From positions 1-36,149 of the forward strand of contig WAPX01000008.1 of NCBI GenBank assembly GCA_015520485.1: DNA of 36,149 bases. The letters run 5' to 3'. Under the pieces are notes generated by a model. It worked only from the letters and a program-made list of their open reading frames with translations, had not been told where the DNA came from and did not search any database. The translations under genes were made by a program, and so were the position numbers. Numbering within the stretch: the stretch's first letter is position 1; each line of letters starts with the position of its first letter. Origin of the DNA: Archaeoglobaceae archaeon (GTDB lineage: Archaea > Halobacteriota > Archaeoglobi > Archaeoglobales > Archaeoglobaceae). Positions 1-36,149 of this stretch are shown piece after piece.

Positions 1-1604
1 TTGCCTCTAAGGTCAAGTTCCCTCTCCTGTTCCTCATCGCTGAGAATCAGTGCGTTGCCTACGAGCTCCATCATACCACCAACTTCTACAGGTATCTTCC
101 AGAACTCGAAAAGGTGCGGGAACGCTGCCTTGTCTATAGCGCATATCGCACACAGGAAGTTAACGCCATATTTCTTGTGAACATGTCTTACGGCCATGGC
201 TCTTGCCATTCCACCTCTCATTCTGAGTTCCATGACTTCGTCGGTAAGCAAACCACCGCCACTTCCACAGCAGTACGTCTTCTCTCTGATCGTGTGTTCC
301 GGCATCTCGTAGAAGTAGTTGCAGACATTCTTTATCACGTACCTCGGTTCCTCGTAAAGACCCATACCCCTCGCAGGGTTGCACGAATCGTGGAACGTTA
401 CTTTCCAGTGGTCGTTCCTACTCTTATCGAGCTTTAGCTTTTTATGTTCTATCAAATCTGCCACGAATTCAGCTATGTGTACTATCTTGGCTTCAGCTGC
501 GTTCTCGAAGTAAGTTCCAGTTATCGGGTTCACAGGATCCTCAAGTGTTTTTGGTAGTGGGTAGTTCATGGTTGCCATAAATTGATGCTTGTCTCTCCAC
601 ATGTGCCCGCACTCGCCACCGAGTATCCACTTAACCCCCAGTTTCTCAGCAGCTTCGTATATCTTGTGGTTCAGCTTCTGAGCAAGTTCGTAACTCGCAA
701 AAGTACCGAAGTTACCACCTTCGCCAGCATAAGTAGACCACGTGTACGTGAATCCGTACCTCTCTTCAAGCTCGTGGAAAAGCATCAGGTAACCCATGAG
801 TGCAAACCAGTGTGGTGTTGCAAAGTAATCTCCCGAAGGTGCGACAAAAAGGATGTCTGCTCCTTTCTTGTTTATCGGTACTTCAATTTCAACCCCTGTG
901 ATATCGTAGATATCCTCAGCTGCATTCCTTAGAGAGCCAGCCATACCTCCGGGCAGAAGACCGAGATGGTTTCCAGTTCTTGCACAGGCTGCTATGGAGA
1001 TGTACATGAACCTCTGAACTGTTCCTATGGATTGCAACATCTCTCTACCTCTCCAGACTATGTCTGCCGTGTCAATACCGTACGGGCAGAACGCTGAACA
1101 CCTCCTGCAAAGAGAACACTGGTAGAGGTAGTAGTACAGTTCTTTTATAACATCCTCAGTCAGCTCCCTCGCACCGGCCCACTTGCCAAATATCTTTCCT
1201 GCCTTGGTGAAGTACCTTCTGTATATGCTTCTCAGCAGTTCAGCTCTCGCCACAGGCATGTTCTTCGGGTCACCAGTGCCCAAGTAGTAGTGGCACTTGT
1301 CTGCACAGGCCCCACACCTGACACATATGTCCATGAAGACCTTGAACTGCCTGTGTTTCTCGAGCAACTCCTTGAACTTGTTTAAAAACGTCTCTTTCCA
1401 CCCTTCCGGTAAGTGCCAGTCTGGTTCAAGTGGATCCCAGTCTCTGTACGGAATTCCGAGTTCTTCAGCATCTCTCTTTAAAATTGGATAGTGGTAAAAA
1501 CCGGGTTTAAAGTCCTTTTCCGTAATTGGCTTGAGTAAATCCTTCCAGCTCGTAAACCTCTGCTCGACTTTAACGTATTCACCATTTCTCTCAACTTCAA
1601 CCAT
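1..1604 (-). CDS. hmeD: Hdr-like menaquinol oxidoreductase iron-sulfur subunit HmeD (DsrK-like), partial at left edge
   Basis: I translated this by hand on the minus strand from the ATG at 1604; about 534 codons run to the window edge without a stop, so only a short C-terminal tail should be missing. Two ferredoxin-type clusters are visible near residues 105-120 (ICVRCGACADKC) and 175-190 (CSLCRRCSAFCP). The C-terminal part carries CCG-domain cysteines (DSCNPARG, YCCGSGGG, LCAIC), the HdrD/DsrK signature for a noncubane 4Fe-4S site. In this family DsrK is the cytoplasmic catalytic subunit that passes electrons from the membrane quinol module to a disulfide or thiol partner, probably DsrC in sulfate reducers. 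It starts 3 nt after hmeC stops, within one operon. A DsrJ-like cytochrome c gene would be expected further left. Confidence 0.93.
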   Translation of the reverse strand, partial: MVEVERNGEYVKVEQRFTSWKDLLKPITEKDFKPGFYHYPILKRDAEELGIPYRDWDPLEPDWHLPEGWKETFLNKFKELLEKHRQFKVFMDICVRCGACADKCHYYLGTGDPKNMPVARAELLRSIYRRYFTKAGKIFGKWAGARELTEDVIKELYYYLYQCSLCRRCSAFCPYGIDTADIVWRGREMLQSIGTVQRFMYISIAACARTGNHLGLLPGGMAGSLRNAAEDIYDITGVEIEVPINKKGADILFVAPSGDYFATPHWFALMGYLMLFHELEERYGFTYTWSTYAGEGGNFGTFASYELAQKLNHKIYEAAEKLGVKWILGGECGHMWRDKHQFMATMNYPLPKTLEDPVNPITGTYFENAAEAKIVHIAEFVADLIEHKKLKLDKSRNDHWKVTFHDSCNPARGMGLYEEPRYVIKNVCNYFYEMPEHTIREKTYCCGSGGGLLTDEVMELRMRGGMARAMAVRHVHKKYGVNFLCAICAIDKAAFPHLFEFWKIPVEVGGMMELVGNALILSDEEQERELDLRG

Positions 1605-1607
1605 TAA

Positions 1608-2558
1608 TCACACCTCCGGTTTAACCTTATACCCGTTTTCTGCAATTTCGTCAAGCTGATCCTTGTACATCTGGTAGTACTCCTCCCAAGTTATGCCGTG
1701 GTACGGTGGGTTCCACGGGTTGATGTGTATGTGCGCCCTGTTGTCGTTCGGCATATTCCTCGTTGGGCTGAAGAAGACCCCAGCGAAGTGCATAACTTTG
1801 CTGAACGGAAGGTACGCTATAGTAACGCACACAAGCGTGAGATGCACGAAGAATATCCAACCAATCTGGTTAACAACTGCTGCACTCACCGGGTGAAAGC
1901 TGACAATTCCCAGTGCAACTTCTTTGACTGCGTAGAGGTCAACCTTGAAAATATATCTCATCAGATTTCCCGTTATGAGAATGCCTGCAACAAGTGCAAG
2001 TATCAGGTGATCTGCCGGGTAGGATATATTTCTCTCTCTTGAACACAGTACCCTCCTTGCCCAGAGCCAGAACAGAGCCACTAAAGCCAGTATTCCTGTT
2101 ATGTAGAGCGGTGGAACGACTGCCACCTGGCCGTCCAGCACGTTAATCCAGCTGAGGAACCCCGGAATCGGGTTGGTGAAAAACCTGAGGTGTCTGAGAA
2201 CTATTATCAGCAGCGAGTAATGGAATGCCAAAGCAAAAAGCCAGAGCCACCTCGTGTCAACACCTCTCTGTTTGTCAAGCCAGTATCTCGTGTTTCTGAA
2301 GAGACTTCTGAACAGGAAGACTTCGAGAATCATCCTGCCTATCGTTTCTAACATCGTGTACGGACTGTCGAACCTGTCCTCCCATGTTCTTCTTATAAAA
2401 GGCAGCGTTTTTTGCTGACCACATGTGGTCGGGATTTTGAGTGCTACAGGAGACTTTGCCCAGTTAATTATTCTGTTCAAAGTGCCAATTATGAATATTA
2501 TTCCGGCTATGTACGGCAGAACGTCCGCAACAAACAGTTTAAGATAAACGAAGCTCAT
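1608..2558 (-). CDS. hmeC: Hdr-like menaquinol oxidoreductase cytochrome b subunit HmeC (DsrM-like)
   Basis: This 316-residue membrane protein has several hydrophobic helices (about residues 8-30, 105-125, 150-170, 185-202 and 232-250) and the NarI/DsrM-type heme b layout. Histidines sit in helices at about 113, 123, 222, 239 and 257. The stretch KVMHFAGVFFSPTRN near residue 255 is typical of DsrM. In the family it takes electrons from menaquinol through b hemes and hands them to DsrK/HmeD. Its ATG overlaps the hmeB stop codon as ATGA, and hmeD follows 3 nt after its own stop. This points to translational coupling and equimolar synthesis of the complex. Confidence 0.93.
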   Translation of the reverse strand: MSFVYLKLFVADVLPYIAGIIFIIGTLNRIINWAKSPVALKIPTTCGQQKTLPFIRRTWEDRFDSPYTMLETIGRMILEVFLFRSLFRNTRYWLDKQRGVDTRWLWLFALAFHYSLLIIVLRHLRFFTNPIPGFLSWINVLDGQVAVVPPLYITGILALVALFWLWARRVLCSRERNISYPADHLILALVAGILITGNLMRYIFKVDLYAVKEVALGIVSFHPVSAAVVNQIGWIFFVHLTLVCVTIAYLPFSKVMHFAGVFFSPTRNMPNDNRAHIHINPWNPPYHGITWEEYYQMYKDQLDEIAENGYKVKPEV

Positions 2559-3721
2559 GCTTCTTCCACCTCCCCTCTCTCAGGCAGTATCTGGAAGATC
2601 TTCAGGCCTATGCAGTACACAAGGCAGGCCATGGACATCAGGCCTATGATTTCTGCGTACTCAACCCAGCTCGGGTAGTACGGAACTATCCAGAAAGGCC
2701 TGAATATCATTCCCGGCACCAAGTCTTTCGGGTAGCCAAGACCCGGAGTTATGAGTGTATACCTTTCACCGTAAACAGCTATAGCAACTATGAATCCAGC
2801 AATGCCCATTCCCCAGTCTGTCTTACCCCACGGGGTAAGCAGTATCAGTATTGTAAGTAAACATCCTCCTACCTGTATCACCCAAAAAACCCAAGCGTAC
2901 GGGTAGCGGAAGTTGAAAAGTGCCATGTGTATCGCTCCGGAGTTTCCGGGAACATATGCTGTATCAAGTGCTTCTGCAGCAAAGCAGTAGAGCAGCAGTA
3001 TTGTCAGAGCACCCATAACCTTGGACAGGTACCACATCAGGTTTCTGTCAAGGGGCCTGTTTGTCCACTTGAACGTCAAAATCCACATTGGTATGAGCAG
3101 TCCGAGACCGCTCACTATAGCGGAAACTATGAACATCGGTATCGTCAGGGATGAGTGGTACAGATCAGTTGAGTAGACGAAACCAACGATACCACCAGTA
3201 CCACTGTGAACCAGAACAGCCCAAGCAACTGCCAGAACTGCAAGAGCTTTGGTTATTCTGCGCTTCTCACCAAACTGAGCCATCAGGTAAACGAAACCTA
3301 TCACGAAGTAGCTGGAGTACAGAAACGAGTTCCACGAGAAGACTGATGTCGGGTTGTAGTGCAGAAGGACATTCATTGCATTTTCAACATTGCCTATGTC
3401 CTGCATAATGGATAACATTGCAGCAACAATTGTTCCAAGCGCAAAGACACAGGCAGATCTTGAGAAGATCTTAAACTCTTCTTTACCGAAAACACCCGAT
3501 AAAGCTGAGACTATCAGCGATCCTGCGCTTGCACCTATCGTGTAACATATAGCTGCTGTACCAAATCCCCACGGAACTCTCTGACTCAGCCCCATAACAC
3601 AGTGTCCATAGACAAGTGCAAGGTACCATGCGTAGAATCCCCAGATCGTTAGAGCCAAAAAGATACCACAAACAAGCCAGTATCCGTTGGACCTTCCATC
3701 TATTTTTTTAAACTCAATCAC
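2555..3721 (-). CDS. hmeB: Hdr-like menaquinol oxidoreductase integral membrane subunit HmeB (DsrP/NrfD-like)
   Basis: This is a 388-residue, almost wholly hydrophobic protein of about ten membrane helices, matching the NrfD/PsrC/DsrP family in length and pattern. The N-terminal part reads FYAWYLALVYGH, followed by a GASAGS segment. In the family this subunit binds menaquinone in the membrane and couples to the DsrO iron-sulfur protein. The start is a GTG at 3721, chosen because AGGAGGTG lies just upstream and the gene then begins 14 nt after hmeA ends. The stop overlaps the hmeC start. I am confident of the family; the direction of electron flow is inferred from Archaeoglobus biology. Confidence 0.93.
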   Translation of the reverse strand: MIEFKKIDGRSNGYWLVCGIFLALTIWGFYAWYLALVYGHCVMGLSQRVPWGFGTAAICYTIGASAGSLIVSALSGVFGKEEFKIFSRSACVFALGTIVAAMLSIMQDIGNVENAMNVLLHYNPTSVFSWNSFLYSSYFVIGFVYLMAQFGEKRRITKALAVLAVAWAVLVHSGTGGIVGFVYSTDLYHSSLTIPMFIVSAIVSGLGLLIPMWILTFKWTNRPLDRNLMWYLSKVMGALTILLLYCFAAEALDTAYVPGNSGAIHMALFNFRYPYAWVFWVIQVGGCLLTILILLTPWGKTDWGMGIAGFIVAIAVYGERYTLITPGLGYPKDLVPGMIFRPFWIVPYYPSWVEYAEIIGLMSMACLVYCIGLKIFQILPERGEVEEA

Positions 3722-3735
3722 CGCTTACACCTCCT

Positions 3736-4551
3736 TTACAGGTCATGGTAAAAGACTTTTGGATCCGTTCCAAGCCCTGCTCTAAGCCTTACAACCTTCG
3801 ATGTCCTGACAATCTTGGAAACTTCTGAGTTCGGGTCTTTCAGGTTGCCAAAAACGAGAGCGTTGTACGGGCAGACCTGCACGCATACAGGTTTCGGGTT
3901 TTTAACACCCTCACTCCTTTCCATGTCTATGAGCCACCTGCAGAACTCACACTTCATCGGCACTCCGTCTTTTCTTATGGGCACTTCTGGATTTATCTTT
4001 TCCAAGTGCTCAAGAGGATCCATGAACGTAAAAGTTCTCGCGTTAAACGGACAGGCAACCATGCAGTACCTGCACCCTATGCACCTGTGCAGGTCTATTA
4101 CAACAATTCCATCAGGTCTCTTGTAAGAAGCTTTAGTTGGACAGACTTCAACGCAGGCCGGGTGTTCACATTCCTGACACATCAGCGGGAAGAAACGCCA
4201 GCTCGCATCTTCTGTTGCTTTTGCGGCGATGATTCTAATCATATAGCAGTCGAATCTCGGATTGTTGGGCATTCTGGGAACGTTGTTTGCCAGATCACAG
4301 GCTTTAACGCATGGTGGGCGGATATTTCTCAAAAGTTCGTTTTGCTTGTCGAGCGGTAGCTTATCAAATTTAATGCCCTGTTTCTCCAGCATCTTGTTGA
4401 TACACTCTGTGCACTTGTCCACCTGTACTACCATGGACCACTTGTACTTTGAGAGGTCAACGTCTGTAGGAGAGGTCTGCATTGCTTTACCAGTGGCGAT
4501 TGCTGCTGTGCTGGTAGCAAGCAGTACTAGAAACTCACGTCTTGAGGTCAC
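3736..4551 (-). CDS. hmeA: Hdr-like menaquinol oxidoreductase iron-sulfur subunit HmeA (DsrO-like), Tat-exported
   Basis: This 271-residue ferredoxin-like protein has a twin-arginine leader at its extreme N-terminus (TSRREFLVLLATS), so it should be exported and work on the outer face of the membrane. Cysteine groups appear at CTEC, CVKAC, CQECEHPACVEVCP, CIGCRYCMVACP, CEFC and CVQVCP, which fits several 4Fe-4S clusters as in DsrO/HybA proteins. The GTG start at 4551 is supported by AAAGGAGGTGA immediately upstream. It is the first gene of the operon, followed by the DsrP-like subunit it would dock on. A strong hairpin lies 36 nt upstream in the presumed leader. Confidence 0.93.
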   Translation of the reverse strand: MTSRREFLVLLATSTAAIATGKAMQTSPTDVDLSKYKWSMVVQVDKCTECINKMLEKQGIKFDKLPLDKQNELLRNIRPPCVKACDLANNVPRMPNNPRFDCYMIRIIAAKATEDASWRFFPLMCQECEHPACVEVCPTKASYKRPDGIVVIDLHRCIGCRYCMVACPFNARTFTFMDPLEHLEKINPEVPIRKDGVPMKCEFCRWLIDMERSEGVKNPKPVCVQVCPYNALVFGNLKDPNSEVSKIVRTSKVVRLRAGLGTDPKVFYHDL

Positions 4552-4586
4552 GCACTCACCTCCTTTAAATGATCAATCACTGTACA

Positions 4587-4625
4587 AACTCAAGCTCCCA
4601 CTACAAAGTAAAGGGAGCCTGAGTT
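4587..4625. promoter_or_regulatory. Long inverted repeat in the leader of the hme operon
   Basis: Positions 4587-4599 and 4613-4625 form a 13-bp stem in hme-strand RNA (12 Watson-Crick pairs and one G-U) with a 13-nt loop. It ends 36 nt before the hmeA start and does not cover the Shine-Dalgarno site. No plus-strand gene ends here, and the upstream minus-strand DNA belongs to the intergenic region, so it is not needed as a terminator. It could be a dyad operator, an RNA stabiliser or an attenuator. Function is inferred only. Confidence 0.55.
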
Positions 4626-4787
4626 CCTCTGGGTTTCAGAGCTCGGAGTTTATTAATGTTTTGGTGTTATGCTGGCTAACTGAGCTAATAAAAGTAAAAA
4701 GAAGAGTAACCACGCTGTTAAAGTTATCTTTGAAGTTGTAAGCTTTCAGGTTTTACGTTAGAGCTATCAGACAAAAATACTAAAATG

Positions 4788-6215
4788 TTACCTCAGCCAG
4801 TTCAGTATTTTTTCGATATCTAGATTTTCTTCAACTACCTCAACAAAGTTTTCGATTTTATCTTCAAAGCCTGAGTACTCTATTTTGACACCAATGTGTT
4901 TTGAGAGAGCTTTAACCACATTCTCGTTCCAGAACAGGGCATGAGTGTACGTTCCCCAGATTAATCCGTCATCACTCGCACAGCCTTCAAACTCATTTCC
5001 GCTTTTGAATACGGGGTTTCCTCCAGTAAAACTGATGCCCTTGTGTATTTCGTATCCCGTAACCACTTCCCCCTTTATCTTGTCGAGGAGTGCCGCGTTT
5101 CCTATCACCTTTCTTTCCACCTTTCTGCAGATTTTGGAGTAATTCCTGAATTCCGTTGTAGCGTCAAGTAATCCCAGTCCTTTAACAACTGTCCTGCTGT
5201 GTTCAACCCCGTAATCCACAAGCTTCTTTCCGAGCATCTGGTATCCCCCGCAGATACCGATTACAGGGTTGTTCTTAGAAAATTTCTTAATTTTTTCATC
5301 CATTCCTGTTAACTTCAGAAGCTCCAGATCCTCAATCGTGTTTTTGCTTCCCGGTACTATTAAAACTTCAAGTCCATCCAGCTCATCTTTCAATTCGACG
5401 AATCTGGAAACTCTCCTTATCGGCTCGAAGTCCGTAAAGTTTGAAATTTTGTTCAGCTTCAGTATACCCACCAGTCCGTCTTTATTCCACTCGTCCAAGC
5501 ACAGACTGTCCTCGGAAAACACGCTTTCTGCGTAGGGTATTACGCCGAGCACATCAATGCCGGTCAGGTTTTCCAGTTTTTTAATACCGCTTCCCAGTAT
5601 GTCCGCCCTGCCCCTCAGCCTGTTTATGACGAAACCCCTGACCATTTTTTTAACGTCTTCCGGAAGGAGCAGATAAGAGCCGTAAAGAGAGGCAAAAACG
5701 CCACCCCTGTCTATATCACCCACTATCAGAATTGCGGGTTTTGCTATCCTTGCCATCCCCGTATTCGATAAATCTCTGTCGTAAAGGTTTATTTCAGCTA
5801 CGCCCCCTGCTCCTTCAATGATTATCACGTCGAATTCTTCTTTAAGCTCCGCGTAAGCTTTTTCAACAACCCCCCTCAACTCTGGAATTCTGCTGTAGTA
5901 CTCCTCGCTCGTTACATCTCCAACTGCTGTTCCAAGTATTACGAGCTGGGAGACGAAGTTTCCCTTTGGTTTTAGCAGTATGGGGTTCATTCTCTCATCT
6001 GGATCAACTCCTGCTGCTTTAGCCTGAATTGCCTGAGCTATCGCTATCTCCTTTCCATCTTTCGTCACGTAGGAATTCAGACTCATGTTCTGTGCCTTGA
6101 ATGGAGAAACCGAGTAACCTTTTTTACTCAAAATTCTGCAAAGAGCTGTAACCATCGCTGACTTTCCAGCATTGCTCGTAGTTCCGGCCACCATTAAAGC
6201 CGGCATGGCAGTCAC
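4788..6215 (-). CDS. cbiP: Cobyric acid synthase CbiP/CobQ
   Basis: This 475-residue protein amidates adenosylcobyrinic a,c-diamide at four carboxylates to give cobyric acid in cobamide synthesis. The N-terminal dethiobiotin-synthetase-like domain shows the P-loop GTTSNAGKSA near residue 11, KAQNMSLNSYVT near 40 and IIEGAGGVAEINL near 131. The C-terminal glutamine amidotransferase domain shows the nucleophile region GICGGYQMLG near 325 and a histidine region (GYEIHKG). Length is normal for the family. The GTG at 6215 abuts the hisB stop; an in-frame ATG three codons later is an alternative start. Co-transcription with hisB is likely. Confidence 0.94.
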   Translation of the reverse strand: MTAMPALMVAGTTSNAGKSAMVTALCRILSKKGYSVSPFKAQNMSLNSYVTKDGKEIAIAQAIQAKAAGVDPDERMNPILLKPKGNFVSQLVILGTAVGDVTSEEYYSRIPELRGVVEKAYAELKEEFDVIIIEGAGGVAEINLYDRDLSNTGMARIAKPAILIVGDIDRGGVFASLYGSYLLLPEDVKKMVRGFVINRLRGRADILGSGIKKLENLTGIDVLGVIPYAESVFSEDSLCLDEWNKDGLVGILKLNKISNFTDFEPIRRVSRFVELKDELDGLEVLIVPGSKNTIEDLELLKLTGMDEKIKKFSKNNPVIGICGGYQMLGKKLVDYGVEHSRTVVKGLGLLDATTEFRNYSKICRKVERKVIGNAALLDKIKGEVVTGYEIHKGISFTGGNPVFKSGNEFEGCASDDGLIWGTYTHALFWNENVVKALSKHIGVKIEYSGFEDKIENFVEVVEENLDIEKILNWLR

Positions 6216-6800
6216 TCAGTCAAGACTGCCCTTGGTGCTCGGTATTTCATCTCCCTCCACCGTTCTTGCCTCTCTGAAAGCTAATGCAAACGCTTTAAAC
6301 GCAGACTCCATGATGTGGTGAGAATTTTTACCCCTGACGTTCAGATAAACGTTGATTCCCGAATTTCTGCAAAGGGTGTCGAAGAAGTGTTCAAAATTTT
6401 CTCCTCTAACGCCCTTAACATCACCCGTCTTTCCCTCAAAGTTGAAGTATCCTCTCCCGCTAAGATCAACACCACAGATGGCTACTGCATCGTCCATGGG
6501 AACTACAGCACTCCCAAACCTTCTGATTCCCCTTCTGTCTCCAAGAGCTGCAGCTAAAGCTTTACCAAGAGTTATCGCTACATCTTCGACCGTGTGGTGT
6601 TCGTCAACTTCCAGATCCCCCCTTGCTTTTATGCGCAAACTCAATCTGGAGTGTTTGGCGAAACTTTCGAGCATGTGATCAAGAAAGGGAATACCTGTGT
6701 CTATGGAAATATCACCACTTTCATCGAGCTTTAAGCTAACGCTGACTTCGGTTTCCCTCGTTTTCCTGTTGAACTCTGCACTTCTTCTGCACTTATTCAT
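6216..6800 (-). CDS. hisB: Imidazoleglycerol-phosphate dehydratase HisB
   Basis: The enzyme dehydrates imidazole glycerol phosphate in histidine synthesis and needs two metal ions. The metal-binding motifs are visible: DHMLESFAKH near residue 45, DEHHTVEDVAI near 70 and HHIMESAFKAFA near 150. I chose the ATG at 6800 (194 residues) because the family normally begins just before the NRKTRETE segment, and a TATA-like AAGTATTAATC lies about 26 bp upstream. A GTG at 6860 would add 20 basic residues of no family character. cbiP follows with no gap. Confidence 0.93.
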   Translation of the reverse strand: MNKCRRSAEFNRKTRETEVSVSLKLDESGDISIDTGIPFLDHMLESFAKHSRLSLRIKARGDLEVDEHHTVEDVAITLGKALAAALGDRRGIRRFGSAVVPMDDAVAICGVDLSGRGYFNFEGKTGDVKGVRGENFEHFFDTLCRNSGINVYLNVRGKNSHHIMESAFKAFALAFREARTVEGDEIPSTKGSLD

Positions 6801-6948
6801 AACTGCATTTTTAAACTCTTTGATTAATACTTTTACTCTCCTTTTTTTACTCTCCCGCACTTACTGGACAGCTAAAAATTATCTCGCAAACACATTTCAC
6901 CAAAAACCTTTAAAACCACTCAATAAAAAATCCTGTAAGGTGTTCTCC

Positions 6949-7488
6949 ATGCGTGCCGACATACCAGCGAAAGAAGTGATGACGAGAGAAGTTTGCACAG
7001 CTGCACCAGATGAGTCTCTGCACGCTGCAGCAAAAAAAATGATAAAATTTGGAGTTGGTAGCATAGTCGTAGTTGACGGAGGAGAACCAAGGGGAATCGT
7101 TACGGAGAAAGACATACTGAGCAAAGTTGTGGCGAAAAACAAAACTCCTTCAGAAGTCAAACTGTACGAAATCATGAGCAGTCCCGTAATAACGATACTG
7201 CCCACAACATCAATCAGAGAAGCGACGAGAATAATGATTAAAAAAGGCATAAGAAGACTTCCCGTCATAGATGATGGAAAACTCGTCGGTATAGTTACAG
7301 ATACGGATATTCTGAACATAAGTATGGATATAAGCGAGCTTATTGGTTTGTTAGATGAGAGAAGCTTGGAAGTTCTGCCCGAAGACATTGGAGGTAAATG
7401 CGAGAGGTGTGGTCGTTTTGCAGAAAGGCTTGTTGAGGTAAACGGCATGAAGCTGTGCGAGGACTGTGCGGAGAGTTTTGAAGATTGA
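6949..7488 (+). CDS. CBS-pair protein with C-terminal zinc ribbon (Ta0289-like)
   Basis: This 179-residue protein has two CBS motifs (about residues 9-65 and 75-130), each ending with the usual GIVTEKDIL or GIVTDTDIL. A rubredoxin-like ribbon follows at the C-terminus (CERCGRF ... CEDCAESF). Thermoplasma Ta0289 has this architecture. CBS pairs usually bind adenine nucleotides or SAM and work as sensors; the ribbon probably holds zinc or iron. The ATG at 6949 follows a GTAAGGTG site at suitable spacing, and a hydrophobic upstream extension in the same frame is not credible. It is divergent from hisB. Target unknown. Confidence 0.88.
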   Translation: MRADIPAKEVMTREVCTAAPDESLHAAAKKMIKFGVGSIVVVDGGEPRGIVTEKDILSKVVAKNKTPSEVKLYEIMSSPVITILPTTSIREATRIMIKKGIRRLPVIDDGKLVGIVTDTDILNISMDISELIGLLDERSLEVLPEDIGGKCERCGRFAERLVEVNGMKLCEDCAESFED

Positions 7489-7655
7489 CACTGCAACTTC
7501 TATTTTAGCTGTCCCTTAACGTTTAGCACATTTTAGCATAAAACATGGGCTAAGGCTTTAAACGTCAGACATTTCAAGTATCATCTTTTAAGCACCATCC
7601 TTAAAAATGAATCTATTAATAACCATAACATTAACTGTGATACAGAGGTGTGTGG

Positions 7656-8534
7656 ATGAGTTTAAAGAAGCCGAAACCCGGAACCATAATGGATATAGCT
7701 ACCACAGACGTCGTAACACTTCCGCCAACGACAACGATAATGGCTGCCACAAAGACAATGAAAACGTACAGGTTCAGAAGATTGCCCATAGCCGATCCCG
7801 GCACGAGGAGGCTCGAAGGCATTATAACTGCAACCGACTTAGTAAACTTTTTTGGAGGCGGAGACAAGTACGGAATAATTGAAAGGAAGTATTCAGGAAA
7901 TTTGCTCGCTGCAATAAACGAGGACGTAAGGGAGATAATGGAAAGAGATGTTTTAACTTTATCCTACACGGACGACCTGAACGACGGGCTTGAACTCATG
8001 CTCAGCAGGGGGGTTGGCGGATGCCCCATTGTTGATGAGGAGAACAGAGTCGTCGGCATAGTTACAGAGAGAGATTACCTCCGCTACATGGCCGGGATGT
8101 GTGATTTGCAAGGGAAAGTTTCGGGTTACATGACTAAAAGCGTTATAACAGCAAAGCCAACTCTGAGTATAGCTGAAGCAATGAAAATCATGATTTCCAG
8201 AAAGATACGAAGATTACCCATAATCGAGGATGGATTGCTGATAGGATGGTTAAACACACCCACAATAGTGAGGTATTTCAGCGGAGAAGCTTTTAAAGCA
8301 CTTGTAACCGGGAACGCTAACGATGTTCTATCCCAGCCGGTTTCATCCATACTCTCTTCAACTTCTTCAGGATATGTATCCCCCCTTACAGTTTCACCAG
8401 ACGAAGCAATGTGTGAGGTTGCGAGAAAGATGCTTTCTAGAAGGGTTGGCTGTGCTCTGGTCGTGAGCGATGGAAGGCTTGAAGGAATAATTACGGAGCA
8501 AGACATGATAAAATTCCTGTACAGATCGAGGTAA
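7656..8534 (+). CDS. Protein of four CBS domains (two Bateman modules)
   Basis: The 292-residue product consists almost entirely of four CBS repeats, recognisable by segments such as DVVTLPPTTTIMAA, DVLTLSYTDDLNDG, SVITAKPTLSIAEA and GYVSPLTVSPDEA, each followed by a GI(V/I)T-type or GWLNT strand. Proteins of this kind bind AMP, ADP, ATP or SAM and regulate a partner. The ATG at 7656 follows GAGGTG at 5-nt spacing; a GTG two codons earlier lies on top of that site and is less likely. Its stop lies 7 nt before the RNA ligase start, so the two are very probably one operon and may act together. Partner function is inference. Confidence 0.87.
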   Translation: MSLKKPKPGTIMDIATTDVVTLPPTTTIMAATKTMKTYRFRRLPIADPGTRRLEGIITATDLVNFFGGGDKYGIIERKYSGNLLAAINEDVREIMERDVLTLSYTDDLNDGLELMLSRGVGGCPIVDEENRVVGIVTERDYLRYMAGMCDLQGKVSGYMTKSVITAKPTLSIAEAMKIMISRKIRRLPIIEDGLLIGWLNTPTIVRYFSGEAFKALVTGNANDVLSQPVSSILSSTSSGYVSPLTVSPDEAMCEVARKMLSRRVGCALVVSDGRLEGIITEQDMIKFLYRSR

Positions 8535-8541
8535 GGTGAGA

Positions 8542-9687
8542 ATGAAACTCGTGGCAGAGGCTTTATCGCTCTCAGAACCTGCAGCCAGAAGGCTGTACAG
8601 AAGAAGCATTTTAAAACCCGCTTTCATACCTCACAAATTTTTTTCTGATATTGACGAAGCGTATTTGTTAGAAAAGAAATTTGGCAAGTATGAAGAAGGT
8701 ACTTTTATTGCCCTTTCTAACGGCAGGAGCTATCTGGCGAGGGGGTTCCCAAAAATAAAGAGAGCTCTGATTCTCGGAGAATGCGTGAAAAAACACTTCG
8801 AGAGCTGTGACGTGGCTGTTGAAGAAAAGATTAACGGATACAACGTGAGAATAATAAAAATAGGAAAGGAAATTTACGCGATAACGAGAAAAGGATACGT
8901 GTGCCCGTACACGACTGAAAGAGCGAGAGAAATTATAAACAGAGAGTTCTTCAAAGACTATCCCGAGTATATGCTTTGCTGTGAAGCTGCAGGGCTCGAA
9001 TCCCCTCATGTTCAAAAAGAAATTTATGGAAAGAGATTAAATTTTTATTTATTTGACGTAAGAAACACCAGAACGAATGAAGCTCTGAACGTTGAAAGGA
9101 AAATTGAAATCGCAGAAGAGTACGGTTTCAAGCTTGCGGAGGTTTTCGGTATATGGAGTGGAGACGAGCTCATGGATAACGCTTTCAGAGTTATTCGTAA
9201 ACTCGACGGGGAGGGAAGAGAGGGTATTGTGATGAAGGACGTTAACATGAGCAAACCGCCCGTGAAGTACACAACGTGCTACTGCAACTGCTCCGACCTG
9301 AACTACGCTTTCAGGTACTTCAACGACGTGGGCAGGGACTTCATGCTGACAAGAGCCGTGAGAGAGGGATTTCAGAGCTACGAACTCGATATCAGGGATG
9401 AAATGAAGAACGAAAGGTGTTTGAGACTCGGAAAAGCCATAGTAAATGGAGTTCTGGACAGCATAAACGAAGTGATTGAAGTGGGGAAGCTGTTCGAAAA
9501 AGCAAAACTGAGATTCAGAAGCGAGGAAGTCATGAATTTATTCATCGCACACACGAAAAAATTGACTAGAGCGGACTTCGAATACCTTGGAAAGGATGAA
9601 GAGGGATACCACATGCTGCTGCTGAAAAAAGAGAGGACAAGCACAGCAGACAGGATAAGACACCTGATTTCAGGTGGATTCTGGTAG
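8542..9687 (+). CDS. ATP-dependent RNA ligase, archaeal Rnl3 family
   Basis: This 381-residue protein has nucleotidyltransferase ligase motifs in order: motif I EEKINGYNVR with the adenylated lysine near residue 96, motif III FYLFDVR near 168, motif IV EGIVMKD near 227 and motif V PPVKYTT near 239. Length and the helical C-terminal region fit the homodimeric archaeal ligases of the MTH1221/Pab1020 type, which can circularise single-stranded RNA. The ATG at 8542 follows AAGGTGA that overlaps the stop of the four-CBS gene; a GTG two codons upstream is possible. The in vivo substrate of this family is not settled. Linkage to a CBS gene suggests nucleotide-dependent control. Confidence 0.88.
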   Translation: MKLVAEALSLSEPAARRLYRRSILKPAFIPHKFFSDIDEAYLLEKKFGKYEEGTFIALSNGRSYLARGFPKIKRALILGECVKKHFESCDVAVEEKINGYNVRIIKIGKEIYAITRKGYVCPYTTERAREIINREFFKDYPEYMLCCEAAGLESPHVQKEIYGKRLNFYLFDVRNTRTNEALNVERKIEIAEEYGFKLAEVFGIWSGDELMDNAFRVIRKLDGEGREGIVMKDVNMSKPPVKYTTCYCNCSDLNYAFRYFNDVGRDFMLTRAVREGFQSYELDIRDEMKNERCLRLGKAIVNGVLDSINEVIEVGKLFEKAKLRFRSEEVMNLFIAHTKKLTRADFEYLGKDEEGYHMLLLKKERTSTADRIRHLISGGFW

Positions 9688-9737
9688 CAGTGCGGCTGGA
9701 AAAGAGTTAAAATTTAAAATAGAAATTAAACAGGAAC

Positions 9738-10109
9738 TTAAAAACCAAGAAACTTCAGAACGGCCACACTTGCAAGAAAAGAGCAAAAATTGCAAACAGC
9801 ACTTATTCCTGTTGCAGTTAGACTGTCCAAGTCGCTTACTAAGGCTATTACAGCACCTTCAAAAATTATTTCCGGGAGTAGTATGACGAAGTAAAAAACT
9901 AGTGGACTGACGTTTGGAAATTTTACCACTATTAAAACTATTGCAAAGTAAGATAAAAATACTGCTGTAAAAACACCCCTAACGACTTTAGAAGAATTCA
10001 GATTTTTGCCTGCGGAAATCATCAATGCCACAAAAATTTCAGTCAGGAGGGATGCAAAAAACGTTAAAGGTATTACTTCAAACCATATTAAAATACCTGC
10101 TCTTGACAC
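9738..10109 (-). CDS. Small hydrophobic membrane protein of unknown function
   Basis: The 123-residue product is strongly hydrophobic, with about four predicted membrane helices (residues 5-30, 42-62, 67-92 and 100-121) and few charges. I do not recognise a family. The start would be a GTG at 10109 with no Shine-Dalgarno site. An ACTTAAATTTAG stretch about 25 bp upstream fits a leaderless archaeal promoter, which supports a real gene. It lies between the RNA ligase (convergent) and kptA (same strand, about 200 bp upstream). A chance hydrophobic frame in AT-rich DNA cannot be excluded. Confidence 0.55.
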   Translation of the reverse strand: MSRAGILIWFEVIPLTFFASLLTEIFVALMISAGKNLNSSKVVRGVFTAVFLSYFAIVLIVVKFPNVSPLVFYFVILLPEIIFEGAVIALVSDLDSLTATGISAVCNFCSFLASVAVLKFLGF

Positions 10110-10308
10110 GCATTAAATTTGATGTTCTAAATTTAAGTGTTTTTCTTATTTTTAGTTAGTTGGATCACAACCATTTTTTAAAGATCTGTAGGGAGAATAT
10201 CAGCATAGACTGCGTCAAAATAACAGCTCACTCCCACATCAACACAGTGCAACAAATTTTACTTTAAACCGAGCTGACTGGCTACAATATTAGCTCATCA
10301 GGTATAAG

Positions 10309-10899
10309 CTACCTGTACACACTTATGTACTCAGGAGGCACGTAATCCGTTGTTAGGACTTTACCCTTCCTCCGTATGGTGTATCCGTCTTTGAGCATCT
10401 TCCCGGCGTTTATCTTCAGAACCACTGGACATTTATCGTACCTTCTGCCAACCGTTACAGCATCGGATACGTTTTCGCAGAGGTGGACTTCTCTGCGTTT
10501 CATTGGCAGTAAACCTTTTTCAAGTATGGATTTCACAGCCTTTCTGCTCGTTCCGTGATAGAGCACGGGTGGTATCTCTCCTCCTTCACTCCAGTTAACG
10601 TCAACTTTCACGCTGTGCCCGTACCTCGCTCTTATCCTGCCGTCTGCCAGCTCAAATCTTCCCTTTGGATCTCTCTCAACGGTTTCTTTTATTATTCGCA
10701 TCGACTCTTCGCTGCTCAGGCGATACCTTTCGCCTACAACTCTTGCAACTTTTTCCAGCTCCACCCACCCGTATCTGTCCAGCCTGAGACCGAATTTATC
10801 GGGGAAATGCCTGAGTAGCCCACTCAGAAACCTGCTCACTCTATCCCGCATTTTGTTAAGGCCATCGCTTTCCTGACCCATCGTCATTAAAAACCACAT
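10309..10899 (-). CDS. kptA: RNA 2'-phosphotransferase KptA (Tpt1 family)
   Basis: KptA moves an internal RNA 2'-phosphate to NAD+, giving ADP-ribose 1'',2''-cyclic phosphate; in fungi this finishes tRNA splicing. Visible motifs are RFLSGLLRHFPDKFGL (Arg-His pair), RARYGHS, the NAD-binding LYHGTSRKAV and VHLCENVSDA, and a C-terminal PPEYIS. Total length is about 196 residues from the ATG at 10899, which sits about 28 bp after a TTTAAATTTTAAAG box. ATGs at 10887, 10881 and 10851 are alternatives, and the family core starts near the last. Archaeal tRNA splicing does not generate 2'-phosphates, so its substrate here is open; an ATP-dependent RNA ligase is encoded 0.6 kb away. Confidence 0.9.
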   Translation of the reverse strand: MWFLMTMGQESDGLNKMRDRVSRFLSGLLRHFPDKFGLRLDRYGWVELEKVARVVGERYRLSSEESMRIIKETVERDPKGRFELADGRIRARYGHSVKVDVNWSEGGEIPPVLYHGTSRKAVKSILEKGLLPMKRREVHLCENVSDAVTVGRRYDKCPVVLKINAGKMLKDGYTIRRKGKVLTTDYVPPEYISVYR

Positions 10900-10942
10900 A
10901 TCAGAAAAAGATTTTATTCCTTTAAAATTTAAAGCCAGACCA

Positions 10943-11440
10943 ATGTGGGGTAAAATTGTCGAAAAGTTTGAGAGGTACCCATCCCAGATTGCCGTTGCCA
11001 AGGAGTTTCTCAGACTTGGAATAAGTATCAGGAACGGAAAAGCTTACTGCGATAATATAGAGCTTGTGCCTGCAAAAATTGCCGAAGCTGTGGGCGTGGA
11101 CAGAAAGGTCGTGATTTCAGCAATTCAGAACATAGAGAGCGATAAGGAGCTGAAACAGGTTTTCTCTTCCCTGAAACCGGTGGCAAACATAACAGAGGTT
11201 GCGAGGATAATGGGCTGCGGGGTTCTGGAAGTTTACGCTGAAAGCCAGAAGGTTGGCATAGTCGCCGCCATAACGGGAATCCTTGCGAGAGAGAACATAT
11301 CGATCAGGTACATTCTTGGAGAGGATCCGGAAATAAGCGTCGAATCAAAGCTGACGGTGGTTACCGATTCGAAAATTCCAGGCAGACTCGTCGATGAGTT
11401 CCTCAAGGTTGACGGAGTGGAAAAAATAGTTATATCCTGA
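10943..11440 (+). CDS. ACT-domain regulator, COG2061 type (predicted homoserine dehydrogenase regulator)
   Basis: The 165-residue protein has an N-terminal helix-turn-helix-like part (PAKIAEAVGVDRKVVISAI near residue 45) and a C-terminal ACT domain (GIVAAITGILARENISIR near 108 through KLTVVTD). The opening MWGKIVEKFERYP and overall pattern match archaeal COG2061 proteins, which are predicted amino-acid-binding regulators, often next to homoserine dehydrogenase. No hom gene is in this window, so it is an orphan here. It is divergent from kptA with about 43 bp between starts; a GATTTTATTCC box lies about 30 bp before the ATG. The ligand is unknown. Confidence 0.8.
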   Translation: MWGKIVEKFERYPSQIAVAKEFLRLGISIRNGKAYCDNIELVPAKIAEAVGVDRKVVISAIQNIESDKELKQVFSSLKPVANITEVARIMGCGVLEVYAESQKVGIVAAITGILARENISIRYILGEDPEISVESKLTVVTDSKIPGRLVDEFLKVDGVEKIVIS

Positions 11441-11454
11441 TGGTTTTATTCTAA

Positions 11455-12213
11455 TTAGCCTTTCAAATTTTTTAGCAGTTTTTCAAACCTTTCAGCGTCC
11501 CTGCACATCGTTGTGTTATTGAACATCACGTACGTTCTTTCTGAGCCAATCTTCGTAACGTAATCCTTTAACCACTCTAACTCTCTGTCATCGTAAACGT
11601 GTTTGTAGTTCAACCTGCCGTACTTGCCTTCTCTGCAGTTTAAACCGTAGCCGTGAAGCCTGAAATAAGAAACATCTCTCTCTAGCGCCGGATTTTCGGC
11701 GAAGGGATCGACGCAGTGAACGAGATTTGCTCTCTCGCAGACTCTTCTAACTCCCTCCGGACTCCACCCTCTCGGCTCCCAGACAAAAGTGTAGTTCAAA
11801 CTACCGATAGTGGAAAAGAACTGCACCACTCTCTCCGAGTTTTCTTCAGTCTCCCTGAAAGAAGGGGGCGTTTGAAAAACTATGATTTTTGCTCTGAGCG
11901 CGTCTGCGATCTCTCTCGTCTTTTCCCACGCCTCTATTACTGCCTCGCTGAGTCTGAAGTATCCACAGTTTACACCCGAATAGTTTAACCCTGCCTTTCT
12001 GTACGTTGGACTGCTCGGCGGGTGTGTTATCACCTGCCATGCTTTAATCGTGAATTCGAAGTCCGAATTGATTGCCAGAGCTTTCTCTTTCCACCTCTTC
12101 GCAGTCTCTACCTTTGGAGGTTTGTAAAACGTTTTTTGCACTTCAATGGCTTTATACTTCCTGAAGTACTTGTCCATCGAGGTGCAGAAACCACAGCAGC
12201 CCACGATTATCAT
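11455..12213 (-). CDS. DUF72 (YecE-like) TIM-barrel protein
   Basis: This 252-residue protein shows the hallmarks of DUF72: an N-terminal VGCCGF segment, YKAIEVQKTFYKPP near residue 20, FTIKAWQVITHP near 55, IIVFQTPPSF near 110, FVWEPRGW near 147 and YFRLHGYG near 183, ending with YVMFNNT. The family folds as a TIM barrel and has no firmly assigned reaction. Length is normal. The gene is convergent with the ACT regulator and has its own upstream region. Start at the ATG at 12213, preceded by GGGGTAG. Confidence 0.88.
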   Translation of the reverse strand: MIIVGCCGFCTSMDKYFRKYKAIEVQKTFYKPPKVETAKRWKEKALAINSDFEFTIKAWQVITHPPSSPTYRKAGLNYSGVNCGYFRLSEAVIEAWEKTREIADALRAKIIVFQTPPSFRETEENSERVVQFFSTIGSLNYTFVWEPRGWSPEGVRRVCERANLVHCVDPFAENPALERDVSYFRLHGYGLNCREGKYGRLNYKHVYDDRELEWLKDYVTKIGSERTYVMFNNTTMCRDAERFEKLLKNLKG

Positions 12214-12454
12214 TGCACTCTACCCCTGCAGTTCTATACAATCATGCATTGTACTCTCGAAGTTCAGCAAGGAAAATATTAACGTTTCTCATATCACTTT
12301 ATTTACCTTCTAAATTATTAATTCGGTAACTAAATTTTTAATTAATTAATTTAAACATTGTACTGTGTTTTAATCTGAAAAATCGCATCCGGTATCGAAT
12401 TAGTTTAAAATTTAAATTAGTAAAACTTATTTAGTTTGAGGTGTAACAGAACTC

Positions 12455-12928
12455 ATGCTTGATAGTATATTGCATCCAACAGACTTTTCGGATTGTTCCA
12501 CCAAGACTTTCGAATACGTAAAGGCATTGTGCAGGAGTGGAATCTCTAAAAAAGCGATTATACTCCATGTCGTCAACAGGAAAAGAGTGGAAAGTATGGC
12601 TCAAGGAGTTGCCTGGTTTGGAGAAACAGCCTTAGAATTTGAGAAGGAGTTTAAGGAAAGACTAACACGTGAGGCTGAGGAAAAACTCGAGAAGCTGGCT
12701 GAAGAGTTAAGGGCAGACTGTGCTGACGTGAAAACGCTGGTTAAATACGGAAATCCTGTAAAGCTGATTCTCAAAACCGCAGAAGAGGAGAACGTTTCTG
12801 TAATAGTTATCGGTTCACACGGTAGAAGCAACTTTGAAGAGGTTTTGCTCGGTTCGGTTTCAGAGGGGGTTGTCAGAAAAGCGAAAGTACCGGTTATGGT
12901 GGTAAAAAGAGATGTGAAAATAGATTAA
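12455..12928 (+). CDS. Universal stress protein (UspA family)
   Basis: The 157-residue product is a single Usp domain. The N-terminal ILHPTDFSD carries the conserved Asp, and the C-terminal GSHGRSNFEEVLLGSVSEGV fits the ATP-binding pattern G-2X-G-9X-G-S, so it is probably an ATP-binding UspA of the MJ0577 type. VPVMVVKR closes the domain as usual. GAGGTG lies 12 nt before the ATG, rather far, and AT-rich promoter DNA precedes it. The gene ends one base before the end of the convergent PIN-ATPase gene. Its role is stress signalling by family membership only. Confidence 0.9.
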   Translation: MLDSILHPTDFSDCSTKTFEYVKALCRSGISKKAIILHVVNRKRVESMAQGVAWFGETALEFEKEFKERLTREAEEKLEKLAEELRADCADVKTLVKYGNPVKLILKTAEEENVSVIVIGSHGRSNFEEVLLGSVSEGVVRKAKVPVMVVKRDVKID

Positions 12929-12929
12929 G

Positions 12930-14708
12930 CTAGCACCTCACATATATGCTTTCTCCCTTTGAGAGAGCAGATTTTATTATTTTTCCAGCTTCTCTATCTT
13001 TTCTAACTTTTATTGTGCCCTTCCTGCCAACTGATGCTGTGAACAGGTATTCGTCTCCCGCGTAAACGCTCACTCTTCTGCCCTCAAGCCCTTCCACGTG
13101 CAAAATCCAGTGTTTTTTGCTCTCCTCCACAACCACCGGAATCTTTTCCTCCATCGGCTGGACATCGATACTCATTTTCAGGCTGTCTTCAATCTTCTTT
13201 ATTCTTCTACCCTTCTTTCCGAGCAGCGGTGGTATTTCATCTGGAGGAACTTTGATTACAGCCCTGTTACTGCTCAAAACTTCAACTTCGTAATTCGAAA
13301 CGTAAGGACTTACAGCTCTTTCCACGTTCTTTTTTATTTTCTCTGCTTCTCCGGCGTCCATTTTTATGGGCATTACAACTACCTGCTCGCCGTACGTGTA
13401 TATCTCGTACTCAACTTCTTTGCTCTCGAAGTCGATAACTTCTATGACCGGCCTTGCGAGGTCAGCCTCAAACATTCCGTGAGGCACTTTAACTGTAAAC
13501 CTGAGCTCGTAAACCCGCTCGACTCTGCCAGAATCTATGAATATGACTGTGTCCACGACCTGAGGTATCATACCGAGCTCAACTCTGCCTATCATTCTCT
13601 GAACTGCGTCTATGGCTCTTGTAGCGTGTGTGACTCCTATCATGCCCACTCCAGCTAAGCGCATGTCTGCAAACACCTGAAAGTCTTCAGACCTCCTGAG
13701 CTCGTCGTATATCGTGTAATCAGGCCTTACGAGTAACAGCACATCTGCGGTCAGCCTCATGTCTCCTTCCAGCGGTGCGTACTGCGTTATCTCGTCTCTG
13801 ACCATTAAGTCTCTCGGGCTTTCCATGGTTTTGACTATGTAACCTCTGTCCATTAGGTAATCTGCAACACTCGCAGCAAAGGTTGATTTTCCTGCTCCCG
13901 GTGGACCTGCTATCAGAATTCCTCTCTGCCTCTCCACAAACCTCTTTTTGAGTTCTTCACTCAAACCGTAATCGTCTATGCTCAGCTTGACGACGGGTCT
14001 GACTGCCGTTATTTCCATTCTATCCGCAAAAGGCTTTTCAGCTATTGCTATTCTCAGGTCTCTGAGCTGAACCACGGTAACGCCCTCTCTCTCTATTTCT
14101 ATAGTGCTCTCCTCATCCTGCCTCGCAGCTTCAAGGATTTCGTGAGCTATTTCCTGCAGGTCATGCATGGTCATGGGGTCTTCTCCGATCTCCACGAGCT
14201 TCAGCTGACCAACTCTACCCCTCTTGGCGTACGGTTTTACACCCTCTCTCAGGTGAACGCTGGCCGTATCCTCAGTGAAAAAGCTCATTATTATGGTATC
14301 CTCCGGCTTTATCCTTTCCTGCCTTACGTAAATCGCTTTAATACCCTTGGCGAGAGCCACTGTGTACTGAACTCTGTCGCTCGTAATCAGGACAGCATCT
14401 TCGTCCTCAGCGACTTTTCTTATTATTGCGTCTATTTCTCCTGCTTTTGCCAGTTTTATCTGCTCCGGATTCGGTCTTTCTCCGAGAAACAGCAGAGATA
14501 TACCCTTTGTCTTGCAGATCTCTCTTATCCTTGCAACCTCCTCCAGCCCCTGAATTCCGGTTAGCTTCCCCTTATTGGCCTGAGCCTCAAGCTCAGCTAT
14601 CGCTGCTTCGGGAACTATTATAACGCTCCCCTCCTCAAAATCTCCTCTTTCGAGCATCTGGGAAATTCTACCATCTATGAGTACGCTCGTGTCAGTAACG
14701 TACTTCAT
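12930..14708 (-). CDS. PIN-ATPase-KH protein (COG1855 family)
   Basis: The 592-residue protein has three parts: an N-terminal PIN domain with acidic residues (YVTDTSVLIDG, IDAIIRKVAEDEDAVLITSDR), a PilT/VirB11-like ATPase with Walker A GPPGAGKST near residue 270, and a C-terminal KH RNA-binding segment (PPLLGKKGRRIKKIEDS near 508). This order is conserved in archaea. The PIN domain suggests ribonuclease activity and the ATPase an RNA or RNP remodelling role. The ATG at 14708 follows AAGGTGGT at 4-nt spacing; the preceding GTG codon is an alternative. It lies 21 nt after hisI, so both are probably co-transcribed. The cellular role is not established. Confidence 0.9.
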   Translation of the reverse strand: MKYVTDTSVLIDGRISQMLERGDFEEGSVIIVPEAAIAELEAQANKGKLTGIQGLEEVARIREICKTKGISLLFLGERPNPEQIKLAKAGEIDAIIRKVAEDEDAVLITSDRVQYTVALAKGIKAIYVRQERIKPEDTIIMSFFTEDTASVHLREGVKPYAKRGRVGQLKLVEIGEDPMTMHDLQEIAHEILEAARQDEESTIEIEREGVTVVQLRDLRIAIAEKPFADRMEITAVRPVVKLSIDDYGLSEELKKRFVERQRGILIAGPPGAGKSTFAASVADYLMDRGYIVKTMESPRDLMVRDEITQYAPLEGDMRLTADVLLLVRPDYTIYDELRRSEDFQVFADMRLAGVGMIGVTHATRAIDAVQRMIGRVELGMIPQVVDTVIFIDSGRVERVYELRFTVKVPHGMFEADLARPVIEVIDFESKEVEYEIYTYGEQVVVMPIKMDAGEAEKIKKNVERAVSPYVSNYEVEVLSSNRAVIKVPPDEIPPLLGKKGRRIKKIEDSLKMSIDVQPMEEKIPVVVEESKKHWILHVEGLEGRRVSVYAGDEYLFTASVGRKGTIKVRKDREAGKIIKSALSKGESIYVRC

Positions 14709-14729
14709 CACACCACCTTTGTACCAGTT

Positions 14730-15053
14730 TCACATTTTTTCACAGTCCCAGCTAAACTTCCTGAAAAAACAGGTGTAGTTTCCCGTGTGACAGGCGTTGC
14801 CCTTCTGTTTGACTATGTACAGTACAGCGTCGCAGTCGCAGTCAACTCTTACCTCCACAACTTTCTGCAGGTTCCCGGAGGTTTCTCCTTTTTTCCAGAG
14901 TTTCTGCCTGCTCCTGCTCCAGTAGTGAGCGTAACCAGTCTCTACTGTCTTTTTTAAAGCCTCCTCGTTAGCGTAAGCGAGCATGAGCACTTCTTTCGTA
15001 TCAGCATCCTGCACCACTACCGGAACGAGTCCCCTTTCATCAAACTTGATCAT
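14730..15053 (-). CDS. hisI: Phosphoribosyl-AMP cyclohydrolase HisI
   Basis: The 107-residue enzyme opens the adenine ring of phosphoribosyl-AMP in histidine synthesis. Key segments are [21 protein letters not shown], the metal site [13 protein letters not shown] and [11 protein letters not shown], all in place. It is the stand-alone form without HisE. No ribosome site precedes the ATG at 15053, but a TATA-like CTTATAAATCC is centred about 29 bp upstream, so it is probably leaderless. It heads a two-gene operon with the PIN-ATPase gene. Confidence 0.95.
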
Positions 15054-15076
15054 GGTTTACAGTTAAATTGGTAAAG

Positions 15077-15086
15077 GATTTATAAG
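15077..15086. promoter_or_regulatory. TATA-like box shared by divergent hisI and KaiC-like gene
   Basis: ATTTATAAG is centred near 15082. The hisI start codon lies about 29 bp to the left and the KaiC-like ATG about 30 bp to the right. Both distances fit leaderless archaeal transcription, and neither gene has a Shine-Dalgarno site. One near-palindromic box could therefore serve both directions. This is a spacing argument, not a measured promoter. Confidence 0.5.
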
Positions 15087-15111
15087 TTGCGTGAGACTTT
15101 AGTTGACCGCT

Positions 15112-15816
15112 ATGAGAAGTTTTAAAACCGGTGTTGTCACAATAGATGGTCAGCTCAGAGGCGGCATACCTGAAAGCAGCGTTGTTCTGGTTCTCGAAGA
15201 TCCGGGAGCAGGAGGGGAGATTCTCACATACCACTTTACGGTTGAAGGTGTGAAGTCTGGCGAAAAAGTTCTCTACGTAACGACTGACGAACCTGCCGAG
15301 TACATTCTGAAAGATTTGATAGAAATGGCCGGTAGTGATGCGGAAAAAGTTAAAACCAACGTAAAATTCTTAGATTTCGTTTCTGGAAGAATTTTTACAC
15401 CTGCAAAAATTAAGGAGTGTTTAAAAAAAAGGTACGATCCATTTAATGCCCTGAGAAACACCCTGAACACACAAAATTTTGACAGAGTGGTCATAAACAA
15501 TCTAACTTACTTTTTCCTTCACTACCCGAGTAAGGATGTAATACAGCTTGTTGAGGATTTTTCTCACTACGCTAAGAGAGATAAGTCAGTTTTTCTTGTA
15601 CTCATGACGAAGGGTATGCTCGATTCAAAAGTAGAAACAACGGTCAAACACATTGCAGATGCTGTTATGGAGATGACAATAAAAGAAATGGAAAACGAAG
15701 TGCAGAGGAGGTTGAAGTTTATAAAGTTAAAAAGAGCTATAGTACCCAAGATAATACTTAGATATGATCTTTCAGATAGAGGAATAGTGATGGAATCTGT
15801 GATGAGAGTTCTTTAA
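15112..15816 (+). CDS. KaiC/RadA-like RecA-superfamily protein with degenerate Walker A
   Basis: The 234-residue protein follows the KaiC fold pattern: TGVVTIDGQLRGGIPESSVVLVLEDPGAGGEIL at the start, KVLYVTTDEPAEY near residue 62 and a Walker B-like FDRVVINNLTYF near 123. In the P-loop the consensus Lys-Ser/Thr is replaced (PGAGGE), so ATP hydrolysis is doubtful. The ATG at 15112 is about 30 bp from a TATA-like box; a TTG three codons earlier is less likely. A second protein with a similarly broken loop is encoded at 26074-26691. Related archaeal proteins are annotated only as KaiC-like or signal-transduction ATPases. Function unknown. Confidence 0.72.
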   Translation: MRSFKTGVVTIDGQLRGGIPESSVVLVLEDPGAGGEILTYHFTVEGVKSGEKVLYVTTDEPAEYILKDLIEMAGSDAEKVKTNVKFLDFVSGRIFTPAKIKECLKKRYDPFNALRNTLNTQNFDRVVINNLTYFFLHYPSKDVIQLVEDFSHYAKRDKSVFLVLMTKGMLDSKVETTVKHIADAVMEMTIKEMENEVQRRLKFIKLKRAIVPKIILRYDLSDRGIVMESVMRVL

Positions 15817-15891
15817 TTTAAATTAATACAATTTATAAATTTCTCAAGACTATAAATTCCATAAACTTCTGGATTCTTTAAACCCTCAGAA

Positions 15892-16335
15892 TTATGGTTT
15901 TTCAAACATCTCTTTAATGTAGGGGCATCTCAATCTCTTTCTCTTTTCAAGCAGTATTTTACACAGCTCTCTTGCACTGTCAACAACATCGCTTCTGCTG
16001 GCGGCATCCTCAAGCTCAAACCAGCGCACATCAACTGCATCTCCTCCAGCTGACAGATTCCTGCTATTTTTGACTTCGGCCATAAAGTCAACGATTACGT
16101 AGTGCTTTCCTTCCCTTATAACCTCTGCCACGCAAACGACATCACCAACTTCAACGTCTACACAGCACTCTTCCAACATTTCCCTTTTTACAGCTTTCTC
16201 TAACGTTTCTCCATGCTCAACCCTTCCTCCGGGAATTGACCAGAAACCCCTTGCAGGTTTGTGCCCCCTCCTTACAAGCAGTATTTTGTTGTCTTTCAGA
16301 ACAACTCCACCTATGCACAGCTCGCTAACAGCCAT
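15892..16335 (-). CDS. Nudix hydrolase (first of two)
   Basis: The 147-residue protein has a Nudix box at about residues 36-58 (GGRVEHGETLEKAVKREMLEE), with the catalytic REMLEE intact. The consensus glycine after EE-x is replaced by cysteine (EECCV). The protein begins with the usual strand VLKDNKILLVRRGHKPARG and ends with a basic tail (KRKRLRCPYIKEMF). Substrates in this family are nucleoside diphosphates linked to another group; which one cannot be read from sequence. It stands alone, convergent with the KaiC-like gene. Confidence 0.88.
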   Translation of the reverse strand: MAVSELCIGGVVLKDNKILLVRRGHKPARGFWSIPGGRVEHGETLEKAVKREMLEECCVDVEVGDVVCVAEVIREGKHYVIVDFMAEVKNSRNLSAGGDAVDVRWFELEDAASRSDVVDSARELCKILLEKRKRLRCPYIKEMFEKP

Positions 16336-16459
16336 GCAAGCGCTTTTCGGCTGCTTTTAATAAGTTTTTAATTTTTAATTTTTCAGGATTTCAGTTTCGG
16401 CTGTTTGACAGGACTGATTCGGGAATATATATTTATATCCTGATATCGAAACATCAGAT

Positions 16460-17113
16460 GTGTTTGACCTTCACATTCACTCCATGTATTCAGATGGGGA
16501 GGGCAGTATTGAAACTATAGCCAGAAAGGCCAAGGAGAGAAACCTTGAGGTAATTGCAATAGCTGACCACTCCTCGGAACATCCGCTTGGCCTCGACAGG
16601 AGAAAGGCTAAGAGAAGAAAAAGCGAGATCGTCCCCTCTCAGGATAAGTACGGAATCAGAATTCTTGACGCTGTAGAATGTGGAATCGATGCTGAGGGTA
16701 ACATAACCATGCCTGAACACGAGTTCGAGCTTGTAATAGCATCAATCCACGAGTGCCTGCCTGCAGAGGAGTACTGCAAAAGAATAATCAGGTGCGTTAA
16801 AAACTGCGAGTTCAACGTTCTCGGGCATTACCGTTCCTCAATTTTCAACACGTACGATGAACCGTGCGAACTCGATCTGGAAGTTCTGGACGTTCTGAGA
16901 GAGAACGAAATAGCTCTTGAGTTTAACACAGCTCACAGAGCCCCACCTCCGGAAATACTGGATCTGCTTGGAAAGGAAGCTAAAAAACTCGTATACTCCG
17001 TTGGAAGCGACAGCCACTCCGTTTCGAGAGTGGGAGATGTCAAGTGGGCTTTCGAAACTTTAAACTCGAAGCTTGGCAGGTGGAAAAAATTAATCGAAAA
17101 ACTGGATGTTTAG
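16460..17113 (+). CDS. PHP-domain metal-dependent phosphoesterase
   Basis: The 217-residue product has the PHP signature: DLHIHSMYSDGEG at residues 3-15, AIADHSSEH near 37, ECGID near 73, a His in ASIHEC near 93, GHYRSS near 122 and GSDSHSVSRVG near 193. Such proteins bind a trinuclear metal site and hydrolyse phosphate esters such as histidinol phosphate or nucleotides. Histidinol phosphatase is possible, since hisI and hisB are nearby, but not shown. The GTG start at 16460 follows an AATATATATTTATAT box by about 25-30 bp. The second Nudix gene starts 5 nt after its stop. Confidence 0.85.
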   Translation: MFDLHIHSMYSDGEGSIETIARKAKERNLEVIAIADHSSEHPLGLDRRKAKRRKSEIVPSQDKYGIRILDAVECGIDAEGNITMPEHEFELVIASIHECLPAEEYCKRIIRCVKNCEFNVLGHYRSSIFNTYDEPCELDLEVLDVLRENEIALEFNTAHRAPPPEILDLLGKEAKKLVYSVGSDSHSVSRVGDVKWAFETLNSKLGRWKKLIEKLDV

Positions 17114-17118
17114 GTACC

Positions 17119-17532
17119 ATGAAGTGCATAACCTTAACTGTTGACGGGATAATACTGTATAAAGGGAAGATAGTCCTGATAAGGAGAAAAAACGAACCAT
17201 ACAGGGGTAAGCTCGCCCTACCCGGCGGTATAGTTGAGTACGGAGAGAGCGTTGAGGACGCTTTAGTCAGAGAGTTAAGAGAAGAAACCGGGCTGATCTG
17301 CAAGCCTGAGAAAATAGTTGGAGTTTTCTCCAGACCGGACAGAGACCCGAGAGGTCACTTCGTTTCCATATGCTTCCTCGCCACGCCAGAAGGGGGAAAG
17401 CTTAAAGCTGGAGACGACGCAGGTGATGTTGTTCTGGTTGACGTTGAGGAGGCTTTGAAGTTGGATCTCGCGTTTGATCATTCTGAAATGCTCAGGGAGG
17501 CGATGCAGAGTGGAATTCTGCCCGAAGTGTAA
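17119..17532 (+). CDS. Nudix hydrolase (second), ADP-ribose pyrophosphatase-like
   Basis: The 137-residue protein has a perfect Nudix box at about residues 35-57 (GGIVEYGESVEDALVRELREETGL). The segment VFSRPDRDPRGH resembles ADP-ribose pyrophosphatase-type members, in which VxSxPxRDPRGH-like loops occur. I chose the ATG at 17119 because it gives the normal N-terminal strand and starts 5 nt after the PHP gene. The 3' end overlaps the start of tfs by 23 bp, so PHP, Nudix and TFS look like one operon. ADP-ribose as substrate is inferred from the loop. Confidence 0.87.
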   Translation: MKCITLTVDGIILYKGKIVLIRRKNEPYRGKLALPGGIVEYGESVEDALVRELREETGLICKPEKIVGVFSRPDRDPRGHFVSICFLATPEGGKLKAGDDAGDVVLVDVEEALKLDLAFDHSEMLREAMQSGILPEV

Positions 17533-17827
17533 AAGTATAATGATATATCAGGGCGATAAGCTCGTCTGCAGGAAGTGCGGATACGAGATGAAAGCTGAGG
17601 AGGAGAGCGAAAAGACCGAGGTTGTGGTGGAAAAGAAGAACAGGGAGGAAGTTCCGGTGATAGAAGGGGAAAACCTGAAAACTCTGCCAACGACCAACGT
17701 TGTGTGCCCTGCGTGTGGGAACAGAGAAGCGTACTGGTGGTTGAGACAGCTCAGGGCTGCGGATGAGAGCGAGGTGAGGTTTTTCAGGTGCACAAAGTGC
17801 GGCAAAACGTGGAGGGAATACGATTAG
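17510..17827 (+). CDS. tfs: Transcription factor S (TFS), RNA polymerase cleavage factor
   Basis: The 105-residue protein has an N-terminal zinc ribbon (FCPKC ... CRKCGY), a charged linker and a C-terminal TFIIS-like ribbon (VCPACGNREAYWW ... RFFRCTKCGKTWREYD) with the catalytic AADE acidic loop. TFS stimulates RNA cleavage by backtracked RNA polymerase. I chose the GTG at 17510 because it gives the standard family length and N-terminus and follows GGGAGG by 10 nt; an upstream TTG would add a non-homologous stretch. Its first 23 bases lie inside the Nudix gene. Confidence 0.93.
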   Translation: MEFCPKCKSIMIYQGDKLVCRKCGYEMKAEEESEKTEVVVEKKNREEVPVIEGENLKTLPTTNVVCPACGNREAYWWLRQLRAADESEVRFFRCTKCGKTWREYD

Positions 17828-17897
17828 CGGAAAAGTATATATTCTATCTCTGCACGGCATGCATAGCTTATGCTGATCCTTTAGCGGGGGTTTAATC

Positions 17898-18356
17898 ATG
17901 GCGAGAATGCACGCAAGGAGAAGGGGAAGTTCAGGATCGAAGAGGATATACAGGGACTCTCCTCCGGAATGGGTTGAAATGAGTGCTGAAGACGTAAAGA
18001 AAAAGGTAGTGGAACTTTACTCGGAAGGATACGAACCGAGCATGATTGGAATGATTCTGAGAGACAGATACGGTATTCCTTCGGTCAGACAGGTTACCGG
18101 TAAAAGATTGCAGCAGATTCTAAGAGAAAGTGGAGTTGAAATGACTTTACCGGAGGATTTGAAAGCGCTTATAAAGAAGGCCATAAACCTCAGAAAGCAC
18201 ACGGCAGTTCACAGAAAGGATTATCACAACATCAGGGGACTGCAGTTGATTGAAGCCAAAATCTGGAGACTCTCAAATTACTACAAGGAGAAAGGGGTTC
18301 TGCCAAAGGACTGGAAGTACGATCCGGAGAAGTTAAGGATATTTCTATCAAAATAA
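17898..18356 (+). CDS. rps15: Small-subunit ribosomal protein uS15
   Basis: The 152-residue protein is the archaeal/eukaryotic form of S15 with the N-terminal extension (MARMHARRRGSSGSKR ... PPEWVEMSAEDV) and the conserved rRNA-binding core (LRKHTAVHRKDYHNIRGLQ). It binds 16S rRNA helix 22 early in assembly. GGGGG lies 8 nt before the ATG, and a TATA-like AAGTATATATTC is about 55 bp upstream, so this mRNA probably has a short leader. A T-rich stretch follows the stop. It is separated from tfs by 70 bp. Confidence 0.97.
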   Translation: MARMHARRRGSSGSKRIYRDSPPEWVEMSAEDVKKKVVELYSEGYEPSMIGMILRDRYGIPSVRQVTGKRLQQILRESGVEMTLPEDLKALIKKAINLRKHTAVHRKDYHNIRGLQLIEAKIWRLSNYYKEKGVLPKDWKYDPEKLRIFLSK

Positions 18357-18360
18357 CTCG

Positions 18361-18390
18361 GTTTTGGTTTTAATTTTTTAATATTTTTAA
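18361..18390 (+). terminator. T-rich transcription terminator after rps15
   Basis: Directly after the S15 stop there are several T runs (TTTT, TTTAA, TTTTTTAA, TTTTT) without a stem. Oligo-T tracts are the usual intrinsic termination signal in archaea. No gene shares this stretch. Confidence 0.45.
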
Positions 18391-18504
18391 CACTTGAAAG
18401 CGTCAAGTTAGCAATTTCAAAGTTTTTTAAACATTAACATTGGATTAAAGAAGATCGTATGAAGATGTACACTCAGTCGTCAGTTACAAAGTGCTCAGGA
18501 CAAG

Positions 18505-18513
18505 TTTTAAATA
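18505..18513 (+). promoter_or_regulatory. TATA-like box for tRNA-Lys
   Basis: TTTTAAATA is about 45 bp upstream of the tRNA 5' end, which would put the start of a precursor with a short 5' leader near 18535. It is the best box in this AT-rich gap. The position is inferred from spacing alone. Confidence 0.4.
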
Positions 18514-18554
18514 GCGAAACTCTCAGCAGAATTCTGCAGTAGTGTTTCGCAAAA

Positions 18555-18628
18555 GGGCCGGTAGCTTAGCCAGGAAGAGCAGCGGACTCTTAATCCGCCG
18601 GTCGGGGGTTCAAATCCCTCCCGGCCCG
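18555..18628 (+). tRNA. tRNA-Lys (anticodon CUU)
   Basis: A full cloverleaf can be folded. The acceptor stem GGGCCGG pairs with CCGGCCC, followed by discriminator G. The D stem is GCTT/GAGC, the anticodon stem GCGGA/TCCGC with loop CTCTTAA, and the T stem GGGGG/CCCTC (one G-U) with loop TTCAAAT. Positions 34-36 read CUU, decoding AAG lysine. No intron is present and CCA is not encoded. The next gene on the strand is a tRNA-thiolation enzyme, but its substrates normally carry U34, so this tRNA is not expected to be one of them. Confidence 0.97.
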
Positions 18629-18713
18629 CTAATCTGGATTCTTCTGGCAGCAACCCGAAAAGCTTAACCCGTTACCGGAAAACTCTTTTTAACTTCATCC
18701 ACAACCTCCTGCC

Positions 18714-19685
18714 GTGTCAAAAACTACGGGAGATACGGGAAGTACGGAATACCTGAGGTGCTCCCACTGCAGGAGGAGGGCAATATACTACCAGAGACAC
18801 TCAGGCAGACACCTCTGTAAAAAGCACTTTCTCTACGACTTCGAAAAGCGGGTGCGCTACGCCATAAAGAAGTACAGCATGGTGAAAAGTGGAGACAAGA
18901 TAGCAATAGCCTTAAGCGGTGGAAAGGACAGCGTAGCGTTAACCCACCTGCTCGTAAAGCTCTACGGTGAGAGAAAGGATCTGGAATTCTTCGCAATCAC
19001 GGTGGACGAGGGAATTGAAGGCTACAGACCTCCAACTGTAAAAATAGCAAAAAAGGTAACGAAAGAGCTTGGAATTGACCATGTCGTCGTCTCTTTCAGG
19101 GATAACTTTGGAATGACGCTTGACGAAATGGTAAAACTTGGAGACAAAAAACCATGCACTTACTGCGGCGTGTTCAGAAAGTACCTGCTGAACAGGACTG
19201 CGAGAGAGATGGGAGCAAACAAACTTGCTACCGCTCACAACCTCGACGATGAAACCCAGACGATACTTCTGAACTTCCTGCAATCTGACATAGAGAGGCT
19301 TGCCAGACTCGTGCCGCAAAGAGTTCAGAAAGGGCTGGTGATGAGGATAAAACCCTTCAGAGAGGTTTACGAAAAAGAGGTGCTGATTTACTGTCTGATA
19401 AACTCTCTGCCTGTGGACATGAACGAGTGCCCGTACAGCCACTTTCCTGTGAGAGCAATGGTGAGAGACTTTCTCTACGAATTCGAAAACGCCTATCCGG
19501 GAAGAAAGTACTCCGTAATGAGGAGTTTCGAAACGCTAATCCCGTGCCTGAAGGAAATGTTTCCCCAGATAGACCTGAAAGAGTGCGAGAGGTGTGGAGA
19601 ACCAACTCCCTCCAGAATATGTCAGGCGTGCCTGCTCTTAGAGGAACTGAAAGAAGCCAGAAAAGTCAGGAACGCAAATCACTAA
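18714..19685 (+). CDS. ncs6: tRNA 2-thiolation protein, Ncs6/TtuA/TtcA family
   Basis: The 323-residue protein has an N-terminal Cys/His zinc site (CSHCRR ... HLCKKHF), the PP-loop ALSGGKDSVAL near residue 66, the catalytic region KPCTYCGVFRKY near 142 with its CxxC, ATAHNLDDETQT near 165 and a C-terminal zinc ribbon (CERCGEPTPSRICQAC). It adenylates a tRNA uridine and inserts sulfur, at U34 (NcsA type) or U54 (TtuA type); I cannot decide which. The start is a GTG at 18714 without a clear ribosome site; CTTTTTAAC about 25-30 bp upstream suggests leaderless transcription. Confidence 0.9.
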   Translation: MSKTTGDTGSTEYLRCSHCRRRAIYYQRHSGRHLCKKHFLYDFEKRVRYAIKKYSMVKSGDKIAIALSGGKDSVALTHLLVKLYGERKDLEFFAITVDEGIEGYRPPTVKIAKKVTKELGIDHVVVSFRDNFGMTLDEMVKLGDKKPCTYCGVFRKYLLNRTAREMGANKLATAHNLDDETQTILLNFLQSDIERLARLVPQRVQKGLVMRIKPFREVYEKEVLIYCLINSLPVDMNECPYSHFPVRAMVRDFLYEFENAYPGRKYSVMRSFETLIPCLKEMFPQIDLKECERCGEPTPSRICQACLLLEELKEARKVRNANH

Positions 19686-19690
19686 CGGCA

Positions 19691-20803
19691 TCAAGGGTTC
19701 CAGTTGCTGACTTTAACGCTCTTTCTGGCTATTTTCAGTATAGAAACTCTAATCAGAGCAACGAAGGAAATTATGAGCCAGGCTGGAGAGTAGAAGAAGT
19801 AAAAAACCGGCAGGAGTGCGTAGTTTATACTCCACTTCAGTTTTCTGGCCGTAAATACCTCCACTGCAACCCAGACGATAAAGGTTACAATTCCCACGAT
19901 TGCGTTTTTTAGCATCCTCTCCTGAAATAGTAAAAACAGAACGAAAAAGAGAATTTTCGGCGGTAAAGCCAGAATTAATGGCAGTATGAAGTAAATTATC
20001 TTTGTCAGTATGCTACCGCTCATGAGGTCGTTCAGAGTGAAAGCCACGATTGCCGGGAATATTAAGTACAGAGCCGGTATCCACAGTACAGGTTTTTTTA
20101 TCAGCTCCGGTAAACAGTTGAGCAGTGCCTGAGCTCCACCCGTAGCCCACCTCTCCCTCTGGATAATCCACTCTCTGAAAGTTCCGGGACTTTTAGTTTC
20201 TGCTCTCCCAGCAGTTCCAAAACTGAAACCGCTCAATCCGAGCCTCAATCCCAGATCGGTGTCTTCGTTAACGACGTTTCTGAACCCGTTCAGGGAAAAA
20301 AACACGTCCTTTCTTATTGCGAAAGCTGCTCCGTTAATACCCAGACAGGATTTCAGCTTTTCAGACAGCTTTGCCACTGCAAACATGTTCAGGTAGTCTA
20401 TGTTTACGAGTTTTTCGAGTACGTTTTTTCCGTTGATTTCCTTTCTTATCTCAACGGCATCGTAGCTCTCCAGAGCTCTGACTATGTCCTCTATTTTTGA
20501 GAGCAGTTTTGTATCGGAGTCTATGAAAAGCAAATACCTGCCCTCCGCAATATTTGCAGCGTCGTTCAAAGCCCTCCACTTGCCCCTTCTCCTGTAACTG
20601 AGGCTGACTCTGAAGGAGTACTTTCTTAGCAGGAACTCAAGAGTTGGATCAGGCTCGTCTGCAGCAACAATAAATTCACATTTTACCCTACTTCTTTTAA
20701 GCCTCAGGTAATTGTCTTCTATGTGTCCTGCATTCCTGTAAGCAGCGAATATTACAGACACTTCAGGTTTTTCGAGCCTGAATTCGCTTTCGCTTTTTTG
20801 CAC
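19691..20803 (-). CDS. Membrane-anchored glycosyltransferase family 2
   Basis: The 370-residue protein begins with a GT-A domain: VSVIFAAYRNAGH near residue 14, the DxD-type DSDTKLL near 96, ING(A)AFAIRKDVF near 157, EDTDLGLRLG near 180 and QRERWATGG near 215, which is the processive Q-x-x-R-W motif. About four to five membrane helices follow (from about 245 to the end). This layout resembles synthases of surface polysaccharide or glycolipid. The GTG at 20803 follows a TTTTTTTATAATATC box by about 25-30 bp. The 3' end faces ncs6 with 5 bp between. Confidence 0.87.
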   Translation of the reverse strand: MQKSESEFRLEKPEVSVIFAAYRNAGHIEDNYLRLKRSRVKCEFIVAADEPDPTLEFLLRKYSFRVSLSYRRRGKWRALNDAANIAEGRYLLFIDSDTKLLSKIEDIVRALESYDAVEIRKEINGKNVLEKLVNIDYLNMFAVAKLSEKLKSCLGINGAAFAIRKDVFFSLNGFRNVVNEDTDLGLRLGLSGFSFGTAGRAETKSPGTFREWIIQRERWATGGAQALLNCLPELIKKPVLWIPALYLIFPAIVAFTLNDLMSGSILTKIIYFILPLILALPPKILFFVLFLLFQERMLKNAIVGIVTFIVWVAVEVFTARKLKWSINYALLPVFYFFYSPAWLIISFVALIRVSILKIARKSVKVSNWNP

Positions 20804-20839
20804 GGGAAGCGTACTGGAGATATTATAAAAAAAGTTTGG

Positions 20840-21916
20840 TTATTTTGTAGGAGTTGCTTTCATTACCATTAAGGCAAAGACAGCTATCAGCACGGCACCT
20901 ATTATCGAGTAGAGCAGGTACTGCAGGGAAGAGTACTTAAGGTTTATCTCTGAAGCGGTGGAAAGTATGAAAACGCTCGCACCCCACAGCACGAGTCCAG
21001 CAGCGATGAGCATGAATGGAATCATCACCTGCTTTTTAACGGGCTTTCTTTCAACTAAGTTATCGAATACCTTTCCAAGAGCTGCTGCTATTCCCCCGGA
21101 AACTATCCACCAGACGGAACCGTATATAAACGCCGTAACGAGAACTATTAAGCCAGGAACTGTTTTGCTGTTGTACAGACTCCAGACCATATTTATTCCC
21201 TGAACTGAACCGATCAGTATGAGAATTGACGAAACAACGTAAGCTACGAAAGATAACCTCCCCTCGAGCAGAGCCTTTTTGAGCGTTGAGAAGTACTCCT
21301 CAACTACATCCTCAAAACCGTAGGCTTTTATCAGAAAGTAAAAACCTACAGTGAGTATAATTGCACCCATCCCCCACTCAGGATAACGTGCCAGGAGGAA
21401 CACGGAGTAAACTATGAAAATGATTCCGAGGGGGGTTAACGTCATTCTGGCTATTTTCGGATCATCAAGCATCTTTTTTATCAGGAAGTACGTGCCTTCA
21501 AGCGTTCTGCTCTGCCTGACGATTATTCTGTTGACAGCATCTATCTTGAAGCGACTCGATATGAGGGGCATTATGTACTCGTCCTCTCCACCATCGCTTA
21601 CGACCACAGCTTTCTTGGCTTTCAGGTTATCCTTCAGCCAGTCAAGCTGTTCGGCTATTTTTGAGTCCGAGATCACTCCAACTCTCTCATCACCACAAAC
21701 TGTAACAACTTCCACGCTCTCTCCTGACTCTTTCAGCATGTCGTAAACCTTAACGGCGCCGAACATCGTGTTTACGTCGGATTCCTCGGGATCAGCCAGG
21801 GCTAATTTTACGGCTGCTTCAATATTGGCTCTCCTGCCGATAACAGGAGACTGTATACCGGTTTTCCTGCCGAGGTCGTCGTCTCTGTCAACTGCAATCA
21901 CGAGTTTTTCGGGCAT
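20840..21916 (-). CDS. DUF373 family membrane protein
   Basis: The 358-residue protein has a soluble N-terminal half (VIAVDRDDDLGRKTG, ESDVNTMFGAVKVYDML, VVTVCGDERVGVISDSKIAEQLD, VVVSDGGEDEYIMPLI) and about six membrane helices in the C-terminal half. This is the pattern of the archaeal DUF373/COG2237 family. Function is not known; the aspartate-rich N-terminus may bind metal or nucleotide. The ATG at 21916 lies about 28 bp from a TTTATATAATC box and has no ribosome site, so it is probably leaderless. It sits 36 bp before the glycosyltransferase start on the same strand. Confidence 0.9.
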   Translation of the reverse strand: MPEKLVIAVDRDDDLGRKTGIQSPVIGRRANIEAAVKLALADPEESDVNTMFGAVKVYDMLKESGESVEVVTVCGDERVGVISDSKIAEQLDWLKDNLKAKKAVVVSDGGEDEYIMPLISSRFKIDAVNRIIVRQSRTLEGTYFLIKKMLDDPKIARMTLTPLGIIFIVYSVFLLARYPEWGMGAIILTVGFYFLIKAYGFEDVVEEYFSTLKKALLEGRLSFVAYVVSSILILIGSVQGINMVWSLYNSKTVPGLIVLVTAFIYGSVWWIVSGGIAAALGKVFDNLVERKPVKKQVMIPFMLIAAGLVLWGASVFILSTASEINLKYSSLQYLLYSIIGAVLIAVFALMVMKATPTK

Positions 21917-21939
21917 CCAGAAAACACTGTTACTGAGGA

Positions 21940-21948
21940 TTATATAAA
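21940..21948. promoter_or_regulatory. TATA-like box between divergent DUF373 and NSUN genes
   Basis: TTATATAAA is centred about 28 bp before the DUF373 ATG. It is near-palindromic and on the other strand would start transcription near 21970, shortly before the ATG at 21993 of the methyltransferase. It may serve both genes. Inferred from spacing. Confidence 0.45.
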
Positions 21949-21992
21949 ATTACTCAAGTGTGAACGTTTTTGTAAACGGTTGTAAACATTCG

Positions 21993-23054
21993 ATGCGCTC
22001 AATGCTGACAGATACAGGTGTTTCGAGGGCTAAGTTTATGACCTCCCGGGATGAAAGCAGTTTAATGGTGGAAAGCGAAACAGAAGAAAGAACGGATAAA
22101 ACAGAATTCAGGAAAGAATTCGAAAATCCGAGGGAGCTGTTCAAAAACCTGAACGAACAGTTCTACAGGAGGTACTCAGAGGTAGATGACAGCGACGAGT
22201 TCTGGGAGTACATGGCAAAACCGCTGAGACAGAGTGTAAGAATCAACACCCTGAAAGGCGAGCTCAAAGACGTACTCAACTTGCTGAAGGAAAACTACGG
22301 AGACGTATTTACACCAGTTCCGTGGTGTAGGGAGGGTTACTTTGTCGGAGATGAAGTCAGCATTTCAGGATCATCCATCGAACACCAGCTCGGTCTGATA
22401 TTTTTTCAGGAAGCGTCATCCATGATACCCTCGGTCGTTTTAGGGGTTAAAGCTGAAAGCAGCATTCTCGACGTGGCTGCCGCTCCCGGTGCAAAAACGA
22501 CTCAAATAGCTCAGTATGTTGAAAACGACGCTCTGATAGTTGCTAACGACGTCAAGTATTCGAGGATAAACATACTCATATCCAACCTTCAGAGGTGCTC
22601 GGCAATAGCTCACGTAACGATGTGCGATGGTAGAAGGTTTAGAAAGTACCCAGAGGTTTTCGATTACGTTCTGCTCGACGCCCCGTGCAGCAATGTTGGA
22701 ATGGCGAGAAAAAATTACAGGTACGCAAAGGTGTGGAGTCTGAGAGAAGTTCAGTCCCTGTCAAAACTTCAGAAACAGCTCATACTTGCAGCCTATGAAA
22801 CACTTAAAAGAGGGGGGACTCTCGTTTACTCGACCTGCACTCTCGACCCGTTAGAGAACGAGGAGGTCGTTGACCACCTACTTTCCAATACGGATGCCGA
22901 AGTTGAGAAAGTCAGAGTTGCGAAAGGTGTCAAACCGGTAACGGAGTTCGAGGGCAGAGAATACACTGACGAAGTGAAAAAGTGCCTGAGAATACACCCG
23001 CAGTGCAACGATACTGAGGGGTTTTTCGTCGCAAAAATAGTAAAGCCGCTGTAA
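21993..23054 (+). CDS. RNA (cytosine-5) methyltransferase, NSUN/RsmB-F family
   Basis: The product carries the m5C RNA methyltransferase motifs: KPLRQSVRINTLK, ILDVAAAPGAKTTQIA (SAM site), IVANDVKYSR, the LLDAPCSNVGMARK loop with the motif IV Cys and YSTCTLDPLENEEVV with the motif VI catalytic Cys. The usual Gly after PCS is Asn here. Starts are uncertain: the ATG at 21993 is the first after the predicted transcription start, while ATGs at 22002, 22038 and 22065 and a GTG at 21960 are also in frame. The family core begins only near 22125. The next gene encodes the PUA-like domain often fused to this enzyme. The target, tRNA or rRNA, cannot be read. Confidence 0.9.
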   Translation: MRSMLTDTGVSRAKFMTSRDESSLMVESETEERTDKTEFRKEFENPRELFKNLNEQFYRRYSEVDDSDEFWEYMAKPLRQSVRINTLKGELKDVLNLLKENYGDVFTPVPWCREGYFVGDEVSISGSSIEHQLGLIFFQEASSMIPSVVLGVKAESSILDVAAAPGAKTTQIAQYVENDALIVANDVKYSRINILISNLQRCSAIAHVTMCDGRRFRKYPEVFDYVLLDAPCSNVGMARKNYRYAKVWSLREVQSLSKLQKQLILAAYETLKRGGTLVYSTCTLDPLENEEVVDHLLSNTDAEVEKVRVAKGVKPVTEFEGREYTDEVKKCLRIHPQCNDTEGFFVAKIVKPL

Positions 23055-23063
23055 GGTGGTTTG

Positions 23064-23504
23064 GTGAAATTCAGGCGGGACGTAACGAAGTACGTTAAAG
23101 AGAAGCTCAAAGAGCAGTTTGAAGTTGAGGTAGAGCTGAAATTCTACGAGGGTGGAAAGGGAAAGATCTACGCGTATAAGTATGAATTGCCGGACTTCCT
23201 GAAAAAGTACCTCGTTCAGTCCGGAATTTATTTTGGCAGAATCGAGAGAGACGGCGTAAGGCTGAGTCTGGACGGCTGCGCTCTGATAAAGAGTGCGGAG
23301 AGGTGCACTGCTGAGCTGAGCGACGGCGAAGCGTTGAGCTGGATGGCCGGAGAGGATATAGAGGCTGATGAGTCAAAACTCAAAGGGTGTCGCTACGTTC
23401 TGCTCAGGTGGAGAAAATTTTCCGTAGGATGCGGAAAAGCAGCAGGAAATGGAAGGATAAAAAACTTTGTACCCAAAAACAGAAGAGTTGAGGCAAAGTA
23501 TTAA
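23064..23504 (+). CDS. NOL1/NOP2/RsmF-associated PUA-like RNA-binding protein (COG3270 type)
   Basis: The 146-residue protein contains the segments RLSLDGCALI near residue 68, LSWMAGEDIEAD near 90, YVLLRWRKFSVGCGKA near 111 and GRIKNFVPKNRRVEA near the end. These match the small archaeal proteins equivalent to the C-terminal PUA-like part of RsmF/NOL1. It probably helps the methyltransferase encoded 9 nt upstream to grip RNA. The GTG at 23064 follows AAGGTGGT; the TTG just before it overlaps that site. Operon membership is clear, the physical interaction is inference. Confidence 0.82.
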   Translation: MKFRRDVTKYVKEKLKEQFEVEVELKFYEGGKGKIYAYKYELPDFLKKYLVQSGIYFGRIERDGVRLSLDGCALIKSAERCTAELSDGEALSWMAGEDIEADESKLKGCRYVLLRWRKFSVGCGKAAGNGRIKNFVPKNRRVEAKY

Positions 23505-23531
23505 TACTCCTCACTTTTAGTTTCAACATAT

Positions 23532-23972
23532 ATGGGACTTGTTGCTGAAGTGTTTGGAGTTTACGCAGCACCCGGTGTTTTTGGCATTACACCTGTTGTT
23601 GTTTTAAGGGCTGAAGATGGAAGAATACTCCCGATATACATAGGTATTTCAGAGGCTGTTGCCATTCACTCGGCGTTGAAGAACGAAATACCTCCACGCC
23701 CCATGACTCACGACCTGCTCGTGGAGGTGATAAGAAGACTGGATGCAAAGGTTGAGAAAATAGTTATCGACGATCTCGTTGACAACACTTTTTACGCCCG
23801 TCTGATTTTGAGAAGAGGGGACAGAGAAATCGAAATAGATGCGAGGCCGAGCGATAGCATAGCTGTGGCAGTCAGGCTGGGAGCCCCGATATATATAGAC
23901 GAGAGCGTGCTGGATGAAGCTTATAAAGATGAACTGCCCGACGACTTTGTGGACTTCGATCAGGTAATTTAA
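23532..23972 (+). CDS. Bifunctional nuclease family protein (DUF151)
   Basis: The 146-residue protein matches the DUF151/BFN domain: VVVLRAEDGRILPIYIGISEAVAI near residue 22, PRPMTHDLLVEVIRRL near 55, NTFYARLILRR near 85 and DARPSDSIAVAVRLGAPIYIDESVL near 102. Related plant proteins are reported as DNases/RNases, and bacterial ones have uncertain roles. The archaeal role is unknown. It starts 27 bp after the PUA-like gene and ends 25 bp before the CBS gene, so it may belong to one transcription unit. Confidence 0.9.
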   Translation: MGLVAEVFGVYAAPGVFGITPVVVLRAEDGRILPIYIGISEAVAIHSALKNEIPPRPMTHDLLVEVIRRLDAKVEKIVIDDLVDNTFYARLILRRGDREIEIDARPSDSIAVAVRLGAPIYIDESVLDEAYKDELPDDFVDFDQVI

Positions 23973-23997
23973 ACGGTAATTTGAGGAGGTGGTGAAC

Positions 23998-25155
23998 GTG
24001 GAAAATGCAGAACTGAAGTCTCTTGTTAAGTACGACTACGATGTTATCGACGCAGAAGAAACGATTTCAAAAGCAATCTCCATGCTTGAAGGTGGAAAAA
24101 AGGGTGCGATACTGGTTAAAGAGGGTGAAGAAATAGTTGGAGTGATCAGGGAAAGAGACCTGATGAGAGGTTGCGTAATGGTAAACCCGCATGAAACAAA
24201 GATAAAAAATTTCATGATTAAAACCGGAATTTTAAAACTGGAAGAGTTGACGATCGAGTGCGTCGCGAGGAGGTTTATTGAGGATTCCACACCCTTCGTG
24301 CTCGTGGAAACTGACGGTAAGTACGGAGCAATATACATCAACGACTTCCTGAACGCAGTAAAGAGCGAATTTGAGAACGTAAAGGCAAGAGATGTAATGA
24401 ATCCCGAAGTTATAACAATAAACGAGAGGGAGAGTGCTGCCAAGGCTTTAGCGATGATGAGAAATCACGGAATAGACAGGCTGGTCGTTATCGACGACAA
24501 TCACAGGGTCGTGGGGATCGTAACTGGAAAGGACATAATAGACAGGGTAATATCGCCCAAAAAAGAGAGTAGACTCGGTGGTGGAAGCGGTAAAATCGAG
24601 CGCTCTCTCTCCATCATGGTTGAGAGCGTAATGAGCTATCCGGTTGTTACGGCAGACAGGCTCGACCCCGTTTCAAAGATAATAAACCTGATGATTGAAA
24701 ACAACATATCTAGCGTTGTGATAACGAGAGACGGAATACCGGAAGGGATAGTCATCAAGAAAGACCTGCTTGAAATTCTGATAAAGAAGAAAACTCCAGC
24801 GGAGTTTCACGTTCAGTTCATAACCAAGGGAGTAACGATGGACGAGTTCGACAGACAGGCAGTGATGAAGGATCTGGAGAGGTTTATGAGAAAGTTCAGG
24901 AACTTCCTCGGAGAGGCAGCTCTTTTCGTATACGTAAAGAGACACAAGGAGAACTTCAGGGGGCTGCCCCTGATCCACGTTAGGATGAAGCTCACGAGCG
25001 ACAAGGGGACTTTCTTTGTAACTGGTGAGAGCTGGGGCGTGGAGTTCGCAATAAATGCAACACTGAAAAAGCTTGAAAGAGCTGTGCTTCAGCAGAAAGA
25101 GCTTCTGCTTGACCACAGAATGATCAAGAAATTCTACGAGGAGACGATCTCATGA
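23998..25155 (+). CDS. Four-CBS protein with C-terminal HPF/RaiA-like domain
   Basis: The 385-residue protein has four CBS motifs in about 260 residues (for example GVIRERDLMR, GIVTGKDIIDRV and GIVIKKDLLEIL). The last 120 residues follow the order strand-helix-strand-strand-strand-helix (FHVQFI; DRQAVMKDLERFMRKFR; ALFVYVKRHKE; LIHVRMKLTSDKG; TFFVTGESW; INATLKKLERAV). That is the topology of ribosome hibernation factor HPF/RaiA. A nucleotide-sensing ribosome factor is a plausible reading, not proven. The GTG at 23998 follows GGAGGTG by 6 nt. The next gene overlaps its stop codon. Confidence 0.8.
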   Translation: MENAELKSLVKYDYDVIDAEETISKAISMLEGGKKGAILVKEGEEIVGVIRERDLMRGCVMVNPHETKIKNFMIKTGILKLEELTIECVARRFIEDSTPFVLVETDGKYGAIYINDFLNAVKSEFENVKARDVMNPEVITINERESAAKALAMMRNHGIDRLVVIDDNHRVVGIVTGKDIIDRVISPKKESRLGGGSGKIERSLSIMVESVMSYPVVTADRLDPVSKIINLMIENNISSVVITRDGIPEGIVIKKDLLEILIKKKTPAEFHVQFITKGVTMDEFDRQAVMKDLERFMRKFRNFLGEAALFVYVKRHKENFRGLPLIHVRMKLTSDKGTFFVTGESWGVEFAINATLKKLERAVLQQKELLLDHRMIKKFYEETIS

Positions 25156-25547
25156 CAGAACTGTCTTTCAGGCATGTCGTTGAAATAATAGATAAACCTG
25201 TGGAGTACAGCTTTACGGATTTTGCAAGGAATTTAGCGGTAATGGAAGTGGACGCCGTTTACTACTACGATGGAAAACTCTACTCCATAGACTACGAGGT
25301 GGCTGATGCTGTGGTGGAAAAGTGCTTCGCTCTGATAGAGGTCATAACCTCCGCACACTTCTGCAGAGTTTCGGAATACAGAAAGTGGATACTGTACCAC
25401 GGCAACGAAGATGAAGCAGAGTACGTCTCGAAAATTGAGAAGATCAGAGGAGATACGGCAATTATACACGTGCTCAAGTCCGAGAACAGATTCATAAGAA
25501 AGGTAAATGAGCTGATAAATTCTGGAAATTACAAATCTTTTTGTTAA
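25152..25547 (+). CDS. Uncharacterised 131-residue protein coupled to the CBS-HPF-like gene
   Basis: I do not recognise the family. The sequence is acidic, mixed alpha/beta and soluble, with a central YYYDGKLYSIDYEVADAV and a later ITSAHFCRVSEYRKW. Its ATG overlaps the upstream TGA as ATGA, so translation is very likely coupled to the CBS-HPF-like protein and the two may work together. T-rich DNA follows the stop, marking a probable operon end. No membrane segment or signal peptide is visible. Confidence 0.75.
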   Translation: MTELSFRHVVEIIDKPVEYSFTDFARNLAVMEVDAVYYYDGKLYSIDYEVADAVVEKCFALIEVITSAHFCRVSEYRKWILYHGNEDEAEYVSKIEKIRGDTAIIHVLKSENRFIRKVNELINSGNYKSFC

Positions 25548-25568
25548 TAATTTAAATGGACACTATGT

Positions 25569-25590
25569 ATTTTTATATCTTTTTATTTTT
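25569..25590 (+). terminator. T-rich terminator after the CBS-HPF-like operon
   Basis: Runs of five T residues (TTTTTATATCTTTTTATTTTT) follow about 20 bp after the stop codon at 25547 without a stem. This fits archaeal oligo-T termination and marks the end of the run of plus-strand genes starting at 21993. Confidence 0.4.
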
Positions 25591-25688
25591 CTGACGTTTA
25601 CTGCTAACCTGTACGCTTTTTCTGTACGATTTTTTGTTGCGAAAACCTTATGTAGTAATAATAATAATGATGTAATAGAGGTGATATC

Positions 25689-25940
25689 GTGGAAAAATAC
25701 ATAATTGCCCAGACCAAGTTGCCCGAAGACACAATTCAAAAGTTAAAGGAGAAAACGGGTGAGAGTACGATTAAGGAGGCTCTGGCAAGGGCAATAGAGC
25801 ATTACCTCACGTGTGCTTATGTCGAACCTCCGAAAAAAGGAAAGCAGAAAAAGAGGAGAAGTGGAAGACTTCCTGTTTACCTGACCGAGCTTGTTGAACA
25901 GTACAAGAACATAATTTCAGAGGAAATGAGCAACGATTGA
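25689..25940 (+). CDS. Small conserved protein, DUF5371-like
   Basis: The 83-residue protein starts with a strand-helix-helix region (IIAQTKLPEDTIQKLKEKTG; STIKEALARAIEHYL) like a ribbon-helix-helix-type fold, followed by a very basic stretch (KKGKQKKRRSGR) and an amphipathic C-terminal helix. I think it belongs to the small DUF5371 family of Archaeoglobales and methanogens, with moderate certainty. The basic patch suggests nucleic acid binding. The GTG start follows GAGGTGATATC, a good ribosome site. It stands alone between AT-rich gaps. Confidence 0.75.
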   Translation: MEKYIIAQTKLPEDTIQKLKEKTGESTIKEALARAIEHYLTCAYVEPPKKGKQKKRRSGRLPVYLTELVEQYKNIISEEMSND

Positions 25941-26073
25941 GGATTGAAGACAGCAACCAAACTCCCAATGATCAAATTTAAAAAATTGAATGGCTATTAA
26001 TACAGATAAGTGTAACTTGGAAAATAAGAAGGATAAGAAAATAAAAATATACCAGTAACTCTATGCAAGTACT

Positions 26074-26691
26074 ATGAATAGGCCAGATATCCTGTTAATC
26101 TCAGACCCGGGATATGAAGGATCTTCATTCCTGTTCAATCTCGCCTCGCAGTTATCATCCAACATAGTCTGGATTGCGTCTGAACCACCTGCAATGCTGC
26201 AGGCGATAGTCAAGTCTTACAACTTCAGAGGCAAGCTGTGCATAGCGACGCCAAAACAGTGGGAAGGCTACAACTTCGTCAACCTGATGAATCTGAACGA
26301 GGTCAGCATAGCAATATCAAAAGCTGGAGAGAACATGAGCAGGTTTACACTTCTGATATCAGTAATACCGGAACTGCTTTTAATTCATGGTCTCGAAAAA
26401 ACGTACCTTTTCCTGCTCAACACGATATGGAAGATTCAGAATCAGGGGGGCAGGACTCTCGCACTGATTACAAAAGGGGCACAGGGCAGGAGGGAAGAGA
26501 TAATGATATCCCGTCCGTTTACGATTGTTTTTAGGTTGAAAAAAAATCTTGTCGAAAATTCGTGGAGAAGGGAGCTTGTAGTGGAGTCCCCATACGCCTC
26601 CAGAGAGGTAACGGAAGTGGAGGTTGACGGTTACAGAGCCAGCATCCCCGACTCGGTGACGGAGGTGCTGGCAAGCATGAAGAAATTTTAA
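26074..26691 (+). CDS. Second KaiC/RecA-like protein with degenerate P-loop
   Basis: The 205-residue protein opens with DILLISDPGYEGSSFLFNLA where a Walker A motif would stand; the Lys-Ser/Thr is absent and the loop reads PGYEGSS. IVWIASEPPAML follows, as in KaiC-like proteins, and TLLISVIPELLLI sits at the Walker B position without acidic residues. It probably cannot hydrolyse ATP. The ATG at 26074 is about 27 bp after an AAAAATATA box with no ribosome site, so leaderless expression is likely. It resembles the product of 15112-15816 in design but diverges strongly in sequence. Function unknown. Confidence 0.68.
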   Translation: MNRPDILLISDPGYEGSSFLFNLASQLSSNIVWIASEPPAMLQAIVKSYNFRGKLCIATPKQWEGYNFVNLMNLNEVSIAISKAGENMSRFTLLISVIPELLLIHGLEKTYLFLLNTIWKIQNQGGRTLALITKGAQGRREEIMISRPFTIVFRLKKNLVENSWRRELVVESPYASREVTEVEVDGYRASIPDSVTEVLASMKKF

Positions 26692-26797
26692 AATTAAAGA
26701 CGCCCAGATTGAAATCAGAAAAGCTGCGAAAGCTGAATTAAGCAGACCTGTGCCAAATTAAGAAATATTTAATACAGGGCACTAGGTTACTGTTTTC

Positions 26798-27631
26798 ATG
26801 CATGTAATTCCAGGCCCTGCTTCTCCAGTTCTGTCTGAGAGGGTCGCCACTGAACTGAACCTACCGCTCGCAAAGGTAACCTATGGTACGTTTCCGGATG
26901 GAGAGCTTTACGTTAAAGTTGAAAGAGATATCGAGGATGCTGTAATCATTCAGAGCATAAGGTCGAGCAACGACATAGTTTACCTGATGCTGCTTTTTGA
27001 TGCTCTCTCAAACAGCAGGATTACGGCTGTAGTACCTTACATGGGTTACGCAAGACAGGATAGGGTTTTCAGTGAAGGAGAAGCCGTCAGTATAAGAGCA
27101 ATAGCGGAGTTTCTTGAAGCTCACGCGGAAAAAGTCATTTCCGTCAACCTGCACAGCAGAGAAGCGGCATCCCACTTCAAAAATTTGGTAGAGATAGACG
27201 CAATGCCAAAAATAGGTGAGAGGTATAAAGGACAGGATGTCGTGATGGTCTCCCCGGACAGGGGTTCCGTGGAGAGAGTCAAGGTAGCTGCAAGGGTTGC
27301 TGGCTGCGAATACGATTACCTCGAAAAAGTTAGAATTGACGCTGAAACCGTGGAGATACAACCGAAAAACATCGACGTGGAGGGAAAAAGGGTCGTAATA
27401 GTTGACGACATAATCTCTACGGGAGGAACAATAGCCAGAGCTGCCGAAACGCTAGAAGCGAGTTACGTTGAAGCTGCCTGCGTTCACGCCGTTTTGGCTG
27501 CGAACGCTCTGAACAGGTTGTACTCATCTGGAGTCAGGAAGGTTACCGCTACGGACACGATAGAACAGCCTGTAAGCGAGATCAGCGTGGCAGACCTCAT
27601 AGCAAACGCGATTTCGGATGTTTTGATGTAA
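26798..27631 (+). CDS. prs: Ribose-phosphate pyrophosphokinase (PRPP synthetase), archaeal type
   Basis: The 277-residue enzyme makes PRPP from ribose 5-phosphate and ATP. Visible are TYGTFPDGELYVKVE near residue 28, the ATP-binding MGYARQDRVFSEGEAVS near 82, the metal-binding VNLHSREAASHF near 113, SPDRGSVERVKVAA near 149 and the PRPP loop VVIVDDIISTGGTI near 201. It is shorter than the bacterial enzyme, as archaeal forms are. PRPP feeds both the histidine genes and pyrE in this window. The ATG follows an AAATATTTAATA box by about 30 bp, so the mRNA is probably leaderless. Confidence 0.95.
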   Translation: MHVIPGPASPVLSERVATELNLPLAKVTYGTFPDGELYVKVERDIEDAVIIQSIRSSNDIVYLMLLFDALSNSRITAVVPYMGYARQDRVFSEGEAVSIRAIAEFLEAHAEKVISVNLHSREAASHFKNLVEIDAMPKIGERYKGQDVVMVSPDRGSVERVKVAARVAGCEYDYLEKVRIDAETVEIQPKNIDVEGKRVVIVDDIISTGGTIARAAETLEASYVEAACVHAVLAANALNRLYSSGVRKVTATDTIEQPVSEISVADLIANAISDVLM

Positions 27632-27657
27632 CTGTTACTCACATTTACGATTCAATC

Positions 27658-28317
27658 TTAATGTTTATTTAACTGATTATAATAAACGCAGAAATTTTTA
27701 AAATGACAGATACCACATAATGGCTTTTTCGGTTTGCACACGGTCTGACCAAAACCAACCATCGCTCTGTTAACCTTGGTCCACATGTTTTCAGGTATTA
27801 TTCTTTTCAGCTCTTCTTCAGTCTCTCTATTCGTTCTTGTCGAAACAATACCGAGTCTGTTTGCTATTCTGTGAACGTGAACATCAACGCCTATGGCCTG
27901 CTTACCAAAAGCTGAAGCAAGAACGACGTTCGCCGTTTTTCTCCCAACTCCCGGTAGCTTTATCAGCTCTTCGTACGTATCCGGTACTCTCCCGAGCTTT
28001 TTAAGTTCTTCAGCGAGTTGTTTGAGCTTTTTTGCCTTTACCCTGTAAAACCCAACGCCCCTGATTAGCTCTTCAATCTCTTCAACGCTGAGTTTTGCCA
28101 GCTCATCGAAGGTTCTCGCTTTTGAGAACAGTCTCTTACACGCCCTTACAGTCGTCTCGTCTCTGGTTCGAGAGCTTAGAACGGTAAAAACGAGGTGCTG
28201 AAAGGGTGTTTTAAGGAAGTTTTTCAGGGTGAAAACTGGGGCTTTTCTCTCTCTTGCCAGCCTTTCCATCGTTTCGAATACGTACTCGAAGTCGCTGTCA
28301 CCGAACTTCTTTTCCAT
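27658..28317 (-). CDS. nth: Endonuclease III (DNA glycosylase/AP lyase)
   Basis: The 219-residue enzyme removes oxidised pyrimidines from DNA. It shows the helix-hairpin-helix LPGVGRKTANVVLASAFG near residue 124 with the catalytic Lys, GVDVHVHRIANRLG near 142 with the catalytic Asp, and a C-terminal 4Fe-4S site with the family spacing C-x6-C-x2-C-x5-C (CKPKKPLCGICHFKNFC). GGTGA precedes the ATG at 28317. The small Cys-rich gene ends 41 bp upstream on the same strand. Confidence 0.96.
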   Translation of the reverse strand: MEKKFGDSDFEYVFETMERLARERKAPVFTLKNFLKTPFQHLVFTVLSSRTRDETTVRACKRLFSKARTFDELAKLSVEEIEELIRGVGFYRVKAKKLKQLAEELKKLGRVPDTYEELIKLPGVGRKTANVVLASAFGKQAIGVDVHVHRIANRLGIVSTRTNRETEEELKRIIPENMWTKVNRAMVGFGQTVCKPKKPLCGICHFKNFCVYYNQLNKH

Positions 28318-28358
28318 TGACTCACCGTTCTTAATTCAGATGAAGTCGGAGTAAAAAT

Positions 28359-28592
28359 TCATCTTATCTCAATTTTTATCTTGCCTTCCCTCTCCATCTG
28401 GCCGATCATTTCAAGGAATTCGGTAACCGTCATGTTCAGTCTTTCTGCTGCTTCTCTTATCGTCATTGAGTCGTTAACAGCACTTTTAATGCTCGGCTCT
28501 CTCTCTTCTTTTGGCTCTCTGAGTTCAAAATGCTCACATATTTCAGCTCTACCTCCGCAGCTTGAAAAGTACTTGCAGAATATACAGGACAT
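28359..28592 (-). CDS. Small Cys-motif protein with helix-turn-helix-like C-terminus
   Basis: The 77-residue protein has four cysteines near the N-terminus (CIFCKYFSSC ... ICEHF; spacing C-x2-C-x5-C-x6-C), able to hold zinc or an iron-sulfur cluster. The C-terminal half (MTIREAAERLNMTVTEFLEMIGQMEREGKIKI) reads like a small winged helix. A redox- or metal-sensing DNA-binding role is a guess. It lies 41 bp upstream of nth on the same strand and may be co-transcribed with it. I do not recognise the family. Confidence 0.7.
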   Translation of the reverse strand: MSCIFCKYFSSCGGRAEICEHFELREPKEEREPSIKSAVNDSMTIREAAERLNMTVTEFLEMIGQMEREGKIKIEIR

Positions 28593-28738
28593 CAGAATAC
28601 GTTGATTCTAGCGAACATAAACTTTACCGTTTATTTTATTTATATTTAACATTAATTTAAATAGATACAAAGAAATAAAAAATTTTAAACATATCACAGT
28701 ATATTACCCAACCGTCCTCTCAATAATTTGTGCAGCCC

Positions 28739-28755
28739 GAAAAGCTTAAGTTTAA
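28739..28755 (+). promoter_or_regulatory. Putative BRE/TATA element before the NDH-2-like gene
   Basis: GAAAAGCTTAAGTTTAA lies about 25-30 bp before the GTG start at 28774, the right distance for a leaderless mRNA. A similar CCCGAAAAGCTTAA occurs before ncs6 near 18655. Inferred from spacing only. Confidence 0.4.
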
Positions 28756-28773
28756 CACCATCCGCAAGGCTCC

Positions 28774-29820
28774 GTGAGAGTGGTCGTAGCTGGCTGTGGT
28801 GTGGCCGGAGCCGAATTTTTAAAGAGTTACTTCAGGGACGTTCTCGTTGTGTCTCCTGATCACCGGCTGGTTTGTCAGGCTTTACTCCCAGCCTACGTCG
28901 CCGGGGACGTTGAAGAGGAAGAGTTATGCGTTGATCTGATGCCTTTCTTTGAGAACAGAGGTATTGATTACAGACGGTGCAGAGTTTTCAGCGTTAAGAC
29001 CAGATGCAACACCCTCTTCACGAAATCAACGAATTCTTCAGAATCTTTAAGAGGGGTCGGCTACGATTTTGCAGTCATAGCGGTAGGGGGAGAGAGTTGC
29101 ACTTACGGTGTAAAGGGAATTGAAAACACACTGTCAATCAACAACCTTGAGCAGGCGAGAAAGGCGAGAAAAAAGATGGAATCAGCAAAAGATGTCATTG
29201 TTGTTGGTTCGGGTATGACTGGTGTGGAGGCTGCTTACGAGCTGTCGAAATACTGCAGGGTAACACTCATAGAAGCAAAAAACCGCATACTTCCTTTAAT
29301 GTGCGAGAGAGTGTCGTCGTGTGTTGAGAAGATTTTAGAAAAAGCAGGAGTGAAAATCTTAACCTCCTGCAGGGTTGAAAGGATTGAAAAAGGGACTGTT
29401 CACACATCCTGCGGAGAACTGAATTCCGACGAAGTTCTGTGGTGTGCAGGCATTAAGGGTAGAAGGCTCCCCGGGCTGAAGTACGGCAATTCTGGAATAA
29501 AAGTGGACGAAAGCCTGAGAGTTAACAGGAATGTGTTTGCAATAGGCGATTGCGCAGACGTAACTGTTAACGGAAAGATTGCAACAAAAACGGCTCTTGA
29601 AGCTGAAAGACAGGCAAAGTTTGTAGCAAAAAGTATTGCAGGTAGAACTTCTGGAATGTACAGGCCTTTCTCAACTCTCGATAAGCCCTTCGCAATAATG
29701 ACTTTTGGCTGCAGAGGTATTGTTGTTGCAGGTAATTTGGTGCTGGCATCTCCACAGGGCTTGATTTACAGAATTAAAAGAAAAATAATGGAGAACTTCC
29801 TGAAAAAGTTCGAAGCTTAG
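28774..29820 (+). CDS. NDH-2-like FAD-dependent NAD(P)H oxidoreductase
   Basis: The 348-residue protein has two dinucleotide-binding folds: VVVAGCGVAGAEF at the N-terminus for FAD and VIVVGSGMTGVEAAYEL near residue 140 for NAD(P)H. VFAIGDCADV near 255 completes the FAD site. It resembles type II NADH dehydrogenases and sulfide:quinone reductases but is shorter than typical NDH-2 (400 or more residues). The C-terminal membrane-binding part is reduced to a short basic helix (YRIKRKIMENFLKKF). Menaquinone would be a sensible acceptor given the hme operon, but this is inference. The GTG start is probably leaderless. Confidence 0.82.
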   Translation: MRVVVAGCGVAGAEFLKSYFRDVLVVSPDHRLVCQALLPAYVAGDVEEEELCVDLMPFFENRGIDYRRCRVFSVKTRCNTLFTKSTNSSESLRGVGYDFAVIAVGGESCTYGVKGIENTLSINNLEQARKARKKMESAKDVIVVGSGMTGVEAAYELSKYCRVTLIEAKNRILPLMCERVSSCVEKILEKAGVKILTSCRVERIEKGTVHTSCGELNSDEVLWCAGIKGRRLPGLKYGNSGIKVDESLRVNRNVFAIGDCADVTVNGKIATKTALEAERQAKFVAKSIAGRTSGMYRPFSTLDKPFAIMTFGCRGIVVAGNLVLASPQGLIYRIKRKIMENFLKKFEA

Positions 29821-29926
29821 AAGTGTTTTTAATTAATAACGAATATATTTTAACTATTTGTAACTTTATTATTGATATTGCTAATTAAAAAATAAATAAT
29901 AGAGATAGCAACCCAAAAATAAAAAA

Positions 29927-31297
29927 TCACAATACGAGAACAACAGCCATCGAATTAACGTTTGTGTTCGTTGGTCCCGTTATAACGAGTGCATTTCCAG
30001 CCTTTAAAGCCTCGTATGCGTTGTGCTTCATCAGCTCCTCAGCGGGGTCTTTTTCCTTCCTCTTTATCCTCTCCCACGTGTCGTGAGAAACGAGGCCTCC
30101 TGCGGCATCTGTAGGGCCGTCTGTTCCATCAGTATCTACAGCTATTGCGCAGACATTTTTACACTTGGACTCAAAAAGCTTTTTTGCAAAACCAAGAGCG
30201 AGCTCCTGATTTGGACCACCTTTACCCGCTTTCTCACCGCTAAACGTTACAGTTGTTTCTCCTCCAAACACAAGAGCCACGGGAGGACTGAAAGGTCTGC
30301 CACTCCTTTTAATTTCAGAAGCTATGGATGCCAGAACGATTCCCACGTCTTTGGACTCTCCCTCAAGCACGGAGCTGACTATTTTTGCCTTAAAACCCAG
30401 TTCTTCAGCCTTTTCCGCTGCAAACTCGCAGACTTTCGACGAACTGCATATGAGCTCGTTGGTAACGTTCTTAGGCTCCTCCTTCAGCGTTTCCTCCACT
30501 TCACCTTTTAAACCCCTTTCCAGGTAATTTCTGACGGATTCCGGAATTTTGTCCCAGACTCCGTAGTCCTTCAGTATTCTCACAGCGTCCTCAAAGGTTG
30601 TTGGATCCTTCACGCTTATACCGGAAGCTATTGCCTCAAGATCGTCGCCAACGACGTCCGAGATTATGAGGGTGAGAACTTTGCCTCTAACCCTTTTAAC
30701 GAATTTTCCGCCCTTTACTGCGGAGATGTGCTTTCTTACGGTGTTTATCTCCTGAATTCTCGCACCGCTCTTCAGCAGAAGCTCGTAAGTTTTTATTTTA
30801 TCCTCAAGAGTTATTCCTTTTTCCGGCATGACGAAGAGGGCGGAACCTCCACCTGAAACGAGCAGAATGAGCAGATCTTTTTCTCCGACTTTCTCGGCTA
30901 TTTCTATTCCCTTCATCGCACCCTTCATGGAATTCTCGTCCGGAACGGGATGTCCGGCTTCGATCACTTCCATAACCCCAATTCTGCTTGATCTGGAGTA
31001 GCCGTACTTCGTAACAACAACTCCGTCGGCTATAACCTCTCCGAGAATTTCGCCAGCAGCTTTTGCCATCGGGTATGCGGCTTTTCCTATTGCAACCACA
31101 TACGCTCTGGAGAACTCGAAAGTTTTATTCTTGAACACGATTCTGTTGTTCTCGAATTTTAAACACTCCTTTACGAGCTTTTCCGGGTCTGCCATTTCTA
31201 TTGCGTGTTCCACAATTTGAATTGCTTTCTCTCTGAGCGTTCTCTCCACACCCTCGTAGTTCAGAAGGAGCTCGTCCCTGTTTTTTACCAGCGTCAT
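29927..31297 (-). CDS. Glycerate 2-kinase (MOFRL/GckA family)
   Basis: The 456-residue protein phosphorylates D-glycerate to 2-phosphoglycerate by family membership. Visible segments include AYVVAIGKAAYPMAKAAG near residue 66, EAGHPVPDENSMKGA near 113, ILLVSGGGSALFVMP near 144, TVRKHISAVKGG near 187 and the C-terminal MOFRL part VFGGETTVTF ... GKGGPNQELALGFA ... DTDGTDGPTDAAGG. Length fits the family. The ATG lies about 28 bp after an AAAAATTTATTC box with no good ribosome site, so it is probably leaderless. It is divergent from the NurA-like gene. Confidence 0.93.
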   Translation of the reverse strand: MTLVKNRDELLLNYEGVERTLREKAIQIVEHAIEMADPEKLVKECLKFENNRIVFKNKTFEFSRAYVVAIGKAAYPMAKAAGEILGEVIADGVVVTKYGYSRSSRIGVMEVIEAGHPVPDENSMKGAMKGIEIAEKVGEKDLLILLVSGGGSALFVMPEKGITLEDKIKTYELLLKSGARIQEINTVRKHISAVKGGKFVKRVRGKVLTLIISDVVGDDLEAIASGISVKDPTTFEDAVRILKDYGVWDKIPESVRNYLERGLKGEVEETLKEEPKNVTNELICSSSKVCEFAAEKAEELGFKAKIVSSVLEGESKDVGIVLASIASEIKRSGRPFSPPVALVFGGETTVTFSGEKAGKGGPNQELALGFAKKLFESKCKNVCAIAVDTDGTDGPTDAAGGLVSHDTWERIKRKEKDPAEELMKHNAYEALKAGNALVITGPTNTNVNSMAVVLVL

Positions 31298-31403
31298 GAA
31301 AAACTTATGGTGCTCCTGAATAAATTTTTTGTGCGGTTTAGCTGGGGAAATCGAACTGAAAGCTTACGGAATTCTTATTTTTCCAGTCCTCAAATTTGAA
31401 GTG

Positions 31404-32321
31404 ATGTCCGGTGAATTTGAAAGCAGGCTATCCTCTCCAGACGGCGTTGCCAAGTTCAGAAATTTCGTTAAAGAATTTGAGTCTGAATTAATGGAGAAAA
31501 AGAACGTATGCAGCGACATACTTTCTACGATAAAGTTAAAAAAACTCAACGTTTGCGCTGGCAAGAGAAGGTGGGCGATAAGGGTTCTCAAAGGCATTTC
31601 TGCTGTGGGAGTTGACGGCAGTCAGATTCAGCCACTGAGGGAGTTTGGCATTCCAGCTGGAGCCGTACAGGTGGCAGCTTTCAGAGTCGAACACGGAAGC
31701 GGAAACTGGGACGTCAGCTACACGTCCAGAATAGTCAGGCTCGAGGAAAACGTTGACGCTACAAGGTATGCTCTGGAGATGGACGTACTGCGAAGAAATG
31801 CAGATGGCAGAAGTTATCTGTTCTACGACGGCAGCTTTACTCCCTCCTTCGTCAGAGAGATGGCGAGGGAAGTCAGAAACAGATATGAAAAAGCAGCCAT
31901 GGATACCGTTAAAAAGTGCAGCGAAACGGAAACTCCTCTCTTCGGTTACACTGACAGAAGTTACTCCAGAGATTTAGCGAAAGCTCACGGAGTCAACATC
32001 TACGACAGCTTCATACTCTCAGAAATGGACGTCATGAGCTACACCGAACCTTTTTGCAGTGGAGAAATCTGCTACTGCTACGTCAGGTTTTCCCCCTCTC
32101 TACCTTCGAGGGTTGAATTTCCCGAATGGATGAGGAAAAAGTTCGACCAGTTCATCAGAGTTTTATGCGCTGAGTGCATGCTCGGAAGCACGTTTTCTTA
32201 TCCTTACGTTCTGGAGAGAGCACACAGCTACGCTGCCGTAAGCGAGAGGGAAAGAAGACTGATAGTGGAGGCCGTTGGAGGAATAAGCCTGTCCTTCAAG
32301 TGGGTCAGCAAGCTCTGGTAG
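31404..32321 (+). CDS. NurA-like 5'-3' nuclease, not next to herA
   Basis: The 305-residue protein shows the spaced acidic motifs of NurA: AVGVDGSQI near residue 71, an acidic helix near 125 (ALEMDVLRR), LFYDGSFTPSF near 142, GYTDRSYSRDLA near 181 and SYPYVLERAHSY near 265. In the last, Tyr and His are eight residues apart, as in the Pyrococcus enzyme active site. NurA normally works with HerA, Mre11 and Rad50 in DNA end resection; none of these is in the window. I chose the ATG at 31404; an in-frame ATG at 31329 overlaps the divergent promoter. The small gene 93 bp downstream may be its partner. Confidence 0.78.
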   Translation: MSGEFESRLSSPDGVAKFRNFVKEFESELMEKKNVCSDILSTIKLKKLNVCAGKRRWAIRVLKGISAVGVDGSQIQPLREFGIPAGAVQVAAFRVEHGSGNWDVSYTSRIVRLEENVDATRYALEMDVLRRNADGRSYLFYDGSFTPSFVREMAREVRNRYEKAAMDTVKKCSETETPLFGYTDRSYSRDLAKAHGVNIYDSFILSEMDVMSYTEPFCSGEICYCYVRFSPSLPSRVEFPEWMRKKFDQFIRVLCAECMLGSTFSYPYVLERAHSYAAVSERERRLIVEAVGGISLSFKWVSKLW

Positions 32322-32414
32322 CGATACAGGTAAGGATATGTAACTAACGATATGTAGCAATAACATAAACATAAAAATACATAAACAAATTAGCCGGCCT
32401 TCGGTGGTGAGAGT

Positions 32415-32879
32415 ATGTGCAGAGTGATTAGAGTATCTGACAGGTATCTGGAAGTTGACGGAAAGCTAAAAATCGGAGAGATAGTGAAAGCTGGAAACTG
32501 TCTGGCTGTCGTCGTTTCAGTCAACGGGGAGGTGCCGGAATACCTCAAATACGCCGGAGAGCTGAACAGGGAGGAAATAGAAAGGTACATGCCGGACGTC
32601 CTTGAAAGCAGGGTAACTTCTAAATGCTTCATCCTCGGTGGGGATTGCATAAGCGATATCGGGGATGAGGTGAGAGTTGCGGACGACGAGGAAATCAGAG
32701 AGTACCACCTGAAGGACGGGGAACTCAGAATACCTTACTTTTACCAGATGCTGAAGAGCTGCGATATAGACGTGGCTAAAAGCGTTATGAAGAGGTTGAA
32801 GAGTATTTTTAAAAACGAGGAAATTCTGGACGCTCTGCTCAGAGAAATCGACTATATGATTATGAACGGCATGAAGTGA
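32415..32879 (+). CDS. Small protein with HAS-barrel-like N-terminus, downstream of the NurA-like gene
   Basis: The 154-residue protein begins with a beta-rich segment (RYLEVDGKLKIGEIVKAGNCLAVVVSV) that resembles the HAS-barrel domain at the N-terminus of HerA. The rest is charged and helical (VADDEEIREYHLKDGELRIPYFYQMLKSC, then DVAKSVMKRLKSIFKNEEILDALL). The resemblance is by eye, so the family is uncertain. GGTGGTGA precedes the ATG at good spacing, and an AAAAATACATAAAC stretch about 45 bp upstream could be its own promoter. It follows the NurA-like gene in the same direction. Confidence 0.72.
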   Translation: MCRVIRVSDRYLEVDGKLKIGEIVKAGNCLAVVVSVNGEVPEYLKYAGELNREEIERYMPDVLESRVTSKCFILGGDCISDIGDEVRVADDEEIREYHLKDGELRIPYFYQMLKSCDIDVAKSVMKRLKSIFKNEEILDALLREIDYMIMNGMK

Positions 32880-32934
32880 ATACTGTTCAGGTGAGGTCAA
32901 ATCTCTGTTTAAAAAATTAACCGGTAAATTGCAG

Positions 32935-33489
32935 TCAATCAAAACCGGGCAAAATCTCGCTCAGCGTTAGAACAGGTACAAGCTCAACACCTGCCTCTCC
33001 GAGTTTTTCCGCAGCTCCTTCCTCTCTATCAACCACCGCAATTACGTGTTTGACAAAGCACTTTCTGTTCCTAACCCTTTCCACAACTGAAATAGCAGAA
33101 CCACCGGTGGTCGTTACGTCTTCGACCACCACAACCCTTTCTCCTTCGTTGAGAACGCCAATCAGGTCGTCTTTAATACCGTAGTCTTTCTTTTTCTTTC
33201 TGAATATTGCCATTCTCTTTCCCGTTTTTAAAGACACGGCAGTAGCTACGGGCACTCCTCCAAGTTCGACGCACGCTACAACGTCAAAATCAATACCCCT
33301 AAGCTTTTCTGCTATGCATTCTGCAATTAAATCGAGCAAATCCGGATAGCAGCATGCAAGTTTTACATCAATGTAGATGTTGCTCTTTTTACCTGACGAC
33401 AGGATAAACTCGCCCTTTTTAACTGCTCCGACTTCCACCATTTTTTCCACTATCTTTTTTCTAATCTCGTCTAACTTCACGTTTCCCAT
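32935..33489 (-). CDS. pyrE: Orotate phosphoribosyltransferase
   Basis: The 184-residue enzyme joins orotate and PRPP to give OMP in pyrimidine synthesis. It shows FILSSGKKSNIYIDVKLACCYP near residue 29, VACVELGGVPVATAVSL near 71, the lysine-rich catalytic loop FRKKKKDYG near 96 and the PRPP loop VVVVEDVTTTGGSAISV near 118. The ATG at 33489 follows AAGGGGGTGCTGAA, a strong ribosome site. It starts 12 bp after carS, so the two are probably co-transcribed. The PRPP supplier is encoded in the same window. Confidence 0.95.
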   Translation of the reverse strand: MGNVKLDEIRKKIVEKMVEVGAVKKGEFILSSGKKSNIYIDVKLACCYPDLLDLIAECIAEKLRGIDFDVVACVELGGVPVATAVSLKTGKRMAIFRKKKKDYGIKDDLIGVLNEGERVVVVEDVTTTGGSAISVVERVRNRKCFVKHVIAVVDREEGAAEKLGEAGVELVPVLTLSEILPGFD

Positions 33490-33501
33490 TTCAGCACCCC
33501 C

Positions 33502-34077
33502 TTACCACGGAACATCCTTCAATCCGAGTCTGTACGCAATAACGTTTGTCAGTCTGTGAAGCACCGGCGTTATGATCAGAGCAACAAGTATAACGGAGGG
33601 TGTGTACAGCCTGCTGAAGTCTTTGCATACCATAAAAGCCAGAATTAGAGATATGGCAAGGAAATCGTACTGGTCGAGGACGGGAAACTTATCTCCTCTC
33701 TCCACACCGAACCTCCTCTTGATGAAGCTTCCCATGCAATCTCCCACGAGGGAGCCAGCAGACAGGGCGAGAACGAGTTTCAGAAACTCGAGATACTGAA
33801 TTGATGAGAAGACATAAACTCCTACAAGCTTTTCCACAACAAGTTCAGCGTGTGCGACCAAAACCCCTCCAGCCACTCCAGCAAAAAAACCTCTGTACGT
33901 TTTTCCGTTTCCGAGAATTCTCCTGCCGTCGATAAAATTCCTTCCCAGATCTATGGGTTTTCCACCTCCGAATACGACTGCAAAGTTGTTTGGAGTGTAG
34001 GACGGGAGTAAAAGCCATACGGTCTTTAGAATTAACCTGAAAATCTGAATCAGCAGTTCGAGCAAAGTTACCGGCAT
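33502..34077 (-). CDS. carS: CDP-archaeol synthase CarS
   Basis: The 191-residue integral membrane enzyme activates unsaturated archaeol (digeranylgeranylglyceryl phosphate) with CTP for archaeal phospholipid synthesis. The family signatures are PSYTPNNFAVVFGGGKPIDLG near residue 25, GNGKTYRGFFAG near 56 and the CDP-transferase motif GDCMGSFIKRRFGVERGDKFPVLDQYDF near 112, with about four to five membrane helices. The ATG at 34077 lies about 26 bp after an AAGATATAACC box, so it is probably leaderless. pyrE follows in the same operon. Confidence 0.94.
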   Translation of the reverse strand: MPVTLLELLIQIFRLILKTVWLLLPSYTPNNFAVVFGGGKPIDLGRNFIDGRRILGNGKTYRGFFAGVAGGVLVAHAELVVEKLVGVYVFSSIQYLEFLKLVLALSAGSLVGDCMGSFIKRRFGVERGDKFPVLDQYDFLAISLILAFMVCKDFSRLYTPSVILVALIITPVLHRLTNVIAYRLGLKDVPW

Positions 34078-34168
34078 AGGCTAAGAAGCCGGGAGACAGG
34101 TTATATCTTCTTTGGTTCAACTTTGATTGCCGGCCTGCCCGAACAGCTTCCTGCTGACAGTTAGAAAA

Positions 34169-34993
34169 TCACTCGAGCAAATTCACCACATTCCTGATTT
34201 TATCAAAAACATGCACGTTTCCCGGTTCAACATCGATAACTGCAAGAGGCTTTAGGAGGGACGTCACTTCTTCTGTTACAATTCTCCACGGTTCTTTAAC
34301 ACTGGAAAGTGCTAAAATGGCTCTTTTGTAATCGTTTCCACTGAATATTGCCGCCTTTCCCGGAGCAACCACAGCAACTAAATCCACTTCAAGGGATTTC
34401 ACTGTCGGCGCTGCGGCGTTGTTGTAGGATTCAATTACAAAAAACTCGTGGCTTCCTCTCAGGTATTCCAGACACCTGTCAGCGCAGTTCCTCGAATTGA
34501 GCAGTAGCTCTTCGACTCTCTCGCTCTCAACAGGTTCAGCCCTAACACGGCTCAAAAACTTTTTAACGTACTTCTTTAAGGACTGTACGGTTCTCTCCAC
34601 ATTTGACATGACACAGTAATGTTCTGTTTTCTTAGGGTCTGAGACTCTGATTACTGAAATCTGGTTTTGAAGTCTGGCGAAGGAGTACACGTCTGCACTC
34701 CATCCCGTCTTTTCCGGATCAGGTGGTAGTAGCAGTGAAACCACCGGTCCCTCGTGTTCAATCGGATCTGAGCTTTCTGCAGCTGCATGTAGTCTGGACA
34801 TGTCCTCCCCAATCAGCAATCCTCTTTCAATGCTTTTTACGACGAACTCGTACTGGTACCAGCCGTTAATACCGCTGATGGGTTTGCAGAAGCCCGTGTC
34901 AATTCCTGAACCTCTAGCCTCCTCAAGAAGAGACTTCGCAAACGTTGTTTTTCCGGAATCGTAAGGAAGCAAACCCGTTACCAGCACGTCCAT
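34169..34993 (-). CDS. Archaeal P-loop NTPase of unknown role (COG4028-like)
   Basis: The 274-residue protein has an N-terminal P-loop (TGLLPYDSGKTTFAKSL) like dethiobiotin-synthetase or MobB-type NTPases. A central part contains CADRCLEYLRGSHEFFVIESYNNAAAP, and LEVDLVAVVAPGKAAIF follows. I believe it belongs to the predicted archaeal P-loop ATPase/GTPase family COG4028, whose role is unknown. The ATG lies about 28 bp after an AACATATCAAACC box. Upstream DNA has a 14-bp palindrome and a short tandem repeat. Confidence 0.75.
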   Translation of the reverse strand: MDVLVTGLLPYDSGKTTFAKSLLEEARGSGIDTGFCKPISGINGWYQYEFVVKSIERGLLIGEDMSRLHAAAESSDPIEHEGPVVSLLLPPDPEKTGWSADVYSFARLQNQISVIRVSDPKKTEHYCVMSNVERTVQSLKKYVKKFLSRVRAEPVESERVEELLLNSRNCADRCLEYLRGSHEFFVIESYNNAAAPTVKSLEVDLVAVVAPGKAAIFSGNDYKRAILALSSVKEPWRIVTEEVTSLLKPLAVIDVEPGNVHVFDKIRNVVNLLE

Positions 34994-35052
34994 ACAGATA
35001 TGTCTGACTCTGGGTTTGATATGTTTTTCTTTTGATATTTAAACATTAAATG

Positions 35053-35066
35053 CAATCAAATGATTG
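35053..35066. repeat. 14-bp palindrome upstream of the P-loop NTPase gene
   Basis: CAATCAAATGATTG is a perfect 6-bp inverted repeat with a 2-bp spacer, 60 bp before the P-loop gene. It could be a repressor site, but such short AT-rich palindromes also occur by chance. Confidence 0.35.
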
Positions 35067-35075
35067 AAATATATT

Positions 35076-35100
35076 TTAAAATTTGTTAAAATTTGTTAAA
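35076..35100. repeat. 10-bp tandem repeat, 2.5 copies
   Basis: TTAAAATTTG is repeated twice and followed by TTAAA, next to the palindrome at 35053-35066 and downstream of the nitroreductase gene. It is a simple AT-rich repeat of unknown meaning and could act as a terminator on either strand. Confidence 0.4.
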
Positions 35101-35141
35101 TGCTTACGCAGTTAAATAACAGCGGCAAAAATTCATGCTCT

Positions 35142-35669
35142 CTACCACCTTTCCCAGTGCGTCAGCTCTTCAATGGGATACCTGCTCCTCTTCCCCGGCC
35201 TCTCTCCCGGCCACCCAACGGGGACTATCGCTATGGGTCTCGCGTATTCTGGAATTTCGAGAATTCTGGAGATTTCTCTCTCCTGAAAAGCTCCCACCCA
35301 GACAGCACCAAGCCCAAGAGCGTGAGCGGCAAGCAGTATGTTTTCTACGGCAGCAGTAGCATCCTGTTCTGCGTAAAGTTTTCCTCTTTCCCCATACATC
35401 CTCATGCTTCTCGGGTAGTTCGCACAGACAACTATGACGACAGGTGCAGTAGCTATGAACATCTGTTCCAGAGCTGCTTCGGCTATCAGCTTTTTTGTTT
35501 CGGGGTTTCTGACAACGATGAAGTCCCTCGCCTGAAGGTTCCCGGCAGATGGAGCGGCGTTTCCCGCTTTCAGAAGCTCAACAATTAACTCATCAGACAC
35601 ATCTTCTGGCAGGTACTTCCTGATGGACACCCTGTCGTAAATAAGCCTGAGACACTCCCTCATCTCCAT
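35142..35669 (-). CDS. Nitroreductase-family FMN oxidoreductase
   Basis: The 175-residue protein matches the nitroreductase fold: [15 protein letters not shown] near residue 13 (FMN phosphate-binding Arg-x-Ser-x-Arg), [19 protein letters not shown] near 35, [29 protein letters not shown] near 100 and [14 protein letters not shown] near 145. It would use FMN and NAD(P)H; substrate unknown. The ATG at 35669 (another at 35663) follows an AACTATAATCAAC box by about 28 bp. That box sits at the edge of a decayed transposase, so the insertion may have changed the promoter. Confidence 0.92.
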
Positions 35670-35714
35670 AACCCCAGCAGTGTTTTGAGTTGATTATAGT
35701 TTTTGATTTTGAGG

Positions 35715-36149
35715 GTGTCAGGATAAAACAACCTCCTATATAATGCTACAAAACTCTCTAACCAGCTTCTGCATTCAAAAGAACTTTTAAGGGAATCGAT
35801 TCCAAAATCTTTTCGTTTTTTTCTTTAAGCTTAAAGAAGTGTTCCCTCAACTGCATTTATATCCCCTAACGTGCCTGTATTTTAAACCCAATCTTTTCAG
35901 AACCCATAAATACCAGTGTCCTCTATCAACGATGATTTCTGGCCTGTTTTCGTGCTTAAGACTTCTCTCAAAACGTAGAAAGAACTTCTTCCTTCAGAAG
36001 CCCATGTTAGGCATTCCTTCGAATCAATCTACAGCAGCCCAAACAAAGATCTGTTTCTTCTCCAGCCTGATTTTTGTTTCATCTATCGCTATTAACCTTC
36101 TTTTCTTTTTTTAGCTGTTTTAAGACTGCTTTGAGTCTGTGGTAGTAGA
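35715..36149 (-). pseudogene. Decayed DDE transposase (IS6/IS240-like), partial at right edge
   Basis: Reading the minus strand across frames recovers a transposase: YYHRLKAVLKQL (36110-36148), then RRLIAIDETKIRLEKKQIFVWAAVD (first Asp codon near 36082), EIIVDRGHWYLWVLKRLGLKYRH (second Asp near 35926), NAVEG (Glu near 35847), RTKRFWNRFP-like KKKTKRFWNRFP and CRSWLESFVALYRRLFY. At least two in-frame stops (after AAVD and before RKK) and several frameshifts, one in an A-rich run near 36100, destroy it. The Asp-Asp-Glu order and motifs fit archaeal IS6/IS240-type elements, though the exact IS name is uncertain. No terminal inverted repeat could be defined. Confidence 0.8.

Follow-up and report, generated by a model that had tools for sequence, protein, structure and literature searches.

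A HibA-family ribosome hibernation factor, with four CBS domains and an HPF/RaiA domain, predicted in an Archaeoglobaceae genome

Results

We find that the gene at positions 23998-25155 of the window (the whole stretch of 36,149 nucleotides that was analyzed) almost certainly encodes the HibA of an Archaeoglobaceae species, with its function on the ribosome assigned by homology. HibA is an archaeal family described in April 2026 (Madru et al., Nat Commun 2026; PMC13324472); the family is already published, and the window protein adds a member to it. The gene and its probable ribosome-binding site are:

23998-25155, forward strand: hibA, 385-aa HibA-family ribosome hibernation factor with four CBS domains and an HPF/RaiA domain (phmmer, Pfam, family alignment A1)
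23983-23989, forward strand: probable Shine-Dalgarno sequence (GAGGAGG), separated by 8 bases from the hibA start codon (read directly from the sequence)

The frame is open from a GTG start to a TGA stop and encodes 385 aa. An alternative in-frame GTG lies at 23989, but we prefer the start at 23998 because, by our own reading, GAGGAGG stands 8 bases upstream of it. The source genome comprises 1.57 Mb in 68 contigs, and the window is one of these (C8). In a contig scan that gave three loci, the nearest named relative found is an Archaeoglobaceae metagenome-assembled genome with 95% identity in the hibA product; the loci also include a Sulfurihydrogenibium CBS protein aligned over residues 3-261 with 25% identity.

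The assignment to HibA follows from a phmmer search of the PDB, in which the whole protein matches chain 9sr9_H (392 aa) with an E-value of 2.8e-43 over residues 14-385, co-linear through the loop discussed below. This chain carries the label 'Dehydrogenase' in the PDB copy; PDB 9SR9 is HibA-ATP from Pyrococcus abyssi, and the entries that hold the chain (9sr9, 9sra, 9srb, 9src, 9srd, 9sre, 9srf and 9t7h) are the HibA entries of PMC13324472. A second solved relative that includes the HPF part is 9l96_a (2.7e-24 for the whole protein). Domain architecture, spacing and the loop that in HibA extends to the peptidyl-transferase center (PTC) are all kept, and we therefore place the window protein in the known HibA family. 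The HibA structure itself is not among the Foldseek and VIA-align matches listed, from a structure library that ends at the releases of 2026-04-08. The earlier note's central proposal, a CBS module joined to an HPF/RaiA domain in a ribosome hibernation factor, is supported by sequence, by fold and by the published HibA.

The available text of PMC13324472 describes what such a protein does. P. abyssi HibA consists of four CBS domains (residues 1-269) and an HPF/RaiA fold (residues 270-392) with two archaeal-specific insertions, and the family is present in 47% of archaeal genomes. The C-terminal domain occupies the mRNA/tRNA channel of the 30S subunit, blocking the mRNA and tRNA sites, while the CBS module is seen in three positions on the 50S subunit, one of them with loop 190-207 in the peptidyl-transferase center. 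HibA was found on single 70S and 30S particles, with aSBDS also found on idle ribosomes, and it inhibits translation in vitro, which the N-terminal half of the P. abyssi protein does not. HibA preserves 70S ribosomes: Thermococcus barophilus with the gene deleted had a lag of 4 h instead of 2 h and ∼60% fewer 70S ribosomes (PMC13324472). Archaeoglobaceae HibA would probably act as its P. abyssi and T. barophilus counterparts do. Bound to the ribosome, it would block translation; its CBS module may swing across the 50S tRNA sites, with loop 191-208 predicted to be able to reach the peptidyl-transferase center; and it would hold the 70S particle together, shielding the active sites until growth resumes. 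An aSBDS gene is present in the source genome (contig C49). The string 'archaeoglob' is absent from the main text of PMC13324472, and we found no on-topic literature on ribosome hibernation in Archaeoglobus.

The N-terminal part of the window protein contains these features:

23998-24789, forward strand: CBS module made up of two CBS pairs, residues 1-264 (Pfam CBS, full-length model, Foldseek)
24514-24534, forward strand: CBS3 nucleotide motif G173-I-V-T176-G-K-D179 (alignment)
24568-24621, forward strand: equivalent of the HibA PTC loop, residues 191-208, corresponding to P. abyssi 190-207 (gap-free alignment to 9sr9_H)

The four CBS motifs noticed earlier are borne out: Pfam CBS is matched at 3.3e-31, with three stretches passing individually and the fourth recognized by its motif and by the model. 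The full-length model (pLDDT 81.7, pTM 0.63) matches solved CBS modules in Foldseek, including SSO3205 with AMP (3ddj), a chain of the Methanosarcina ribosome with SriA and SriB (9znf_4), MJ1225, AMPK gamma and Dri. CBS proteins are what is found among the 50 matches listed; because the CBS part fills this list, the C-terminal domain was predicted separately. The long loop between CBS3 and CBS4 is present with the position and length of P. abyssi 190-207, and residues 188-201 of the model have pLDDT below 50, as would be the case for a free loop.

To describe the nucleotide sites we used alignment A1, which holds 40 of 50 HibA-like open reading frames, the window copy standing for L001; the ten rows omitted (L014, L015, L020, L022, L025-L027, L030, L033 and L035) are of the same family. 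Residues G173 to D179 of CBS3 form what we take to be a nucleotide motif, G-h-x-T-x-x-D, with T176 and D179 in place. Thr or Ser at this position occurs only in CBS3 of the window protein, and is absent from CBS1, CBS2 and CBS4. Across A1 the CBS3 position is Thr in 39 of 40 rows and Ser in the remaining one. In CBS4 of the window protein the Thr is replaced by I253, and D256 is invariant in A1. The CBS4 Thr is missing in 26 of the 30 Archaeoglobaceae rows and in none of the ten rows from other families; since all ten of the latter keep it, nucleotide binding may differ in the window protein. The CBS3/4 pair may bind an adenine nucleotide.

These sites bear on a refinement of the HibA explanation, not its opposite: that the CBS module is a true switch, in which AMP or ATP at CBS3/CBS4 drives ribosome engagement or release, either directly or via a sequestering partner. 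We consider this possible but doubtful. The retention of T176 and D179 and the invariant D256 are consistent with it, as is the binding of AMP by the P. abyssi module (Kd 12 µM, one per module), and the authors of that study leave the regulatory role of the nucleotide open (PMC13324472). On the other hand, AMP and ATP caused no clear change in HibA ribosome binding, leaving both the conformations and their proportions in reconstituted complexes nearly the same (PMC13324472), and in the window protein three of the four CBS domains lack the Thr/Ser. The built-in nucleotide sensor proposed in the earlier note is thus only partly supported: binding has a footing in the P. abyssi measurement, but switching is not supported, given the absence of a clear AMP/ATP effect and a Thr-x-x-Asp confined to CBS3.

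The remainder of the protein is a single domain:

24790-25152, forward strand: HPF/RaiA-type domain, residues 265-385, the 30S-binding part by homology (phmmer, AlphaFold2, Foldseek, VIA-align, S30AE)

In the full-length model this region forms a strand (270-277), a helix (283-299), three strands (307-320, 323-334 and 337-346) and a final helix (348-384), which is the HPF order, as the earlier note had read from the last ∼120 residues and as the model of the domain alone also shows. Predicted by AlphaFold2 from 32 relatives, the isolated domain has pLDDT 89.9 and is HPF-like in fold. In Foldseek against the PDB, HPF/RaiA/pY-type chains occupy rows 1-37, of which 30 reach E≤0.001 (best 1.3e-5), and row 38 is the unrelated PelC. 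VIA-align places HPF/RaiA/pY chains in rows 1-33, with E. coli HPF the best match (Z = 13.9, 95 of 95 residues aligned at rmsd 1.6), and Z falls from 8.9 to 7.8 at the first row of another kind. Some of the chains in both lists, from L. lactis and from the chloroplast small subunit, are counted here as presumably pY/HPF, an assignment not drawn from their titles. Identity to HPF/RaiA/pY chains over the fold is only 11-21%. The domain model spans 6-109 against the 95 aligned E. coli residues, and its 9 extra residues are expected if the archaeal HPF-domain insertions described in PMC13324472 are present.

Sequence comparison leads to the same domain. The C-terminal 121 residues alone match 9sr9_H at 3.1e-20, with one single-residue gap across 115 residues, and 9l96_a at 8.8e-7 (phmmer). 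The match to Pfam Ribosomal_S30AE has an E-value of 0.046 (14.9 bits) for the whole window protein and 0.0067 (17.6 bits) for the domain alone, and among 32 related C-terminal domains 29 match at E≤1 (best 1.1e-5). A genome-wide S30AE search returns the hibA ORF as its sole match (E 0.0089, 17.3 bits), and no second HPF (PF02482) was found in the source genome. The PF02482 cut-off of 23.7 bits is not reached by the whole protein, by the domain alone or in the genome search; automatic annotation would therefore call hibA merely a CBS protein. Because its fold is common to HPF/RaiA, the domain may work like HPF even though it is not filed in PF02482. The 'lysine-rich final helix' singled out earlier carries little weight: the window domain does have a net charge of +6, but across the 40 aligned relatives this value varies between -7 and +10, so that basic charge is not a feature of the family.

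The C-terminal domain also weighs against a different reading, namely that the protein is a CBS regulator of transcription or of an enzyme (HhpR-like or AMPK-gamma-like) in which the HPF fold has been co-opted for a different RNA or protein. The CBS part taken by itself does resemble modules of this kind (AMPK gamma by fold, and the HhpR model at 3.4e-8, a score far short of the cut-off), yet over its full length the protein best matches HibA, and its C-terminal domain on its own picks out HibA and HPF. In P. abyssi, moreover, the N-terminal half by itself fails to inhibit translation (PMC13324472), which means that the C-terminal domain is needed there. We judge the regulator reading very improbable. 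Least credible of all is a ribosome dimerization factor resembling aRDF or long HPF, for which the sole support is the earlier note's mention of a dimerization factor in Thermococcales, given that CBS is mentioned 0 times in the available text of the aRDF paper (PMC11724365), that Pfam shows no second C-terminal domain beyond the HPF domain, and that HibA is described on single 70S particles (PMC13324472). That mention of a CBS-containing dimerization factor evidently mixed aRDF with HibA. The Thermococcales CBS ribosome protein is HibA itself (PMC13324472), and since the window protein belongs to the same family, the qualification 'credible but not identical' falls.

HibA is a core gene of Archaeoglobaceae. 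It is found in all 40 good genomes of the family (at least 90% completeness, at most 5% contamination) and in 52 of the 55 overall (E≤1e-60), the three genomes with no match (G213, G209 and G215) being 78-89% complete. Across a phylum-wide sample, 94 of 196 genomes contain a match (E≤1e-15). Members of the family could therefore be used for testing whether the CBS module regulates hibernation.

Nine of the 55 Archaeoglobaceae genomes contain two HibA copies; the source genome has one. A tree built from 48 of the 50 HibA-like ORFs (L056 and L057 omitted) groups nine diverged Archaeoglobaceae copies into one clade with support of 100/100. Of these, seven are second copies that had been labelled as such before the tree was built; the other two, each the sole copy found in its genome, joined the same clade unforeseen:

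Diverged HibA clade: L034, L035, L038-L041, L044, L045 and L047 (L034 and L035 are the sole copies)

At ten positions, including residues 187 and 198 at the loop, the 8 diverged rows of A1 are collectively distinct from the remaining 22 Archaeoglobaceae rows. The PTC-loop equivalent of the diverged copies has one extra residue, and 6 of the 8 rows have a less basic loop than the usual +3. We found no discussion of two HibA copies per genome in the main-text passages of PMC13324472 on paralogs, copies or duplication. A smaller alignment, A2, holds 32 of the 40 A1 rows; it omits L028 and L047 (ambiguous letters), L039, L040, L042 and L045 (near-duplicates), and L056 and L057 (divergent). The last two, from the same phylum, combine a HibA-like CBS module with a strongly diverged C-terminal part, possibly HPF-like, and have an insertion ahead of the last helix.

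The genes around hibA show no conserved partnership, and we therefore reject both the upstream genes and a downstream ORF as parts of the system. Upstream lie a bifunctional-nuclease gene (23532-23972), an RsmF-like methyltransferase gene and PUA genes, which adjoin hibA in only 2 of 20 neighborhoods compared (two of which are second copies and one from another family): L061, of the same genus, has PUA and nuclease, and L062 (genus g7) has all three. Downstream, a 131-aa ORF (25152-25547, forward strand) has an ATG that overlaps the hibA stop; it has no Pfam match above cut-off and no NCBIfam match. Homologs occur in 37 of the 55 Archaeoglobaceae genomes, adjoining hibA in the five same-genus genomes that show both, and lying elsewhere in the other 32, at a nearest distance of 1.2 kb (G197). 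Separately, a 205-aa ORF (26074-26691, forward strand) with no Pfam or NCBIfam match lies between DUF5371 and PRPP synthase genes, an order also seen in L061.

The window also encodes a second candidate ribosome-associated protein, a 294-aa CBS-module protein at 7650-8534 (forward strand). Its best solved relatives are 9znf_5 (5.4e-67), a CBS chain of the entry for the Methanosarcina acetivorans ribosome that includes SriA and SriB, and MJ1225 (6.2e-66). Homologs are present in 53 of the 55 Archaeoglobaceae genomes and in all 40 good ones; HibA and the 294-aa protein therefore coexist in all 40. The adjoining gene (6697-7488, forward strand) encodes a protein with two CBS domains and a C-terminus rich in cysteine, and relatives of both proteins also lie close together in L073.

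Discussion

The available text of PMC13324472, which distinguishes six CM families, reports that HibA seldom co-occurs with CM-1/2/4/5, and its coexistence here with the 294-aa protein is only a lead in that respect. One could imagine that hibernation in Archaeoglobaceae is layered and departs from the published exclusion pattern, with HibA accompanied by a Sri-like standalone CBS module and, in some members, by a diverged second HibA copy whose loop at the position of the PTC loop is longer. The different HibA forms could then be suited to different stresses or states of the ribosome, and the HibA of the window lineage, with one canonical nucleotide site, could be a simpler AMP reader. We offer this proposal as speculation that is, on balance, unlikely.

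Comparison with known systems

Bacterial HPF/RaiA/YfiA/protein Y has the fold of the C-terminal domain in common with the window protein (Z up to 13.9), but the matched bacterial HPF/RaiA chains consist of the HPF domain only, with no CBS module. Another archaeal ribosome-inactivating factor, aRDF (PF0560), is a 30S-30S dimerizer (PMC11724365). The Sri proteins on M. acetivorans ribosomes (9znf, 9zng and 9zni) are CBS modules on the 70S particle, and their fold match to the window HibA is limited to its CBS part; no on-topic paper on SriA/SriB was found among the matches listed. Dri of Pyrobaculum calidifontis (9e6q/9e7f) likewise places on the ribosome a CBS module that matches the window CBS part by fold. 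As described in PMC13324472, Dri has two CBS modules and no HPF domain; unlike it, the window protein has four CBS motifs and an HPF domain in 385 aa.

The general discovery, an HPF domain joined to a CBS module on archaeal ribosomes, has already been published. HibA of P. abyssi (Q9UYR4) and T. barophilus (F0LKU5) likewise consists of four CBS domains and a C-terminal HPF/RaiA domain (PMC13324472), and the window protein is close to the former in length (385 against 392 aa). Unlike P. abyssi HibA, the window protein lacks the CBS4 Thr (I253), has a different loop sequence, and comes from Archaeoglobaceae.
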